DNA from: Nitrospirota bacterium
Lineage (GTDB): Bacteria > Nitrospirota > Thermodesulfovibrionia > Thermodesulfovibrionales > UBA6898
Direction of reading: 5' to 3'
DNA: 64,000 nucleotides
Assembly (NCBI GenBank): GCA_016214855.1
Contig: JACRMT010000004.1
Coordinates: forward strand, 620,001-684,000
Shown here: piece after piece, positions 1-64,000 of the stretch
Position numbering within the stretch: the first letter of the stretch is position 1
Layout of the letters: each line of letters opens with the position of its first letter
Translations under genes and position numbers: made by a program
Notes under the pieces: model-generated
Database searches by the model: none
Seen by the model: only the letters and a program-made list of their open reading frames with translations
What the model was told of the DNA's origin: nothing

Positions 1-346
1 CAGGTTCGACGCCACCATACAGGAGCGGCAGTTCCACATTCTTCCATGCCGGGAAACGCGGCAGGAGGTTAAAGCTCTGGAAGACAAAACCTATTGATCT
101 GTTTCTGATCTCTGCAAGCTCGTTGTCATTCTTGGTAGACACATCAACATTGTCCAGAAGATAGCGTCCTGAGGTAGGTCTGTCCAGGCAGCCAAGAATA
201 TTGAGGAGTGTTGATTTGCCGGAGCCTGAGGGTCCCATGATCGCAATGAAATCTCCCTGATCCGCCGCAAGGTTGATCCCCTTCAAAACCTCGACCGTGA
301 TCTTGGGAAGTTCGTAAGACCGGTGTATATCCTTAAGAACGATCAT
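1..346 (-). CDS. ABC transporter ATP-binding protein, LolD/MacB type (partial)
   Basis: The gene runs off the left edge, so only the N-terminal 115 residues are present. It shows a Walker A loop (GPSGSGKST) near residue 38 and a Q-loop (GFVFQSFNLLPR) near residue 89, in the spacing of the LolD/MacB/FtsE-like class of ATPases that energise lipoprotein or macrolide export. Its ATG overlaps the stop of the upstream membrane-fusion gene by four bases (ATGA), so the two are translationally coupled. Together they look like the start of a MacAB-type tripartite exporter; the permease would lie beyond the window. LolD and FtsE are alternatives, but the coupling to an HlyD-type protein favours MacB-like export. 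Confidence 0.9.
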   Translation of the reverse strand, partial: MIVLKDIHRSYELPKITVEVLKGINLAADQGDFIAIMGPSGSGKSTLLNILGCLDRPTSGRYLLDNVDVSTKNDNELAEIRNRSIGFVFQSFNLLPRFPAWKNVELPLLYGGVEP

Positions 347-1581
347 TTATCTGTGACAAGGACCTTTATCCGTGTTTTGTCCTTCAGATCAGGAATATCC
401 GGATTGGTTATAACAATATCCCCCTCCTGCAGCCCTTCAGTCACCTCAGTGAACGTCCAGTTGAACTGCCCTGTTTTTATCTTGTGCAGGACTGCCTTGC
501 TGTCATTGCCGACATAGACATATTTCGCGTCACCCTTCTCGATGATCGCCTGGGACGGAATGATCAGCACATTATCCTTCTTGCTGACTATCACCTCGAC
601 ATCTGCCGACATACCCGGCTTTGTTATCACATAGTTATCAAGGAGCCTTACTCTTGCTTCAAATGTGCGTGCCTCCTGCTTGCTGCCCAATACAACCGGA
701 GAAATCATGTAGACCTCTCCCTTCATCACTTTCTCCGGATATGCGTCCATCGTGACGTTCACCTGCTGCCCGATCGCAACCTTTGCCGCATCAGCCTCGT
801 CGATAAAGGCCTCGATATAGAGTGAATCCGTTGAGACCACAGCCGCTATGAGAGCCCCGACAGGAACAGTCTCTGCAATCTTCACCGGCCGCGTTGTGAC
901 GATACCGGCAATAGGCGATCTGATGAACGAGTAGTCGAGCATGATCTTTGCCAGATTGTATTCTCTCTGTGACTGTTCGACCGCAGCTGCCTGGGCGCGT
1001 ATCTCTTCCTCCCGGGCCCGTATCTGCTGCAGGGCAGCGAAGGCAGATACTGAGGAAGCCTTTGCAACGTCATGTTCCCTTTTCACCGCATCAAGGTCGC
1101 TCTGCGAGACAAATCCTTTGTCCTTGAGCTCCTGGAAGCGTCGCAGCCGTGCCTCTGCTTCATCAAGGACCGCTTTTGCCTTACTGATATTTGACTCAAC
1201 ATCAGCCTTGAATGAAGCCAGACCAAGCTTCAGGCTATCGAGCTGAGCGTTCATCCTCTGCATCGAAGCAGAGGCGAGCAAAAGCCTCTGCTGCACCTCT
1301 TCTGCTTCGAGATCTGCAATTCTGCCGCCTGCGGTAACCACCGAACCCTCTTCAACATGAAGTATTGAGATCCTGCCGACCCTCTGGGCAGAGAGCTTCA
1401 CTTCCTTGTCAGCCTTGACTGTTCCGGTTGATGTGCCGGTAACGCTGATCACCAGATCCTTCTTCTTCACCTGATATCCGTTGACCTCAAGGCCGCGCGA
1501 TGTAGCTCTGTAGATGAATACAAGGGGGATAATGACTGCCAGCAGAATAAGGTAAACTGATACCTTTTTATGAATAACCAT
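343..1581 (-). CDS. HlyD/MacA-family periplasmic membrane-fusion protein
   Basis: This is a 412-residue efflux adaptor. An N-terminal membrane anchor (about residues 8-24) is followed by a first half lipoyl/barrel-sandwich segment, a long helical hairpin (about 90-200, rich in Glu, Lys and Ala), the second lipoyl half (SFIRSPIAGIVTTRPVKIAE) and beta-barrel domains, the order seen in MacA and HlyD. An upstream ATG at 1608 is possible, but the one at 1581 follows AGGAG by five bases and puts the hydrophobic anchor close to the N-terminus, so I chose it. It is co-transcribed with the ATPase that begins at 346. Substrate unknown; in this family the adaptor links an inner-membrane pump to an outer-membrane channel. 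Confidence 0.9.
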   Translation of the reverse strand: MVIHKKVSVYLILLAVIIPLVFIYRATSRGLEVNGYQVKKKDLVISVTGTSTGTVKADKEVKLSAQRVGRISILHVEEGSVVTAGGRIADLEAEEVQQRLLLASASMQRMNAQLDSLKLGLASFKADVESNISKAKAVLDEAEARLRRFQELKDKGFVSQSDLDAVKREHDVAKASSVSAFAALQQIRAREEEIRAQAAAVEQSQREYNLAKIMLDYSFIRSPIAGIVTTRPVKIAETVPVGALIAAVVSTDSLYIEAFIDEADAAKVAIGQQVNVTMDAYPEKVMKGEVYMISPVVLGSKQEARTFEARVRLLDNYVITKPGMSADVEVIVSKKDNVLIIPSQAIIEKGDAKYVYVGNDSKAVLHKIKTGQFNWTFTEVTEGLQEGDIVITNPDIPDLKDKTRIKVLVTDK

Positions 1582-1818
1582 AGGATCTCCTGAACCCAAA
1601 TTTAACAAAAAGTCCTTTTATTCAAGCATGTTACCGTCACAAAATGCTCTTTAGTATCATACCGCATGCCGCTTTTTTTATATAGAAGAATATCTCGGGA
1701 ACACAGCATAGGCCGAACCAAAAAGTATGAGCCCCGGTTCATGCTTCTTCTTGAAGAGGAGTAGTTACGCGGAGAGATATGCCTGATGGTTTCTGGCCCG
1801 AAATGATACGGGACTTTC

Positions 1819-1855
1819 AAAAAAGCAGAGAGGAGCCTTGCGGCTCCCCCTGCTG
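1819..1855 (-). terminator. Rho-independent terminator after the collagen-like gene
   Basis: On the minus strand an AGCAG-GGGGAGCC arm, a GCAA loop and a GGCTCC-TCTCTGCT arm are followed by six T residues. It lies just past the stop of the collagen-like gene and would end block A. The remaining stretch 1582-1818 shows no gene or other signal that I can support. Confidence 0.8.
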
Positions 1856-1881
1856 TCACACAATGATAGACTGTAGATCCG

Positions 1882-2706
1882 CTAAGGTTTCGCCCTTAGT
1901 CCGAGGCATTTCAGGGTTACGGTTGTCGTGGTGTCGAACCAATCCCAATTGTCTACCCAAAACTGCGTTTTCGCTGCTACGACGGTTGACTGCTGGATTA
2001 CGGACCATTCCTTCATGCTCGACAGAACTCCATTAAACGTATAGCTTGCTGAAATTATTTCATCCCATGGATCGTTACAATAAGTCTCAAAGTAACCAGA
2101 CGTTGGACAAGCTGATAACGCAGCACAATAAAATGAATTGGTCACCGTATAATAGGTTGGCCAGACACTGGTGCCTGATGCTCCTGTCGGGCCGGCCGGC
2201 CCCTGAATTCCCTGCGAACCTTGAACTCCCTGCGGTCCTTGTAGACCAACTGGACCTATCGGACCCTGAACTCCCTGTGGCCCCTGCGGACCGGTCAGCC
2301 CTGTTGCTCCGATCGTCACCTCAAACAGGGCATACTGGGTGCTGTTTGCTGCCTGCACTATCAGACGGTAACTTCCATCTGCTATGCCTTCCGGCAATGT
2401 GGCGTTTATCTGGGTGCTGCTATATGCCGTTACCACCAGTGCAGTCCCGCCAAGAAATACCTGCGGCGGTGTTCCTGCTCCTGCCGGCCCTCCGATGCCG
2501 GCACCCGGGCTCAAGGGAGCAATGAAGCCCTTACCATAGATCATCATGCTGTTTGTGGGCAGATCTACATCCACGATATCTACTGACGGCAGAGGAACCG
2601 TTATGGCTCCTAAGGCAACTGCAGACAAAGAAAAAGAAAAAATACATACTAAAACACCGACCATTGCTGCGGCTAAACGTCCTGTTTTAAAAACTCCTTT
2701 TTTCAT
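1882..2706 (-). CDS. Secreted collagen-like protein with IPT/TIG-like N-terminal domain
   Basis: The protein has 274 residues. A Sec-type signal peptide (about 1-32, hydrophobic core [18 protein letters not shown]) is followed by a beta-rich domain (about 35-130) that resembles an IPT/TIG fold, then about 14 Gly-X-Y triplets rich in Pro and Gln ([18 protein letters not shown]), then a C-terminal domain of about 95 residues with four cysteines and many aromatic residues. Bacterial collagen-like segments form triple helices, and the C-terminal domain may trimerise or bind. The start follows AGGAGGGTAAT. It is the last gene of block A, with a strong terminator behind it. A surface or appendage role is inferred. 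Confidence 0.85.
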
Positions 2707-2755
2707 ATTACCCTCCTGATTTCTCTGTTTTTCTTATCGTTTACTGCTGCCAATG

Positions 2756-3445
2756 CTAAAATCCGGCCCCAAATCCATACCCGCCGCTGCCGTTCAGATT
2801 TACCGTGACGTTCCCTACGCTTGTGTTTATCCCAAAGCTGCTGTTGTATGTCGCTATTGCCGGCGGTGCAAATCTCACCACTATGCTGCAGCTCCCCCCT
2901 ACCGCAACCGGTGTCCCTACCACGCAGGTCGTCCCTGCCGCAACGATACTAAACGGCACTGCAGGCGTCCCGATCAATGTTATGTTCACCGGAATATTCC
3001 CCGTGTTGCTCACCATCACCGTCTTATTACTACCATTCCCTTTTACCACACTTCCAAACAATACCGGATTGGGTACTACCGCTATCGCCCCATGTGCCCT
3101 GATTATATCCGGCATCTCCTGAAGCGTCACTACCCCGCCTATCGTATACAGCACATACGCCGTTGCAGTCCCTTCATCAAACGCAAGGCTCACATCAGGC
3201 CCTCCTGCATTACCCACGATCTGTATCGGGTTGGTGGCCATCCCTATTATCGGGTCCGTTATCAGAACATTCCCCGTGCTCAGCACCTCAAGCGTCACTG
3301 AATAGTCTGCCCCTGCAGGCGAGCTATACGCCCTCACAATCCAGTTCTCCGCTGCATCATACCAGGCCCCCTCCTCTGACCACGATACCCCGGCCGTCAA
3401 TACCACTGCCATACTGAGCACCATCAGTATTATCACCTTCTTCAT
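2756..3445 (-). CDS. Small secreted protein with shared WIVRAY-type and ASH-like domains (copy A)
   Basis: The protein has 229 residues: a signal peptide (about 1-20), then a domain of about 100 residues beginning EEGAWYDAAENWIVRAY, then an immunoglobulin-like domain of the choice-of-anchor D/ASPM-SPD2-Hydin (ASH) kind (NPVLFGSVVKG...VGGSCSIVVRFAP), ending in a Gly-rich tail. A longer reading frame starts 42 bases upstream, but the ATG at 3445 follows AAAGGAGGA and places the signal peptide correctly. It closely resembles the protein at 6934-7632, and both domains recur at the C-terminus of the 945-aa protein immediately upstream. I do not recognise a characterised family for the first domain. 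Probably exported; function unknown. Confidence 0.85.
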   Translation of the reverse strand: MKKVIILMVLSMAVVLTAGVSWSEEGAWYDAAENWIVRAYSSPAGADYSVTLEVLSTGNVLITDPIIGMATNPIQIVGNAGGPDVSLAFDEGTATAYVLYTIGGVVTLQEMPDIIRAHGAIAVVPNPVLFGSVVKGNGSNKTVMVSNTGNIPVNITLIGTPAVPFSIVAAGTTCVVGTPVAVGGSCSIVVRFAPPAIATYNSSFGINTSVGNVTVNLNGSGGYGFGAGF

Positions 3446-3473
3446 CTTGAATCCTCCTTTGTTATTCATCATG

Positions 3474-6311
3474 TTATTGCACCCCATGAATCACTGTCCC
3501 GATTAATCGCACATTCACATTCCCGCCGTCCGAGCTGATCAAAAAGCTGCCGTCATATGCCTTGGCTACTATCGGGATAAACATCACCACTGTGGTGCAG
3601 CTGCCGCCCACTGCCACAGGCGCTCCCACTGCACATGTCCCCCCCACTGTCCTGAACGGGTCCACTGTTGTCCCCAGTGATGTTATATGCAAGGGCTTCA
3701 CTCCGACATTCGTAACTGTTATCGTCTTATTCTTCACACTCCCTGGCAGCACATTGCCAAAAAGCACAGGGTTCGGTGTCACATCTATCCGGGCCGTCGC
3801 TCCCATTATCCTGGCCACCGACACCATCTGCCTGCCTCCTGCTGCGGTATAGACCACACGCGCCGTCCTGCTCGCCTTGTCCAGCCCAAGAGATACCTCT
3901 GGATCCACTGCATCAGAGGCTATCAGCATAGGGTTGTCTGTCATACCTGCCATCCCCGATGGGTCTACTACATTGTTGTCCATGTCCATCACCTCAAGGT
4001 AGACCTCATTAGGCGCATCCGCCTTTGTATAAGCCCTCAATATCCAGCCCTCAGGTGAGAGGTAGTGACTGTGTCTTGACATCTTGCCTTGCGTAATCAC
4101 ACGCACTGTATCCGATGTGCCGGCCAAATAGTCAGCGTTTCCGCTATACCCGGCCGTAATGTCATATATCCCCGGAGGAAGCGTTGTGGCCGAACATGTA
4201 GCAACTCCTGACACCATCGGCACTGATACGCACCCGGCCAGATTGCTTCCGCCTACCATAAATGTCACAGTCCCAGGGGGTATGCCTGCGCTGCTGGTCA
4301 CAATGGCGGTGGAGGTTACGGAGGGGGGCACAGAAGAAAAATCGACTGTCGCATCAAGAGACGTCACGGTAGTCGCCTTCAGCGCGGTGACTGTATCAAT
4401 CACCTCAGGTGCTGGATTATAATCAAAATTCCCCGCCTGATTGTAACGCACTACGCAGGCCGCTGTTCCGCTGGTCATTGTAATAGTTGCGGTGTTATTG
4501 CCCGTGCCGCTGCATCCTTCACTACCACTGATAACAACAGGCAGCCCTGAACCTCCGCCCGTCGCCGTCACCGTAAAACTGCTGTTATATACCGCACTGT
4601 CAGGCGGATGAGTCGTAACAATAATCGTCTGGCTCAGCTTCGGCAGCATCGTGAAGAGGTTTCCATTAACATGGGAAGGCTGGAACCCTCCCAGAGCCCA
4701 GGTCTCGTCAAAGGCCGTCAGAACCTGGTTCTGAACAGACGTGGCAATATTCGTTGAATAAAGCGGCCCGATTTGACCGAAACCAGGAAAAGCCACCTCC
4801 GGAGTGCAATACGCAGGCGTGCAATATGCAGGCGTAATCTCTATATCCGGCGAGCAACCTATAAGCGGAATGCATTCACCTGGAATGGTGACTGCAGGGA
4901 CACAGACTTCAGGAAAACAGACTTCCGGGATGACCACGATCCTTCCAACATCGAGATCGACCCTCATCGCCTTTACGTTCAGGGGTTCCTGAAAACGGAA
5001 AAGGGTCTTGTTCCGAAACGTATTTGAGAGCGAAAAGCTCGGCGCGACTGTAACGGAATCGGGAGAAGGGTCTCCAGGATACATAACATGTATGGAACGG
5101 CCCACTTCGAAGGTTGCGATAGATTGTGCAGTCTTCCAGCAGGGGTCTGTCAATGCCGGCACTGGCTGGCCGGCATTCGTCACACAGTAGTCAACAGGGC
5201 TGCTGAAGTTCAGCGTGATCCATACAGCAGGGTCAAAGGTAAACTCCCGTCTCTCTGATATATCAAGATCGAGCTTCATATCCAGAGTATCATATGAGGG
5301 ATTGTAATGATATCCGGCCACAGATACCGAGGCCTCCCCATGGACATAGCACGGCACCGCGCCCTTATGGGGGCTATCTGAGGGCAGCTTTTTATCCACC
5401 ACTTTGGTCACGATTGCGTCGAGATCAAGGGTGAGATCAACAAATTTGTTCTCGACTGCAGCAGTAAGCACTCCGGCGCCGGCTGTAAAGTCCATGTCGA
5501 TATCAACGGCGGGAGCCGAGATACTCCCGCTGATCATACGCTGGCCACACCCGCTTCTAACCGGCCCGTTCTCGATGGCGATGTTGCCGGCCGGCAATGC
5601 CGGCGAAAGCCCTGGTATGTCCAGCGAAAGCCCCGGTATTTTCAATAAATCCACTTTTAGATTGAGTGGGTCGATTCTCAAAAGGCTAAACCCTAAATTC
5701 GGATCGATCCATGCAGTGTCAAAATGCAGATCAAGGAAATTGATGTCGTGCCCAAAGATCGTCAGCCCCATATTTGCCTCAAGGTCAAGATCAGCCCTCA
5801 TAGAAAGGTCTTTCACAATATTGGCGGAACTGGTCCTTATGTGCCTGCTGTTTTCAGAGAGTGCTGTAGTGATTGTGACCGCAGACCCCTTCTGAAATTG
5901 GCGTGCATCGGGATAACCTATCGTAACCGCGCCTCCATAGTTAACATCCACCTGACCGGTACCTGCCAGGCTAAAGTCCATGCCAATGCTGCCATTCGTA
6001 GAGGCGGATACGTCATAACCGAAATCGAATCCCCCATACCCCCTTGAACTCGATCTGGAGCCGCCGGCATTAAGCGGCAACTGAAACACGGTAAAGGTAG
6101 TATCTATATCGGCCCCTGCCGGCCCCCACATGCTCTGTCCATTTGTCGAGAAGGATATATTTCCTGCGCTTGTGGCTGCATAGGCCGAGGGAACAAACAG
6201 CAACAATATCAAAACAAGATAGTTAGACAGTCGCCGGCACTGAAGATTTGCCGGAAAATATTTTTTTTGTTTGTTGTTTTTCTCGTTCATCGATTTTAAG
6301 ACATTGATCAT
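3474..6311 (-). CDS. Large secreted multidomain surface protein (945 aa)
   Basis: After a signal peptide (about residues 15-46, ending PSAYAA) comes a beta-rich region of about 500 residues that I cannot assign. It contains a short Cys-rich stretch near residue 480 with PEVC, CVP and CTPAYCTPE units. Next is an Ig-like repeat (about 650-740, PPGTVTFMVGGSNLAGC), then the WIVRAY-type domain (about 745-840) and a C-terminal ASH-like Ig domain. The last two modules are the whole of the small downstream protein, so that protein looks like a detached C-terminus. The ATG at 6311 follows GGGAGG; an ATG 36 bases further upstream lacks one. It is the main product of block A. Cell-surface or extracellular location is inferred. 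Confidence 0.85.
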   Translation of the reverse strand: MINVLKSMNEKNNKQKKYFPANLQCRRLSNYLVLILLLFVPSAYAATSAGNISFSTNGQSMWGPAGADIDTTFTVFQLPLNAGGSRSSSRGYGGFDFGYDVSASTNGSIGMDFSLAGTGQVDVNYGGAVTIGYPDARQFQKGSAVTITTALSENSRHIRTSSANIVKDLSMRADLDLEANMGLTIFGHDINFLDLHFDTAWIDPNLGFSLLRIDPLNLKVDLLKIPGLSLDIPGLSPALPAGNIAIENGPVRSGCGQRMISGSISAPAVDIDMDFTAGAGVLTAAVENKFVDLTLDLDAIVTKVVDKKLPSDSPHKGAVPCYVHGEASVSVAGYHYNPSYDTLDMKLDLDISERREFTFDPAVWITLNFSSPVDYCVTNAGQPVPALTDPCWKTAQSIATFEVGRSIHVMYPGDPSPDSVTVAPSFSLSNTFRNKTLFRFQEPLNVKAMRVDLDVGRIVVIPEVCFPEVCVPAVTIPGECIPLIGCSPDIEITPAYCTPAYCTPEVAFPGFGQIGPLYSTNIATSVQNQVLTAFDETWALGGFQPSHVNGNLFTMLPKLSQTIIVTTHPPDSAVYNSSFTVTATGGGSGLPVVISGSEGCSGTGNNTATITMTSGTAACVVRYNQAGNFDYNPAPEVIDTVTALKATTVTSLDATVDFSSVPPSVTSTAIVTSSAGIPPGTVTFMVGGSNLAGCVSVPMVSGVATCSATTLPPGIYDITAGYSGNADYLAGTSDTVRVITQGKMSRHSHYLSPEGWILRAYTKADAPNEVYLEVMDMDNNVVDPSGMAGMTDNPMLIASDAVDPEVSLGLDKASRTARVVYTAAGGRQMVSVARIMGATARIDVTPNPVLFGNVLPGSVKNKTITVTNVGVKPLHITSLGTTVDPFRTVGGTCAVGAPVAVGGSCTTVVMFIPIVAKAYDGSFLISSDGGNVNVRLIGTVIHGVQ

Positions 6312-6371
6312 TACTTGCCTCCCACTATTCTTTTTATTTCTCAGCAAACAAAGTCTTCTTCATCCTGCGCC

Positions 6372-6596
6372 TTATAACCGGCCTTCTTTGCTGCATCTCT
6401 TGAGCCCGCCATCTATCTCTGCTGAAAGCCTCTCGAACTTTCTTAAATCCAATCTACTTATGAGATCTCGCTCCGCCTTTGTAAGGCTGAAGCCCGTCTC
6501 AAGACAGGTCTTATGGAACTGCTTGCCTGCATTTTTGCGGAAGACCGGGTCTGTCAATAATCGTCCAAAAAATTGTTCTACTGTCTCCTGTGCCAT
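6372..6596 (-). CDS. NHLP-like small protein (copy A), possible RiPP-type precursor
   Basis: The protein has 74 residues, with a helical acidic body (MAQETVEQFFGRLLTDPVF...) of the nitrile-hydratase-leader-like (NHLP, Os1348-like) clan as I remember it, ending in a Gly-Gly followed by LKRCSKEGRL. Leader-like proteins of this clan can be peptide-modification precursors cut after Gly-Gly, but no modifying enzyme is visible nearby, so that role is only a possibility. AGGAGG lies five bases before the ATG. It is first in block A, directly behind a sigma-54-type promoter, and is nearly identical to the gene at 19,172-19,393, which has the same upstream layout. Confidence 0.75.
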   Translation of the reverse strand: MAQETVEQFFGRLLTDPVFRKNAGKQFHKTCLETGFSLTKAERDLISRLDLRKFERLSAEIDGGLKRCSKEGRL

Positions 6597-6637
6597 ATGA
6601 GCCTCCTGCGACTATATTCCCTCATCACCATAATAAA

Positions 6638-6654
6638 TGCACGATGAGTGCCAA
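6638..6654 (-). promoter_or_regulatory. Sigma-54 (-24/-12) promoter of block A
   Basis: On the minus strand the sequence TTGGCAC-N5-GTGCA keeps the invariant GG and GC of sigma-54 promoters at the right spacing. The predicted transcription start is near 6627, about 30 bases before the NHLP-like ATG at 6596. The second copy of the module has the same element in the same place, which makes chance unlikely. Confidence 0.8.
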
Positions 6655-6777
6655 CTACAATTGGCTTTATTATCAAGGTGTTAAATATATTGACGATTTG
6701 AAACGTTGTACCATAAAGGGACATCGGCAGGCGTACTATAGCTATAACTATTCAATACTAAATGATACGTTACTTGC

Positions 6778-6813
6778 TGCACCAATATGGGACATATGTC
6801 CCTTTTTGGTGCA
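6778..6813. promoter_or_regulatory. 36-bp palindrome, likely enhancer-binding site (copy A)
   Basis: Outer arms TGCACCAA and TTGGTGCA flank a perfect 14-bp core GGGACATATGTCCC; only two pairs of the 36 bp fail to match. It is centred about 168 bases upstream of the predicted start of the sigma-54 promoter, a normal distance for an NtrC-type activator site. The same palindrome, slightly changed, lies at 19,579-19,614. Confidence 0.7.
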
Positions 6814-6816
6814 GAT

Positions 6817-6855
6817 TTATTTACAGCAACGGAAGTAATTTCTGTCGACCTTCAG
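6817..6855 (-). pseudogene. Remnant of the 3' end of an NtrC-type activator gene
   Basis: Read on the minus strand, these bases give LKVDRNYFRCCK and a stop. The intact activator ending at 19,617 finishes LKVDRKHFYRRK and a stop, and the palindrome follows at the same distance. This is therefore the left-over end of a duplicated activator gene, cut off on its 5' side close to the terminator of the small secreted protein. It is too short to be functional. Confidence 0.7.
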
Positions 6856-6868
6856 TAGAACTGAAAAC

Positions 6869-6898
6869 GCCTCACAGGGATAGAAACTCTGTGAGGCG
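6869..6898 (-). terminator. Terminator after block B
   Basis: The 10-bp arms CGCCTCACAG and CTGTGAGGCG are separated by a 10-base loop and followed on the minus strand by TTTTC. It sits downstream of the small secreted protein ending at 6934 and separates block B from the control module of block A. Confidence 0.75.
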
Positions 6899-6933
6899 CA
6901 TTTTGTGGTATCTAAAACTATTACTGCTAATGG

Positions 6934-7632
6934 CTAAAAGCCGGCACCAAGTCCATACCCTCCGCTGCCATTGAGATTTACCGTCATATTCCCGACACTT
7001 GTGTTTATCCCAAAGCTGTCGTTGTATGTCGCCAGAGCAACAGGGGCAAACCTCACCACTATGCTGCAGTTTCCACCAACTGCCACCGGTGTTCCTACCG
7101 CACATGTCGTTCCTGCCACGACGATACTGAACGGCACTCCCGGCGTCCCGATCGAGGTTATGTTCACCGGTATATTCCCCGTGTTGTTCACTACGACGGT
7201 CTTATTGAGTGTCTTTCCTTTTGCCACATTCCCGAACAATAACGGGTTGGGTGCAACCGTCATCGCCCCATGTGCCCTTACGATATCCGGCATCTCCTGC
7301 AGAGACACTGCCCCGCCTCCTGGTGTTGTGTACAGCACATACGCTGTGGCAGTCGCTTCATCAAAGGCAAGACTTACGTCAGGGCCCCCGGCATTGCCCG
7401 CTATCAGTAGCGGGTTCGTTGCCATCCCTATGATCGGATCCGTTATCAGATTGTTGACCGTATCCAGCACCTCAAGCGTCACTGAATAGTCCTGCCCCGC
7501 AGACGCGGTATACGCCCTCACGATCCAGTTCTCCCCTGCATCATACCAGGCACCCTCCTCTGACCACGATACACCTGTCATCAATACCAGCCCTGTCATG
7601 CAGAGCACCAGCAGTATTATCACCTTCTTCAT
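6934..7632 (-). CDS. Small secreted protein with shared WIVRAY-type and ASH-like domains (copy B)
   Basis: The protein has 232 residues and is a close paralogue of the product of 2756-3445: signal peptide (MKKVIILLVLCMTGLVLMTG), the EEGAWYDAGENWIVRAY domain, then an ASH-like Ig domain (NPLLFGNVAKG...GNCSIVVRFAPVA) and a Gly-rich tail. AGGAGGAG lies before the ATG at 7632; a start 39 bases upstream is less likely. It is the last gene of block B, 63 bases after the 1483-aa protein and followed by a hairpin terminator. Each block thus ends or nearly ends with one of these small proteins, which suggests a fixed pairing with a large protein. Function unknown. Confidence 0.85.
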   Translation of the reverse strand: MKKVIILLVLCMTGLVLMTGVSWSEEGAWYDAGENWIVRAYTASAGQDYSVTLEVLDTVNNLITDPIIGMATNPLLIAGNAGGPDVSLAFDEATATAYVLYTTPGGGAVSLQEMPDIVRAHGAMTVAPNPLLFGNVAKGKTLNKTVVVNNTGNIPVNITSIGTPGVPFSIVVAGTTCAVGTPVAVGGNCSIVVRFAPVALATYNDSFGINTSVGNMTVNLNGSGGYGLGAGF

Positions 7633-7695
7633 TGTATCTCCTCCTGTATATTCTGTTTTTCTTTTATTCATAGTATCTCCTCCTTTTTCAGCCAG

Positions 7696-10600
7696 CTACG
7701 GAGCCTGCCGTACCCCTGTCACGGTCACCACCTGACGCCCTCCGGCCGAGGTATAGGTCACATGGGCGGTCCTTGTTGCCTTGTTAAAGCCAAGCGCAAC
7801 CTCAGACGCTGCTGCATCGCTGGCAATCAGCTTGGGATTGGTCGTCATACCCGCAATGACCGATGGGTTCACTAAATTGTTACCCGTGTCTAATACCTCA
7901 AGGTATACCTCGTTAGGCGCATCTGCCTTTGTGTAGGCCCGAACGATCCACCCCTCAGGCGACAGATACCAGCTGTTTCGCGACATCTTGCCGCCCAACG
8001 TAGTAAGTTTAACGGTATTGGAGCTTTCGGTTGTGCTGCCCGGGAAATAGGCCCTTACACGATAGTAATAGGTCTTCCCGGAGACCAATCCTGAGGCAAC
8101 GGAATATGTTGTCACATTGCCCACATCCAGATTGTTAAAGCCCGCGACAAAGCCGATGAAACCGGAGTCTGTGGCAACATCCAACCGGTACCCTGTTGCG
8201 CCTTCAGAGGCATTCCAGTTAGCCGAAAAACTGATTTTCGTTATATCGGTCGCAGCCGTGGCTATCGGCGGTCCAACTACCGTCACACTCGCGTTTGAGG
8301 TATTCCCTGTTCCGCCGTTTGTGGAGGTAACCGTTACGCTGTTGTCCTTCAGTCCGACAGTTGTCCCTGTCACATTCACAGAGAAGGTGCATGACGCAAG
8401 AGCTGCAAGGGTTGAGCCGGAGAGATTTATGCTGCCTGAACCATCAGTCGCGGTTATTGTGCCGCCGCAGGAACCGCTCAGTCCATTCGGTGTCGATACC
8501 ACCAGCCCGGCAGGCAGCGTGTCAGTAAAGCCGACGCCGGCAAGCGCGGTCACATTGTTAGCGTTCTGAATAGTAAAGCTCAGTGGCGTTGATCCGTTCA
8601 GCAGAATCTTTCCTGCGCCGAACGCCTTGGCGATAACCGGCGGTGCAACTACCGTGATGCTGGCATTCGAAGTATTCCCTGTTCCACCTTCATTTGAATT
8701 CACCTGAACACTGTTGTTCTTCACCCCTGCTGTAGTGCCGGTAATGTTCACCGACAAGGTACAGGAGGTGTTCACCGCCAGTGTTGCCCCGGTAAGGCTC
8801 ACCGATGAGGACCCGTCTACTGCAGTGACTGTCCCGCCGCACGTGTTATTCAGATTGCTGGGTGTTGAAACGACCAGGCCTGCAGGCAGATTGTCGGTAA
8901 AGGCAATGCCTGTCAACGGAATGGTGTTAGCCGCCAGGTTATTGATAGTAAATGTCAGCGAAGTCGAGCCATTTAACGGAATGGTGGCTGCGCCGAACGC
9001 CTTGGCAATAACAGGAGGAGTAGCCACCGCGAGATTGGCTGTGGCCGTGTTGCCAGTTCCGCCGTTGGTCGAAGACACATTGCCGGTGATATTGTTCTTT
9101 GCCCCCGCAGCCGTGCCGGTCACGTTCACAACCAGCGTGCAACTGCTGTTTACAGCAATCGTACCACCTGTAAGCGAAAGACTGCCCGATCCGGCTACTG
9201 CCATTACCGTGCCACCGCCGCAGGAACCGCTCAGCCCATTCGGCGTGGCAACAACCATTCCGGCAGGCAAAGTATCCGAGAACGCCACTCCGGTCTCGGC
9301 AACTGCGTTGGTTGCAGGATTGGTGATGGTGAAAGTGAGCGACGTGCTGTTGTTCAGCGGAATGCTCGCCGCGCCAAAGGCCTTCGCAATAACCGGAGGC
9401 GCTACAACGTTGATGCTGGCCGAGGCTGTGCCACCTGTGCCGCCCTGATTCGAGGTAACATTGCCTGTGGTGTTGTTCTTTGTACCCGCAGTCGTGCCGG
9501 TCACGTTTACCGAGAACGTGCAGGAACTGCCCTGTGCCAGAGCGGCTCCTGTCATGCTGATAAAGTTAGTGCCGGCAATAGCAGTGATCGTGCCGCCGCC
9601 ACAGGAGCCGGACACAACACTAGGTGTAGAGACTACCAGCCCTGCAGGCAGATTGTCAGTAAACGCAATGCCAGTAAGCGTAGTAGTTGTGTTGTTGTTC
9701 TGAATTGTAAAGCTGAGAGAGGTGGAACCGCTGAGCGGAATGCTCGAAGCTCCAAACGCCTTGAGAATCGCAGGAGGTGCTACCACCGTGATACTTGCAT
9801 TGGAGGTATTACCCGTCCCGCCCTCTGTGGATAAAACCTGGACGCTGTTATTCTTCACCCCTGCTATTATGCCCGCTATGTTTACCGTGATAGTACAAGA
9901 TGCGCTGGAGGCCAGGGTCCCGCCTGACAGGCTGACAGAAAATGCCCCCGCTATCGCCGTGGCCGTCCCTCCACAGCTGTTGCTCAGACCATTCGGAATA
10001 GATACCTCAAGCCCTGCGGGCAGATTGTCTGTAAAGGCAAGCCCTGTCAGAGGAATAGTATTCGCTGCAGGGTTCGTAATCGTAAAGGTTAACGAGGTCG
10101 AACCATTCAGCGGAATGCTGGTTGCGCCAAAGGCCTTGGTAATTGTCGGCGGTGTGGCTACCGAAATGTTTGCCGTACCTGTGTTGCCAGTGCCTCCGTT
10201 AGTAGAGGTAACGTTTCCGGTAACGTTAGTGTAGTTCCCCGAAGCCGTGCCCGTCACGTTAACAGCTATCGAACAACTACTGCTGACGGCAATCGTGCCG
10301 CCCGTAAGCGATACGCTGCCTGAACCGGCTACTGCCGTTGCAGTGCCGCCGCAGGTATTGGTCAACCCGTTCGGTGTGGCCACCGCAAGGCCGGCGGGCA
10401 GTAAATCCGTGAATGCCAGGCCTGTCAAAGCCAACTCATTGGCTGCAGGGTTCGTAATCGTAAAGGTCAACGACGTCGAACCATTCAGCTGAATGCTGGA
10501 CGCACCAAAGGCCTTGGTAATTACCGGAGGCGCAACAACAAAGATGCTGGCCGAGGCTGTGCTGCCCGGGGCACTTTCATTAGAGGTGACAATGCTCGTT

Positions 10601-12147
10601 GTATTATTCTTTGTCCCGGCAGTTGTGCCGGTCACGTTCACCGAGAAGGTACAGGAACCACCGGCGGCAAAGGTTGTGCCGGAGATACTGATGACGTTCG
10701 TACCCTGGTCAGCGGTGATAGTCCCGCCTCCGCACTTACCGGTCAGACCATTAGGAGTGGAGATCACCAGTCCGGCAGGCAGCGTGTCGCTGAATCCGAT
10801 CCCTGTCAGGGGAGTGTTAGGGTCGGAGTTCGAAAGATTAAATGTTAACGTCGTGCTGCCGTCCAACGGAATGCTGGGAGCACCGAACGCTTTGGAGATC
10901 AGGGGCACGTCAGGCACGGATTCTATATGCACCGTCACCGTGAAAACATTGGAATCAGCAGGTATGGCATCTTTCACTCTATAGGTAAAGGCATCATCGC
11001 CATTGTCGTTAGCATTCGGAGTATAGATGAAATTATTATCAGCGCCTATAACCACATGGCCCTTTGTGCCGTCAGTCACCAGTTCAAAGGTCAATGCCCA
11101 GTCGGTCCCGTTAGTGCTTGCGCCATCTGCATCACTGCCGACCAGTTTGCCGCCGAAAGCAACATCCTCGTCCGTATACCATTCATTGACGATCGAGTCA
11201 ACCCAATTGGCATTCGCCATATTCTGAAGAGTTCCGTCAAATGCAGCAACAGAATCCTCTGCCGTGTTTCCTGTCCCGTCATCGAGTTTGTAATAGGCTG
11301 CAAGACTGCTGTAATTAAGATGCGAGGTATCAATGCCGCGATACATCCAGTCAGCTATTCCGCTTTCGCTCAGTGCAGCATTCCAGAGTCTGATCTCGTC
11401 TATCTGTCCGTTCAGATAATTGTCCCCCCTGCCGGACAGACCCTTGCCGATATCGAAATGGTCCATGCTTCCTGTCAGGCTACCGATGCCTGAGACCGGC
11501 GTGCCTTCCTCAACGCCATCAACAAAAAGCCGCATCGTGCCTGCGCTGAAAACACCTGCAACGTGATACCACTTCCCTACCTCTGCGATGGTTGTGCCCG
11601 TGTCAGTACGCAACGCGCCGTCATCAGCGTAATGAACAAAATTACCGCTGCTGTTCAGATAAAGACCGAAGGCAGAGATCGTCTCTGCAGCATTAAGCCT
11701 CTGGATTATGGCAGTGCTCTGTATCGTATTGAATTTCACCCATGCTTCAACCGTGTAGGAGGCAGACGTCAGCGCACCAGCGTCTGAAATGACCACATAT
11801 TGATCTGTGCCGTTAAAGCCAAGGGCCTTGCCGAAACCGGCCACAGGAAGTTCATTGCCTAATTGTGTGACTGTCGGATCGAGCGGTACCAGGATCGTCT
11901 TGGGGTCATCCGTTGCCACGCTCGAAAAATTACTGCCAGACACCGTGCCCTGCTGCGAGACTGAAATGATTCCCTGCGGCAGAGGGTCATTGACCGTAAC
12001 GTCATATATAATTGTGATGCTCTTTCCTGCGGGGAGCGTACCTATGCTGACATTAACGGTCTCGCCTGAGGCCAGAACCATACCAGAGCAGATCAGGACT
12101 GTCAGAACGCCCAGTGTTATCGATTTCAGTATGTTATATCTCATCAT
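7696..12147 (-). CDS. Giant secreted protein: LamG, seven tandem DUF11-like repeats, FN3, WIVRAY-type domain (1483 aa)
   Basis: A signal peptide (about 1-26) is followed by a short beta domain, a LamG/concanavalin-like domain (about 110-300, NGTDQYVVISDAGALTSASY), a cadherin/Big-like segment ending near 405, seven repeats of about 125 residues each starting with a KAFGA motif (about 415-1290), one fibronectin type III domain (about 1290-1385) and the WIVRAY-type domain (1386-1483). LamG domains bind sugars or proteins; DUF11-like repeats act as extended stalks. No LPXTG or PEP-CTERM signal is visible, so any anchoring is unclear. AAGGAG precedes tandem ATGs. Adhesin or matrix protein is the best guess. 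Confidence 0.85.
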   Translation of the reverse strand: MMRYNILKSITLGVLTVLICSGMVLASGETVNVSIGTLPAGKSITIIYDVTVNDPLPQGIISVSQQGTVSGSNFSSVATDDPKTILVPLDPTVTQLGNELPVAGFGKALGFNGTDQYVVISDAGALTSASYTVEAWVKFNTIQSTAIIQRLNAAETISAFGLYLNSSGNFVHYADDGALRTDTGTTIAEVGKWYHVAGVFSAGTMRLFVDGVEEGTPVSGIGSLTGSMDHFDIGKGLSGRGDNYLNGQIDEIRLWNAALSESGIADWMYRGIDTSHLNYSSLAAYYKLDDGTGNTAEDSVAAFDGTLQNMANANWVDSIVNEWYTDEDVAFGGKLVGSDADGASTNGTDWALTFELVTDGTKGHVVIGADNNFIYTPNANDNGDDAFTYRVKDAIPADSNVFTVTVHIESVPDVPLISKAFGAPSIPLDGSTTLTFNLSNSDPNTPLTGIGFSDTLPAGLVISTPNGLTGKCGGGTITADQGTNVISISGTTFAAGGSCTFSVNVTGTTAGTKNNTTSIVTSNESAPGSTASASIFVVAPPVITKAFGASSIQLNGSTSLTFTITNPAANELALTGLAFTDLLPAGLAVATPNGLTNTCGGTATAVAGSGSVSLTGGTIAVSSSCSIAVNVTGTASGNYTNVTGNVTSTNGGTGNTGTANISVATPPTITKAFGATSIPLNGSTSLTFTITNPAANTIPLTGLAFTDNLPAGLEVSIPNGLSNSCGGTATAIAGAFSVSLSGGTLASSASCTITVNIAGIIAGVKNNSVQVLSTEGGTGNTSNASITVVAPPAILKAFGASSIPLSGSTSLSFTIQNNNTTTTLTGIAFTDNLPAGLVVSTPSVVSGSCGGGTITAIAGTNFISMTGAALAQGSSCTFSVNVTGTTAGTKNNTTGNVTSNQGGTGGTASASINVVAPPVIAKAFGAASIPLNNSTSLTFTITNPATNAVAETGVAFSDTLPAGMVVATPNGLSGSCGGGTVMAVAGSGSLSLTGGTIAVNSSCTLVVNVTGTAAGAKNNITGNVSSTNGGTGNTATANLAVATPPVIAKAFGAATIPLNGSTSLTFTINNLAANTIPLTGIAFTDNLPAGLVVSTPSNLNNTCGGTVTAVDGSSSVSLTGATLAVNTSCTLSVNITGTTAGVKNNSVQVNSNEGGTGNTSNASITVVAPPVIAKAFGAGKILLNGSTPLSFTIQNANNVTALAGVGFTDTLPAGLVVSTPNGLSGSCGGTITATDGSGSINLSGSTLAALASCTFSVNVTGTTVGLKDNSVTVTSTNGGTGNTSNASVTVVGPPIATAATDITKISFSANWNASEGATGYRLDVATDSGFIGFVAGFNNLDVGNVTTYSVASGLVSGKTYYYRVRAYFPGSTTESSNTVKLTTLGGKMSRNSWYLSPEGWIVRAYTKADAPNEVYLEVLDTGNNLVNPSVIAGMTTNPKLIASDAAASEVALGFNKATRTAHVTYTSAGGRQVVTVTGVRQAP
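8275..10905 (-). repeat. Seven tandem ~375-bp coding repeats
   Basis: KAFGA motifs occur near 10,880, 10,505, 10,125, 9755, 9370, 8995 and 8615, a period of about 375 bp. Each unit carries the same order: KAFGA, a SLTFTI strand, LPAGL, a CGG motif, SCTFSVNVTGT and GGTGNT. Units alternate between two flavours (for example AVKNNSVQV versus AKNNITGNV), suggesting growth by copying pairs. The high internal similarity makes assembly collapse or copy-number change plausible here. Confidence 0.85.
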
Positions 12148-12161
12148 GCCGTCTCCTTATC

Positions 12162-15122
12162 TCAATGGGAAGGGGTGACACATGCCGCCCCGCCTATAAA
12201 ACCGGCCGGCCCGATGTCTGAGTAGGCAAAGACAACGGTGCCCGCAACGTTATTATTAGCCAGCACAAAATTCTGAACATCCGTCTCCGAAGATCCTGAA
12301 TAACCGGGCAGACGCATGGACGAAGCGATCCCGCTCACACCCAAAATGATGTCATTGGCATCATTTGGATCAGCAATGCTGAAATTGTTGCCGGTAATGT
12401 TCGCGCAGACGTCAATATCATCACCTGTAGAAGGTGCACCGGCCGTCAGGGCCAGCCCGGCAAAGACATTGGTATTCGGCGAAGAAGCAATGTTGCCGGT
12501 TATGGTCAGATTCACGTCATAGTTGCCACCCGTGTTGTCAGCATAGATCGCCGCATTGCCTGCATATTGATAGATATTGTTATTGGTAACAGCGAGGGTG
12601 ACCTGCCCTTTCGGCGCGATGACATTATCTGCAAAGGAGAAGAAGATCCCATTGCCGGACTTTGAGCCTGAGTTGGCTATCGCATTCACGCCGATCGTGT
12701 TGTTGTTAAGTGTTCCGTCCAGGGAGGTCGTTTCGCCCCCAAGAGGCGCTGCCAATTGCAATGTTATGGCAGAACCATCTGCATCACGAAGGGTATTGCC
12801 TGAAACATTCAACGTCATTACGCCTCCCGTTGCCAGTGTCAGGCCGCCCCCGCTGATGATATTCCATGCATGGTTGTTCGACAGCGTGTTGTTCTGGAAT
12901 ATCACATCCATGGTCGTATTCACCTGACCCGTGAAGTTGGCCAGATCGCTTGGCGCACCTGTGAAAGTCGAGCCGGTGACGGTAACGTTCATTACGGGAT
13001 TGCTGCCGGTGCGCGCCTCGACCGCTATACTCTGGTTGGCGTCTGCAGCGTTCTGGTTCAGATTGAAGTTCGTACCGGTTATGGTCAGCCGGTTAAGCGT
13101 ACCGCTCGAGTTTACAACAGAAAGGTTGCGCGCCCGTCCGCCGCTGATAGTACAGTTGGTGATACTTGCCACACCAGTCAATCCGGTGGTTGTGGCGTTG
13201 CCGAAATATACGCTGCCTTCACCGTAGTTTTCCGGAAATGCCAGACTGGCTGCATTACCGTTGGTGCCGTTAATGACAGTATTAGCCAAGGTGAACCCGG
13301 CAACATTATTGCCCCGTATGCCAAAGTTCTGAAGGTCATTTAACTGCATCCAGTTTAGCTGGACAGCTGTTGTGCTGTTCAGATAAATTCCGATACCGGC
13401 AGCTGTGCTGCCGTCGGAGCCTGTCTTGTTCGCTATCGTCCCGCCGGACCCGGCTGACCCGGTGCCTGTTACCGTAAGTCCTCCGGAACTGCCGGTGGTA
13501 TTAAGAATAATTCCTGTATTGGAGCCGCCATTCGAGGATATGCTCCTGAAGGTCAAACCGCTGGCGCCAATAGTCGTATTGGCAACATTGAGTGCCGTGC
13601 CTGTCGTGGTTGTCAGCGTGTTGATAATGCTCGTGTTGTTCTGGGTGGCGTTGACCGTACCGCCGCCGGTGGCGGTAAAGGCGGGGTTGGCGCCGGTGGA
13701 AAGCGACAGGCCTCCGGTGAAGTTGATCGTCGCGCCGGTGTTGGTGGTCAGCGTAATGCCGGTATCGGTGTCCGTGATCGCCCCGCTGAATGTCATTGTG
13801 CCGCCGGTCCGGCCGGTCACGCTGACTGAGTGGGCAGAACCGCTGGCAATCGTGCCGGCGTAACTGATGGTAGCCGTGCCGCCATTTACATCAAATGAGT
13901 TGCCCGTCGCGCCAGAGAGAGCGCCGCCACTAATCGTCAAAGTGCCTGCCAGCACACCTGCTCCTTTTGCCAGCGCAATATTGTTCGCCCCGCCGCTTGA
14001 GGTGACCGATGAAAACAGTGCGGCCAATGTGCCATTGGTAAGAGTTAGCGCCTGACCCGTCGTATTGACGATCACATCAGCCACGGTCAGCGTGCCAAAG
14101 CCCGAACCTGAAATCGCACTGCCGCTGGCGTTGCCCGCCGTAAAGCCATTGAGCGTGTTGCCGCTGTTCAGCGTCACGCCGTTGCCGCCGGTGTTAGTCA
14201 TCGTCGTCGCAGGGGCGGCCGGATTCATTACCGGCAACGTGGCGCTTCCGGTGGGAGCCGTCAGGCCGGTAATAGCCTGGAGAGATGCTGCCGAATCCTG
14301 CCCGATCAATTTCTGTCCTGAGCGCAGGGTCACGCCTCCGGTGTATGAGGTCGCGCTTTCGTACATGAATATAGTATCGTTATCGGCGGGGTTATTGCCG
14401 ATGCCGTCGTTCAGCGCGTTGAATGCTGCAAGCGTCGAAAAGGGATTCGAGAGACGACCGCAGCCCGCGGCAAGGGTGGTACAGGCAGCGGCATTATTGT
14501 TCACAAACCAGATCATCCCGCTCACGGTTATGGTCACGGTGCCGGTTGAAGATCCAACAGAGTTGCCAAGTGTGTAAGTGAATGTATCTGAGCCTTCAAA
14601 CCCCGGAGGGGGATTGTAAGTGAACATTCCGGAAGCATTCATCACAACCTGACCGCCTTGCGCAGAGGTTGCATCATACGCGATTATGGTTGCCGGGGGA
14701 TTCAGTCCAAAAAAATCGTTTGAGGTGACGCTGAAGGGAGTGACAAGCGTTGCAGAATTGATCGAAACGTTGCCGATTACGGTTACAGGAAACGTGTCAT
14801 TGACTGCGACAGGTGACGCGCTGACCGAGCCGCCAACCAACGTGGTATTTGCATCAATCGTCTCGGAAAAGTTCATTCCTGTGGAGTCGCCGCCATTGCT
14901 TTGAATGGTGATGGTGTGGCGGATCGTATCGCCCTTGTTCACCTTGGCATTGCCGTTAACGTCCACCTGAAGCGAATCCTGATCAGTGGCAGTGACCCCG
15001 ACCGGCGCCGCATACACGATCCCTGACGCAAGCAATACCATAACTATAACGGCTATTGATGAAATGCCTGTCAACCATAATTTTATCTGCTGCACGTTAT
15101 TCCCCCTTTTGATTAAATCCAT
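12162..15122 (-). CDS. Secreted parallel beta-helix protein with Ig-like N-terminal domains (986 aa)
   Basis: A signal peptide (hydrophobic core near residues 18-36) leads into a DUF11-like segment, a cadherin/Big_9-type domain (about 100-200, FTYNPPPGFEGSDTFTYTL) and then about 700 residues of Asn/Thr/Gly-rich repeating short strands typical of right-handed beta-helices (polymorphic outer-membrane or pectate-lyase-like folds). Such folds serve as adhesins or polysaccharide-active proteins; I see no clear catalytic motif. The ATG at 15,122 has AGGA upstream; a GTG at 15,095 with AGGGGG six bases before it gives an equally good signal peptide and may be the true start. It lies 18 bases after the third collar gene and 14 before the 1483-aa gene. 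Confidence 0.85.
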   Translation of the reverse strand: MDLIKRGNNVQQIKLWLTGISSIAVIVMVLLASGIVYAAPVGVTATDQDSLQVDVNGNAKVNKGDTIRHTITIQSNGGDSTGMNFSETIDANTTLVGGSVSASPVAVNDTFPVTVIGNVSINSATLVTPFSVTSNDFFGLNPPATIIAYDATSAQGGQVVMNASGMFTYNPPPGFEGSDTFTYTLGNSVGSSTGTVTITVSGMIWFVNNNAAACTTLAAGCGRLSNPFSTLAAFNALNDGIGNNPADNDTIFMYESATSYTGGVTLRSGQKLIGQDSAASLQAITGLTAPTGSATLPVMNPAAPATTMTNTGGNGVTLNSGNTLNGFTAGNASGSAISGSGFGTLTVADVIVNTTGQALTLTNGTLAALFSSVTSSGGANNIALAKGAGVLAGTLTISGGALSGATGNSFDVNGGTATISYAGTIASGSAHSVSVTGRTGGTMTFSGAITDTDTGITLTTNTGATINFTGGLSLSTGANPAFTATGGGTVNATQNNTSIINTLTTTTGTALNVANTTIGASGLTFRSISSNGGSNTGIILNTTGSSGGLTVTGTGSAGSGGTIANKTGSDGSTAAGIGIYLNSTTAVQLNWMQLNDLQNFGIRGNNVAGFTLANTVINGTNGNAASLAFPENYGEGSVYFGNATTTGLTGVASITNCTISGGRARNLSVVNSSGTLNRLTITGTNFNLNQNAADANQSIAVEARTGSNPVMNVTVTGSTFTGAPSDLANFTGQVNTTMDVIFQNNTLSNNHAWNIISGGGLTLATGGVMTLNVSGNTLRDADGSAITLQLAAPLGGETTSLDGTLNNNTIGVNAIANSGSKSGNGIFFSFADNVIAPKGQVTLAVTNNNIYQYAGNAAIYADNTGGNYDVNLTITGNIASSPNTNVFAGLALTAGAPSTGDDIDVCANITGNNFSIADPNDANDIILGVSGIASSMRLPGYSGSSETDVQNFVLANNNVAGTVVFAYSDIGPAGFIGGAACVTPSH

Positions 15123-15140
15123 ACAGGTCCTGCTATGCCC

Positions 15141-15665
15141 TTACGTCCTCGGCGGATAAACGCCCTGAAGAGCGATGCAAAAGTAAAAAGTAAGATATGG
15201 CATCATGTTGTTGTGAGGCTGATCGCCACCCGCAGGGGTAATAGCACTGTCTGACATGGCCACATTAGAGAGGCTGGTACCGTCATAAAGACTGCCGCTG
15301 GCAGGCCGGGCGTACGAATTGCCGCCGGCTGAGGCCGTCGTCCCGAGCGAACTGTTTTGAGCCATAAGCGCATGAGCGTGAGAAGGGATCTCGGACTCAA
15401 GGAGCGATACGGTCTCCGTTCCCCCGGTCTCGCCCAGATCATGAAGAGAAAGGCCAGGCCCCTGCCCGGGGTGCATCGGTGCGCGCCCCTGAAGATCAGG
15501 AAGGGCAAAGTTTGATTTACCGTCGCCGCCATAGGTGGTGCCAAGGAGCGAGAACAGTGCTGTGTTCTGCGATAAAGGCATAAGCTGGCCATCGCACCAG
15601 GCCCAGCCTTTCGGTGCAAAGTTAAACGGGAATATCCTTATTTCAGCTACAAATGGATCAGCCAT
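15141..15665 (-). CDS. Tail-collar domain protein, third of three
   Basis: The protein has 174 residues. The N-terminal part (about 1-58) is the phage tail collar domain: FNFAPKGWAWCDGQLMPLSQ, then FSLLGTTYGGDGKSNFALPD. A middle Gly-rich stretch with IPSHAHAL follows, and a conserved C-terminus YLTFYFCIALQGVYP. Chromosomal proteins of this type (microcystin-dependent protein family) occur in tandem groups away from prophages; their role is not established. AGGAGGAGAAG precedes the ATG. Twelve bases separate it from the second collar gene, so they share a transcript. Confidence 0.9.
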   Translation of the reverse strand: MADPFVAEIRIFPFNFAPKGWAWCDGQLMPLSQNTALFSLLGTTYGGDGKSNFALPDLQGRAPMHPGQGPGLSLHDLGETGGTETVSLLESEIPSHAHALMAQNSSLGTTASAGGNSYARPASGSLYDGTSLSNVAMSDSAITPAGGDQPHNNMMPYLTFYFCIALQGVYPPRT

Positions 15666-15677
15666 CTTCTCCTCCTT

Positions 15678-16178
15678 TTACGTGGGGCTCGGGAATATCC
15701 CGAACAATGAAATAATAAAATCAACACAAAGATACGGCTGGAAATTGGTATGCGGCTGAGAACCTCCAACCGCGGATATTGATGCTGCATTGAGCGGTAT
15801 GGTGGGATTGCCGACACGATACAATTTTGCAGCTGCCTGACCAGTGACATTATTCGCCGGATTACTCGAGACAGGGATATCATTCGATGCAAGCAGGGCA
15901 TGAGAATGCGCCGGCATCTGGTTGACCGTAAGCGTGATCTCCTCCGTCCCTCCTGTCTCGGCAAGGACAAATCCATTGCCCTGATGGACGGGGAGTCTGC
16001 CGCGCAGGTCGGGCAGGGCAAACGTTGACTGACCATCGCCGCCGTACGTCGTGCCGATCAGCTGAAACAGTGTCTCATTTTCGGATATCGGCAGAAGCTG
16101 CCCCTCGCAGAACATCCATCCTGCCGGCGCAAAATTTCCTCCAAACATCCTGATCTCTCCTACATAGGGTTGTGCCAT
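15678..16178 (-). CDS. Tail-collar domain protein, second of three
   Basis: The protein has 166 residues with the collar signature NFAPAGWMFCEGQLLPIS and LIGTTYGGDGQSTFALPDLRGR, then a MPAHSHALLAS motif and a C-terminus close to that of its neighbours. The frame is open for another 35 codons upstream, but that would run into the preceding collar gene, whereas the ATG at 16,178 follows GAGGAGG. It is a tandem paralogue of the genes on both sides. No head, portal, terminase or tail-tube gene is nearby, so these are not remnants of an ordinary prophage. Confidence 0.9.
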   Translation of the reverse strand: MAQPYVGEIRMFGGNFAPAGWMFCEGQLLPISENETLFQLIGTTYGGDGQSTFALPDLRGRLPVHQGNGFVLAETGGTEEITLTVNQMPAHSHALLASNDIPVSSNPANNVTGQAAAKLYRVGNPTIPLNAASISAVGGSQPHTNFQPYLCVDFIISLFGIFPSPT

Positions 16179-16188
16179 AAAATCCTCC

Positions 16189-16686
16189 TCAGTTAGGCGA
16201 GGGGAAGATCCCCTGCAGTGCAATACAAAATGAAAGCGTAAGAAAAGGCTGCATATTGAGATGCGCCTGTGATCCGCCGACATTGCCGATCGATGCCGGA
16301 GACATCGCTACCAGATTTTGGGGAGCTGTGTACGCATTGGCCCTGACAGCAAGCTCATTTCCTGCCGGAGCACTGACTTCGGCCGGCGTATTTGAACCGT
16401 TTAACGTATGCGCATGTGTCGGGATTTCGCTGATCGAAAGCGTATGTGCCTGCTCTCCGCCTCTTTCTCCAAGCGTATGGCCGCTGCCGACATGAATCGG
16501 GGTCCTGCTCCGCAGATCAGGGAGGGCAAAGTTCACCCTGCCGTCGCCTCCAAAGGTCGTGCCAAGCAGGGAAAAGAGCGCCTGGTTCTGGTTAATAGGC
16601 AGAAGCTGTCCGTTGCAGAGCGCCCAGCCCTTGGGTGCAAAAACGAATGACATTATCCTGATCTCACTAAGAAAAGGTTCAGCCAT
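16189..16686 (-). CDS. Tail-collar domain protein, first of three
   Basis: The protein has 165 residues with the collar signature FVFAPKGWALCNGQLLPINQ and FSLLGTTFGGDGRVNFALPD, an IPTHAHTL motif and the shared C-terminus LSFCIALQGIFPS. The start follows AAAGGAGG at good spacing. The three collar proteins have diverged mainly in their middle parts, while the N-terminal fold and the last 20 residues stay fixed, which fits a mixed trimer or interchangeable tips. That assembly is inference. Confidence 0.9.
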   Translation of the reverse strand: MAEPFLSEIRIMSFVFAPKGWALCNGQLLPINQNQALFSLLGTTFGGDGRVNFALPDLRSRTPIHVGSGHTLGERGGEQAHTLSISEIPTHAHTLNGSNTPAEVSAPAGNELAVRANAYTAPQNLVAMSPASIGNVGGSQAHLNMQPFLTLSFCIALQGIFPSPN

Positions 16687-16733
16687 GATACCTCCTTTGT
16701 TTCAAAACATTAACTATAACTTCCGGACAAATC

Positions 16734-17030
16734 CTATCTCAGACGATTAAAGACCGCCTCATATTCAAGACCTTTCACACTTCTGCCAACCGGCACGATG
16801 AAAAGATCAATTGCCTCCATGCCGTCATGTTCCATCCTGTACGTGCCCTGACTCAGAGGCATGTCAGGAGGTCCCTGAAAGATGATCGAAAAAGCACGCT
16901 GCCTCTCTGTCTCAAGCAGCCCGGACACGCTGACCAGCTCCATATCCATTGTCCGGCCATCGCCTGTTGCCAGCCTGAAGAGACTGTGTATGCTCCCGGC
17001 CAGCTGGTCTCTTTCCCACAGTTCAGGCAT
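16734..17030 (-). CDS. DUF6916-like small protein
   Basis: This 98-residue beta-rich protein (MPELWERDQLAG...) has no signal peptide or membrane segment. From memory it fits the DUF6916 family, which accompanies tail-collar proteins in other genomes; this cannot be verified here. The pattern FSIIFQGPPDMPLSQGTYRM followed by IDLFIVPVGR is the most conserved-looking part. Its ATG overlaps the end of the GNAT gene by eight bases, so the two are coupled. The conserved neighbourhood suggests a role in the assembly or processing of the collar proteins. Confidence 0.7.
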   Translation of the reverse strand: MPELWERDQLAGSIHSLFRLATGDGRTMDMELVSVSGLLETERQRAFSIIFQGPPDMPLSQGTYRMEHDGMEAIDLFIVPVGRSVKGLEYEAVFNRLR

Positions 17031-17610
17031 GGTGCGATCCCTTCAGATCAGCCTCGCTGCCAGGCTGTCCGGAAGACCATCTCATAAGCAGATAAACGCC
17101 ATTTTCCCTCACCGGCAAAAAACCTAACCGCTGATAAAGCCTCAGAGCGGGATTAAACTGCTCCACATGAATAGTCACCGGCAGGCATAGCATCCTGCCC
17201 GATTCCATGATCTGTTTAAGCAGGGCCGTGCCGATCCCCCTGTTTCTAAAGTCAGGGAGCAACGCTATGTCCATGATCCTCAGCTCAGCGTCCCACCGGT
17301 CCATATAAAGTCTTCCGCACGGTCTGCCCTCAGCAAGTACGATCCAGAAGGCGGCCGAAGCATAATACTCCCGGTAGTATTTATCCTGTGCCGCAAACTG
17401 CATGCGCAGAAATTGATCTTTTTTAATGTCATCCCAGTCAACCAGCTTCAACTCTTCGCTTCTCGAAGCAGCGTACACCTGAAAAAGAAATTCCCGGTCC
17501 TCTGTCAAAACAGGCCTGAGTCCGACACTGCCTGCGGCAGCAGACAAGAAAAGATCTTTGTCCGAGAATAAAGCAGCAGCCTGTCCTGCAGAAGACACCA
17601 TTTTCTCCAT
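17023..17610 (-). CDS. GNAT-family N-acetyltransferase
   Basis: The protein has about 195 residues. The acetyl-CoA loop appears as RNRGIGTALLKQIM, preceded by the beta-4 strand MDIALLPDF and followed by IHVEQFNPALRLYQRLGF, the full GNAT core. The N-terminus (about 1-60) is extra and may serve substrate recognition. A TTG start at 17,643 is possible; I prefer the ATG at 17,610, which has GAGGG seven bases upstream. The enzyme sits between the binding-protein gene and the DUF6916-like gene in block B. The substrate is unknown; modification of a collar or surface protein is one idea. Confidence 0.85.
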   Translation of the reverse strand: MEKMVSSAGQAAALFSDKDLFLSAAAGSVGLRPVLTEDREFLFQVYAASRSEELKLVDWDDIKKDQFLRMQFAAQDKYYREYYASAAFWIVLAEGRPCGRLYMDRWDAELRIMDIALLPDFRNRGIGTALLKQIMESGRMLCLPVTIHVEQFNPALRLYQRLGFLPVRENGVYLLMRWSSGQPGSEADLKGSHHA

Positions 17611-17651
17611 CACGCAGCCCTCATTACTGCCTGTACCCGCCAAACAGATCT

Positions 17652-18944
17652 CTACGCATATTGGTATGCATTATGCCAGCCGGAACGCTCCGCCACCCAC
17701 ATAGGCTGCAGCCTCCTGTCATACTCCGGCAGAGGGCTGCATTCTGCTATCGCCCTGGTAACAGGCCTTCCGCCTTCCATACGGAATTCATGGATGAACA
17801 GAGGCGCTGAGGTTGCATTGGTCATCGGGTTCATCTGCAGCCGGCCCCTCGGACTGTTAAATGCCGCCTCCGCAAAGGCCCCTGTCAGGGCAGTGATATT
17901 TCCTGTCTTCCCCTGCGTCAGCGAAAGGGCAGAAAGTATCATGCCTGCTGTCTCATAGCCCAGCAGACCGAAGGAATCAAGACTGCGGCCTGCAACTTTT
18001 GCGTAATTCGCTGCAAAACTCTCACTGCCCGGTGCACAAAGGTCAGATCGCCATGGAACACAGGTCTTTATGCCGGCTGCAAGCGGACCGATTGCGGCTA
18101 AACTGTCACCTCCGGAAAGATGGGAAGAGCAGGCAAGCGGTATTCTTCCGGCCAGGCCAGAAGAGGCGTAGGCCTTTATAAAGCCAGCACCCTGAGACCC
18201 GCTGTAAAGGGCGTAGATAAAATCAGGCCGCGCAGCCTCTATCGCTGAAAAAAGCCTGTCAAAGTTCGGCGTTCCGGAGCCGGCATCAGAAATAAAAGTC
18301 TCCTTTATCATACCGCCGGCAATCTGATAGCCCATGCGAAAGGCCTGAAGTGTATCATAGCCGGTGTCATAAAAAGAGGCGGCCACAACGCAGCTCGGAC
18401 CCATATTATCAGCAGCCCATCTGCCCATTGCCCAGTTGGCCTGCGAAAAATTCATGCTGCAATGAAACGTGCCGGGAAACATATCGGTCTTTCTCGCCAT
18501 GGACTCGCCGAGACTGCTTGCAACCAGAACAAACTTCTCATCCCGTGCAAAAGAGCTCAGAGATGAAGCTGCCGCATTGTTCAGAATACCGGTTACAAGG
18601 TTCACCTTATCTTCATGCAGAAGCTTTTTCAGGGCGCTGACACTGACCGATCCGCTGGAATGCTCCTTGACCAGCTCAACCGAAACTCCGGACTCTGCAC
18701 ACCCTGACGTCTTCAGGCAATGATCAAAACCGCTCAGAAAGTTCCCGGTGAGCTTCGGTGAAAAATCCTTGCCCGGCAGCAATATCCCCAGCCTGACAAC
18801 GGGCCAGCCCGAAAAGTTCAAAGGACTCGCTTCCCCTCCAAAGGCAAGCACCTGAGAAGGTACGGTGAGCGCACCTGTCGCGGCCCCGGCAATCTTCAGA
18901 AAGGTACGTCTTGTTATGACATTTGCTAAGCTCTTTTCAGACAT
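17652..18944 (-). CDS. ABC-type branched-chain amino-acid-like substrate-binding protein with Tat signal
   Basis: The protein has 430 residues. It begins with a twin-arginine-like signal (RRTFLKIAGAATGALTVPSQ) and continues as a two-lobed periplasmic-binding-protein fold of the Peripla_BP_6 type (VVRLGILLPGKDFSP, then GYDTLQAFRMGYQIAGG and LLGYETAGMILSAL). No permease or ATPase genes for uptake are next to it, so it may act as a sensor or as a structural partner of the collar proteins rather than in transport. The ATG at 18,944 follows GAGGTG; an in-frame TTG lies 12 bases upstream. A TATAAT promoter lies about 95 bases upstream. Confidence 0.85.
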   Translation of the reverse strand: MSEKSLANVITRRTFLKIAGAATGALTVPSQVLAFGGEASPLNFSGWPVVRLGILLPGKDFSPKLTGNFLSGFDHCLKTSGCAESGVSVELVKEHSSGSVSVSALKKLLHEDKVNLVTGILNNAAASSLSSFARDEKFVLVASSLGESMARKTDMFPGTFHCSMNFSQANWAMGRWAADNMGPSCVVAASFYDTGYDTLQAFRMGYQIAGGMIKETFISDAGSGTPNFDRLFSAIEAARPDFIYALYSGSQGAGFIKAYASSGLAGRIPLACSSHLSGGDSLAAIGPLAAGIKTCVPWRSDLCAPGSESFAANYAKVAGRSLDSFGLLGYETAGMILSALSLTQGKTGNITALTGAFAEAAFNSPRGRLQMNPMTNATSAPLFIHEFRMEGGRPVTRAIAECSPLPEYDRRLQPMWVAERSGWHNAYQYA

Positions 18945-19036
18945 AGTCCACCTCAAATAGCAGGATGATTATTTTTCAGACAGGATGATGAGATTCAGCT
19001 CCCGTCCGCCATGAGTCCTTTTCTTAAATTATTTTA

Positions 19037-19065
19037 ATTATACTCTCGTTGTTTCGACCGTGCAA
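19037..19065 (-). promoter_or_regulatory. Possible sigma-70 promoter for the binding-protein operon
   Basis: On the minus strand TTGCAC and TATAAT are separated by 17 bases, about 95 bases before the binding-protein ATG. The -10 is perfect and the -35 weak. It would let block B be expressed independently of the sigma-54 promoter. The rest of 18,945-19,171 shows nothing else. Confidence 0.45.
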
Positions 19066-19171
19066 TTCGAAATTTAGACGCAATAATCAGAGTTCTGAGC
19101 AGGCCCCCCGTGCTGTTACAGAACCACATAGACTGTTCGGAAACAAAGTCTTATTCATCCTGCACTCCTTA

Positions 19172-19393
19172 TCACAGGCTTTCCTGGCCGCATCTTTTGA
19201 GACCGCCGTCGATCTCTGTCGCGAGCGTCTCAAACTTTCTGAAGTCCAATCTGCTTATGAGATCTCGCTCGGCCTTTGTAAGGCTGAAGCCCGTCTCAAG
19301 ACAGGTCTTATGGAACTGCTTCCCTGCGTTTTCCCGGAAGACCGGGTCAGTCAGCAGGCGTCCGAAAAATTGTTCTACAGTCTCCTGTGCCAT
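19172..19393 (-). CDS. NHLP-like small protein (copy B), possible RiPP-type precursor
   Basis: The protein has 73 residues and is near-identical to the product of 6372-6596 through the body (MAQETVEQFFGRLLTDPVF...), again ending in Gly-Gly plus LKRC, here LKRCGQESL. The two differ mostly after the conserved Cys. The ATG at 19,393 follows AAGGAG; the frame remains open for 14 codons upstream without a site. It is first in block B behind a -24/-12 promoter. The family assignment is from memory; a regulatory or structural role is as likely as a modified peptide. Confidence 0.75.
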   Translation of the reverse strand: MAQETVEQFFGRLLTDPVFRENAGKQFHKTCLETGFSLTKAERDLISRLDFRKFETLATEIDGGLKRCGQESL

Positions 19394-19439
19394 TTCAGTC
19401 TCCTTGTCCAAGATTGCCCAATTAGTCAGGATCATCTAT

Positions 19440-19456
19440 GGCACGTTATATGCCAA
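19440..19456 (-). promoter_or_regulatory. Sigma-54 (-24/-12) promoter of block B
   Basis: On the minus strand TTGGCAT-N5-GTGCC has the conserved GG and GC with the correct 10-base gap. The predicted start is near 19,429, about 36 bases before the NHLP-like ATG at 19,393. It matches the copy-A promoter in position and sequence. Confidence 0.75.
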
Positions 19457-19578
19457 TGAGTATTGTCTTTATTATCAATTGGTTATCTAAAACGAAGAGA
19501 AAGGAGACTGTACCACAAAGGGTCAGCAGATGATCTGTAACAATAAAACTATCGAATTTTAAAGAATAATAGTGAAGA

Positions 19579-19614
19579 TGTGCCAATCTGGGACATGTGT
19601 CCCTTTTTGGTGCA
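19579..19614. promoter_or_regulatory. 36-bp palindrome, likely enhancer-binding site (copy B)
   Basis: The core GGGACATGTGTCCC is flanked by TGTGCCAA on one side and TTGGTGCA on the other, the same design as at 6778-6813. Its centre is about 167 bases upstream of the predicted sigma-54 start, matching copy A to within a base or two. It begins three bases beyond the activator's stop codon, so it could also act as a hairpin at the end of that transcript. Confidence 0.7.
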
Positions 19615-19616
19615 GA

Positions 19617-21014
19617 TTATTTGCGGCGGTAGAAATGCTTCCTGTCGACCTTCAGCATATCCGCTGCGCGGCTCTTGTTGTTTCCGCATCTGGACAACAT
19701 CTCATCCGATATCTGGGCTACCGCAGCCTCAAGAGAGAAATCATCCTTATCCAGACAGACGTCTATGCGCACCTTTTCATCCTCAGGAACGCAGACGTTA
19801 TGTTCTTCAGCGCGTCCCACTATATTTAGATGATCGGGCCGTATCAGTTCGCCGTCGATCAGTATGGCAGCCCGCTCTATGCAGTTCTTGAGCTCTCTCA
19901 CGTTGCCGGGCCATGGGTATTTGAGCAGGATCTTCATGGCTGACTCTGATATGCCAGGAATATGCTTGCCGAGCTCATTTTTGTACTGCTTGATAAAATG
20001 ACCGGCCAGATCAGCAATGTCCTCTGGGCGCTCCCTGAGAGGCGGCAGCATGATCGGGTACGAATTTATCCGGTGATAGAGGTCCTCGCGGAACCTGCCC
20101 TCCCTGACCAGTTTTTTCAGGTCCCGGTGGGTTGAAGTGATTATCCGCAGATCAGCGGGGATAGTGCGGTTTGAGCCGATCTTATTATACGTACGCTCCT
20201 GGATCACCCTGAGCAGTTTCGCCTGAAGATCAATCGGCATATCACCGATCTCATCGAGAAGCAGGGTGCCCTTCTGCGCAAGGTCGAACTTGCCGTCCCG
20301 GTCCCTGTCAGCACCGGTAAAGGCACCCTTTACATGCCCAAACAACTCGGACTCAAGCAGGTTGGAGGGAATACCAGCACAATTTACCGCAACGAACCGG
20401 CTTTCCATCCTGCCCGAGGCAAAATGTATCGCGCGTGCCAGCACCTCCTTGCCTGTCCCGCTCTCTCCATAAACAGCGACGTTCGTGCCAGGGCTTGCTG
20501 CCACCTTCTCGGCAAGTTTGAGCGCACTGAGCATCAGGGGCGAGCGGGTGATGATATTCTGAAAATTATGGAGATTGCCGAAATAGTCTTTAAGCTCCCT
20601 GTAACCTCTGTGCAGACGTGAACGTTCAAGGGAGCGCATGATCGATGCCTTCAGCGTCTCCGGATCATAGGCCTTCTGTATATAGTCATCCGCACCCTGC
20701 TTTATGGCGGAAACCGCCATGTCGATACTCCCATACCCGGTCATTATGATAAAAGGCAGGTCTTTATCCCGGTCCTTTATCTCCTTCAGGAGTTCGAGGC
20801 CGTCCATGCCTGCCATCTCCTGATCGGACAGAACAAGATCTACACTGCGGCTGCCCAAGAGCTCAAGGGCCTCTGCGCCAGACCTTGCCAGCAGGGGCTG
20901 ATAACCCCAGTCCTCAAGGTATACCTCAATGGCCTGCAGTACGTTGTCGCAGTCATCGACAACCATGATCGTGGCTTTATCCCGAGCCAGATTATCCGCC
21001 GCCTTAAAGGTCAC
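19617..21014 (-). CDS. NtrC-family sigma-54-dependent response regulator
   Basis: The protein has 465 residues: a receiver domain (about 15-125; phospho-acceptor Asp in DLVLSDQEMAGMDG, conserved Lys in YIQKAYDPE), an AAA+ domain with Walker A GESGTGKE, the sigma-54 contact loop GAFTGA and the LLLDEIGDMP Walker B region, and a Fis-type helix-turn-helix (NNKSRAADMLKVDRKHFYRRK). It stops right after the recognition helix, a little shorter than usual. The start is GTG with GGAAGG upstream. A 10-codon minigene (21,011-21,043) overlaps that GTG and could couple translation. No kinase is adjacent. The palindrome at its 3' end and the sigma-54 promoters of both blocks make it their likely activator. 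Confidence 0.92.
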   Translation of the reverse strand: MTFKAADNLARDKATIMVVDDCDNVLQAIEVYLEDWGYQPLLARSGAEALELLGSRSVDLVLSDQEMAGMDGLELLKEIKDRDKDLPFIIMTGYGSIDMAVSAIKQGADDYIQKAYDPETLKASIMRSLERSRLHRGYRELKDYFGNLHNFQNIITRSPLMLSALKLAEKVAASPGTNVAVYGESGTGKEVLARAIHFASGRMESRFVAVNCAGIPSNLLESELFGHVKGAFTGADRDRDGKFDLAQKGTLLLDEIGDMPIDLQAKLLRVIQERTYNKIGSNRTIPADLRIITSTHRDLKKLVREGRFREDLYHRINSYPIMLPPLRERPEDIADLAGHFIKQYKNELGKHIPGISESAMKILLKYPWPGNVRELKNCIERAAILIDGELIRPDHLNIVGRAEEHNVCVPEDEKVRIDVCLDKDDFSLEAAVAQISDEMLSRCGNNKSRAADMLKVDRKHFYRRK

Positions 21015-21157
21015 TGCAGCCTTCCCGGCATCTTCTTGTTCATCAGTATTCCCCCGTTGTTTCTCGTTGCAGAACGGCTGAACTATAATACGTTATTGCC
21101 TTTCGCTTTTACCAAGCCATTCTGTCTGTGCTTTTGCCATTGTGATAGAATAGTCTC

Positions 21158-21937
21158 ATGCCAATCATATTAGTAACAAATGACGACGGCGTGCATGCAC
21201 CCGGGATCATCGCACTCAGCAATGCCATGACTGTCTTGGGTGAGACCTATATCGTCGCCCCGGACAGGGAGCGGTCTGCTGCAGGACATTCCCTCACTCT
21301 TGACAGGCCGATCAAGGCAGAGGAGATCCGGGAGCGCGTATTCAGCGTAAACGGAACGCCTACTGACTGCGTCACGATCGGGATCAACAAACTGCTGCCC
21401 CGGAAACCCGATCTCGTGGTCTCGGGCATCAACAAGGGCGCAAACCTGGGAGACGATATCACCTATTCGGGCACGGTCTCTGCAGCGATCGAGGGCACGA
21501 TCTTCGGTATCCCGTCGATCGCCTTCTCTCTCATATCCGATACACATTATCATTACGAAACATCCGCCTTTCTTGCGGCTAAGATAGCAGCCTATGTACT
21601 CGAACATTCCCTGCCCTTTGACACCCTGCTGAATGTCAATGTTCCGAATATCCGGAGGCAGGATATCAAGGGGATCAAGATCACGCGTCAGGGCAAGCGC
21701 ATTTACGAGAACTCCATCCAGGAGACGTTCAACCCCTGGGGAGAGAAATATTACTGGATCGGCGGGGGAAGGACCTTCTGGGAACATGGAGACGAGGCAG
21801 ATATGGAGGCAGTGCAGCAGAACTACGTATCGATCACGCCGATCCATCTTGACCTCACCAATCACAGCGCGCTCACATTTCTGAGAGACCGCTGGAATGT
21901 AGCAGACATGCTGGATGGTATGGATGAAACAGTATGA
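21158..21937 (+). CDS. surE: 5'-nucleotidase SurE
   Basis: This 259-residue metal-dependent phosphatase acts on nucleoside 5'- and 3'-monophosphates and polyphosphate. The metal-site motif TNDDGVHAPG is at residues 7-16, with the conserved Ser in RERSAAGHSLTL and Asn in SGINKGANLGDDITYSGTV. The length is normal. The start has no strong ribosome site. surE overlaps the FAD-enzyme gene and is followed by pcm; surE-pcm pairing is common and is linked to stationary-phase protein and nucleotide repair. Confidence 0.96.
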   Translation: MPIILVTNDDGVHAPGIIALSNAMTVLGETYIVAPDRERSAAGHSLTLDRPIKAEEIRERVFSVNGTPTDCVTIGINKLLPRKPDLVVSGINKGANLGDDITYSGTVSAAIEGTIFGIPSIAFSLISDTHYHYETSAFLAAKIAAYVLEHSLPFDTLLNVNVPNIRRQDIKGIKITRQGKRIYENSIQETFNPWGEKYYWIGGGRTFWEHGDEADMEAVQQNYVSITPIHLDLTNHSALTFLRDRWNVADMLDGMDETV

Positions 21938-23303
21938 TGTGATCATCATAGGTTCAGGACCTGCAGGCATATTCGCAGCCCTCGAATTCCTGAAATCAGA
22001 AAAAACAATAAAGGTCCTGATCATCGAAAAGGGCCGTGACATAACCGAAAGAAAATGCCCTTCCAAAGAGCGAAAGATATCCTGCACAACCTGCCCTGAA
22101 TGTGATCTTCTGAGCGGCTGGGGCGGAGCAGGCGCCTTCAGTGACGGCAAACTCAGCCTTTCTCCCGAGGTCGGCGGCTTCCTTTCCCGTTACATGGATA
22201 AAGACAATGTCCAGTCCATGATCGATTACGTTGACCGCATCTATATCCAGTATGGCGCCCCTGATGAGATCTTCGGAGACCATCCTGAAGAGATCCAGAC
22301 CTTAGAACGACTTGCATCAAAGAACAACCTTGAGCTCATACCATCGAAGATACGCCATATCGGCACAGACCGCTGCCTTACGGTGCTGAAGAAGATGAAG
22401 GATGCGGTCAGCAGCACTATCGATATCATCTTTAAAACAGAGGCAGAGCAGGTGCTGGTCGAAGATGGCACCTATAAAGGCGTAACGCTCAGGGACGGAA
22501 AGACCTTTTATTCCGATTTTCTGGTGCTTGCCCCGGGCCGCGAGGGGTCGAAGTGGCTCGAAGAAGAGGCGCGCAGGCTCAAGCTCACCCAGCTCAAGAA
22601 CCCTGTCGATGTCGGTGTCAGGGTAGAGCTTCCTGCATCCATACTGGAACCGCTCACAAAGGCCACGTATGAGCCGAAGCTCGTCTTTTACTCAAAGAAA
22701 TTCGACGACAGGGTCAGGACCTTCTGCGTAAATCCGTATGGTGAGGTGGTAAGGGAATATCTCAAAGGCATCTGGACCGTGAACGGCCATAGCTACACAG
22801 ACAGAAGGACGAACAACACGAACTTTGCACTTCTGGTCAGCACCTATTTCACCGAGCCCTTTGACGAGCCCATATCCTATGGCAGATACATTGCCCAGCT
22901 TGCGAACTTCATCGGCAAGGGTGTCATTGTGCAGAGGCTCGGAGATCTGCAGGCAGGACGGCGCTCCACGCACGAGCGCATCGCAAAAGGTATTGTGAGG
23001 CCCTCGCTCACGGATGCGACTCCCGGGGACCTGAGCTTTGCCCTTCCTTACCGCTATCTGTCTGACATACTGGAGATGCTTGAGGCACTGGACAAGATAG
23101 CTCCGGGCGTCAACTCCCGCCATACCCTGCTGTACGGCGTTGAGGTAAAGTTCTATTCCATGCAGCTGAAACTCACGAATAACCTTGAGACCGAGATACC
23201 GAACATCTTTGCTGCAGGAGATGGGCCTGGAGTGAGCCGCGGCCTGATCCAGGCGTCTGCCTCAGGCGTTGTTGCTGCTCGGGAAATATTGAGAAGGTGT
23301 TAG
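21924..23303 (+). CDS. FAD-dependent dehydrogenase (COG2509-like)
   Basis: The protein has about 459 residues. The N-terminal dinucleotide-binding fold is VIIIGSGPAGIFAALEF, followed by an IEKG strand end, a Cys-rich loop (CPSKERKISCTTCPEC) near residues 45-60, and a C-terminal FAD site NIFAAGDGPGVSRGLIQASASG. The pattern fits the uncharacterised COG2509 dehydrogenases; substrate and electron acceptor are unknown. The gene overlaps surE by 14 bases. I chose the ATG at 21,924, preceded by GGATGG, over one nine bases upstream because it gives the usual short lead into the FAD fold. The paired cysteines may be redox-active or bind metal. Confidence 0.9.
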   Translation: MKQYDVIIIGSGPAGIFAALEFLKSEKTIKVLIIEKGRDITERKCPSKERKISCTTCPECDLLSGWGGAGAFSDGKLSLSPEVGGFLSRYMDKDNVQSMIDYVDRIYIQYGAPDEIFGDHPEEIQTLERLASKNNLELIPSKIRHIGTDRCLTVLKKMKDAVSSTIDIIFKTEAEQVLVEDGTYKGVTLRDGKTFYSDFLVLAPGREGSKWLEEEARRLKLTQLKNPVDVGVRVELPASILEPLTKATYEPKLVFYSKKFDDRVRTFCVNPYGEVVREYLKGIWTVNGHSYTDRRTNNTNFALLVSTYFTEPFDEPISYGRYIAQLANFIGKGVIVQRLGDLQAGRRSTHERIAKGIVRPSLTDATPGDLSFALPYRYLSDILEMLEALDKIAPGVNSRHTLLYGVEVKFYSMQLKLTNNLETEIPNIFAAGDGPGVSRGLIQASASGVVAAREILRRC

Positions 23304-23329
23304 GTTTTGGAGATTGAGATATAGCAGAC

Positions 23330-23986
23330 ATGGACTATCAGCGATTAAGAGACCTGATGATCGAAAATCAGCTTATCCCGCGCGGGATCAAAGACCCCCG
23401 TGTGTTGGAAGCGATGAGACAGGTGCCGAGGCATATCTTCGCAGGAGGGCATAACCTCGCCGCAGCATATGACGACATGGCACTGCCGATTGGAGAAGGA
23501 CAGACCATCTCCCAGCCGTACATGGTCGCCGTCATGACAGAACTCCTTGCGCTCAAGGGAACCGAGAAAGTGCTTGAGATTGGAACAGGATCAGGATATC
23601 AGGGGGCAATGCTTGCAGAACTCGCAAAAGAGGTCTATACGATCGAGCGCATAGGAGCTCTCGCTGACAGGGCAGCAACAGAATACCGCACATTAGGCTA
23701 TGACAACATCCATGTAAGGACAGGCGACGGAACACTCGGCTGGCCAGAAGCAGCTCCATTCGACAGGATCATCATCACTGCAGCCTCACCGCAGATCCCG
23801 GACCCTTTTCTGGAGCAGCTTGGCATGAACGGCATTCTGGTTATTCCAGTCGGAAGCAGATATTCACAGCAGCTCCTGAAGATCACGAAAACCCCGCATG
23901 GACTTAAAGAGGAATACCACACACCCTGCGTCTTTGTCCCTCTCATCGGCAAATATGGTTGGGAAAAAGAATCTAGTGAAAATTGA
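23330..23986 (+). CDS. pcm: Protein-L-isoaspartate O-methyltransferase
   Basis: This 218-residue enzyme repairs proteins by methylating isoaspartyl residues with S-adenosylmethionine. The SAM motif I is VLEIGTGSGYQGAMLAEL, and the family-typical leader MIENQLIPRGIKDPRVLEAM and the loop ALPIGEGQTISQPYMVA are present. The length is normal. It follows surE and the FAD enzyme on the same strand with a 26-base gap, so the three probably share a transcript. Confidence 0.96.
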   Translation: MDYQRLRDLMIENQLIPRGIKDPRVLEAMRQVPRHIFAGGHNLAAAYDDMALPIGEGQTISQPYMVAVMTELLALKGTEKVLEIGTGSGYQGAMLAELAKEVYTIERIGALADRAATEYRTLGYDNIHVRTGDGTLGWPEAAPFDRIIITAASPQIPDPFLEQLGMNGILVIPVGSRYSQQLLKITKTPHGLKEEYHTPCVFVPLIGKYGWEKESSEN

Positions 23987-23993
23987 GGTAATC

Positions 23994-24329
23994 ATGAACA
24001 ACTCTTTGCAGAAAACATTCGTTGCAGCCTGTCTGATTATTTTTCTGTTAGTCGGCTGCAGCAGCCTGATGGCAACGCCGATAAAAAAGATCATCGATAA
24101 TCCGCGCGATTACAGCGGGAAACCGGTAACCGTATCAGGAGAAGTGACCGAACTCTTCAGTCTCTTTGTGATCAAGTATTTTGTCGTAAAAGACAGCACA
24201 GGCGAGATCATCGTTGTCACACACAAGCCGCTGCCAAAGAAAGGCTCAAAGATCACTGCCAAGGGCACGGTCCAGGAGGCCTTTTCCATTGGCGACCAGC
24301 AGTTGATCGTTATTATGGAGAAGGAGTGA
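23994..24329 (+). CDS. Small lipoprotein with OB-fold-like domain
   Basis: The protein has 111 residues with a lipoprotein signal (LIIFLLVGC, lipobox Cys near residue 20) and a domain of about 80 residues (NPRDYSGKPVTVSGEVTELF...GSKITAKGTVQEAF) that looks like a small OB fold of the tRNA_anti/CcmE-like kind. TGAGGT precedes the ATG at 23,994; an upstream in-frame start would overlap pcm. Probably anchored in a membrane leaflet facing the periplasm. Function unknown. Confidence 0.8.
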   Translation: MNNSLQKTFVAACLIIFLLVGCSSLMATPIKKIIDNPRDYSGKPVTVSGEVTELFSLFVIKYFVVKDSTGEIIVVTHKPLPKKGSKITAKGTVQEAFSIGDQQLIVIMEKE

Positions 24330-24345
24330 CTTTTCGCTCACAACC

Positions 24346-24606
24346 ATGGTCACTATGAAAAAAACACTCGTCGTAAGCAGTCGGGGTCAGATAACACTGC
24401 CTGCAGCCATCCGTAAAAGAGCGGGCATCATGCAGGGCGGCACCGTCATCATCGAAGACAGAGGAAACGAACTCGTTCTGAAGCCTGCCGCGGTCTTCGA
24501 GATAGAGATATACACCGACAAACAGATCCAGGACTGGAACAAAGCTGACCGGCTTACACCAACCGAAAAGACATCTCTGATTAACAAGGCAAAGCTCAAG
24601 CGGTGA
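24346..24606 (+). CDS. AbrB/MazE/SpoVT-family antitoxin-like protein
   Basis: The protein has 86 residues. The N-terminal swapped-hairpin domain is clear: TLVVSSRGQITLPAAIRKRAG then GTVIIEDRGNELVLKP. The C-terminal 40 residues would bind a partner toxin. In this family the partner is usually a PIN (VapC) or MazF toxin encoded immediately downstream; here the next frame overlaps by GTGA but encodes a metalloprotease-like membrane protein whose first eight residues look PIN-like. The toxin may therefore have been lost. An ATG nine bases downstream is an equally good start. Confidence 0.85.
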   Translation: MVTMKKTLVVSSRGQITLPAAIRKRAGIMQGGTVIIEDRGNELVLKPAAVFEIEIYTDKQIQDWNKADRLTPTEKTSLINKAKLKR

Positions 24607-25235
24607 AGAGGCTCTTCCTCGATGCCAACAACCCTTATTGGAAGTCAGTTCCCGGATTGGCATTATTAGGCAGTGCGCTTGCTGCCATCTGCTTCTGCAT
24701 TTATGCGCTGATCCAATCCGGTGAATTTCTTTTTCCCGACAATGTGAACCTGCCTTTCCATGAGTTCGGTCATATCTTCTTTTCGATCTTCGGCGAGACG
24801 GTCGGCCTCTGGGGCGGCACACTCATGCAGCTCATCATTCCCTTCAGCATCCTTGCCTATTTCTTCATCAAGCGGGAAACTGCAGGCGTCTTTTTCTCTG
24901 CCTTCTGGTTTGGCGAGAACCTGCTCAATATTGGCGTGTATATCAATGACGCACGCGCCCTTGAGCTCCCCCTTGTCGGCGGCGGTGAGCATGACTGGAA
25001 CATTATCCTGGGATCAATGAAATTGCTCAGATACGACCACTACGTTGCGGCGATTGTTAAGTCCCTCGGCTGGTTCATCATGTTAGGCTCGATCGTCTGG
25101 TTTCTTGTCAGGGGCATGAGGGCAAGGGAAGAAAAAGGAAAAGATTCCTTTGACCGGGTGGTAGGTGTTGCCAAGTCTTCTATCCGGGACGGCTCATCAA
25201 AGCACGACCGCTATCTTAACAGGAAGGACAAGTGA
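24603..25235 (+). CDS. Membrane protein with HEFGH zinc-protease motif (M50-like)
   Basis: The protein has 210 residues with about five hydrophobic segments. The motif FHEFGHIFFSIFGE near residue 55 has the HExxH form of M50-type intramembrane zinc peptidases, and GGTLMQLIIPF follows as in uncharacterised M50-like proteins. The third zinc ligand cannot be assigned with certainty. The GTG start overlaps the antitoxin stop, and the first residues (MKRLFLDAN) look like the beginning of a PIN-domain toxin rather than of a membrane protein, hinting at a hybrid N-terminus. The last 40 residues are charged and probably cytoplasmic. Confidence 0.75.
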   Translation: MKRLFLDANNPYWKSVPGLALLGSALAAICFCIYALIQSGEFLFPDNVNLPFHEFGHIFFSIFGETVGLWGGTLMQLIIPFSILAYFFIKRETAGVFFSAFWFGENLLNIGVYINDARALELPLVGGGEHDWNIILGSMKLLRYDHYVAAIVKSLGWFIMLGSIVWFLVRGMRAREEKGKDSFDRVVGVAKSSIRDGSSKHDRYLNRKDK

Positions 25236-25282
25236 AGGTGTTTGTCGATACCGGCACTGTCATAGCCCTTCATCCTCTCTAA
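25232..25282 (+). pseudogene. PIN-domain (VapC-like) toxin stub
   Basis: A GTG overlapping the stop of the previous gene (GTGA) opens a frame reading VKVFVDTGTVIALHPL and a stop. The pattern FVDTGxxIAL is the first strand and catalytic Asp of PIN-domain toxins. Only 16 codons remain; the rest has been replaced by the convergent YgiT gene. It is a relic, not a working toxin. Confidence 0.55.
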
Positions 25283-25512
25283 GCAGCAAGGCTTACGACG
25301 GGGACGTTGAGATGTTTCTCGGTTTTAATCTGCTCGCTCTTCAGCACTTCGGATATTTTTTCAGAAACAGCGCCTGACATATACTTTTCTCCGCACTGTA
25401 CACACTCCCCGACGGGCACATCTTCAAAAAAAACAGGAGTCTTGTCTTTTTTGTAAAAAACAACCGAAATCTGCTTTTCGTTAATCTCGCCGCCGCACTC
25501 AAAACATTTCAT
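25279..25512 (-). CDS. YgiT-type zinc-finger antitoxin-like protein
   Basis: The protein has 77 residues: two CxxC pairs (CFECGGE at the start, CVQCGEKYM near residue 37) form the MqsA/YgiT-type zinc finger, followed by a helical tail. There is no full DNA-binding HTH domain as in MqsA, so it is the short form. It overlaps the DUF4258 gene by four bases and is second in that two-gene unit, a toxin-then-antitoxin order like mqsRA. Confidence 0.85.
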   Translation of the reverse strand: MKCFECGGEINEKQISVVFYKKDKTPVFFEDVPVGECVQCGEKYMSGAVSEKISEVLKSEQIKTEKHLNVPVVSLAA

Positions 25513-25832
25513 TTTGCAAACCTCCTTTTTTCAGGCGTTTCCCATTCTATAGGGTCCGGCTCATATATTGTGATAATCCATAGGACATCCTCAGAAAATC
25601 CGCAAACTGCGTGGAGATCTCTTCCCTGGGATGTCTTTCCCCAAACAAGACAGCTGTGACCACGCTTGTCGTGAGGGTAATCCTCGATCACCTTGCATGT
25701 CAATAATGCTTCCTTGACTTCATGCGGCAATATCCCTCTTTCGTTAATCCTCTGCAAGGCATGGACTCTGGATTGATACTGTCCGCTTGCCAGATTTGAT
25801 CTAATGAGCTGTTCTATTGCCGAATAATCCAT
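25509..25832 (-). CDS. DUF4258 family protein, probable toxin partner of the YgiT protein
   Basis: The protein has about 107 residues with the DUF4258 pattern: SRVHALQRINERGILPHEVKEAL, then VIEDYPHDKRGHSCLVWG and a C-terminal IITIYEPDP. DUF4258 belongs to the RelE/MqsR-like fold and is often paired with zinc-finger antitoxins. I chose the ATG at 25,832 because it begins the recognisable domain; a longer frame adds 22 unrelated residues. The pair appears intact, unlike the fragments around it. Confidence 0.8.
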   Translation of the reverse strand: MDYSAIEQLIRSNLASGQYQSRVHALQRINERGILPHEVKEALLTCKVIEDYPHDKRGHSCLVWGKTSQGRDLHAVCGFSEDVLWIITIYEPDPIEWETPEKRRFAK

Positions 25833-25903
25833 TCTTAAATCATAATACCATAAACCCTTATATAGCAGCAGAGGATGCGGGGGGGTGAGGGAAAGCAAGG
25901 ACC

Positions 25904-26054
25904 GTGAAGAAGCTGAAGCGTATCAGGCTCGAAAAGGCGCTCAACGAGAGTTTTGGTGCATGGAAGAACAAAGAGCATCCCCGAGATCAGGAAGGGGACA
26001 AATGCCTTTGTCCGGAGCCTCAGGAAAAGCAGCCGCCTTTCACGCGTAAAATGA
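25904..26054 (+). pseudogene. Frameshifted small antitoxin gene
   Basis: From a GTG the frame reads KKLKRIRLEKALNESFGAWK and continues to KEHP, then loses its way at a run of four C residues near 25,980. Removing one C restores PEIRKGTNAFVRSLRKSSRL and a stop at 26,052-26,054, giving a compact antitoxin-like protein of about 49 residues. An ATG overlaps that stop (ATGA) as in toxin-antitoxin operons, but the following frame (MKTLLPDF...) is not a recognisable toxin. Either a decayed module or a sequencing error. Confidence 0.6.
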
Positions 26055-26235
26055 AGACCCTTCTGCCAGACTTTCTAAGGGGGGAAGGCGAATTATCGTC
26101 TCTCTGGCGTCTTTCCTACGGAAGCTGCGTAGAGAATCCAGTGCTCTTCGAGAATCTCAATAAGCAAGTCTGACCCCATAGCGCTTCTCTTGCGCGAGCC
26201 CCTAAGATCGCCTCATCGTCAGGCATAAAGCTCCG

Positions 26236-26263
26236 TTGCGGAACCGTCTATTTTTGTGATAAT
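26236..26263 (+). promoter_or_regulatory. Possible sigma-70 promoter for the RelBE-like pair
   Basis: TTGCGG and GATAAT are separated by 16 bases, 26 bases before the antitoxin ATG and just upstream of its AGGAGG site. No other feature is visible in 26,055-26,288. Confidence 0.45.
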
Positions 26264-26288
26264 CTTTAACAAGTGCAGGAGGTTAAAA

Positions 26289-26546
26289 ATGAAAACAGGC
26301 CATAAGATAACACTGGATATTCCAAATGAACTTTTCAGAGAAATCGCTGACTTCAAAAAGCGTTCGCATATAAAAGACGACAAGGCTGCTGCTTTTGAGC
26401 TCATCAAATATGCCTTGTCACTGCCGCCATATTTTGCGTCTTTTGACTGGCAGAAGGCAGAGGAAGAGGCTGATGCCGATATAGCGGCTGGAAGGGTGAA
26501 ATCTTTTTCCTCTGTTGACGATCTGCTCGCTGATCTCAAGGCATGA
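26289..26546 (+). CDS. RelB/ribbon-helix-helix-type antitoxin
   Basis: The protein has 85 residues. The start MKTGHKITLDIPNELFREIA suggests a ribbon-helix-helix or RelB-like DNA-binding strand, and the C-terminus DWQKAEEEADADIAAGR is a typical acidic toxin-binding tail. AGGAGG precedes the ATG at 26,289. It overlaps the toxin frame by four bases (ATGA). It should repress its own operon and neutralise the toxin, though the toxin gene is frameshifted. Confidence 0.8.
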   Translation: MKTGHKITLDIPNELFREIADFKKRSHIKDDKAAAFELIKYALSLPPYFASFDWQKAEEEADADIAAGRVKSFSSVDDLLADLKA

Positions 26547-26802
26547 GGCTTGATTACGCCGATTCTTTTAAACAGGACTTTCAACAACTGCCTGCTCATA
26601 TCCAGAAGGTTTTTAAAAATAAGTTAAGGCTTTTCCTGCAGAACATAAAACACCCTTCTCTCAGGGTCAAAAAATGCAGGGATACGAGAACCGCTGGGAG
26701 GCCAGCATCAATATGTTCTATCGTTTTACCTTTGAAATCCATACAGACCATTACCTTTTCAGGAGAATCGGACCTCATGATGATGTCCTGAAGCGTCCAT
26801 AA
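26543..26802 (+). pseudogene. RelE/ParE-family toxin interrupted by a frameshift
   Basis: The first half reads MRLDYADSFKQDFQQLPAHI, a RelE/ParE start. At a run of six A residues near 26,670 the frame slips: the continuing homology (MQGYENRWEASINMFYRF, ending IGPHDDVLKRP) lies in the -1 frame up to a stop at 26,800-26,802. One extra A, or -1 slippage at the A-run, gives a full-length toxin of about 86 residues. Without it the product is truncated and probably inactive. I call it a pseudogene but the slippage alternative is open. Confidence 0.7.
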
Positions 26803-26811
26803 TTTCCCTCT

Positions 26812-28740
26812 TCAAATATCTTCAGCTCTTTTTCCTGTTCCGAGCTTTTTCAAAAGGGCTTTGTACCTCTGCCTGACATGATCGGTCATCTCGCGACTGC
26901 CAAAGCGGTGGGACTCGTACAGATTCAGAAATTCCTCAGCCTCGATACCAAACCCGCCTTTCCGCGAGACCCTAAGCAAATCGCCTGCGGTCATCGCATC
27001 GGTCACTTTAAGACCCTTCTTCCTCAGTAGGGCGCGAAACTCAAGATAGGTCCTGGTGACAAAGCTGTATCTCCTGAATCTGAGCTTCTTCATTACTGCA
27101 TAGAGAAGAAGGCTGACAAAGCCAAGTGCAAGGGACCAGAATAAAACCGTTCTAAAACTTGAGAAGCGAAGCTTAGGCAGGCCTTTCAGCGTAAAGGGAG
27201 AGGCAAGTGTCCTCACGATCTCCTTCTGATCCTCAGAGCTGAAACCCACAACATACCGGGTCCACTGGAGCCTCAGTGAATCAAGAAAATGCGACAATGC
27301 AGGAGGCTTCTGCGCAGCGACCGCAGGCGTCGGGTCAAAGCGTTTCCATTCATTGCCGATGAGCGCCTCGACCCAGGCATGCGCGTCGCTCTGCCTCACA
27401 ATAAGATAGTTGCCATATTCATTCCGCTCGCCTCCGTAGAATCCGTTCACAACCCGGCTGGGAATACCGAGACCCCTGAGCATGATGACCATGGAGGATG
27501 CGTAATGTTCGCAGAACCCCGTCTTGGTCCTGAAAAGAAAGTTCTCAAGAACGCTCATGCCAACAGGAGGAGGCACAGTTGCAAGTGAATAGGCAAAGTT
27601 CCTTTTCAGATATGCTTCAATCGCAAAAGCCCTCTGCAGATCTGATGAACTGCCGCCAGTCACGCTCTTTGCAAGACCGATAATATTTTCGACGCCGCGC
27701 GGCACTTGTAGGTACCGCTTTTCCGATCTGCCCGTCAGGATACCCGCCATGTCGCTGCGCACCGTATATTTGATACGGCGCGACAGTTTGCCCGGCATGG
27801 TTATACCCGATGCATCGTCGACCAGAAGAGAGAATGTGTCCACATTCACTGCAGTCATTTTCGCAAGGCCAAAGATAACGTCAGAATCGATCGGCTCAAG
27901 ATAAATCCGCTGCTCAACAACCCGTGTCCGGTCATAGGGAGCGATAACAAATTCATCGCCCGTCTTCAGCAGTCTGCTTTTTTCTCTTGCCGTATTTCTC
28001 CAGGATACGCCGTCAAACGAATCCATGGCAATACCTCGCCAGTAGTGCGGAGAACTGACCTCCTGATCCATCTCTATCCTCATAACCACGGTCTGGTCGA
28101 GCTTGATATCGCCAAAAGAACCAAAATCAACCTTATCAGAAAATCCGACGGTCTTTATCCCGCGAATATGGCTTTTTCCGATAAAGCGCTGCGGCGTCCG
28201 GGGAAGAGCCATGAAGAAGATCGCTGTGCAGAGCACCGTGAGCATGACGATAGCCGTGACCGGCCGTCGTATGCGCACCCTGCCGAGCGTGCCTTCTTTC
28301 AGAAAATGGGAAAGAACCATGGCCGTTACCAGCAGGACCATAAAGATCACAAAGATAACGCCAAAGGTGAGCGCACGGGTCAGTTCCGATGCAATGATCA
28401 ATTGAAGCAGGGACATAAAATAGACCTGCAGATGGTCCCATGGCTCCTTGAGATCAAAGCTCTTGATGCCCTGGAAGGTTATGGTCATATGTGCAACAGC
28501 AAGAAATACATCACCCGTTATGACCGATGCATCAGCGATGAAAACGAACAGGGCGGCCTGGGCCAGAATGGCTGCCACCCGCTTCGATGCCTGGGGCCGA
28601 TCCCTGAAAAATCGATAATAGCCGCCGAATATTGAGAGACCGCCCGTGCATACGAGCAGGTTCATCTCACCGGTGATCAGCAGGCTGATGCAGCCGGTGA
28701 GCGCCAGGACAGCGGTTATGCTCTTATAGAGTATCGGCAT
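26812..28740 (-). CDS. Membrane-anchored transglutaminase-like protein (TgpA/DUF3488 type)
   Basis: The protein has 642 residues. Five or six transmembrane helices occupy the first 200 residues; a large periplasmic region carries a transglutaminase-like core with catalytic Cys in TGFCEHYASSMVIMLRG, His in SDAHAWVEAL and Asp in KRFDPTPA; another membrane helix near 535 is followed by a cytoplasmic tail resembling DUF4129. This is the TgpA layout. It overlaps the DUF58 gene by 17 bases and completes a moxR-DUF58-tgpA operon, whose members are thought to act together in envelope protein maturation or stress. Confidence 0.93.
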   Translation of the reverse strand: MPILYKSITAVLALTGCISLLITGEMNLLVCTGGLSIFGGYYRFFRDRPQASKRVAAILAQAALFVFIADASVITGDVFLAVAHMTITFQGIKSFDLKEPWDHLQVYFMSLLQLIIASELTRALTFGVIFVIFMVLLVTAMVLSHFLKEGTLGRVRIRRPVTAIVMLTVLCTAIFFMALPRTPQRFIGKSHIRGIKTVGFSDKVDFGSFGDIKLDQTVVMRIEMDQEVSSPHYWRGIAMDSFDGVSWRNTAREKSRLLKTGDEFVIAPYDRTRVVEQRIYLEPIDSDVIFGLAKMTAVNVDTFSLLVDDASGITMPGKLSRRIKYTVRSDMAGILTGRSEKRYLQVPRGVENIIGLAKSVTGGSSSDLQRAFAIEAYLKRNFAYSLATVPPPVGMSVLENFLFRTKTGFCEHYASSMVIMLRGLGIPSRVVNGFYGGERNEYGNYLIVRQSDAHAWVEALIGNEWKRFDPTPAVAAQKPPALSHFLDSLRLQWTRYVVGFSSEDQKEIVRTLASPFTLKGLPKLRFSSFRTVLFWSLALGFVSLLLYAVMKKLRFRRYSFVTRTYLEFRALLRKKGLKVTDAMTAGDLLRVSRKGGFGIEAEEFLNLYESHRFGSREMTDHVRQRYKALLKKLGTGKRAEDI

Positions 28741-29725
28741 GGATCACCAAATCTGCTGAAGCAGCAACTGCCCTCAGGCCTGACTGTGCTGATTTCAGGA
28801 TCGCAATTGAGAAACCGTCTTGCCCGATGCCGGAGAGGTCTGCGTCCTCTTCCTCCTGGTTGATCACTGCAAGGATATCGAGGATCGAGCGGAGATGTTC
28901 CTCTCCGCTTCCGAAAGGCATGCTCTTTCCGGCTGCGATAAACCGCACAGGATATCCCGCTTCGACATACTGTTTTGCCAGGGAGGCTGCGATCGAGACC
29001 GCAGTTTCGAAATGCATATCATCATGCGGTAGGAGATTATCGAGCAGGATCGTTATTTTTTGAGATGCATATTCGGCATACTCCCGAATGAGAAACCCCT
29101 CCAGCTTTGCTGATGCCTTCCAGTGGATCCTCCGCCAGTCATCGCCATGCTGATACGCACGAAGGGAATGGACCTCGTCCCCTCTGCCCCTGACAGCCAC
29201 CACACCCTCTTCCTGTCGCCCCGCAGTAACCTCTTGCATTTCCCTGACATCACGCAACTTCGGATATACAAGGACCTGGCCTGAGACGTTAACTGACATG
29301 CTCTTGCGGAACAGGATAAAGGGAAAGCCGCTTTGGACAAGAAAATCCCTGTGCCCATACAGTCCCCTCTTCCTGAAAACCAATACCATCTTCTCCCTGA
29401 AAACGCCGTGCCCGGAGATCTGTGCACAGTATACCGGTGCAACTGCATCCTCAGCAGTGATGATCACCGAGTACACAGGGACCTTCTTGTTATTATGCAT
29501 GCGCAGTTCAATACGCACCTGCTCCTCCGCAAACACCGGCCCTTCGATCGATACTTCGAGAACGAGCTTCGCAAGGTTCAGCCTGAGGATCAGATAGGAG
29601 AGTGCAATAAACGAGAGCATGAGCGAGAGGATAAGATAGATAAGATTATTACCGGTATTGATCGCAGCGACGGCGATCAGAACTGCAGCAAGCAGGAAGC
29701 GTTTGCCCTCGCGCGTGAGTTTCAT
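28724..29725 (-). CDS. DUF58 domain membrane protein
   Basis: The protein has 333 residues. Two hydrophobic segments (about 10-45) are followed by a beta domain and the DUF58 signature VRGRGDEVHSLRAYQHGDDW and RRIHWKASAKLEGFLIREY, then a vWA-like C-terminal half (KITILLDNLLP). DUF58 proteins are encoded with MoxR ATPases, which are believed to remodel them. The operon is moxR, a gap with a hairpin repeat, this gene, then the transglutaminase. Confidence 0.92.
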   Translation of the reverse strand: MKLTREGKRFLLAAVLIAVAAINTGNNLIYLILSLMLSFIALSYLILRLNLAKLVLEVSIEGPVFAEEQVRIELRMHNNKKVPVYSVIITAEDAVAPVYCAQISGHGVFREKMVLVFRKRGLYGHRDFLVQSGFPFILFRKSMSVNVSGQVLVYPKLRDVREMQEVTAGRQEEGVVAVRGRGDEVHSLRAYQHGDDWRRIHWKASAKLEGFLIREYAEYASQKITILLDNLLPHDDMHFETAVSIAASLAKQYVEAGYPVRFIAAGKSMPFGSGEEHLRSILDILAVINQEEEDADLSGIGQDGFSIAILKSAQSGLRAVAASADLVIHADTL

Positions 29726-29790
29726 GGAAAAATTCTCAATCCGATGATAGTCAGTTGTTTATTAACCGTTTCGCAACAGGCTTTACCCTG

Positions 29791-29876
29791 TATAAATCTC
29801 CCCTCGCCCCTCTTTGCCAAAGAGGGGTTACTAATTCCTCCCTTTAGCAAAGGGAGGGTCGGAGGGATTTTATAAA
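29791..29876. repeat. Hairpin-rich dispersed repeat, copy 1
   Basis: Two adjacent hairpins, CCCCTCTTTGCCAAAGAGGGG and CCTCCCTTTAGCAAAGGGAGG, are bordered by AAATCTCCCC on one side and GGAGGGATTT on the other. The same element in the opposite orientation is at 32,282-32,358, and relatives lie near 54,968-55,073. It sits between moxR and the DUF58 gene and could weaken read-through. Confidence 0.8.
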
Positions 29877-29918
29877 TAAATGAAGCTTCGTTTTACCCTC
29901 TATCAAAACATTCTTCCC

Positions 29919-30842
29919 TCAGACCGGCACGGGAATGCTCTCGACCATATCCCTCACCACATCCTCTGCGTCAAAGATACCTCTTCGGGTCTTCAGGATC
30001 AGCCTGTGGCCGAGAACAGAGGGTGCCAGGCGCTTTATATCATCAGGCACGATAAAGTCCCTGCCGGTGTAATATGCATGAGCCTTTGCTGCCCTGAGCA
30101 GGAACTGGGCGCCGCGCGTGCTTGAACCGAGCCTGATCCTGTCATCACTTCTTGTAGCAATAATGATCTTCATCAGATAGTCCATGACCGTATCCTCAAC
30201 CGCAACCGCATCCGCGGCTTCCTGCATCTTCAGGATATCCGCCTTTGTTACAACAGGGGCAAGCTTTTCGATCAGGGCAAAGCCGGACAACCCGGCAACA
30301 GCACGCTTCTCGTGTTCAGGGTCCGGGTACCCAAGCCTGATCTGCATCATGAAACGGTCGAGCTGACTTTCAGGCAGAGGAAAGGTCCCGTGGTATTCGA
30401 CAGGGTTCTGTGTTGCGATCACCATGAAGGGATCGGGAAGCACAAGCGTGCGGCGGTCCATGGTGATCTTCCGCTCGTTCATTGCCTCAAGCAGTGCTGA
30501 CTGGGTCCTCGGACTTGTCCTGTTAATCTCGTCAGCAAGCACGATATTCGCAAACACAGGGCCTGGCTTGAACTCGAACTCCCTGCTCTCAGGGTTGAAG
30601 ATGCTCACGCCGATAATATCAGAGGGCATCATATCGCTGGTGAACTGGATCCTTTGAAACGCGCAGTCGGTGGCCTTTGCAAGGGCATAGGCAAGGGTCG
30701 TCTTGCCGACTCCAGGGACATCCTCTATCAGCAGGTTGCCACGGCCAAGCAGCGTGACGATCGCCATTGCCACGGCCTCCGACTTCCCGCGGATGACCGA
30801 TTCCACCGCAGTTTGAAGTTGCTTTATAAAGGTATTTTGCAT
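29919..30842 (-). CDS. MoxR-family AAA+ ATPase
   Basis: The protein has 307 residues with Walker A GVGKTTLAYALAKA near residue 41, Walker B VLADEINRTSPRTQSALLEA near residue 102, the sensor-1 region FMVIATQNPVEYHGTFPLPE and a C-terminal lid (DDIKRLAPSVLGHR). MoxR ATPases act as chaperone-like remodelers, here with DUF58 and the transglutaminase. It is divergent from argH, with about 50 bases between them. Confidence 0.94.
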   Translation of the reverse strand: MQNTFIKQLQTAVESVIRGKSEAVAMAIVTLLGRGNLLIEDVPGVGKTTLAYALAKATDCAFQRIQFTSDMMPSDIIGVSIFNPESREFEFKPGPVFANIVLADEINRTSPRTQSALLEAMNERKITMDRRTLVLPDPFMVIATQNPVEYHGTFPLPESQLDRFMMQIRLGYPDPEHEKRAVAGLSGFALIEKLAPVVTKADILKMQEAADAVAVEDTVMDYLMKIIIATRSDDRIRLGSSTRGAQFLLRAAKAHAYYTGRDFIVPDDIKRLAPSVLGHRLILKTRRGIFDAEDVVRDMVESIPVPV

Positions 30843-30894
30843 AATAATTATTCTATTCTAAATCGGCATCACTTTGCATAGGTATTTAATCCGA

Positions 30895-32268
30895 ATGAAG
30901 AAACTCTGGGCAGGCAGGTTCACGCAGCAGACATCGGGAACGGTAGAGTCCTTTACCGAGTCGATCTCCTTTGATAAAAAGCTCTGGAAGCATGACATCA
31001 CCGGCAGTATTGCCCATGCCAGGATGCTGGCCCGGCAGCGCATCATAACAAAAAAAGAGGCAGATGCCATCGTGGCAGGGCTTGAACAGATCGCAGCAAA
31101 GATCGGGAAAGGCTCATTCCCATTCTCCTCTCAACTTGAAGATATCCATATGAATATCGAATCAGCCCTGACAGAAAAGGTCGGGGACGCGGGCAAGCGG
31201 CTCCATACCGCACGCTCCAGGAACGATCAGGTGGCTGTTGACCTGCGGCTCTATCTGAAAGATGAAATACAGAAGATCATCCTGTTGCTGCGGCGACTGC
31301 AAAAGACATTTGTCACATTGGCAGAGAAGCATCAGAATACGGTCATGCCGGGATATACCCATCTCCAGAGGGCACAGCCGGTCCTCCTCGGCCATCATCT
31401 GCTGGCTTATGTTGAGATGTTCCAGAGGGACAGGGACCGTTTTCAGGACTGTCTGAAACGCGCTGACGTCTGCCCGCTCGGGGCCTGCGCTCTGTCAGGC
31501 ACGTCACTGCCCACGGACAGGGCGTACACGGCGAAATTGCTGGGCTTCAGGGAAGTTTCGGGCAACAGTATCGACAGCGTCTCTGACAGGGACTTTGCAC
31601 TCGAATTCCTTTCCTGCGCTGCGATCGCCATGATGCACCTTTCCCGGCTTGCCGAAGAATTGATCCTCTGGTCAACAGAGGAGTTCCGCTTCATCGAAAT
31701 ATCCGACCGGTTCACAACCGGTTCGAGCATCATGCCGCAGAAGAAGAACCCTGATGTTGCAGAATTGATGCGCGGCAAGACCGGCCGTGTCTATGGCAAT
31801 CTTATAACGCTTTTGACCCTGATGAAAGGCCTTCCCCTTGCATACAACCGGGACATGCAGGAAGACAAGCTGCCTGTCTTCGACTCGGTCGAGACGCTTC
31901 ATGCCTGCCTCGCGGTGCTTGACGAGATGATGAAAGAAGTGAAGTTCAACACCGCGCGACTTGCAGAGACAGCCGGAGAGGGATATTCCACAGCCACGGA
32001 CATCGCAGAGTATCTGGTCAGAAAAGGCGTTCCGTTCAGGGAGGCGCATGAGATCACCGGCAGGATCGTGCTCTCCTGCATCACGAAGAATAAGAAGCTG
32101 ACCGACCTTTCGCTGAAAGAGCTCTCAGCTTTCTCTCCGAAGATATCCGGGGATATCATCCCTGTTCTCGACCCTGCTGTATCGATCAGGTCTCGGACAT
32201 CGTTCGGCGGCACATCACCGTCAGAAGTGAAGAGACAGATCAGACATTATAAAAAAATACTGAAATGA
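30895..32268 (+). CDS. argH: Argininosuccinate lyase
   Basis: This 457-residue enzyme of the fumarase/aspartase superfamily catalyses the last step of arginine synthesis, splitting argininosuccinate to arginine and fumarate. Signature loop GSSIMPQKKNPDVAELMRG, with KLWAGRFTQQTSG at the start and HTARSRNDQVAVDLRLYLKD in the first third. The ATG at 30,895 begins at the conserved N-terminus; a TTG 21 bases upstream is possible. Its TGA overlaps an ATG of the next frame. No other arg genes are in the window. Confidence 0.97.
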   Translation: MKKLWAGRFTQQTSGTVESFTESISFDKKLWKHDITGSIAHARMLARQRIITKKEADAIVAGLEQIAAKIGKGSFPFSSQLEDIHMNIESALTEKVGDAGKRLHTARSRNDQVAVDLRLYLKDEIQKIILLLRRLQKTFVTLAEKHQNTVMPGYTHLQRAQPVLLGHHLLAYVEMFQRDRDRFQDCLKRADVCPLGACALSGTSLPTDRAYTAKLLGFREVSGNSIDSVSDRDFALEFLSCAAIAMMHLSRLAEELILWSTEEFRFIEISDRFTTGSSIMPQKKNPDVAELMRGKTGRVYGNLITLLTLMKGLPLAYNRDMQEDKLPVFDSVETLHACLAVLDEMMKEVKFNTARLAETAGEGYSTATDIAEYLVRKGVPFREAHEITGRIVLSCITKNKKLTDLSLKELSAFSPKISGDIIPVLDPAVSIRSRTSFGGTSPSEVKRQIRHYKKILK

Positions 32269-32281
32269 AGCCATTGACTGA

Positions 32282-32358
32282 AAAATCCCTCCTATCCTCC
32301 CTTTGCCAAAGGGAGGTATCATGCCCCTCTTTATCAAAGAGGGGTGAGGGGAGATTTT
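32282..32358. repeat. Hairpin-rich dispersed repeat, copy 2 (inverted)
   Basis: Hairpins CCTCCCTTTGCCAAAGGGAGG and CCCCTCTTTATCAAAGAGGGG are bordered by AAATCCCTCC and GGGGAGATTT, in the opposite orientation to copy 1. It lies between the argH stop and the lipoprotein signal sequence, in frame with an ATG at 32,265, and supplies the GGGGAG ribosome site for a TTG start. Confidence 0.8.
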
Positions 32359-33320
32359 TGAAGTGTGTCAGCTTACCTAAAAGAAAAGATCTTTTTCTGG
32401 TTTTGACAGCAATCTTACTCTCAATCGCCGTCTTTGGCTGCGGCAAAAAAGGCGATCCGACGCTCAAGTCCTATGAAAGACCGGAGACGCCTTCAAACCT
32501 CGGTATAGTCCACCGGGAGGACTCCCTGTTCATCACATGGGCATATCCTCCGGCAAAGGAATACCTCTTGTCACAGTTCCTTGTCCTGCGCAGAACAGGA
32601 CAAGAGTTCGAAAAACTGGCCGTGGTTGATAAAGAAAGCCGCAGCTATATCGATACAAAGATCTCCGCCGGAAGCACCTATGAATATAAGGTGGTATCGC
32701 AGAACCTTCGGGGCGTACAGAGCAGCGACCCTGCTGCAGTTTCTGCCTCCCCTCTCCAGGCTCCCCTGCGGCCGACAAAACTGTCCTATTCGGTTTCAGG
32801 CAATACGGTTACTCTTGTGTGGGAGCCGTCAGCCAGGGGCACCCTGTTCAATGTATACCGGAGCACGGAAAAAGGGAAATTCGGCATGAAGCCGATCAAT
32901 CCGGAGCCCCTTTCCGAGCCGATAGTTAAAGACGCCTTTTCAGTAAATACTGTTTTTCATTATACGGTCAGAAGCCTGACAGGGGGAAGTGCCAGAGGTG
33001 AGGGCCCGGCATCAGATGAGCTTACGATCGACGCAAGAGACCTCGTGCCGCCCATGCCCCGCAATCTTCAGGCATTTCCCGCACCTGACAAAGTCTTTCT
33101 CTCGTGGACCGAACTTGATGAACTTTGGATAACAGGCTTCAACGTTTACCGGAAGACTGACAACGATGATTTTGTCCTTCTGGGCAAGACGCAGACTCCG
33201 GCATTCCTCGACGCAGAGGCCCCTTCATCTAAAAAGGATTACCGGATTACGGCGGTAGGGATCTCAAAAGAGGGGCCTGCAGCAGAGATAAAGAGCATTT
33301 TCTATATCCCGCAGCGATAA
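32358..33320 (+). CDS. Lipoprotein with fibronectin type III domains
   Basis: A positively charged lead and hydrophobic segment end in a lipobox (LSIAVFGC), followed by three FN3-like units of about 90 residues (PSNLGIVHREDSLFITWAYP; PTKLSYSVSGNTVTLVWEP; PRNLQAFPAPDKVFLSWTEL). Such proteins are surface or periplasmic lipoproteins with adhesive or scaffold roles. An ATG at 32,265, overlapping the argH stop, would add 31 residues encoded by the dispersed repeat; I prefer the TTG at 32,358, four bases after GGGGAG, because it starts just before the signal sequence. Confidence 0.8.
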   Translation: MKCVSLPKRKDLFLVLTAILLSIAVFGCGKKGDPTLKSYERPETPSNLGIVHREDSLFITWAYPPAKEYLLSQFLVLRRTGQEFEKLAVVDKESRSYIDTKISAGSTYEYKVVSQNLRGVQSSDPAAVSASPLQAPLRPTKLSYSVSGNTVTLVWEPSARGTLFNVYRSTEKGKFGMKPINPEPLSEPIVKDAFSVNTVFHYTVRSLTGGSARGEGPASDELTIDARDLVPPMPRNLQAFPAPDKVFLSWTELDELWITGFNVYRKTDNDDFVLLGKTQTPAFLDAEAPSSKKDYRITAVGISKEGPAAEIKSIFYIPQR

Positions 33321-33384
33321 GTTGACTTGCAGACCGGAATTCATTAGTCTATTTCTCTATTAATTTTTCCTCCGGGGCGCAAAT

Positions 33385-33984
33385 ATGCCAGACATGAAAG
33401 ATAAGATTCTCAAAGAATTCAATGACAGTATCGACGTAAAGGAGCGCTTTGTTCAGGGGCATCTCGACGCCATTGTCGAGGTCTCAAAGGCGATAGCGGC
33501 TGCCTTCAACGACGGCAACAAGATCATCATTTTCGGCAATGGCGGCAGCTCGACCGACGCATCGCACATCGCTGCCGAGTTCGTCAACAGGTTCAAAAGA
33601 GAACGGCCTGGTCTCCCGGCCATTGCCCTGAACACGGATATGGCAGTCATCACTTCGATCGCCAATGACTACGACTTCTCCGAGATCTTTGCCCGGCAGA
33701 TCAAGTCCCTCGGAGCAGAAGGAGATATCGCCATAGCTCTCAGCACAAGCGGTCAGTCGCCGAACATCCTCAAGGCGCTTGATGCTGCAAAAAGAAAGAA
33801 ACTGAAGACCGTTCTTCTTACCGGCCTTAAAGGCGAGAAAACCGCTGCAAAGACGACCTACCCCTTTGTCGTGCCTTCAGACAATACGCCAAGGGTCCAG
33901 GAAACTCATATTACGCTCGGCCATGTCATCTGCCTTATGGTCGAAGATATCCTTTTTGACCAGCCGCGAAAAAAGTCTCTCTAA
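33385..33984 (+). CDS. gmhA: Phosphoheptose isomerase (SIS domain)
   Basis: This 199-residue enzyme converts sedoheptulose 7-phosphate to glycero-manno-heptose 7-phosphate, the first step toward the LPS inner-core heptose. The SIS phosphosugar loop is FGNGGSSTDASHIAAEFVNR; ALSTSGQSPNILKAL and the C-terminal ETHITLGHVICLMVEDILF motif fit GmhA, including the metal-binding His. It supports an LPS-bearing outer membrane. It is followed by ruvC with a two-base gap. Confidence 0.94.
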   Translation: MPDMKDKILKEFNDSIDVKERFVQGHLDAIVEVSKAIAAAFNDGNKIIIFGNGGSSTDASHIAAEFVNRFKRERPGLPAIALNTDMAVITSIANDYDFSEIFARQIKSLGAEGDIAIALSTSGQSPNILKALDAAKRKKLKTVLLTGLKGEKTAAKTTYPFVVPSDNTPRVQETHITLGHVICLMVEDILFDQPRKKSL

Positions 33985-33985
33985 G

Positions 33986-34480
33986 GTGAAGATCCTCGGC
34001 ATTGATCCCGGAAGTATACGATGCGGGTATGGGGTCATCGAGATCCAGCCCAAAGGGGCAGTGTATGTTACGTCCGGCACTATTGCGCCTTCAGCAGCCA
34101 GGCCCCTGCATGAACGGTTGAGATATATCTACGAAGGGCTTATCGCCGTTATCAGGAACTACCGGCCGGATCATGTTGTTGTAGAAAAGATGTTCTTTGC
34201 CAAGAGCGTAAGGGCTGCAATGAGCCTCGGATATGCCCGGGGCATCGCACTTCTCGCAGCAGCATCGGAAGAGATAGAACTGCATGAATGCAGCGCCCTT
34301 GAGGTAAAAAAATCCGTTGTGGGTTACGGCAAGGCCGAAAAAGAGCAGGTGCAGAAAATGGTCCGGCTCATTCTGAACCTTCAGGGAGACCTTGCCCCTG
34401 ACAGTGCCGACGCCATCGCCCTTGCCCTCTGCTACGCAAATACGATAAAATTCAATCAGGCAGTCATGGGTAAACGGTAA
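33986..34480 (+). CDS. ruvC: Holliday junction endonuclease RuvC
   Basis: The protein has 164 residues. The RNase-H-like fold carries catalytic acids in ILGIDPGS (residue 7), VVVEKMFFAKSV and the C-terminal DSADAIALALCY. It cuts Holliday junctions held by RuvAB. The GTG at 33,986 gives the usual N-terminus; no strong ribosome site, so translation is probably coupled to gmhA. Confidence 0.96.
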   Translation: MKILGIDPGSIRCGYGVIEIQPKGAVYVTSGTIAPSAARPLHERLRYIYEGLIAVIRNYRPDHVVVEKMFFAKSVRAAMSLGYARGIALLAAASEEIELHECSALEVKKSVVGYGKAEKEQVQKMVRLILNLQGDLAPDSADAIALALCYANTIKFNQAVMGKR

Positions 34481-34557
34481 TGAGTAATCAGAAAGGATCA
34501 GACCAGGCCATCTTCTCCATATTCCCCGACTGCTTTATTTTATTGCTCTTGTCCTGC

Positions 34558-34588
34558 ACTCATCACTCATCACTCATCACGGATCACT
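34558..34588. repeat. Short CATCACT tandem repeat
   Basis: Three to four copies of a CATCACT-type heptamer lie just before ruvA; a shorter stretch of the same kind lies at 36,234-36,250 between ruvB and queH. The rest of 34,481-34,592 shows no other signal. Confidence 0.6.
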
Positions 34589-34592
34589 CTCT

Positions 34593-35171
34593 ATGATCGG
34601 TTCGCTCAGAGGCAAAATAATCTCAAAAAAGCCTGACCATCTTCTTATCGAGGCTTATGGCGTCGGATATCAGGTGCATGTTCCGTTAAACATCCTTTCC
34701 CGCCTGCCCCATGAAGGACAGGAGGCCTTTCTTTATATTTATACCCATGTGCGCGAAGATGCCATTCAACTGTTCGGTTTTCATGCCGAGGATGAGAAAA
34801 AGATCTTCACCACCCTCCTGGGCATCACCGGCGTAGGGCCGAAGCTGGCGCTGAGCGTGCTTTCCGGCCTTTCCCTTGAGGAATTTTTGACCGCCCTTGA
34901 GACTGAGGACGTTGCCATGCTCTGCAGGATTCCGGGGCTGGGCAAGAAGACCGCGCAGAGGCTCATCCTTGAACTGAGGGAAAAATTGCCTGCCGTGTCG
35001 GGCTCAAAAGACAAGGTGTTTGACGATGCACTGTCCGCTCTCGTCAATCTCGGGTACAAGAAGAACATAGCACAGGAGTTCCTGGAGCCTGTGTATAAGC
35101 AGGGACATACGGATATTGAAACACTCATCAGGGAAGTGCTGAAGCTCATGTCAGAGAAAAAACATGGATGA
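34593..35171 (+). CDS. ruvA: Holliday junction branch-migration protein RuvA
   Basis: The 192-residue protein has an OB fold ([20 protein letters not shown]), helix-hairpin-helix motifs ([18 protein letters not shown] and [19 protein letters not shown]) and the C-terminal RuvB-binding domain ([12 protein letters not shown]). It tetramerises on the junction and recruits RuvB. Its stop overlaps ruvB by eight bases. Confidence 0.97.
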
Positions 35172-36201
35172 ACATCATATAGACAATCCTGAGATCGCGG
35201 GCAGGCTCGTCAACCCCGGAGCCGCAGAAGAGGAGACAGCCCTTGACGTCAACCTCAGGCCGGGCTCCCTTGACGAGTTCGTGGGCCAGGACAAGCTCAG
35301 GGAAAATCTCAAGATATTCATCACTGCCGCAAACCAGAGGAAAGAACCGCTCGACCATCTGCTGTTCTGCGGGCCGCCTGGCCTCGGAAAAACAACACTC
35401 GCGCATATCATATCCAACGAACTGAAGGTAAGCATCAAATCAACGTCAGGCCCCATGCTCGAACGTGCAGGCGATATTGCGGCGATCCTGACCAATCTCT
35501 CTGAACGGGATATCCTCTTCATCGACGAGATCCACCGGCTTCCCCGCATTGTTGAAGAGGTGCTCTATCCGGCAATGGAAGATTATCAGCTTGACATCAT
35601 CATCGGCCAGGGCCCGAATGCGCGGACACTGAAGCTGAATCTTCCCAAATTCACGCTTATCGGCGCAACAACAAGGACAGGCCTGCTCACCTCGCCGCTC
35701 AGGGACCGCTTCGGCATCGTAACCAGGCTTGGGTTCTATTCCTATGATGAACTCGAAAAGATCATTACCCGCTCGGCAAACATCCTCAAGGTATCGATAG
35801 AAAAGAACGCGGCACTTGAAATAGCGCGCCGTTCCCGCGGCACACCCCGCATCGCCAACCGGCTCTTGAAAAGGATCAGGGACTTTGCCCAGGTGCTGGG
35901 AGACGGCACGATCGATCTCGCCATAACAAAAAGCTCGCTGCTCTCCCTTGAGGTTGATGAGAGGGGACTGGACGATATGGACAGAAAACTTCTGCTCACG
36001 ATCATCGAGAAGTTCAATGGAGGCCCTGCAGGCGTTGATGCGATCTCTGCATCTCTCAGGGAGGACCGGGAAACCATCGAGGATGTGTACGAGCCGTATC
36101 TGCTTCAGGAAGGTCTGCTCGAACGGACACCGCGCGGCAGACTCGCAACACGGACTGCCTTCGAACATCTCGGCAAGACCATCCCCAGCGGCCTTTTTTA
36201 A
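35164..36201 (+). CDS. ruvB: Holliday junction branch-migration ATPase RuvB
   Basis: The protein has 345 residues with Walker [15 protein letters not shown], Walker [17 protein letters not shown], the arginine-containing sensor region [15 protein letters not shown] and the C-terminal winged helix ([18 protein letters not shown]). The N-terminal [18 protein letters not shown] is typical. It completes a ruvCAB operon behind gmhA. Confidence 0.97.
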
Positions 36202-36270
36202 TCTTATGCATCCGTTTTTTCGTCTTTTTGTTTCTCATCACTCATCACGCATTACCCGTCATGGCCGTCC

Positions 36271-36828
36271 ATGAAACTTCTCATGCATATCTGCTGTTCG
36301 AACTGCAGCATTCATCCTCTCCAGAACCTGCTCCTGAAGGGCATGGACATAACAGGCTACTGGTTCAATCCCAACATCCACCCGTACACGGAATATACGG
36401 CAAGGCTCGAGTCACTCATGAAGCTTGGCAGGCTCTGGAACCTTGATATCGAATACGAGGATGATTATTGCCTGGATTATTTTCTGAAGTCGGTCTCCGG
36501 CAAAGGACCGGAACGCTGTGCTGTCTGTTACGAGATGCGGCTTGACAGAACAGCTCAGGCGGCAAAAAAGATGAACTTCGACGGCTTCACGACATCGCTC
36601 CTCGTAAGCCCCTATCAGAAGTTTGATGGTATAATAGAGCAAGGCCAAAAAGCGGCAAAACGGCATGGCGTTACATTCCTCGCTGAAGATTTCAGATCCG
36701 GATGGAAGACAGCCCAGAACATGTCCCGCGAACTTGAACTCTACCGCCAGAAATACTGCGGCTGCATTTATTCAGAGATGGAACGTTACACGCAGGATAA
36801 AAAAAGGAGAAAAAAACCGGCACCATGA
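36271..36828 (+). CDS. queH: Epoxyqueuosine reductase QueH
   Basis: This 185-residue iron-sulfur enzyme reduces epoxyqueuosine to queuosine in tRNA and is an unrelated alternative to QueG. All expected cysteines are visible: HICCSNC (residues 6-12), ERCAVCYEMR (near 88) and QKYCGCIYS (near 163). The length is normal for QueH. It is two genes before queA, the preceding enzyme of the same pathway, which supports the call. It overlaps the next gene by four bases. Confidence 0.95.
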   Translation: MKLLMHICCSNCSIHPLQNLLLKGMDITGYWFNPNIHPYTEYTARLESLMKLGRLWNLDIEYEDDYCLDYFLKSVSGKGPERCAVCYEMRLDRTAQAAKKMNFDGFTTSLLVSPYQKFDGIIEQGQKAAKRHGVTFLAEDFRSGWKTAQNMSRELELYRQKYCGCIYSEMERYTQDKKRRKKPAP

Positions 36829-37814
36829 TTGATATGCTCAGAAAACTCTCAGCAGTATGCGTACTCCTGTTGTTTGCGTCCATGGCAGAAGCAGGAACGA
36901 CCATGAAGGTCCTCATTCTTGATGACGTATTTCAAAGCATCCCCTCGCGGGATGAAAAGATCGAACGGATGGGAAAGCTCAAGGGAGATCTGCTGGTCAA
37001 TGGCGCACGCTATCCGGGAAATATCGAGATATGGAAAGGCGCTGTCGGCCTGTATCTCATTAACGAACTCCCCCTTGAGGAATATATCAAGAGTGTCGTG
37101 AGTGCAGAGGTCGGTGCAGACTGGGATATGGAAGCTCTGAAGACACAGGCAGTCATATCGAGGACCTATGCCCTGTTTCAGAAGGCCCAGAACAACAACC
37201 CGAACTTTGACCTCACCTCATCGGTCCTCCACCAGGTCTATAAGGGTGCGAATGAGAATGCGCGCATATCGTATGCCGTGATGAATACCGAGGGAGAGGT
37301 GCTCACGTACAACGGCAAGATCATTGAGGCCTTCTATCACTCCACCTCGGGCGGTCTGACCGAAGCGCCGGAAGAGGTCTTCGGCAAGAGCATTCCCTAT
37401 CTTAAGCCTGTTTCAGGCAGCTGCGAGACCTCGCCGTACTGGATATGGGAGCGCCGGATACCGGTCGAAGAGATAGAGAAAGCGCTCACGCTCCCCGGCA
37501 TCAGAGACATAAAGATAACATCGTACACCTCGACAAGGAGGGTGAAGACCGTTGACATCGTAAAGGACAGCTCAGCGCAGTCCATGAAGGCCACCGACCT
37601 TCGCAAGGCTATCGGCTGGAGCAGGCTGCCGAGTACAAATTTCACCGTCGCGCGTGACGGCAATGTGATCGTCTTTGACGGCAGCGGCTTCGGTCATGGC
37701 GTTGGGCTCTGCCAGTGGAGTTCACTTGAAATGGCCAAGAGCGGCGTTGCATACAAGGATATCCTTTCCTATTTCTACCCGGGCACTGTTCTGCAGCTGT
37801 ATGAAAACCGCTGA
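36825..37814 (+). CDS. SpoIID/LytB-domain protein
   Basis: The protein has 329 residues. An N-terminal signal peptide (LSAVCVLLLFASMAEAG) is followed by a beta domain and the SpoIID core: NELPLEEYIKSVVSAEVGAD, EALKTQAVISRTYAL, the His-containing AFYHSTSGGLTEAPEEVFG and the C-terminal GFGHGVGLCQWSSLEMAKSG. SpoIID enzymes are lytic transglycosylases acting on denuded glycan; in Gram-negative bacteria homologues work at septal peptidoglycan. The SPOR-domain protein two genes downstream binds denuded glycan, so a joint cell-wall role is plausible. Confidence 0.92.
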   Translation: MIDMLRKLSAVCVLLLFASMAEAGTTMKVLILDDVFQSIPSRDEKIERMGKLKGDLLVNGARYPGNIEIWKGAVGLYLINELPLEEYIKSVVSAEVGADWDMEALKTQAVISRTYALFQKAQNNNPNFDLTSSVLHQVYKGANENARISYAVMNTEGEVLTYNGKIIEAFYHSTSGGLTEAPEEVFGKSIPYLKPVSGSCETSPYWIWERRIPVEEIEKALTLPGIRDIKITSYTSTRRVKTVDIVKDSSAQSMKATDLRKAIGWSRLPSTNFTVARDGNVIVFDGSGFGHGVGLCQWSSLEMAKSGVAYKDILSYFYPGTVLQLYENR

Positions 37815-38808
37815 TTTCGATTTTTTTCTCCCGGACGGCTTTATTGCAGAAAAACCGGTTGAAAAACGGGACCGTTCGCGTCTTCTGGTGCTCGGCCGGG
37901 ATGGCGGTATGGAACACCGATATTTCTCTGACCTGCCCTCATATCTGCAGGCAGGTGATATGCTCGTGATGAACAATTCGCGCGTATTCCCTGCACGTTT
38001 GACCGGGTATAAACCGACGGGTGGCAAGGTCGAGTTCCTTCTGGTCGAAAAGCTGTCAGACGCGTCCTGGTATGTGCTTGCAAAAGACCGGTATTGCGGA
38101 CAGCTCACCATTGCGGACAATTTCACGGTCCATATGGCAAAGGACAGGACAGTAACCTTTGCAAGCGAACAGGAGATGTACAGGATCGTAGAGGAACACG
38201 GCAGGATGCCGCTTCCCCCGTATATCAAGCGCAAAGCTGACGAGACAGACAGGGAGCGCTATCAGACGGTCTACGCAGAAAAGGAGGGGTCGATTGCAGC
38301 GCCGACTGCAGGCCTTCATTTCACGGAAGAACTGCTGAATTCCCTTCGGGGTCGTTCCGTGGCGGTCCGCATGGTCACACTCCATGTCGGGATCGGCACG
38401 TTCAATCCGATAAAAGCCGAGCATATCCGTGACCACGCCATGCACAAGGAACATTTTGAGATCGACAGCTCGCTGCTCGATGAGATCGAAAAGACGAAAC
38501 AAAGGGGCAATCGGGTTGTCACCGTCGGCACCACCACGACGCGCACTCTGGAAGGATATCTGTCAGGGAAGAGCACGATCCATGCATTGAACGGAACCAT
38601 TAAAGGTTCAACCGATATCTTTATTCACGAAGGTTTCAGGTTCAGGGCAGCTGACGCCCTGATCACGAATTTTCATCTTCCACGCTCTACGCCGCTGATG
38701 CTCACCGCTGCGTTTTCAGGCCGTAAAAACCTTCTCAATGCCTATGAAGAGGCCATTTCCCGAGGATATAGATTTTTTTCCTATGGTGATGCTATGCTTC
38801 TTTTATGA
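37801..38808 (+). CDS. queA: S-adenosylmethionine:tRNA ribosyltransferase-isomerase QueA
   Basis: This 335-residue enzyme transfers and rearranges the ribosyl group of SAM onto preQ1 in tRNA, giving epoxyqueuosine, the substrate of QueH. Motifs: DFFLPDGFIAEKPVEKRDRS, MNNSRVFPARL, APTAGLHFTEELL, HVGIGTFNPI and TNFHLPRSTPLML. The ATG at 37,801 lies inside the end of the SpoIID-like gene (14-base overlap). Its stop overlaps the SPOR gene by four bases. Confidence 0.97.
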   Translation: MKTADFDFFLPDGFIAEKPVEKRDRSRLLVLGRDGGMEHRYFSDLPSYLQAGDMLVMNNSRVFPARLTGYKPTGGKVEFLLVEKLSDASWYVLAKDRYCGQLTIADNFTVHMAKDRTVTFASEQEMYRIVEEHGRMPLPPYIKRKADETDRERYQTVYAEKEGSIAAPTAGLHFTEELLNSLRGRSVAVRMVTLHVGIGTFNPIKAEHIRDHAMHKEHFEIDSSLLDEIEKTKQRGNRVVTVGTTTTRTLEGYLSGKSTIHALNGTIKGSTDIFIHEGFRFRAADALITNFHLPRSTPLMLTAAFSGRKNLLNAYEEAISRGYRFFSYGDAMLLL

Positions 38809-39524
38809 ACGACGCTGAATTCTCTGAAAGGCCTTCCGGAGCCATGCTCGGCAAGGAATTCATCATCGTGCTGGTGATCATTTTTTCCGGTTTGAGCTTC
38901 ACGCTCGGCTATTTTGTCGGCAAGAGCGGGACAGCAGGACCAGAACCCGCGCTGCAGGCAGTTGAGACGTCAGGTCAGGTCCAGAAACAGGAAATGCCGC
39001 CTCTTTCTCCGTCGCCCGCAGCAGCGCCAGCGCCAGAACAGACGCAGGCCGTTCTGCCCCTGACCAAAGAGCCGGTCTTACAGGCGGCTCCGATAACGGA
39101 AAAACCTGCTGTCCGGCAGGCGGCACATGAGACCAAGGCAAAGCCTGCTGAGGTCAAGGAAAAAGGGCAGCCGAAAGGTCAGGCCACTCCTCAGCAGAAG
39201 AACGCTGAATCTCAGAACACAAAATCTGCACCTGAGAAATCCGCCCAGAAAGTTGAACCTTCCGCCTCTGCAGAAGCTATAGCCCCTATCTATACGGTTC
39301 AGATAGGGGCGTTCAAGAACATTGCCGAGGCAAAGCAGCTGAAGGCAAAATTCGACAAGAAGGGATACAAATCCTTTATCTCCACCGGCAAGAACAAGAA
39401 AGCACAGAAGATATTCAAGGTCAAAACAGGCGAATTCAGGGAAAAGAAAGAGGCTGAAGTGCTTGCACTGAAGCTCAAGAAGACAGAAGCCCTGCAGACC
39501 TATGTCACCATGAAGACAGAATAA
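38805..39524 (+). CDS. SPOR-domain inner-membrane protein
   Basis: The protein has 239 residues: a short cytoplasmic start, one membrane helix (IIVLVIIFSGLSFTLGYFVG, about 20-39), a Pro/Ala/Gln/Lys-rich linker (about 45-160) and a C-terminal SPOR domain (YTVQIGAFKNIAEAKQLKAK to the end). SPOR domains bind peptidoglycan lacking stem peptides at division sites, the FtsN/DedD layout. Its TAA is the in-frame stop just before the phoH start. Confidence 0.9.
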   Translation: MNDAEFSERPSGAMLGKEFIIVLVIIFSGLSFTLGYFVGKSGTAGPEPALQAVETSGQVQKQEMPPLSPSPAAAPAPEQTQAVLPLTKEPVLQAAPITEKPAVRQAAHETKAKPAEVKEKGQPKGQATPQQKNAESQNTKSAPEKSAQKVEPSASAEAIAPIYTVQIGAFKNIAEAKQLKAKFDKKGYKSFISTGKNKKAQKIFKVKTGEFREKKEAEVLALKLKKTEALQTYVTMKTE

Positions 39525-39533
39525 GGAGCTCTT

Positions 39534-40505
39534 ACGGAGACCGTTGAAATAGCCTTTGACAGCGAAAGTGAACTGCCGTTCCTTTTCACCAGCCTTGAAA
39601 AGAACCTGAAGCTCATCGAAGAATCCCTCGGCATATCTGCCAGTTACCGGGGAAACAGGATCTTCCTGAAAGGACCTGAACAGCAGGTCAGGATTGCGGA
39701 GAGCCTCATTCATGACCTGAGGCAGCTCAGCATGCAGGGGTATTCGCTCAGACCCGAGGATATCCGCTTCGCGGTCCGTGCCCTGTCCGAAGGCAACGGC
39801 ATGTCCCTCAAAGAGCTGTTTCTCAATAATATCCCGGTCTCATCAAAGCGCCGTTTCATCATCCCCAAGACAGAGAACCAGAAGCGCTATCTCGACTCCA
39901 TAAAGGAATTCGATATCGTCTTCGGCATCGGCCCCGCCGGAACCGGTAAGACGTATCTTGCCATGGCAATGGCGGTTAATGCCCTTCTGAAAAAAGAGGT
40001 CAGCAGGATCGTTCTTGCGCGGCCTGCGATCGAAGCAGGCGAAAAGCTCGGCTTCCTGCCCGGAGATATTCAGGAAAAGGTCAACCCCTACCTGAGGCCG
40101 CTCTATGATGCGTTATATGATATGATGGAGGCTGAAAAAGTAATGAGCCTTATGGAGCGCGGAGTGATAGAGATCGCACCCCTTGCCTTCATGCGGGGCA
40201 GAACATTGAACGATGCCTTTGTTATACTTGATGAAGCGCAAAATACGACGACAGAGCAGATGAAGATGTTCCTGACCCGACTTGGCTTTAATTCAAAGGC
40301 AGTGGTCACCGGTGACGTCACACAGATCGATCTGCCGTCAAACAGGGCATCAGGTCTTGTGGAGGTCATGAAGATCCTCGATGGCATCGGCGGGATCACC
40401 TTTGTCTCCTTCTCGGAGCGGGATGTGGTGAGGCACAAGCTGGTGCAGGCTATTATAAAGGCTTACGAAAGTTATGAAAACAGAAATATCAATACAGAAA
40501 CTTAA
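39534..40505 (+). CDS. phoH: PhoH-family ATPase, apparently starting at ACG
   Basis: The protein has about 323 residues: an N-terminal KH-like region (ETVEIAFDSESELPFLF...) and the PhoH ATPase core with Walker A GIGPAGTGKTYLAMAMA, Walker B AFVILDEAQNTTTEQMKMFL and TGDVTQIDLP. Between the in-frame stop at 39,522-39,524 and the first in-frame ATG at 39,732 there is no ATG, GTG or TTG, yet the sequence clearly encodes the normal PhoH N-terminus. An ACG at 39,534, five bases after AAGGAG, is exactly where Met is expected. Starting at 39,732 would delete the conserved N-terminal domain. PhoH and YbeY are often neighbours and have RNA-related roles. Confidence 0.88.
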   Translation, partial: TETVEIAFDSESELPFLFTSLEKNLKLIEESLGISASYRGNRIFLKGPEQQVRIAESLIHDLRQLSMQGYSLRPEDIRFAVRALSEGNGMSLKELFLNNIPVSSKRRFIIPKTENQKRYLDSIKEFDIVFGIGPAGTGKTYLAMAMAVNALLKKEVSRIVLARPAIEAGEKLGFLPGDIQEKVNPYLRPLYDALYDMMEAEKVMSLMERGVIEIAPLAFMRGRTLNDAFVILDEAQNTTTEQMKMFLTRLGFNSKAVVTGDVTQIDLPSNRASGLVEVMKILDGIGGITFVSFSERDVVRHKLVQAIIKAYESYENRNINTET

Positions 40506-41958
40506 TACACCGGCCGTCAGGACAAATCTTCTCAAGCTGTCGTATCTTTTCGGTATTGCCGTCATCACCTCTGCATTTCTGCTCCAGGAATTCAGTTTGA
40601 ATAAATTCCTGGGCGGTACGCTCATCTCGTTTGTCCTGCTCTTCGTCCTGTACCGGGACATCATGAGGTACAAACCAGCGTATCTCAACAACTACAGCAT
40701 GCTTCTGCTTTTGAGCCTTATGATCATCAGCACACTCATGGCAGGCAGGATCTTCAGCTATGTTCTGATAAGCCTGATGAAGGGACTGGAGGCAGGCGAT
40801 ACGGGCATCGCCATTTACGGCATCCCGATCGCAACAGGGGCCATGCTCGTAGCGCTCCTGTTTGATTTTCACACGGCCATCACCTTTTCTTTCACGGTAA
40901 GCCTTCTCACCGGATACTGGCTTGAGCAGTCTTTTTTCCCCATCTATACCTTTGTAAGCAGTCTCACCGCTGCATTCAGCGTTATCCGCTGCAAGAAGCG
41001 GTCTGCCCTGCTCCGCGGCGGACTCTATGTGATACTGGCAAATATCTGTCTGGTGCTGATCTTTCTTGTCTCCCGGGGTGAACTGTTCACGGATAAGACG
41101 CCCGCTGCAGTGGGCTTTGCCATTTTTTCCGGCATCACGGTCTCTGCTATCGTTTCGCTCATTCTTCCGCTCTTTGAGTATCTCTTCAAGGTCACGACCG
41201 ATATCAGCCTTCTTGAACTTCTTGACCTGAATCAGCCCCTTATGAAAATGCTGATGATTAACGCACCGGGAACCTATCACCACAGCGTGATCGTCGGCAG
41301 TCTGGTAGAATCAGCGGCTGAAACGGTCGGCGTCAATCCCCTGCTTGCACGGGTAAGCTCGTATTATCACGATATCGGCAAGGCAAAGATGCCGGAATAT
41401 TTTGTCGAGAACCAGAGCGGCGCGCCGAGCAAGCACGATAAGCTCACGCCTCACATGAGCAGCATGATCATCATCAATCATGTAAAGGAAGGGGTTGAGC
41501 TGGCCAAACAATATAAGCTACCCCAGTCGATCATCGACATCATAAAGCAGCACCATGGCACAGCGGTGTTGACATATTTTTACCAGAAGGCCAGGGATAT
41601 GGGCCACGATATCTCACCGGGGGAAGAGGAATACATGTATCCCGGACCGAAGCCCCAGACCCGCGTTGCTGCGCTGGTGATGATGGCAGATGCAGTGGAA
41701 GCCGCCTCAAAGGTTCTCAATGACCCTACCCCTGCGCGGATATCAGCCCTTGTCGAGAAGATCATAAACCATATTTTTCTTGAGGGACAGCTCGATGAGT
41801 GCGAACTTACGCTCAAGGACATATCAGAGATCAAGAAGCGTTTTATCTATATCCTGACCGGCATAATGCACAAGAGGATCGACTACCCCGGTTTCGATTT
41901 CGGCAATGGCAATTCACCTAAAGAACCAGCAAAGATCGAAAAGCCTAAATTTGCGTAG
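40474..41958 (+). CDS. 7TMR-HD family phosphodiesterase, short PgpH-like form
   Basis: The protein has 494 residues: seven predicted membrane helices (about 20-245) and a C-terminal HD domain with APGTYHHSVIVGSLVESA, YYHDIGKAKMPEYF, IINHVKEGVELA and IIKQHHGTAVLTYFYQKA. PgpH hydrolyses cyclic di-AMP. Full PgpH proteins have a large extracellular domain before the membrane helices; it is missing here. The start overlaps phoH by 32 bases, and the phoH-PgpH-ybeY-dgkA order is a known bacterial arrangement. Confidence 0.9.
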   Translation: MKTEISIQKLNTPAVRTNLLKLSYLFGIAVITSAFLLQEFSLNKFLGGTLISFVLLFVLYRDIMRYKPAYLNNYSMLLLLSLMIISTLMAGRIFSYVLISLMKGLEAGDTGIAIYGIPIATGAMLVALLFDFHTAITFSFTVSLLTGYWLEQSFFPIYTFVSSLTAAFSVIRCKKRSALLRGGLYVILANICLVLIFLVSRGELFTDKTPAAVGFAIFSGITVSAIVSLILPLFEYLFKVTTDISLLELLDLNQPLMKMLMINAPGTYHHSVIVGSLVESAAETVGVNPLLARVSSYYHDIGKAKMPEYFVENQSGAPSKHDKLTPHMSSMIIINHVKEGVELAKQYKLPQSIIDIIKQHHGTAVLTYFYQKARDMGHDISPGEEEYMYPGPKPQTRVAALVMMADAVEAASKVLNDPTPARISALVEKIINHIFLEGQLDECELTLKDISEIKKRFIYILTGIMHKRIDYPGFDFGNGNSPKEPAKIEKPKFA

Positions 41959-42379
41959 GGTCAGGAAAGACCTTACAGCAGCCTTGTCTCTGCTCGGCCG
42001 CGGCGAGACAGAACTGAGCATTCTCTTTGTCGGCAGCGCAAGGATGAAGCGTCTCAATACAGTGTACCGCGGTATCCCGAAAGAAACTGACGTCCTTTCC
42101 TTCCCCATGACTGAGGGAACCTCGTATCGTTCTCACAGACCACAGACCGGAAGCGGTCAGGTACAGCCTTCGGTTCTCGGTGATATCGTCATATCCGTGC
42201 CAAAGACCCTCAGGCAGTCGCGGGAATATGGCACCACTTTTCACGATGAGCTGCGGCGATTACTCATCCACGGCCTTCTGCATCTCTTGGGCTTTGACCA
42301 TGAGAAGAGCAGATACCGGAAAGGGAAGATGGAGAAGAAGGAAAAGGAGGTCCTGCATGCCGTTGCGCGCCTGGATTAA
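41906..42379 (+). CDS. ybeY: Endoribonuclease YbeY
   Basis: This 157-residue zinc endoribonuclease acts in 16S rRNA maturation and ribosome quality control. The zinc motif HGLLHLLGFDHEKS is near residue 120, and ETDVLSFPM and LGDIVIS are present. It overlaps the 3' end of the PgpH-like gene by 53 bases and the next gene by 23 bases. Confidence 0.95.
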   Translation: MAIHLKNQQRSKSLNLRRVRKDLTAALSLLGRGETELSILFVGSARMKRLNTVYRGIPKETDVLSFPMTEGTSYRSHRPQTGSGQVQPSVLGDIVISVPKTLRQSREYGTTFHDELRRLLIHGLLHLLGFDHEKSRYRKGKMEKKEKEVLHAVARLD

Positions 42380-43055
42380 GAGCGCCAACCACGCCATAGA
42401 AGGCGTTATCTATGGCGCAAGGACCCAGAAGCACCTCCGTTACCATTTCTTCTCGGCTGCTGCGGTGCTCTTCTTCAGTTATATGGTCGGCGTCTCAAAG
42501 CCTGAACTCGTCATCATCGCACTTGCGGTTATCCTCGTGCTCGCAGCAGAGATGATGAACAGCGCCATAGAGGCCGTAGTGGACATTCTCTCGCCGGAAT
42601 ATTCGGAAAAGGCAAGGGTCGCAAAGGATATCTCTGCGGGCGCTGTTCTCATCACCGCCTTTGGCGCTGCCGTGCTCGGCTATGTTGTCCTCTTCCCTTA
42701 TGTAAAGATCATTTTCAGCGAAGGCTTTCATGTGGCAAAACACTCGAAAGAGGAGATATCCTTCATCGCCTTTATCCTGGTCCTGATTGCAGTGATCGTC
42801 ACCAAGGCCCAGTTCGGTAAAGGGCATCCTCTCAGCGGCGGCATGCCGAGCGGACATTCAGCGCTCGCGTTCTCGGTCTGGGTTTCGATCACCTACATAA
42901 CAGATAACCTTTACATCTCAGTCCTCTGTTTTCTCCTCGCGGTCTGGATCGCCCAGTCAAGGATTGCGATAAAGATGCATACCAGGCTCGAAGTGATGCT
43001 CGGCGCCCTCCTCGGAACGCTTCTCACCTTTCTTCTCTTCAGGCTCTTTTACTAG
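42357..43055 (+). CDS. Fusion of DgkA-type lipid kinase and PAP2-type phosphatase
   Basis: The protein has 232 residues. The N-terminal half (1-115) is a DgkA-type diacylglycerol/undecaprenol kinase with ANHAIEGVIYGARTQKHLRY, the catalytic EMMNSAIEAVVD helix and three membrane helices. The C-terminal half is a short PAP2 phosphatase with MPSGHSALAFSVWV and AQSRIAIKMHTRLEVMLGA, which supply the phosphatase's His and Arg; its first motif is weak. AAGGAGG precedes the ATG at 42,357. One polypeptide with opposing activities would recycle undecaprenol for cell-wall carriers. It overlaps convergently with the hybrid kinase gene by 17 bases. Confidence 0.88.
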   Translation: MPLRAWIKSANHAIEGVIYGARTQKHLRYHFFSAAAVLFFSYMVGVSKPELVIIALAVILVLAAEMMNSAIEAVVDILSPEYSEKARVAKDISAGAVLITAFGAAVLGYVVLFPYVKIIFSEGFHVAKHSKEEISFIAFILVLIAVIVTKAQFGKGHPLSGGMPSGHSALAFSVWVSITYITDNLYISVLCFLLAVWIAQSRIAIKMHTRLEVMLGALLGTLLTFLLFRLFY

Positions 43056-45051
43056 ATCCCTGCGTCCCGCTGTCCAGGACCTCCCGTACCCTGATCAGCA
43101 GTTCTTCGGGGGATACCGGCTTGGATATGAAATTGATGCCCTCATCAAGGACCCCGCGCTTGCTGATGATATCCTCCGAATAACCGCTGAGAAAGAGAGC
43201 CCTGATCTGCGGGGACTGCGCGCGTATGGTCTCAAGAACCTCTCTGCCGTTCTTCCCCGGCATCACAACATCCAGGAGCAGAAGATCGATCTTCGGGTGT
43301 CGGGCAAACATCTGTACAGCCTCGTCGCCGTCTGACGCCTCGACTACCGTATAGCCGTACAGACGAAGGATATCATGGACATAGAGCCTTACATCTTCAT
43401 CATCTTCCGCCACTAAAATGGTCTCTGACCCTCTCTGCAATGCGGTCGCTGTCCTGTCCGGCTCATACTGATCATCAACATGGACCAGCGGCAGGTAGAT
43501 AAAGAATTCCGTGCCCTGACCAGGCCGGCTCCTCACATCAATATAGCCTTCATGCTGCTTCACGATCCCGTATACACTTGCCAGACCAAGGCCGCTGCCC
43601 CTGCCCACTTCCTTTGTGGTGAAAAATGGCTCAAATATCTTCTTCCGGGTCTCGTCGTCCATACCTGTCCCGGTATCGGCAACGGAGATCGTGGCATACG
43701 TGCCAGGCTTCATAACTTCAAAAGCAGGAAAGAAGTCTTTATCCAGCTGTGTTTTCCCGATCGCAATTGAGAGCGTGCCTCCATCCGGCATTGAGTCCCT
43801 CGCATTGGTACAGAGGTTCATCAGTACCTGATCGATCTGACCGGCATCGGCCATAACCACGCTTCGTTCTTTACTGAGCTGTATGTCCAGACGGATATCC
43901 TCCCTGATGAGACGCCTGAGCATCTTTTCCACGTTGGTAAGGATCGTATTGAGATCGACCGCTTTCGGACTGATGAGCTGCTGCCTGCTGAAGGCCAGAA
44001 GGCTCTGAACCAGGGCCGCCGCCCGAGATGAGGCGGTCAGGATATGTTCGACATATTCCCGGGCCGGGTCATTTTTTTCGAGACTCATCTTGGCAAGGTT
44101 CGAAAAGCCGCTGATCGCCGTAAGGATGTTCTTGAAATCATGGGCAATGCCTCCGGCCATCGTGCCGACCGCCTCCATCTTCTGGGCCTGTCTGAACTGG
44201 GTCTCCAGCCGCTGCCGTTCCCCCTCTTTCCGGACCAGCGTCTCTGACATTTCATTGAATGCATGTGAAAGCTTTCCTACCTCATCCCCTGACTGGACCG
44301 GCACATTTATCTGAATGCTCTCTTTGCCAAAAGACCGGACCGCCTCTGTCAGCACAGCAAGAGGTCTCGTACTCTTCCTGATAAACAAAAAAACAATGCT
44401 CCCTCCGATCAGAAGGAAAAAAGCACTGATCGCAATATCAGCCAGAATGATCCTTGCAACCTTCTTTTCATGATATGCCTTTGCGATGGCAACCTGAACA
44501 TACCCGATAATCTGCTGCTGGGCAGTCGTCCCGTCATCTCCGGAAAGAAGGCCTTCATCGTAAGAAAGGCGTTCGATGACGACCGGCATGGTGAAAACAA
44601 TATTTTCTCTGCCCGTCACCGGCTGCATATCCTCATTCCCGCCTTTCATCATCCTTACTTCTTTCATGCCTGGCAGCCGTCCGAACCCCTCAGGAGCTGT
44701 TTCGCCGGTTGCATGTTCATAGATCAGCCGGTCCTGAACATCGAAAAAACGTACAAAGCTGATATCTTTGCTCCTGATCACACCCTCAACCGATGCCTTA
44801 AGCCTATCGCGATTTTCGGAAAAGACCCCGATCCTTGCATGATATGCAAGGATCGCCGAGAGCAGCCTGCCCTTATTCTCGACGTTCTGGTTCATGACCC
44901 TGCTCTCCTGCCAAAAGTCAACCGCAAAGAAGGTCAGGGACAGGGCAATAGCAATGACCATAAAGGAGATATAGAGCTTTCCTGCGAAACTCTCACGGTA
45001 TTCTCTCAGCTTCTGCGTCAGGCTTTTTCTCATGCGCGCTTTATCTGACAT
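43039..45051 (-). CDS. Hybrid sensor histidine kinase with periplasmic sensor, HAMP and receiver
   Basis: The protein has 670 residues: a membrane helix (about 20-45), a periplasmic sensor of about 140 residues, a second helix (about 205-230), HAMP ([17 protein letters not shown]), a coiled segment, HisKA with the H-box [17 protein letters not shown], HATPase_c ([37 protein letters not shown]) and a C-terminal receiver with phospho-acceptor Asp in [19 protein letters not shown] precedes the ATG. No output regulator is adjacent, so its partner is unknown. Confidence 0.95.
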
Positions 45052-45284
45052 CGGCCGGCTCCTTCGGAAAAATCAGGGCTGATCTGAACTCTGAGTTTTA
45101 TGGCAATCTTTCTGTTGAGATGAGCAGGATAGAGCCCCCTCTTTCCGTTCGAAAACATTGTATCACACTTACATGAACATCTGAGTTACAGACAGAGACG
45201 GGTTGGCCGGACACGTTATAGAATAACCGGCGCAACGATACTATTTTAGAAAAAAATAAACTAAATTTGTGATACGATAGGGAC

Positions 45285-45587
45285 ATGAGAAAAGCAGCTG
45301 TGCCCATTGTCATTTTTTCGTTTTTCCTTGCTTCCTGCGATGAGAAGCCAAAGAACCCGGTAGCAGTTCATGGCGACAGAATGATCGATGCGTACCACCG
45401 ATCCCAGAACCTGAAGGACGATGCGAACCTCGATGCAGTCAAGAAAGCTATCCAGGCCCATCGGGCAGTGAACGACAAGTTTCCCCAGGACCTCGAGGAG
45501 ATCAAACCCTTGCTCTCTTCGCCTGACCTGGACCTCTCGAAATATATCTATAATGCATCTGACGGCTCAGTCGCCATAAAGAAGTGA
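45285..45587 (+). CDS. Small lipoprotein
   Basis: The protein has 100 residues. Signal sequence AVPIVIFSFFLASC has a lipobox Cys at residue 18; the mature part has a helical Lys/Asp-rich segment (DDANLDAVKKAIQAHR) and a short strand at the end (YIYNASDGSVAIKK) with the flavour of pseudopilin-like C-terminal domains. Not otherwise recognised. It stands alone between the hybrid kinase (divergent) and the tRNA pair. Confidence 0.75.
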   Translation: MRKAAVPIVIFSFFLASCDEKPKNPVAVHGDRMIDAYHRSQNLKDDANLDAVKKAIQAHRAVNDKFPQDLEEIKPLLSSPDLDLSKYIYNASDGSVAIKK

Positions 45588-45689
45588 CGTTTCTCCTGCC
45601 TTACCGTGTTGCCTGCATTCCCTGCCAACCATAGCGTTCATGCATCGTAAATTGCCGTATCTTCACAATTTTTTGTAACTCCAAAGGAT

Positions 45690-45719
45690 TGACAAGCAGG
45701 GCTCTATTGGTGTATAAAA
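45690..45719 (+). promoter_or_regulatory. Sigma-70 promoter of the tRNA pair
   Basis: TTGACA and TATAAA are separated by 18 bases, with the -10 ending about 10 bases before the mature tRNA-Val, as expected for a tRNA promoter. Nothing else is seen in 45,588-45,729. Confidence 0.8.
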
Positions 45720-45729
45720 TATGTCTCGT

Positions 45730-45805
45730 GGGCGGATAGCTCAGCTGGGAGAGCGCTGCCCTTACAAGGCAGATGTCGCAGGTTCGATCCCTGTTCCGCC
45801 TACCA
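45730..45805 (+). tRNA. tRNA-Val (anticodon TAC)
   Basis: The cloverleaf is complete: acceptor GGGCGGA pairs with TCCGCCT (one G-U at the end), the D arm is GCTCAGCTGGGAGAGC, the anticodon stem CTGCC/GGCAG encloses CTTACAA with anticodon TAC, and the T arm is CGCAGGTTCGATCCCTG. CCA is encoded. About 90 bases separate it from tRNA-Asp. Confidence 0.97.
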
Positions 45806-45895
45806 TTATGGCAGCAATTGGTGATTAGTAATTAGGGAGTAGCAAACAGGCTTCTATCCCTTTCCCCCACGAACTAATCACTGTTTTTCACATCG

Positions 45896-45972
45896 GGGGC
45901 GGTAGTTCAGTCGGTTAGAACGCCTGCCTGTCACGCAGGAGGTCGCGGGTTCGAGTCCCGTCCGCCCCGCCA
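45896..45972 (+). tRNA. tRNA-Asp (anticodon GTC)
   Basis: Acceptor GGGGCGG pairs with CCGCCCC; the anticodon stem CCTGC/GCAGG encloses CTGTCAC with anticodon GTC; the T arm is CGCGGGTTCGAGTCCCG and CCA is encoded. Discriminator G73 fits tRNA-Asp. Probably co-transcribed with tRNA-Val. The 45,806-45,895 spacer holds a GTGATTAGTAATTAG...ACTAATCAC imperfect inverted repeat. Confidence 0.97.
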
Positions 45973-46041
45973 TTTAACACTTTAATAGCATTGTATTTCA
46001 TCGCTCCTCTTTTCTCCACATGGTATCTTCCGTCATCCAAC

Positions 46042-46105
46042 ATGTCCCGCTGAATACCGGACATTTCTGTTTTGGCTTGACATTACAGGAAATAACAATG
46101 GACAT
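46042..46105. promoter_or_regulatory. Possible operator: three GGACAT half-sites upstream of a PAS kinase
   Basis: ATGTCC at 46,042 and GGACAT at 46,059 form an inverted pair, and a third GGACAT lies at 46,100, between 60 and 120 bases before the kinase start. The half-site resembles the core of the palindromes at 6778 and 19,579 but the spacing differs. No convincing promoter is visible in 45,973-46,163. Confidence 0.3.
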
Positions 46106-46163
46106 TTCATATGAAAATGATAGAGTTTAAGTAATTTCATTATTACATGGAGGGATGTAAATA

Positions 46164-47990
46164 ATGCATGCTCAAACCCTATCTCTTCTCAGTCACCCTG
46201 TTGAAATCAAGAACTGTCCAATCAGCAATGCGCCATGTCCCGGGGACTGCATATTTTCCAATATCCTGCAGAACGTCGGCATCGGCATAATTGTCTTTGA
46301 TACGGTCCAGAAGGTTTTGGTTTTCCAGAACCAGGAGAGCAGAAGGCTCTTTCAGGGGTTCATTGAGCATCCCGACTACCGAACACTTAGTGATCTCCTT
46401 CTGTCCGGAGATTCCAGCTCAGAGGGAGAAGCGATCACCCTTACCGTGGGCAGGAGGTTTCTCGGCTTCACGGTCTACCGCATCAATCATATCTACCGAT
46501 GGGTATTCATACGGGATGTGACGGATAAGGAAAGGACAGAGGAGCAGGTCAGGGCGGCCCATCGCATGAACCGGGCCGTGCTGGAGCGGTCACCCTATGG
46601 GATCATCGTTGTCAACAAAACGGGCGCAATCGATTATGTGAACCCGGCCATGATCGCGATCAATGCAGGAACATATGAAGAGATCACCGCGATCAATGTG
46701 TACAATTTCCCGGCCTACCTGTCTCTGGGCATCGCCAGCGGTATCCGCGCTGCCATTGAAGAGGGTAAAGACTTCTTTATCGGTCCTGTCGAGTATACAT
46801 CGGCATTAGGCGGCAAGACTACGATCAGAAATTTCGTAGGAATGCCGTTTGACGACGACGGTGATCGAAAGGCCCTTGTCTTTGTGGAGGATGTTACTGA
46901 ACAGAAGCGTATCGAAGCGCAGAACGCCCTGCTTGCGGCAACGGTCGAGTCTGCCACGGACGCGGTCGTGATCACTGACGCCAGGGGAACGATACAGTAT
47001 GTGAACCCGGCCTTCGAACAGATAACCGGCTATGGCAGGGCTGAGGTCATCGGCAGGTCTCCCCGCATCCTCAAAAGTGGAAAACAGGATGAAACCTTTT
47101 ACAGGACCATGTGGAATACGCTAAAGGACGGACAGGTATGGAGAGGCGTTCTTATTAATAAGCGTGCCGACGGCTCTCTCTATGACGAGGAAATGACCAT
47201 ATTCCCTGTCCGGAGCGCATCAGGAGAGATCCTGAACTTTGTTGCCTCAATGCGCGATATTACGGTAAAAGCGAAGCTTGAAGCCATTGCCGAAGCGGTC
47301 AACTGCATGGACAACATCGGCTATGTCTTTGCCGGGATACGTCACGAGATCGGCAACCCTGTCAATTCGACCAAGATGGCGCTGACCGTGCTCCACGACA
47401 ATCTCGGCACGTACTCGCCCGAAACAACACGCAACTATATCGAAAGGGCCTTGACTGAACTGTCGCGCGTAGAATATCTTCTGCAGTCCCTGCGGAGCTT
47501 CAATATGTTCGAAAGCCCGAAGATCGAGCAGATCGATGTTAATTTTTTTATGGACTCCTTTCTCTCGCTGGTAAAGAAGGACTTTGACCAGAGCGGTGTT
47601 GCCTTGAAGGCAATAATCCATCCGGAGGTCACCTCCATGGCTGTTGACCCGCGTGCATTGCAGCAGGTTCTCCTCAATATTGTTACGAACGCCCTCGATG
47701 CAGCAGAAGAGGACGAGGAGCCGAAGGTCATCATCAACGTTTTCAGGTTGTCGGACTGCGTGAGGATGCAGATCATCGACAACGGAAGAGGCATGTCTCC
47801 GCAGCAGATCAGGGACCTTTTCAAGCCTTTTCATACGACCAAACAGAAAGGGACAGGCCTCGGTCTGGTAATTGTGAAAAAAATGCTTACAAAAATGCAT
47901 TGCACGATCGATATCTCAAGCGAAAGCGGTGCCGGCACGATCGTGGACATCGTAGTGCCAGAGGTGCAGAATGAATTCGCTGCCTGTTAA
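46164..47990 (+). CDS. Soluble multi-PAS sensor histidine kinase
   Basis: The protein has 608 residues with no membrane segment: a Cys-rich start (CPISNAPCPGDCIFSNIL, about 18-35), three PAS domains (about 40-120, 130-255 and 260-375, the last with ITGYGRAEVIGRSPRILKSG), a kinase core with H-box AGIRHEIGNPVNSTKMAL and HATPase_c (QVLLNIVTNALDAAEE, GTGLGLVIVKKML). GGAGGG precedes the ATG. The clustered cysteines suggest a redox or metal input. Its 3' end overlaps the sigma-54 activator by 20 bases, so the two form a two-component pair. Confidence 0.94.
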   Translation: MHAQTLSLLSHPVEIKNCPISNAPCPGDCIFSNILQNVGIGIIVFDTVQKVLVFQNQESRRLFQGFIEHPDYRTLSDLLLSGDSSSEGEAITLTVGRRFLGFTVYRINHIYRWVFIRDVTDKERTEEQVRAAHRMNRAVLERSPYGIIVVNKTGAIDYVNPAMIAINAGTYEEITAINVYNFPAYLSLGIASGIRAAIEEGKDFFIGPVEYTSALGGKTTIRNFVGMPFDDDGDRKALVFVEDVTEQKRIEAQNALLAATVESATDAVVITDARGTIQYVNPAFEQITGYGRAEVIGRSPRILKSGKQDETFYRTMWNTLKDGQVWRGVLINKRADGSLYDEEMTIFPVRSASGEILNFVASMRDITVKAKLEAIAEAVNCMDNIGYVFAGIRHEIGNPVNSTKMALTVLHDNLGTYSPETTRNYIERALTELSRVEYLLQSLRSFNMFESPKIEQIDVNFFMDSFLSLVKKDFDQSGVALKAIIHPEVTSMAVDPRALQQVLLNIVTNALDAAEEDEEPKVIINVFRLSDCVRMQIIDNGRGMSPQQIRDLFKPFHTTKQKGTGLGLVIVKKMLTKMHCTIDISSESGAGTIVDIVVPEVQNEFAAC

Positions 47991-49347
47991 GCGAACTCTG
48001 CTGATCATAGACGATGACAAATTGCTCTGTGACGTGGCACAGCGGTCTTTTCAGCCGGATATGAATGTCCTGACAGCGCATACCGGAAAAGACGGCATCG
48101 GACTTTGTTCCCGTGAAAAGATCGATGTTGTGCTGCTCGACCAGAATCTTCCTGATGGCGAGGGCTCCGCACTTTGTCCTGCAATACTGCACAAAAATGA
48201 TCAAACAAAGATTATTTTTATCACCGCGTATCCTGACTTCGGCAATGCAGTCCGCGCCATAAGGGCGGGGGCACACGATTATCTTTCAAAACCGTTTGAT
48301 ATCGAGGAGCTTCGCCTTTCGGTCATGCGTGCCCTGCGGACAATGGGCCTGGAACAGATCGAGCAGGTCAGTCATTATGAACATATGAAAGATTATTCTG
48401 ACACGGTTCTCATCGGCCGGGGGCTGGATCCGGTTCAACGTCTGATCGAACGGGCCGCGGCATCTGACGCGCCTGTATTCATAACCGGCGAGACCGGGAC
48501 AGGCAAAAATGTCGCAGCCCGGCTCATTCATTACAGGAGTCAGGTTCGCCAGGCCCCCTTTATCGCCATCAACTGCGCGGCACTGCCCGAAAACCTTATA
48601 GAAGCCGAGCTGTTCGGATATGAAAAAGGGGCCTTTACCGGAGCAGGCTGCTCAAAGCGGGGGGTTTTTGAAATGGCCGAGGGGGGCACGCTGCTCCTTG
48701 ATGAGATCGGCGAGATGCCGATGGCCCTGCAGGCCAAGCTCCTCAGTGTTCTCGAGGAAAAGCGCTTTAAGAAGCTGGGAAGTGACTCTATCCGGCATGT
48801 CAGTGTACGAGTTATCGCCGCTACAAACTCCGGGATCGATAACGCAATCAAATTGAAGACCTTCAGAGAAGATCTCTATTATCGTTTAGGCGTCATCAGG
48901 ATCGATATGCCGCCGCTTCGTACGCGTCCGGGAGACATTGCAGAGAGCTGTGCGTACTTCATAAAAAAGATCACCGGCACTGACCTAAGCCTGCCGGAAG
49001 ATGAAGTAACCCGCCTTATGCGATACCCGTGGCCGGGGAATATCCGTGAACTTAAGAACATTATCGAGCGGGCCGTTATACTCCAGGAAGGCAAATACCT
49101 TAAACCCTCAGAACTTATCGCTGCGCAATCAGAGCACACTTCCGTTGATCAGCACAATAAGGGAACCGCAGATACCGTTGCGTCGCTTCAAGCTGTGGAG
49201 AAGGTCCACATCCGCTACGCTCTCGACGTCTTTGCCAACAACTACATGCGTACGGCTCGCACACTCGGCATCTCTGTTTCCACGCTCAAGAGAAAAATTG
49301 CCGGTTATGGCCTTTCCGAAAAGTCTGAAATGAGCGCCCGCTCATAA
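47971..49347 (+). CDS. NtrC-family sigma-54-dependent response regulator
   Basis: The protein has 458 residues: receiver (phospho-acceptor Asp in VVLLDQNLPDGEG), AAA+ domain with Walker A GETGTGKNVAARLIHY, the GAFTGA loop in YEKGAFTGAGCSKRG, TLLLDEIGEMPMALQ, and a Fis-type helix-turn-helix (NNYMRTARTLGISVSTLKRK). It is coupled to the PAS kinase upstream. The next gene starts behind a perfect -24/-12 promoter 93 bases after its stop, the obvious first target. Confidence 0.95.
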   Translation: MNSLPVKRTLLIIDDDKLLCDVAQRSFQPDMNVLTAHTGKDGIGLCSREKIDVVLLDQNLPDGEGSALCPAILHKNDQTKIIFITAYPDFGNAVRAIRAGAHDYLSKPFDIEELRLSVMRALRTMGLEQIEQVSHYEHMKDYSDTVLIGRGLDPVQRLIERAAASDAPVFITGETGTGKNVAARLIHYRSQVRQAPFIAINCAALPENLIEAELFGYEKGAFTGAGCSKRGVFEMAEGGTLLLDEIGEMPMALQAKLLSVLEEKRFKKLGSDSIRHVSVRVIAATNSGIDNAIKLKTFREDLYYRLGVIRIDMPPLRTRPGDIAESCAYFIKKITGTDLSLPEDEVTRLMRYPWPGNIRELKNIIERAVILQEGKYLKPSELIAAQSEHTSVDQHNKGTADTVASLQAVEKVHIRYALDVFANNYMRTARTLGISVSTLKRKIAGYGLSEKSEMSARS

Positions 49348-49439
49348 TAGACGGCCTGAAATAGATGTATTGATCTAAACCTCGCCCGACCACTAATCGC
49401 AACGTATTGATAATAACCGCAATTGAACATCACTCGAAC

Positions 49440-49456
49440 TGGCATTCCGCTTGCAA
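49440..49456 (+). promoter_or_regulatory. Sigma-54 (-24/-12) promoter
   Basis: TGGCAT-N5-TTGCAA matches the sigma-54 consensus with correct spacing. The predicted start is near 49,465, leaving a very short leader that still contains GAGG before the ATG at 49,478. The region between 49,348 and 49,439 may hold the activator site but shows no clear palindrome. Confidence 0.8.
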
Positions 49457-49477
49457 TATAAGGCTGAGGAAAAAAGA

Positions 49478-50614
49478 ATGAAAAATGTTCTGATTGTAGA
49501 CGATGAAAAGCTTTTTCTTCTGAGTCTCACCGACGGCTTGGGCATCTATGCAGGTGAATTCAATGTCATAACAGCTGAAAATGGCAGGAAGGCGGTTGAA
49601 CTGCTGGGGACGATCAACATCGACCTCATCGTGACAGACCTGCAGATGCCTGTTATGGACGGCTTTGAACTGCTGGCCCATCTGAGCAATCATGAGCCGG
49701 ACATCCCGGTGATTGTCATGACAGCGTACGGTGCTCCGTCCATCGAGGACAAACTGAGACCCTATAGTGTCACGCGCTATCTGGAGAAACCGCTGAACCT
49801 CAGAAAACTTGCGTCAGCGATCCTTGATGAGCTGGCGGCAAGCTCACAGGGATTCATCCAGGGGATCACGCTGCCGACGTTTTTACAGCTGGTCGAGATG
49901 GAGAAAAAGACCTGCACGCTCAGCATATCGTCTCACGGAACAGCAGGGCGGCTCTTTTTCAGAAAGGGAGAATTTCTCGACGCCGAGACCTCGGCGTCCT
50001 CCGGTGAGGATGCAGCGTACGAGATCGTTTGTTGGGAGAACGCCCAAATAGAGATTGATCCGATATGCCGAAAGAAAGCCAGGCGGATACAGGCTCCGCT
50101 GCAGCATATTATCATGGAGGGGTACAGGCTCAAGGATGAGAGAGAAAGGAGGGGGACTGTTAGCGGCATAGAGGAGCTGGAAGAAACAACCGGGCTGGAC
50201 ATATTGGCAGATGCCAAAACAACAGAACTTAACAAGGAGGAAGTCATGGCACTCGAAAAACATCTCGCAGGACTTAAAGAGGTCAAGGGATTCAAGGCAG
50301 CAGGGATTATGAACTACACCGGTGAAATGCTGGCAACAGAGTCGACAGACACAAATGTCGATCTCGACCTTGTCGGAGCGACCTTCAACGACATCTTTCG
50401 TTCTGCCCATGAGGCGTCAAAGAAGATCGGTCTCGATGCCTGCAAAGAGACGATTATCAGTACGCCCAAAGGAACAGTCGTAATGCGCTGCTCCGGTGTC
50501 GATGCGAAAAGTCACTTTCATCTGATAGGGGTCATGGCCGCTGACGGCAATCAGGCGCTCATGAAGATGCAGATCGAGAAGATGGTCCCTGCTATTATGG
50601 AAGAACTTGCTTAA
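49478..50614 (+). CDS. Receiver-DUF4388-roadblock/LC7 signalling protein
   Basis: The protein has 378 residues: a receiver (about 1-120, Asp in LIVTDLQMPVMDGFE, Lys in YLEKPLNLRKL), a DUF4388 domain (about 130-220, GFIQGITLPTFLQLVEMEKK and GRLFFRKGEFLDAE) and a roadblock/LC7 domain (about 255-375, KGFKAAGIMNYTGEMLA). Roadblock proteins regulate small GTPases or assemble polar complexes. GAGG precedes the ATG. It is expressed from a sigma-54 promoter and follows the kinase/activator pair, so it is probably the effector of that circuit. Confidence 0.9.
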   Translation: MKNVLIVDDEKLFLLSLTDGLGIYAGEFNVITAENGRKAVELLGTINIDLIVTDLQMPVMDGFELLAHLSNHEPDIPVIVMTAYGAPSIEDKLRPYSVTRYLEKPLNLRKLASAILDELAASSQGFIQGITLPTFLQLVEMEKKTCTLSISSHGTAGRLFFRKGEFLDAETSASSGEDAAYEIVCWENAQIEIDPICRKKARRIQAPLQHIIMEGYRLKDERERRGTVSGIEELEETTGLDILADAKTTELNKEEVMALEKHLAGLKEVKGFKAAGIMNYTGEMLATESTDTNVDLDLVGATFNDIFRSAHEASKKIGLDACKETIISTPKGTVVMRCSGVDAKSHFHLIGVMAADGNQALMKMQIEKMVPAIMEELA

Positions 50615-50704
50615 CCGCACAATGAGCGTCCTGGGGACCAGTCGGCCAATACCGCGGCCTCAGGGCGCTCGCCACTGCCAAAGAACTGTTATCAGCGCTG
50701 AGAA

Positions 50705-51055
50705 ATGAATATAACCGGTGAGATAAAGTTCTTTCTCGGCGATGGTGATTATGCGCACCTGAAATTCTCGGAGAGCAGGACATCCTTTTCGATCGACATC
50801 GTTTCAGTGCCCGCAGCCTACCGGAGCAAAGGCATCGGTTCCCTGCTTATCGGCCGCGTGCTGCTGATGGCAGACACGATGGACAAGGATATTTACCTGT
50901 CTGCAAGGCCCATTGGGGCCTATACGGTTGAAAGGCTCTCCCGACTCGTATCCTACTATCAGCGCTTTGGCTTCAGCGTTATTGACGAAGGGCTTACCAT
51001 GGTCTCGATGAAAAGGATCGCAAAAACCGCAGGAGCACAACACGCGGTTATTTAA
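50705..51055 (+). CDS. GNAT-family acetyltransferase
   Basis: The protein has 116 residues, a minimal GNAT. FSIDIVSVPAAYRSKGIGSL and LIGRVLLMADTMDKD give the acetyl-CoA loop, and SYYQRFGFSVIDEG the final strand. Substrate unknown. It stands between the roadblock gene and a second PAS kinase and may belong to the same signalling locus. Confidence 0.8.
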   Translation: MNITGEIKFFLGDGDYAHLKFSESRTSFSIDIVSVPAAYRSKGIGSLLIGRVLLMADTMDKDIYLSARPIGAYTVERLSRLVSYYQRFGFSVIDEGLTMVSMKRIAKTAGAQHAVI

Positions 51056-51213
51056 CCATACGTGACTTCGGTACGGCATTGGTATGGTGCATAGATATCA
51101 GGACGTCGAGGCCGGCAGCCGGTCGTGATGCTGACCGTTTTTTTCTCTCGCATCCTGATCCGTTCTGTCCTATAATGCTGATAGAAGAGGAGCATCCGAT
51201 CAGGAGGGAATGT

Positions 51214-52380
51214 ATGGAAACGCATTTTGCATCACCTGAACGTTCAACACCGGGTGAGCTCTACCGTGATATTCACGAAGCGAGCAACAACCCGATCATA
51301 GATGGCCTTCTGAGGACAGTTGGCGGACTTATCGCGGTGCTGAACGAGCATCGCCAGATTCTCGCCGTAAATAATGCCTTCCTCAGCATGATCGGCATTG
51401 ATGATGCACATAGCGTGCTCGGCATCAGGCCGGGCGAGGCGATCAGCTGCATACATTCCCATGAAATGCCTGGCGGATGCGGGACGTCGCGTTATTGCTC
51501 CACCTGCGGGGCTGCGGTCGCGATCGTCACAAGCCTCGCATCAAATCAGCCGCAGGAACAGAAATGCGTTGCCACCGTGAACAAAAACGGAGAGATCATA
51601 GATCTCTGTCTGCATGTCAGGGCGTGTCCTGTTTTTCTGGACGGAACACAGCATATCCTCCTCTTTATCCAGGATATTACCCTTCAGGAGCGCTCGGCCT
51701 CCCTGGAGAGGGCCTTCTTCCATGATATCAACAACATCATCACAGCGCTCCACGGTGCAAGCGAGCTTATGGAATTCAGGGACGAAGCAGGTAAGAACGA
51801 ACTTGCCAAACAGATACAGCAGATGTCTCTCCATCTGGCCAAGGAAGTCGAGATCCAGAGGGCTCTTTCACAGTCCAGCCAGCAGACGTACACAGTAGAA
51901 ATGCAGGACTTTACGACTGACGACGTGATCCGTGAAGTGAAGACGGTCTTCGCCGGTCACCGCGCCGCAAAGAACAAAGTCCTGGTTTCCCCGGCAGACG
52001 CTCCCTGCATGGTCATTCGTTCAGATCTTCATCTCATACTACGAATAATTACAAACATGCTCGTCAACGCTTTCGAGGCAACAGCAGAAGGCGGAACCGT
52101 CAAACTCTGGATCGATCAGGACCAGGACCTGACTTTTCATGTCTGGAGCAGGCCGGCGATTCCCGAGGCTGTATCGAGGAGAGTCTTTCAGCGCTATTAC
52201 AGCACCAAGGACAATAGTGGCCGCGGCATCGGCACCTATACAATGAAGCTGTTCGGCGAGGGTCTGCTTGGCGGAAAGGTCGGGTTTAAAACTTCCGAAG
52301 CCGATGGGACCACGTTTTCCTTCTCCCTGCCCTTCAGGATAGATCATGATGCTGCCTCTCCTTTGGCCCCGGTCTGTTGA
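51214..52380 (+). CDS. PAS-domain histidine-kinase-like protein with a Cys-rich sensor
   Basis: The protein has 388 residues: an N-terminal PAS domain (about 30-155) interrupted by a Cys/His cluster (CIHSHEMPGGCGTSRYCSTC near residue 80), a dimerisation segment with FFHDINNIITALHGASEL carrying the phospho-acceptor His, and a HATPase_c (IITNMLVNAFEATAEGG, GRGIGTYTMKLFGEGLLGG). GGAGGG precedes the ATG at 51,214, so I prefer it over a longer frame starting at 51,079. The cysteines may bind a metal or cluster. Confidence 0.88.
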   Translation: METHFASPERSTPGELYRDIHEASNNPIIDGLLRTVGGLIAVLNEHRQILAVNNAFLSMIGIDDAHSVLGIRPGEAISCIHSHEMPGGCGTSRYCSTCGAAVAIVTSLASNQPQEQKCVATVNKNGEIIDLCLHVRACPVFLDGTQHILLFIQDITLQERSASLERAFFHDINNIITALHGASELMEFRDEAGKNELAKQIQQMSLHLAKEVEIQRALSQSSQQTYTVEMQDFTTDDVIREVKTVFAGHRAAKNKVLVSPADAPCMVIRSDLHLILRIITNMLVNAFEATAEGGTVKLWIDQDQDLTFHVWSRPAIPEAVSRRVFQRYYSTKDNSGRGIGTYTMKLFGEGLLGGKVGFKTSEADGTTFSFSLPFRIDHDAASPLAPVC

Positions 52381-52386
52381 TGGATC

Positions 52387-53367
52387 ATGCCTGAATTCAG
52401 GAACCGTGAGGAATACGAACGCTGGAAAGCCGAACGGCTGAAAGAGAGCCAGGACAGGCAGAGATCCCGGGACCAGCAGGCGTCTGACAAAAGACCGGCT
52501 GCTCCCGATCAACAGTCGCCATCATCACGATCGCCCGAACTTACCGATATTGGAGACCTCCTGAACCAATCCTGGGGCCAATTCAAAGAGAGAATCGGTG
52601 TTCTTCTGCCCCTGCATCTGCTGTCGCTTGTATTTCTCATCGCGGGCATACTCCTTGCCGTAGGCATAGGTGCCCTGATAGCAATGATGGTCCCGCAGTG
52701 CAAAACACCTGTTCTTCTTATATCAGCGCTGATCGGTCTCACCATAGGCCTGACGGCCATGTTCTGGCCTGTTTCTGCTCTGGTCGTTGCCGTAGCCGAT
52801 CCATCCCTGGGCATGGGAGATGCCCTTGCTCAGGGATGGAAGAAGCTCTGGGCCTTTCTCTGGCTCTTCTCAATACTGGGATATGTGGTGGCCGGCGGAT
52901 ATCTCCTCTTTATTGTTCCGGGCGTTATATTTACGATCTGGTTCATCTTTTCCCAGTTTATCCTGGCAGAAGACAATGCACGGGGAATGGACGCCATGCT
53001 GAAGAGCAAGGAATATGTGAAGGGAAGATGGTTCGATGTTTTTCTGAGGTTTCTCGTCCTCTGGGCACTGTCAACCGGTCTCGGCATGATACCTCTTCTC
53101 GGCATCATCCTCTCCATAATGCTCACCCCGTTCATGATGATCTATTCATATCTCATATTCACAGACCTGAAACGCCTGAGGCCAGAGGTAGCGGAGTTCA
53201 AGCCAGATCCGGGAGAAAAAATAAAATGGGTCGGCGCAGCAACCCTGGGATATATCGTTCTGCCTCTTATCATCATTGCCATTGTCGGCACGGTCTGCAT
53301 GATACCCCTCTTAATGATGAACGGCATGAACTTCCATCAGGTTCCGCCGCCGCAGCGGTTTTTCTGA
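52387..53367 (+). CDS. Multi-pass membrane protein of unknown function
   Basis: The protein has 326 residues. A charged, disordered N-terminus (about 1-55, NREEYERWKAERLKESQDRQ) is followed by five or six membrane helices separated by short loops. A repeated amphipathic stretch, DALAQGWKKLWAFLWLFSIL, and a loop EDNARGMDAMLKSKEYVKGR suggest the GPDP-membrane/DUF975-like class, but I do not recognise the family securely. It starts six bases after the kinase stop. Confidence 0.75.
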   Translation: MPEFRNREEYERWKAERLKESQDRQRSRDQQASDKRPAAPDQQSPSSRSPELTDIGDLLNQSWGQFKERIGVLLPLHLLSLVFLIAGILLAVGIGALIAMMVPQCKTPVLLISALIGLTIGLTAMFWPVSALVVAVADPSLGMGDALAQGWKKLWAFLWLFSILGYVVAGGYLLFIVPGVIFTIWFIFSQFILAEDNARGMDAMLKSKEYVKGRWFDVFLRFLVLWALSTGLGMIPLLGIILSIMLTPFMMIYSYLIFTDLKRLRPEVAEFKPDPGEKIKWVGAATLGYIVLPLIIIAIVGTVCMIPLLMMNGMNFHQVPPPQRFF

Positions 53368-53443
53368 AGAGCAACGGCACTCTGCCGGATAATGGCCTTG
53401 CCTGTATGATATAATCAAGGCCCTGGGAGGTTTCGCATTAACA

Positions 53444-53689
53444 ATGATGAAAAAAGTGACGCTCTATACATTAAGCACCTGCCCTGTCTGCAGGAAGATC
53501 AAGAGTTTTCTTGACGACAACGGGATCGCCTATGCGCTGGTCGAGGTTGATTCGCTCGATGGCTCAGAGCAGTGGGCGGCAACAAAAGAACTGGCAAAAC
53601 ACAACCCGCAGGTTTCATATCCGACCGTTGTGGTCGAGGACGTGATCGTGGGTTACGACATAGATGCACTGAGGGCAAAACTGCTGTAG
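53444..53689 (+). CDS. Glutaredoxin-family thiol protein
   Basis: The protein has 81 residues, a thioredoxin fold with active site STCPVCRKIK (Cys13, Cys16), the cis-Pro motif SYPTVVVED and a helical end. Glutaredoxin-like proteins shuttle electrons to thiol targets. It is one base from the FtrB gene, which suggests that FtrB reduces it. Confidence 0.9.
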   Translation: MMKKVTLYTLSTCPVCRKIKSFLDDNGIAYALVEVDSLDGSEQWAATKELAKHNPQVSYPTVVVEDVIVGYDIDALRAKLL

Positions 53690-53690
53690 C

Positions 53691-54020
53691 ATGGCCGTCA
53701 CTCCTGATCGTCTTTACGAAGTCCTTTCAAGATATGCCGTCTCTCTCGGCCTTCAGCTCAACAGTGACAGAGAGTTCGTTCTCGATATACTTGCCGGTCT
53801 CCTGAAGAACGAAGAGCGGTATGGGTACCGCTCCTGCCCCTGCAGGCTGGCGTCCGGATACAGGGAGCGTGATGAGGATATTATCTGTCCCTGCAGATAC
53901 CGGGATGATGATATCAGGGATTTTGGGAGCTGTTACTGTTCCCTGTATGTCTCTGAGGCATGGAACAACAATACGGTTCCGCACAGCGTTGTGCCTGAAC
54001 GGAGAAGACAGGGCAAATAA
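53691..54020 (+). CDS. Ferredoxin:thioredoxin reductase catalytic subunit (FtrB)
   Basis: The protein has 109 residues. The three conserved pairs SCPCRL (Cys49, Cys51), IICPCRY (Cys66, Cys68) and SCYCSLYVS (Cys81, Cys83) give the [4Fe-4S] cluster and the redox disulfide. It normally passes electrons from ferredoxin to thioredoxin. No variable subunit is adjacent, the usual situation outside plants and cyanobacteria. The glutaredoxin just upstream is the likely partner. Confidence 0.93.
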   Translation: MAVTPDRLYEVLSRYAVSLGLQLNSDREFVLDILAGLLKNEERYGYRSCPCRLASGYRERDEDIICPCRYRDDDIRDFGSCYCSLYVSEAWNNNTVPHSVVPERRRQGK

Positions 54021-54032
54021 AAAGGGGGCCGT

Positions 54033-54137
54033 ATGATACACGATTTATCAAGCAAGGATCTGCGGAATGCCGTGGACCTTATGCCGGTGAGACCGGGTAA
54101 CAGGATCGTATTTCTATTTGAACTTGCCGGGAGGTGA
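54033..54137 (+). CDS. Possible 34-residue small protein downstream of FtrB
   Basis: AAGGGGG lies five bases before an ATG that opens a 34-codon frame (MIHDLSSKDLRNAVDLMPVR...) with no stop until 54,137. It overlaps the end of the convergent small membrane protein. The ribosome site is strong, but the length is short and no family is recognised, so it remains tentative. Confidence 0.35.
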   Translation: MIHDLSSKDLRNAVDLMPVRPGNRIVFLFELAGR

Positions 54138-54326
54138 CCAGATCCACCAGTCAAGGATCCACTGGATCCTGAACACCTCTGCGATCACGCCGATACCAAG
54201 GAGAATCACATAGCCGATAAGAACCGCGAGGCCGATCGTCGAGCCATGCCTTCTGAAAAACCCCCTGATACCGGAGAACTCCTCTGCCCCGGAGGACTGA
54301 TTGCACTGATCCTTCGACTGTTGCAC
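54114..54326 (-). CDS. Small single-pass membrane protein
   Basis: The protein has 70 residues from a GTG at 54,326 that follows GGAGGG. A polar N-terminus is followed by RRHGST, one membrane helix (IGLAVLIGYVILLGIGVIAE) and a short Trp-rich tail (WILDWWIWSPPGKFK). No family recognised. It follows the DUF523 gene on the same strand with an 80-base gap that shows nothing else. Confidence 0.6.
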   Translation of the reverse strand: MQQSKDQCNQSSGAEEFSGIRGFFRRHGSTIGLAVLIGYVILLGIGVIAEVFRIQWILDWWIWSPPGKFK

Positions 54327-54407
54327 ACTTCCCTCCTCTGATAATAATGCTGATTCTATCACGAAAACCAACCGAACTGCCCTTCTTTTTTGCTATCTGA
54401 GACAGCA

Positions 54408-54920
54408 TCACCGGAAAAAGCCGAGCCGGTCACAGAACTTTTCAAGAAGTTTAGCATCTCGGAAACTCCTCTCATCCTCAACCGGAACGAGCGGGAACCG
54501 TGTCATAAATGCCGTACAGAAAATACCTGTGCCACTACTGTTCTGCTGACCTGAAGCGGTGAAAACTTCAACACCCTTTACACCGCAGCTTGGAGATCCA
54601 CTCTTAAACACAAACCCGCGAAGGTCAGCCGTCTGCAGTTCCCTGAGCCATTTTTCAGACCATAGCTGCAAGCGATCTGTGAGGTCAACTCCTGTTTTGA
54701 TCGTTACTAGACGCGGTGACGCCGGATCTCCGATAAGCCGCATCGCCTCCCTCGGAACGGGCAGGCCTGCTTCCACCTCAGGGCATACGGTCACCCATTC
54801 GATATGCTCTCCAAGGATATCCTTCAGGTAATTATTCAGTTTATGACCGCCATCATAGCGGACTCTCTCACCAAGAAGACAGGCACTGATGCCGACCCTT
54901 ATCTTATCCTCCGATTGCAA
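54408..54920 (-). CDS. DUF523 family protein
   Basis: The protein has 170 residues with the DUF523 pattern: GISACLLGERVRYDGGHK at the start, TVCPEVEAGLPVPREAMRL, and FVFKSGSPSCGVKGVEVF with conserved cysteines. Homologues fused to DUF1722 occur elsewhere; here the domain is alone. The conserved Cys/His residues suggest metal or cluster binding. Function not established. Confidence 0.88.
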   Translation of the reverse strand: MQSEDKIRVGISACLLGERVRYDGGHKLNNYLKDILGEHIEWVTVCPEVEAGLPVPREAMRLIGDPASPRLVTIKTGVDLTDRLQLWSEKWLRELQTADLRGFVFKSGSPSCGVKGVEVFTASGQQNSSGTGIFCTAFMTRFPLVPVEDERSFRDAKLLEKFCDRLGFFR

Positions 54921-54967
54921 ACGTTTCCTCCATCACAGACCATCGAGACTGTAACCCTTCAGTTTCG

Positions 54968-55073
54968 GGCACAAATATCCGCCCCTTTCCAAGGGGAGGC
55001 AAGGAGGGGTATCGATAACATTACCAAAACCTCTGCTTAAGGCACCTACCTCTGGTCCTTGCTAAGGAGGGGC
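54968..55073. repeat. Dispersed hairpin repeat, degraded copies 3 and 4
   Basis: CCGCCCCTTTCCAAGGGGAGG followed by CAAGGAGGGGTAT, and then GGTCCTTGCTAAGGAGGGGC about 60 bases later, resemble the paired hairpins at 29,791 and 32,282 but are shorter and imperfect. They fill the gap between the DUF523 gene and gpmA (54,921-55,152). Confidence 0.55.
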
Positions 55074-55152
55074 TTCCTTCCGTATCTGAATCATTACTTA
55101 ATACTTAATGTAATACATGATAATAAGTCCATAATAATCTGTTTTATTTTCT

Positions 55153-55896
55153 TTATTTCTTACCCTGATTCGCGACTTTTTCCATGGCCCTTACTATCTC
55201 TTCCTGATCGCCAAGATAATAACGCCGAATCGGCCTGAGCATGTCATCAAGCTCGTACACAAGGGGAATGCCTGTAGGGATGTTCATGCCGACGATCTCG
55301 TTGTCAGGGATATTGTCCAGATATTTGACAAGTGCCCGTAACGAGTTGCCGTGTGCTGCTATCAGCACCCTCTTCCCTGATGCGATCTCCGGAACAATTG
55401 CTTCCTGCCAGTATGGTGCAAACCTCTCTACCGTGCTCTTCAGGCTTTCGGCAAGCGGGATATCCTTCTCAGCCAACCCGGCGTATCTCGGGTCATTGCC
55501 AGGATACCTGCTGTCGCTTCTTTCGAGTGCCGGAGGCATCACATCATAGCTGCGCCTCCATATACGCACCTGCTCTTCCCCAAACTTTGCAGCCATCTCG
55601 GATTTGTTCAGGCCCTGCAGCGCCCCATAATAGCGCTCGTTGAGGCGCCAGGAGTTCTTGACCGGGATCCAGACGAGGTCCATCTCGTCCAGAACCAGCC
55701 AGAGGGTCTTGACCGCCCGTTTCAGCACCGAGGTAAACGCCATGTCAAAGACGAGACCTTCTGCTTTCAGCACCCGGCCTGCCTGCCGCGCCTCTTCCCT
55801 GCCTTTCCCTGACAGATCAACGTCAGTCCAGCCGGTAAAGCGGTTCTCCCTGTTCCAGACGCTTTCGCCATGCCTCAGAAGCACAAGTTTTGTCAT
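55153..55896 (-). CDS. gpmA: 2,3-bisphosphoglycerate-dependent phosphoglycerate mutase
   Basis: The protein has 247 residues. The phospho-histidine motif [20 protein letters not shown] is at the start; [12 protein letters not shown] and the second catalytic His in [15 protein letters not shown] are present. It interconverts 2- and 3-phosphoglycerate in glycolysis. GAGGAG precedes the ATG. It is a single-gene unit, divergent from the rseC-like gene. Confidence 0.96.
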
Positions 55897-55997
55897 TTCA
55901 GGACTCCTCTATTAGGATACAGCAGACCCTATTCTACCTTATCCTGGACGTCAAATCCTCAACAGCTTTTTTGAAACCCCCTATGGTAAAATTCAGT

Positions 55998-56426
55998 ATG
56001 CTTGAAGAGATAGGCACCGTAATAAGCGTTGAAGGCCTGTACGCCAAAGTCTCTGTTCCGAAGAAAAGCTCCTGACAGGGCTGCTCTTCAGGAACCTGCG
56101 TGACAGGTGATCAGTCCATGGAGATCGAGGCCCTCAATAAAGCAGGAGCTGTTGCCGGCCAGAAGGTCAAGGTCATGGTCCATACCTATGCGTACATGAA
56201 GGGCTCCATGGTCATCTACGGCTTTCCTGCCCTGATGCTGGTGATCGGAGCGGTCATGGGCAAGGAGTTGATGCCCGCTTTCTTTCCTTCCCTGAATGCA
56301 GACTCGCTTTCTGCAATTTTCGGGTTCAGTTTTCTGATCGCATCATTTATACTGGTAAAGATCTGGGCCGGGAGTCAGACAAAAAAAACCTCATCGACAC
56401 CGGTAGTTGAAGAGATATTGCCATAG
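55998..56426 (+). CDS. rseC: RseC/MucC-family protein with in-frame TGA (candidate selenoprotein)
   Basis: If the TGA at 56,073-56,075 is read as an amino acid, the gene encodes 142 residues with the RseC layout: MLEEIGTVISVEGLYAKVSV, a cysteine cluster, EALNKAGAVAGQKVKVMV, and two membrane helices (about 71-90 and 95-115). RseC proteins carry a conserved C-x2-C-x4/5-C cluster; here it reads U26-x2-C29-x4-C34, the TGA replacing the first Cys. Frame and similarity continue on both sides. A 5-bp stem with a CGTGA loop lies 18 bases after the TGA, at the distance of bacterial SECIS elements. In other organisms RseC works with electron-transfer complexes such as SoxR-reducing systems. A nonsense mutation is the alternative. 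Confidence 0.7.
56094..56108 (+). other. SECIS-like hairpin downstream of the in-frame TGA
   Basis: ACCTG and CAGGT form a perfect 5-bp stem around the loop CGTGA, which contains the GU pair favoured by SelB. The stem starts 18 bases after the TGA. A second possible pairing (CAGG with CCTG, closer to the TGA) exists, so the exact fold is uncertain. Confidence 0.45.
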
Positions 56427-56509
56427 CTTCGGCAGGCGCATCTGTAAATTTGAAGTTCATTACAGTCACTGACACGTATCGCTTTTCACTATATCTATGA
56501 GGGGGTTTT

Positions 56510-58606
56510 ATGGCTAACTTTGAAGTTGGAAGCATCAGGAATGTCGCTCTCATCGCCCATAGCGGGGCAGGCAAGACTTCTCTTGCCGAGGCAATGCTCT
56601 TCAGTGCAGGAATGACCGACAGGCTCGGCAATGTGCAGGACGGCACAACCGTTACTGACTTTGAACCGGAAGAGATAGACCGGAAGATAACCATCACATC
56701 ATCTCTTGCCTTCTGCAACTGGAACAACTACCGGATAAATATTGTCGACACTCCCGGCTTTATCAATTTCATCGAGGACACGAAAGGCTGCCTAAGGGTG
56801 GTGGACGGAGCGGTCATTCTCGTGAGCGCCATCTCAGGCGTTAAGGCAGAGACCGAAAGGGTCTGGAAATATGCCTGCGAATATGAGATACCAAGGATCG
56901 TCTTTATCAACAAGATGGACAAGGACACGGCCAATTTCGAGCGCGCCCTTGATGAAGTGCAGAAGTCCTTTGAGACAGAACCGATCCCGCTTCAGATACC
57001 GATCGGCGCCGGCGATACGTTCACCGGCATCATCGACCTCGTAAAGATGAAGGCCTTCATCCTGAGCAACGGCAAGATCGGTGAGCAGGATATTCCGGCA
57101 GACCGCGCGGATGAGGCTGAAAAATACCGGAAGAAACTGGTCGAAAAGATCGCCGAGTCTGACGATGCCCTGCTCGAAAAGTATCTTGAAGGCACAGAAC
57201 CGACCCAGGCCGAAATCCTGAGCGGCATCAAAGAGGGTTCTCTTTCGAGAAAGTACATACCCGTCTCATGCGGCGCTGCCACGAAGAATATAGGGACCTC
57301 AAACCTTCTCGATACGATCGCGCTCTGCCTGCCTTCACCGGTCGAGATGGCCACTATTGCGCCGATCAGCGGAAAGAACCCTAAGGATGGCGGACTGATC
57401 TTCAGAAAACCTTCGGAAGCAGAGCCGATGTCTGCCTTTATTTTCAAGACCATCGCAGACCCCTATGCAGGAAAGCTGTCTCTCTTCAGGGTCTATTCAG
57501 GCACTCTTAAGGCGGATTCGGCAGTCTATAATGCTACGGCCGATACTAAGGAGAGGATTGGGCAGGTATTCTACCTTCAGGGCAAGAAACATGTGCCTGT
57601 CCAGACCCTGGGCGCAGGTGAGATAGCGGTCGTGGCAAAGCTGAAGGAAACGAACACCGGCGACACCCTCTGCGATGAGGCAAAGCCTATAATTTTCGAC
57701 AAGGTGAAATTCGCCAACCCGATCATCTCCTATGCCATAGCACCCAAGTCCAAGGGCGATGAGGAGAAGGTGAGCGTTGCACTCCACAAGGTCCTCGAAG
57801 AAGACCCGACACTCAGGTTCAGCAGGGACGAGGAATCCAAAGAGATGCTCATCTCCGGCATGGGACAGGTGCATATCCAGGTTATGCTCGACCGCTTAAA
57901 GAGAAGGTTCGGCGTGGAGATAGAAATGAAGACGCCGAAGATCCCGTACCGCGAGACGATCCACGGCTCTGCCAAGGTCCAGGGCAAATACAAGAAACAG
58001 TCCGGCGGAAAAGGCCAGTACGGCGACTGCCACATCACAGTAGAGCCGCTTCCGCGCGGCGCCGGCTTTGAGTTTGTCGACAAGATCGTCGGCGGCTCCA
58101 TCCCGCGTCAGTACATCCCTGCTGTTGAAAAAGGTATCATCGAGGCAATGCATGACGGCGTTATAGCCGGTTATCAGACCGTTGACCTGCGCGTCACGCT
58201 TACTGACGGTTCATACCATACGGTTGACTCCTCTGAAATGGCGTTCAAGATCGCAGGCTCCATGGCGATCAAGAAGGCCGTACAGGAAGCAAAGCCCGCA
58301 TTGCTTGAGCCGCTTATGAAGACCGAAATTACCATACCAGAAGAATCGCTCGGAGCGATCATCGGCGATCTGAACTCAAAGAGAGGGAAAGTGCAGGGTG
58401 TTGAGCCGCAGGCAGGCGGCAATCAAAAGATCAATGCGCTGGTGCCGATGGCTGAAATGCTCACGTATGCAAACCAGCTCCACGGTCTGACCTCGGGAAG
58501 GGGCCTGTACTCCATGGAGTTCTCGCATTATGAGGAAGTGCCGTCTCATCTGGCCCAAAAGATCATTGCAGAGAGGCAGGCACATAGACAGGAGAAGCAT
58601 GTCTGA
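56510..58606 (+). CDS. Elongation factor G-like GTPase (EF-G paralogue)
   Basis: The protein has 698 residues with all EF-G domains. The G1 loop is AHSGAGKTSLAEAM instead of the canonical AHIDAGKTT of translocating EF-G; G3 is DTPGF and G4 NKMD. Domains III-V are present (SKRGKVQGVEPQAGG and the end). This G1 variant marks the EF-G-like group (often called EF-G2) whose members can act in recycling or under stress; a normal fusA is expected elsewhere. GAGGGGG precedes the ATG. It overlaps the next gene by eight bases. Confidence 0.9.
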   Translation: MANFEVGSIRNVALIAHSGAGKTSLAEAMLFSAGMTDRLGNVQDGTTVTDFEPEEIDRKITITSSLAFCNWNNYRINIVDTPGFINFIEDTKGCLRVVDGAVILVSAISGVKAETERVWKYACEYEIPRIVFINKMDKDTANFERALDEVQKSFETEPIPLQIPIGAGDTFTGIIDLVKMKAFILSNGKIGEQDIPADRADEAEKYRKKLVEKIAESDDALLEKYLEGTEPTQAEILSGIKEGSLSRKYIPVSCGAATKNIGTSNLLDTIALCLPSPVEMATIAPISGKNPKDGGLIFRKPSEAEPMSAFIFKTIADPYAGKLSLFRVYSGTLKADSAVYNATADTKERIGQVFYLQGKKHVPVQTLGAGEIAVVAKLKETNTGDTLCDEAKPIIFDKVKFANPIISYAIAPKSKGDEEKVSVALHKVLEEDPTLRFSRDEESKEMLISGMGQVHIQVMLDRLKRRFGVEIEMKTPKIPYRETIHGSAKVQGKYKKQSGGKGQYGDCHITVEPLPRGAGFEFVDKIVGGSIPRQYIPAVEKGIIEAMHDGVIAGYQTVDLRVTLTDGSYHTVDSSEMAFKIAGSMAIKKAVQEAKPALLEPLMKTEITIPEESLGAIIGDLNSKRGKVQGVEPQAGGNQKINALVPMAEMLTYANQLHGLTSGRGLYSMEFSHYEEVPSHLAQKIIAERQAHRQEKHV

Positions 58607-59360
58607 CAGGTTTTCGCTTCTTTTTTGTTGCCTGCTTTTTATTTTTTTTGCAGCACTGCCGGTATCAGCTCAAAAGCTGCCTCAGGCGCCGAAGCCTGAG
58701 GCAGCCCCGTCAGTTCAGGAGGACCAGGAGCCAAAGCCCGAACCGCCCAGGAAAGTTCTCAATGTTGAGATAACGAACGATCTGCTCAGCGTAGAGCTTG
58801 AGAATGTGGATTTCGGAGCCGTTATCAAGGCAGTAGCCGATAAAGCAGGGTTCAAGATAGAGGGGAGAGGAGATGTCTTCAACAGAAAGTTGAATACCAG
58901 ATTTACGGATATTGAGGTCGAACGGGGAGTGCTCCGGCTTCTGACCCTCGTCAAAGAAAGCAACTATATGCTGTACTATGATACCAAAGGCCTTATCAGT
59001 AAACTCGAAATTCTGGGCATAGAATCCGGAAAAGCGCCAGCGGCAGCAGCCCCTGCAGCCACAACCAGACAGCCCATGCGGCCGCCTACGGTCTCGCGCC
59101 AGCCTGCAGTTTCGACAGAGCCGCCCCAACTCCAGAGCCCTGCGAGGGTTGCTCCCACTCCCCGGACACGAGTGCTTCCGCCTGTCCCCCGGAGGAGACC
59201 GGTAATTTCGCGGCCGGCCTCTCCGTTACGGCCTGCGGTGCAGCCATCTGCCACGCCGGAGACACCGGCAGCTGAAGAGAACAGCGAGGAAGAGGAACCT
59301 GTTTCCGAGATACCCTATGTTGCACCTCAGCCAAGACTCGCCCCTGCACCGGTCAAATAG
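58599..59360 (+). CDS. Periplasmic protein with STN/secretin-N-like domain and Pro-rich tail
   Basis: The protein has 253 residues: a signal peptide (about 1-24, ending PVSAQ), a Pro-rich spacer, a domain of about 75 residues (NDLLSVELENVDFGAVIKAV...) like the STN/secretin short domain, and a long Pro/Ala/Arg-rich C-terminus. AGGAG precedes the ATG, which overlaps the EF-G paralogue's stop. The domain suggests docking to a secretin or TonB-type partner; no such gene is in the window. Co-expression with an EF-G paralogue is unexplained. Confidence 0.75.
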   Translation: MSDRFSLLFCCLLFIFFAALPVSAQKLPQAPKPEAAPSVQEDQEPKPEPPRKVLNVEITNDLLSVELENVDFGAVIKAVADKAGFKIEGRGDVFNRKLNTRFTDIEVERGVLRLLTLVKESNYMLYYDTKGLISKLEILGIESGKAPAAAAPAATTRQPMRPPTVSRQPAVSTEPPQLQSPARVAPTPRTRVLPPVPRRRPVISRPASPLRPAVQPSATPETPAAEENSEEEEPVSEIPYVAPQPRLAPAPVK

Positions 59361-59418
59361 ACCGTAACCACCCTTTGCTGTTTGAATTCCGCTTATCCTT
59401 TCCGCTATCATAGAGCGC

Positions 59419-60483
59419 ATGAAGGCTCTCATACTCAGCGGCGGCAAAGGCACACGGCTCAGGCCCCTCACCTATTCAGGCGCAAAACAGCTCGTTCCTG
59501 TTGCCAACAGACCAATCCTCTTTTACTGCATAGATAACATCGTCAATGCAGGGATCAGGGAGATCGGCATTGTGATCTCTCCTGAAACCGGCGACGAGAT
59601 CAGGGAAACGGTCGGCAATGGCAAGACGTGGGGGGCAAGGATAACCTATATCCTGCAGGATAAGCCGGCAGGGCTTGCCCATGCAGTAAAAATTTCCAGG
59701 GGCTTTCTGAAAAACTCGTCTTTTGTGATGTACCTCGGCGACAATCTGATCGGCACAGATATCAGAAAGTTCGTACTGGATTTCGAAAAGAAGCGGTCAG
59801 ATGCGCTTATCCTCCTTAAGGCGGTCGAGAACCCCAGGCAGTTCGGTGTTGCCGATGTGGCGAAGAACGGGACCATTCTCCGGCTTATCGAGAAGCCTGA
59901 AAATCCTCCTTCGAACCTTGCACTTGTCGGCGTCTATATTTTCGCCTCACGGATCCACAAAGCTATTGACAGGATCAAGCCTTCGACCCGCGGAGAGCTT
60001 GAGATCACTGATGCAATCCAGGAGCTTATCACCATGGGCCATCAGGTGAAGAGCTTTACCCTTAAAGACTGGTGGCTCGATACCGGGAAAAAAGATGACC
60101 TGCTCACCGCAAATGCCATTGTTCTCGATGAGTGGGGGCGGAAAAAGATCGAGGGGACCATAGACAGGGCTTCGAAGATCCTCGGCCGGGTGTCCCTCGG
60201 CAGGAATTCGAGCATCAAGGCAAGCACACTCCGCGGACCGGTTGTCATCGGAGAGAACACGGTCGTTGAAAATTCTTTTATCGGCCCGCATACCAGCATC
60301 GGCGATAATGCCAGGATCATCAACTCCTCGATAGAGCATTCGGTGATCCTGAGCGGAAGCGAGATCATCGATGTGGAGAGAATGGAAGAGAGCCTCATCG
60401 GCAGGCGTGTCCGCGTCCTCAAGAACCACCGTCACAAGGCCCTCCGCCTCATGGTAGGCGACGACTCGACCGTAGAAGTGTAA
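59419..60483 (+). CDS. Glucose-1-phosphate thymidylyltransferase, long form (RmlA/StrD type)
   Basis: The protein has 354 residues. The nucleotidyltransferase signature is ALILSGGKGTRLRPLTYSGA, with the metal-binding region FVMYLGDNLIGTDI. The C-terminal 110 residues form a left-handed beta-helix of hexapeptide repeats (VVIGENTVVENSFIGPHTSI), so it is the long form found in StrD-type and archaeal enzymes. It makes dTDP-glucose (or another NDP-sugar) for deoxysugars. No other rml gene is nearby, so the pathway cannot be given. Confidence 0.93.
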   Translation: MKALILSGGKGTRLRPLTYSGAKQLVPVANRPILFYCIDNIVNAGIREIGIVISPETGDEIRETVGNGKTWGARITYILQDKPAGLAHAVKISRGFLKNSSFVMYLGDNLIGTDIRKFVLDFEKKRSDALILLKAVENPRQFGVADVAKNGTILRLIEKPENPPSNLALVGVYIFASRIHKAIDRIKPSTRGELEITDAIQELITMGHQVKSFTLKDWWLDTGKKDDLLTANAIVLDEWGRKKIEGTIDRASKILGRVSLGRNSSIKASTLRGPVVIGENTVVENSFIGPHTSIGDNARIINSSIEHSVILSGSEIIDVERMEESLIGRRVRVLKNHRHKALRLMVGDDSTVEV

Positions 60484-60523
60484 CGTCTGGTCAAGCCGTC
60501 CGCACTCGCATTGAAGCGCGGCG

Positions 60524-61417
60524 TTACATCTCCAGCAGCCGCTTCTTGATATCCAGCGCAGCTGTAGCGCCCTCGCCGGCAGCGACCACGACCTGGTCAT
60601 GGCCGCAGAGAGGACCGACAATATAGAGCCCGCTGAGTGATGATTCAAAGTCCCTGTTCACCTGGTATGTGCGGTTGTCAGACTCTTTCTTCAGCTCGAG
60701 GCCGTCAAGAAATTTATCGTTCAGCTTGAATCCGAAATGAGACATCACCATCTCGCAGGGGATGATCGTACCGTCCTCCATCTCAAGGGACTCGACCGCC
60801 TCACCGCCATGGAACCTCTTCGGCCTGCCAACCACGAGGCGAATGCCCTCATCCTTCAGCTCTTCCTTGTAGTCGTCAGGCAGCTTGTCAGTGCAGAGCA
60901 CAAGGGTCATATCCTTTGAGTACATCTCCCTCATGCCCATGGCAAGGTTCGCTGACTTGATCGAATTGCCGATGATCAGCGATCTTTTCCCGGTAAAGTG
61001 GTAGCCGTCGCAATCAATGCAGGTCACAACAGTCTTTGCGAAGAACTTATAGATATTCTCAATGTCAGGGATATTCTCTTTGCCGCCTGTGGATACGATC
61101 ACAAATGTCCCGTGATATATCTCACGTTCAGTGCTCACCTCAAAGATACCGCGGTTTTTTTTCACGCTGCCCGCAACACCGCGGACGATCTCAACACCAA
61201 AGCTTGCGGCCTGCTCCATGCCCTGGTCGATGATCTCCTGGCCTGAGATCGCCTTCTGCGTCAGAAAGTTCTCGATGCGCCTTGCAAGCGTTGTTCTGCC
61301 CCCGCCGCGATCGATAAGCAGAACGTTGCGGTTAAACCTGCCGAGATAGATCGCCGCCTGCAGTCCGCCCGGTCCGGCGCCGATGATAATACAGTCGTAT
61401 GTCTTCCGTTCGTCCAT
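60524..61417 (-). CDS. Thioredoxin-reductase-like FAD/NAD(P)H flavoprotein
   Basis: The protein has 297 residues: FAD-binding CIIIGAGPGGLQAAIYLGR at the start, an NAD(P)H site near residue 150, and a redox pair in VVTCIDCDGYHFTG where thioredoxin reductases have CATC. The C-terminal GLYIVGPLCGHDQVVVAAGE fits the family. AGGGAG precedes the ATG. It may serve the glutaredoxin/FtrB thiols or an unknown acceptor. It is ten bases after nth on the same strand. Confidence 0.9.
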   Translation of the reverse strand: MDERKTYDCIIIGAGPGGLQAAIYLGRFNRNVLLIDRGGGRTTLARRIENFLTQKAISGQEIIDQGMEQAASFGVEIVRGVAGSVKKNRGIFEVSTEREIYHGTFVIVSTGGKENIPDIENIYKFFAKTVVTCIDCDGYHFTGKRSLIIGNSIKSANLAMGMREMYSKDMTLVLCTDKLPDDYKEELKDEGIRLVVGRPKRFHGGEAVESLEMEDGTIIPCEMVMSHFGFKLNDKFLDGLELKKESDNRTYQVNRDFESSLSGLYIVGPLCGHDQVVVAAGEGATAALDIKKRLLEM

Positions 61418-61426
61418 GGTATCTCC

Positions 61427-62059
61427 CTATATATTCCGCGACGGACAGATATCTGCCAGCACGCAGTTCTGGTGCATGGGCTTCCGGGCCTGACAGACCG
61501 CCCTGCCGTGCTCGATCAGCATATGCGTGAGGTCACCCCAGTCTGTCTTCGGTGTGATTGCCATAAGGTCTCTCTCGATCTTCACCGGATCTTCGTGCTT
61601 TGTGATCCCCAGCCTGTTCGCAAGACGTTTCACATGCGTGTCTATCGCAATGCCCTCAATGATGCCATAGGCATTATAGAGAACGATATTCGCCGTCTTT
61701 CGGGCAACTCCCGGGAGAAAAATAAGCTCTTCCATGGTCATCGGGACCTTGCCGTGAAATTGATCCAACACCATTCTTGCCGAGGCCTGAATATTTTTCG
61801 CCTTGTTATTGTAGAAGTTCACAGAGCTTACGTCATTTCTGAACTGATCGGGGTCAGCCTCCGCGAAATCCCTGATCGCCTTATATTTCTGAAATAGACC
61901 CTTTGTCAGCCTGTTCACCTGCAGATCGGTCGACTGAGCAGAAAGGATCGTCGCAACAAGGAGTTGAAAGGGATCCTTGAACTGTAAGGCACATCTGAGA
62001 ACAGGATACTCCTTCCTGAGCCGCCTTATGATCACTGCCATATGCTTCCTGTTTTCCAT
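61427..62059 (-). CDS. nth: Endonuclease III (DNA glycosylase/AP lyase)
   Basis: The protein has 210 residues and excises oxidised pyrimidines. The helix-hairpin-helix with catalytic Lys is LPGVARKTANIVLYNAYG and the catalytic Asp is in IAIDTHVKRLANRLG. The C-terminal cluster loop reads VCQARKPMHQNCVLADICP, where the family pattern is C-x6-C-x2-C-x5-C; the second Cys is replaced by His. The [4Fe-4S] cluster may use His or be incomplete. GGGGAG precedes the ATG. Confidence 0.94.
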   Translation of the reverse strand: MENRKHMAVIIRRLRKEYPVLRCALQFKDPFQLLVATILSAQSTDLQVNRLTKGLFQKYKAIRDFAEADPDQFRNDVSSVNFYNNKAKNIQASARMVLDQFHGKVPMTMEELIFLPGVARKTANIVLYNAYGIIEGIAIDTHVKRLANRLGITKHEDPVKIERDLMAITPKTDWGDLTHMLIEHGRAVCQARKPMHQNCVLADICPSRNI

Positions 62060-62121
62060 ATCGTCTCCCCTGAGTAGCCTGATCTAACCCATTATAACAG
62101 AGCTTCAGCTGCACAAAAAAA

Positions 62122-62149
62122 TTGACAATGTTCATATTTCTGGTAGAAT
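62122..62149 (+). promoter_or_regulatory. Sigma-70 promoter of the ferritin-like gene
   Basis: TTGACA and TAGAAT are separated by 16 bases, 41 bases before the ATG at 62,191, which itself follows AAAGGAGG. It is the best-matching sigma-70 promoter in the window. Confidence 0.8.
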
Positions 62150-62190
62150 GAAGACATAATTCGTCTTATTTTCGAATCAAAGGAGGCCGT

Positions 62191-62628
62191 ATGAAAAAAA
62201 AGAAACCTGCAGATGTCTCAAAAGGGCTGATCAAGGTCCTGAAGGACTGGCAGCATCTTGAAGATGAATCGATCAGCCATGCCGAAGCCGCGATCAAAAA
62301 GACCAAAAATAAGCTGGTGAAGATGACCATGGAGATGATCAAACACGATTCGCAGAAGCACAGGGTCATGCAGCAGCTTCTTATCGACAGTCTTACCAAA
62401 GAATCACTCGTGCTGGAACCTGAAGAGCTTGCCGGCCTTTCCGAAGGTCTGAACAAGCATCTTGCAGCTGAAGCAAAGACCCTTGAGCTTGCAGACAAGG
62501 CTCTTCAGAACAGCGAACTGTTCGTAACACGCTATATTCTCTCCTATCTGATCGCTGACGAACAGAAGCACCACGCGCTGCTGAGCAAGCTGAACGAACT
62601 GAAGAGGGCGGTCGTTTTCGTAACATAG
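62191..62628 (+). CDS. Ferritin-like four-helix protein
   Basis: The protein has 145 residues, all alpha, Lys/Glu-rich. Candidate metal ligands repeat along the helices: DWQHLEDESISHAEAA, KHDSQKHRVMQ, HLAAEAKTLELAD and IADEQKHHALLSKL. The E...E-x2-H spacing fits the ferritin/rubrerythrin-like superfamily, with no rubredoxin domain. Likely cytoplasmic iron or peroxide handling. The cytochrome gene follows after 29 bases. Confidence 0.8.
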   Translation: MKKKKPADVSKGLIKVLKDWQHLEDESISHAEAAIKKTKNKLVKMTMEMIKHDSQKHRVMQQLLIDSLTKESLVLEPEELAGLSEGLNKHLAAEAKTLELADKALQNSELFVTRYILSYLIADEQKHHALLSKLNELKRAVVFVT

Positions 62629-62657
62629 AATCCATCAAAAAAAAGAGGAGTCACCCT

Positions 62658-63173
62658 ATGAAAACCATAACAATAATCATGGTCATCGGCATGGTCCTTG
62701 GACTTTTCTCTCTTGCATTTGCGATCCACGAGACCATTCCGGCCGAAACACAGCTTATGCTCCCGGCTGCCAACGCGGTCAAGGTGTACGAATATATAAC
62801 CAAAAGCAGCCCCTATACGCGCTGGGACTTGTGGCCGGGCAGACAGAAGATGTATCCCGGCACACAGCCGCACGGCGACTTTCTGACAACCTATGTAAAT
62901 GACACCGGAATGTTCGGCTTGAGAAAGAAAACGGGGACCATGCCGGAAGGCACGATCATCGCCAAGGAAAACTATGGAACTGACAGGAAGTTTAATGCAC
63001 TCTCGGTCATGTACAAGATCAAGGGCTACAACCCTGCTGCTTCTGACTGGTTCTGGGCAAAGTATGACAAAGACGGTAATGTCCTTGCTTCAGGACGGGC
63101 AGATGCATGCATCAAATGTCACGAAAAGAAAAAAGACAATGACTTCGTCTTCACGGGTGATCTGAAGAAATAG
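62658..63173 (+). CDS. Cytochrome P460-family protein
   Basis: The protein has 171 residues: a signal peptide (about 1-22, ending SLAFA), the P460-type beta domain (SPYTRWDLWPGRQKMYPGTQ, KENYG, MYKIKGYNPAASDWFWAKYD) and one heme-binding CIKCH near residue 157. It should be periplasmic. Known members oxidise hydroxylamine or detoxify nitrogen oxides; most in this family are untested. GAGGAG precedes the ATG. Confidence 0.88.
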   Translation: MKTITIIMVIGMVLGLFSLAFAIHETIPAETQLMLPAANAVKVYEYITKSSPYTRWDLWPGRQKMYPGTQPHGDFLTTYVNDTGMFGLRKKTGTMPEGTIIAKENYGTDRKFNALSVMYKIKGYNPAASDWFWAKYDKDGNVLASGRADACIKCHEKKKDNDFVFTGDLKK

Positions 63174-63264
63174 GGTCCATGATACAGGTCATAGTAACAG
63201 AGCGTGATCCGCATTATGCTGTAAGAGGATAGCGCAAACAATTTGATCATCACAAGGAGGAACC

Positions 63265-63486
63265 ATGTTAGAGAAAGTTCAGGCAGCTTTAGACCAGATC
63301 AGACCCATGCTCCAGAGAGACGGCGGAGACGCCCAGCTCGTGGAGGTAACTCCGGATGGAGTGGTAAAGCTTAAACTTGTCGGTGCGTGCGGTCATTGCC
63401 CCATGTCGCAGATGACGCTCAAGATGGGCATAGAAAAGAGGCTTAAGGAACAGCTGCCGGAGATCAAAGAAGTAATCTCCGTATAA
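63265..63486 (+). CDS. NifU C-terminal-like (Nfu) iron-sulfur scaffold
   Basis: The protein has 73 residues, a single NifU-C domain: [20 protein letters not shown], then the cluster-binding [19 protein letters not shown]. It binds a [4Fe-4S] cluster and passes it to target proteins. AAGGAGG precedes the ATG. Nothing is seen in the 63,174-63,264 gap. Confidence 0.93.
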
Positions 63487-63521
63487 CGCGCATTTCGTCA
63501 ATGTTCAGAAAGGAGGGTCGT

Positions 63522-63719
63522 ATGATCAAGGTCAAGACCTTTGGGATGGAACTGAAGCCGCTCCAGGCAATGCACGAACTTGCAGAGCTCGATGAGCTGG
63601 TGAATACGTTCATTGCTACAAACAGGATCAAGGATGTTATCTCGGTCTCTGATTCAGCAACAACGGACGACAAGGGTGAAACGATCGGACTTATCCGTGT
63701 TCTTTGTTATGAGATCTGA
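63522..63719 (+). CDS. Small conserved-looking protein of unknown function
   Basis: The protein has 65 residues. AGGAGGG lies four bases before the ATG at 63,522. The sequence (MIKVKTFGMELKPLQAMHEL...) forms an alpha/beta fold with no signal peptide or cysteine cluster except one Cys near the end. It follows the Nfu gene by 35 bases, so co-expression is likely. Not recognised. Confidence 0.65.
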   Translation: MIKVKTFGMELKPLQAMHELAELDELVNTFIATNRIKDVISVSDSATTDDKGETIGLIRVLCYEI

Positions 63720-63807
63720 CCGCAGTATGGTCATTGTTCCGGCATGCAGGCAAGATCAAATCGGATAAGAACAGGGGCACCGGCAGGGAGAAGGCAGATA
63801 AGAAAAC

Positions 63808-63843
63808 GGGAAAGGCCCCCCGGTTAACCAGGGGGCCTTTCCC
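63808..63843 (-). terminator. Rho-independent terminator of the cold-shock gene
   Basis: GGGAAAGGCCCCC and GGGGGCCTTTCCC form a 13-bp perfect stem around CGGTTAACCA; on the minus strand it is followed by GTTTTCTT. It lies seven bases from the stop codon of the cold-shock gene. Confidence 0.85.
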
Positions 63844-63849
63844 GATGTA

Positions 63850-64000
63850 TTACAGCTTGACTACGTTGACTGCCTTGGGACCTTTCGGGCCTTTTTCAGT
63901 ATCAAAGCTCACTTTGTCACCTTCGGCAAGAGTCTTGAACCCGTTGCCCTGAATGGATGTGTGGTGTACAAAAAGTTCACTTCCGTCTTCGCCCGTAATG
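63850..64000 (-). CDS. Cold-shock domain protein (partial)
   Basis: Only the C-terminal 49 residues lie in the window. They contain the RNP2 motif [20 protein letters not shown] and end [13 protein letters not shown], typical of CspA-like RNA chaperones. The start and RNP1 are beyond the right edge. A strong terminator follows. Confidence 0.93.

Follow-up and report, generated by a model that had tools for sequence, protein, structure and literature searches.

The rseC gene and its surroundings

The window, a stretch of 64,000 nucleotides from a 3.3 Mb Nitrospirota assembly (G000), contains an rseC gene at positions 55998..56426 of the forward strand. Its frame runs from an ATG at 55998 to a TAG that ends at 56426 and is included in these coordinates, and it is interrupted by one internal stop, a TGA at 56073-56075 (codon 26). 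Read through, the frame yields a product of 142 residues that matches the Pfam family RseC_MucC (PF04246) over residues 8-137 with 93.3 bits, the curated cut-off being 24.4 bits. This result bears out the earlier note, which had described a single TGA in an otherwise open RseC-like frame. As is expected of a bacterial selenoprotein gene, homologous RseC sequence carries on past the TGA. The TGA stands where homologues use a cysteine codon, TGC or TGT, and is followed by the codons of Cys29 (56082..56084) and Cys34 (56097..56099), the latter inside the hairpin described below. Both cysteines are invariant in an alignment of 22 homologues, as is the column of codon 26 when TGA is counted as Cys. 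The first conserved cysteine is thus the one replaced, as the earlier note had it, and U26, C29 and C34 would form a U-x2-C-x4-C motif; with Sec counted as Cys, the product has all three cysteines of the RseC/MucC family. Standard annotation is likely to cut the gene short or to overlook it entirely.

An AlphaFold2 model of the product (mean pLDDT of 71.6) predicts that the N-terminal domain is followed by two membrane helices, the arrangement demanded of the RseC/MucC family, at residues 64-90 (56187..56267) and 101-127 (56298..56378). The Cys/Sec loop, residues 24-38, falls below a pLDDT of 50, and its ligand geometry is unusable. Comparison of the product with solved structures gave no match, and the only RseC model in NCBIfam, which is of the E. 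coli type, scored it far below the cut-off.

Comparison of homologous loci identified a conserved sequence, TATGGTAAAAT, at 55982..55992 of the forward strand. In 14 of 30 homologous loci it lies 16-17 nt ahead of the start codon of rseC, including loci in which its own ATG is out of frame, and it looks like a promoter -10 region that would give rise to a leaderless or very short-leader mRNA. An elongation factor G-like gene (EF-G; 56510..58606, forward strand) follows rseC, and this linkage is kept across the genus. Inspection by eye also revealed a DUF523-like protein with an SPSCG sequence, encoded on the minus strand at 54408-54920; the DUF523 family is among the listed selenoproteins (SxSUG) and is present here in its Cys form. 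At 53444-54020, a glutaredoxin-like gene precedes a gene that, again by eye, resembles the catalytic chain of ferredoxin-thioredoxin reductase, both with Cys, and the two constitute a thiol-redox pair near rseC.

Selenocysteine machinery and distribution of the TGA

The G000 assembly encodes a 627-aa SelB adjoining a 472-aa SelA (522 bits), a tRNA-Sec (selC) with a UCA anticodon (70.9 bits), and a SelD whose CAGU site (...GCAGUAAKF) itself contains a TGA. Thus, selA, selB, selC and selD, for which the earlier note had proposed a genome search, are all present, including the selB and selC on which its proposal depended. Three PF00384 (molybdopterin) genes each contain a single in-frame TGA, and in one of them the formate dehydrogenase U-H-x-P site was read directly. 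Because SelA, SelB, tRNA-Sec, SelD and TGA-bearing molybdopterin genes occur together, the organism very probably uses Sec in other proteins. In G000, selC lies off the selAB contig; in the related genome G003, a 16-kb section of a single contig (C29:34645-50473, L075) holds selC, selB and selA.

A search of 150 genomes, that of the window being one of them, found RseC in 123. Of the matches listed, those that combine a full-length RseC with an in-frame TGA come only from G000, G003 (Nitrospirae NC_groundwater_1767) and G006 (Thermodesulfovibrionales DeMMO2_13), which belong to one genus. The TGA occupies the identical codon in all three, and the G003 and G006 proteins are 86% and 70% identical to that of G000, respectively. 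In the other five species of the genus this codon is TGC or TGT, and Cys likewise fills the column in the loci read from the family and order. The alignment of homologues suggested earlier therefore returned either the same TGA (G003 and G006) or Cys (the other homologues read), and the frames of the relatives are open rather than disrupted beyond this point. A motif scan for TGA-bearing RseC in the contigs of 84,980 species, a collection from which the window's own genome was perhaps left out, returned RseC only in the G003 and G006 records, and in 396 genomes of the phylum the motif was confined to the same three. A third match of the whole-collection scan (L067, Alphaproteobacteria) is not RseC and was discarded as an unrelated chance match. 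Since the scan motif was tuned to this RseC subfamily, Sec forms of distant RseC may occur outside the genus.

All of the genomes are draft assemblies, two of the three with a TGA-bearing gene being fragmented, and TGA is one base away from the Cys codons, so that an error of sequencing or assembly, with TGC or TGT as the true codon, might be suspected. However, the identical TGA recurs in three separate assemblies, accompanied by a hairpin that most Cys species are without. With the TGA present in the assemblies of two further species, there is very little likelihood of a misread TGC, and error has next to no chance of being the correct explanation.

The downstream hairpin, selection and history

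A 5-bp hairpin with a 5-nt loop (stem ACCUG, loop CGUGA, stem CAGGU) is located at 56094..56108 of the forward strand, with an energy of -4.6 kcal/mol. It matches the 5-bp hairpin with a CGTGA loop described in the earlier note (ACCTG-CGTGA-CAGGT in the DNA), and it begins 18 nt from the TGA, the loop being 23 nt away. The latter distance was judged by the rule of bSECISearch. The stem lengthens to 6 bp in G003 and G006. The bacterial SECIS is characterized by a small apical loop with a guanosine (PMC1088965); the loop CGUGA has a G among its first bases. In the SECIS of the G000 FdhA gene, UGGCC-GGUCU-GGCCA, a 5-bp stem likewise carries a 5-nt loop with GU at positions 2-3, although its loop lies at 18 nt rather than 23 nt and the two proteins are unrelated. 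SelD of the same genome has the loop GGUUC on a longer stem, in contrast to CGUGA in rseC. The SelD SECIS loop of G002, another species of the genus, is CGUGC (L058) as opposed to GGUUC in its congeners, and resembles the rseC loop.

Fold energy was dropped as proof of a SECIS, as the z score is only -2.2 for the 15-nt hairpin and near 0 when longer contexts are folded; a comparable hairpin lies downstream of 1.9% of all the TGA triplets that the window contains. It is the comparison across genomes, not fold energy, that excludes chance. The three TGA-bearing rseC genes differ at one third of their sites and yet are identical over a 21-nt block that spans codons 33-39 (56094..56114, forward strand). 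This is the longest identical run among them, and the permutation probability of an equally long run anywhere is P = 0.03. Synonymous identity amounts to 7/7 codons within the block versus 33/79 elsewhere (Fisher P = 0.0035). In the Cys genes of G001, G004, G005 and G007, codons 33-39 vary at both the nucleotide and the amino acid level and do not form this hairpin. Other hairpins can arise by chance in Cys genes. In G002, which has Cys encoded by TGT, the hairpin is kept with two changes.

Genomics alone cannot name the residue inserted at the UGA, and the codon could be read as another amino acid (e.g. Trp) or passed by programmed readthrough that does not involve selenocysteine. Against these readings stand the Sec machinery, the further TGA-bearing genes of selenoprotein families, the SECIS-like hairpin after the TGA and the Cys found at the TGA column in the other homologues read, and they are regarded as highly improbable. 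The reading of the UGA at 56073 as selenocysteine is strongly supported by these genomic comparisons.

In pairs of the TGA-bearing genes, dN/dS ranges from 0.05 to 0.20 over codons 1-25 and from 0.09 to 0.21 over codons 27-141, with the caveat that the stretch ahead of the TGA is short and that some of the synonymous distances approach saturation. With dN/dS of 0.05-0.21 on the two sides of the TGA, both parts are therefore maintained as protein. TGA is normally a stop, and a recent nonsense mutation would leave rseC a pseudogene in this species, the lost gene possibly being a non-essential accessory. This is hardly credible given the same TGA in two further species at the divergence stated above, the purifying selection on both sides and the conserved hairpin. 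The earlier note had also disfavored nonsense, on the grounds that the downstream part is intact; that judgment stands, but the pairing of TGA with Cys and the conserved hairpin constitute the stronger evidence. Alternatively, the 108-aa open reading frame that starts at an internal GTG (56100) could specify a short protein, produced beside a small upstream peptide that ends at the TGA. Such a product, however, would be devoid of the conserved Cys motif and of the first strands of the domain, and purifying selection acts on the 25 codons ahead of the TGA as well, making this arrangement very improbable as well.

The EF-G tree groups G006 with (G000, G003, G002), apart from G001, G004, G005 and G007, at a support of 91/91, which lies below the usual 95. 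The simplest reading of this clade, on which the case for one origin depends, is a single Cys-to-Sec change, which would have taken place in the ancestor of a subclade within one Thermodesulfovibrionales genus, and a single reversal in G002. The Cys rseC of G002, with its decayed copy of the hairpin, is probably a reversion from Sec. Two independent Cys-to-Sec gains may provide an alternative history. G002 possesses tRNA-Sec, a TGA-bearing SelD and TGA-bearing molybdopterin genes, and looks still Sec-using. selA and selB were not found in its assembly, from which the surrounding region is almost wholly absent; because the neighbors of selAB are missing too, this is attributed to an assembly gap and no loss is claimed. 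Loss of selA/selB as the cause of the Cys form was rejected, as the other Sec genes are retained. Cys forms of rseC occur in Sec-using species too.

Possible role and significance of a candidate selenocysteine-containing RseC

E. coli RseC consists of a cytoplasmic N-terminal domain and two membrane helices; its conserved C26, C29 and C35, at least two of which are needed for function, belong to a domain that can hold an oxygen-sensitive [4Fe-4S] cluster, and the protein interacts with two members of the Rsx/Rnf complex, RsxB and RsxD (PMC11729352). In C. ljungdahlii, autotrophy and rnf expression need rseC (PMC9124969). The G000 product matches PF04246, the family of E. coli RseC and Rhodobacter RnfF, at 93 bits and shares with it the three-Cys N-terminal motif and the two predicted helices. 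It differs in having a TGA codon for the first conserved Cys, in the spacing of the motif (C-x2-C-x4-C versus C-x2-C-x5-C), and in that its gene is followed by the EF-G gene, whereas RseC/MucC genes are linked to rpoE or rnf instead. Thioredoxin and the 'Fe-S cluster domain-containing protein' NF005503, listed UxxC selenoproteins, also have the UxxC motif with Cys homologues, but their folds differ.

In the favored explanation, rseC would encode a selenoprotein form of RseC in which SelB and tRNA-Sec decode the UGA of codon 26 as Sec, with the hairpin at 56094-56108 acting as the SECIS. Sec26 would be situated at the equivalent of E. coli C26, in the cytoplasmic three-Cys motif before the two membrane helices. 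Because C26 of E. coli belongs to a cluster-forming motif, Sec26 is probably either a ligand of an oxygen-sensitive Fe-S cluster or the redox-active half of a UxxC pair. It may thereby support the Rnf electron-transfer complex, of which G000 encodes at least an RnfD/E-type subunit on a contig other than that of rseC. The more specific proposal, that the [4Fe-4S] cluster of RseC has Sec26 as a natural selenolate ligand and that one group of species has thus tuned this Rnf accessory by exchange of sulfur for selenium, is tentative and somewhat less probable than an even chance; the close Cys relatives and the natural revertant would serve as its controls. The explanation as a whole, comprising a Sec-containing RseC decoded by means of a SECIS, one origin followed by a reversion, and a role as ligand or UxxC residue, is considered very likely to be correct.

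PF04246 is not among the 119 prokaryotic selenoprotein families of a 2026 inventory (PMC13188914), consistent with the earlier statement that no Sec form of RseC had been established. Literature searches combining RseC with selenoprotein or selenocysteine returned no relevant paper, although a 2026 survey of selenoproteins in groundwater MAGs (Deng et al.) may list RseC. Judged from sequence, the mode of decoding would be standard, the novelty residing in the host protein family and the Sec site, and RseC appears to be a new selenoprotein family found in a few related Nitrospirota. The earlier proposal of a new selenoprotein type in membrane redox chemistry is accordingly upheld in respect of the type, and a redox function fits E. 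coli RseC; the role assigned to Sec is drawn from that comparison.

Selenoproteins would gain a family of membrane proteins with a Cys motif for which Fe-S cluster formation has recently been demonstrated, and Sec would occupy one of the residues that form the cluster. Within one genus, rseC exists in a Sec, a Cys and an apparently reverted form, all beside the same EF-G gene, and these natural pairs would allow the effect of a Cys-to-Sec change on an Fe-S or redox protein to be tested.
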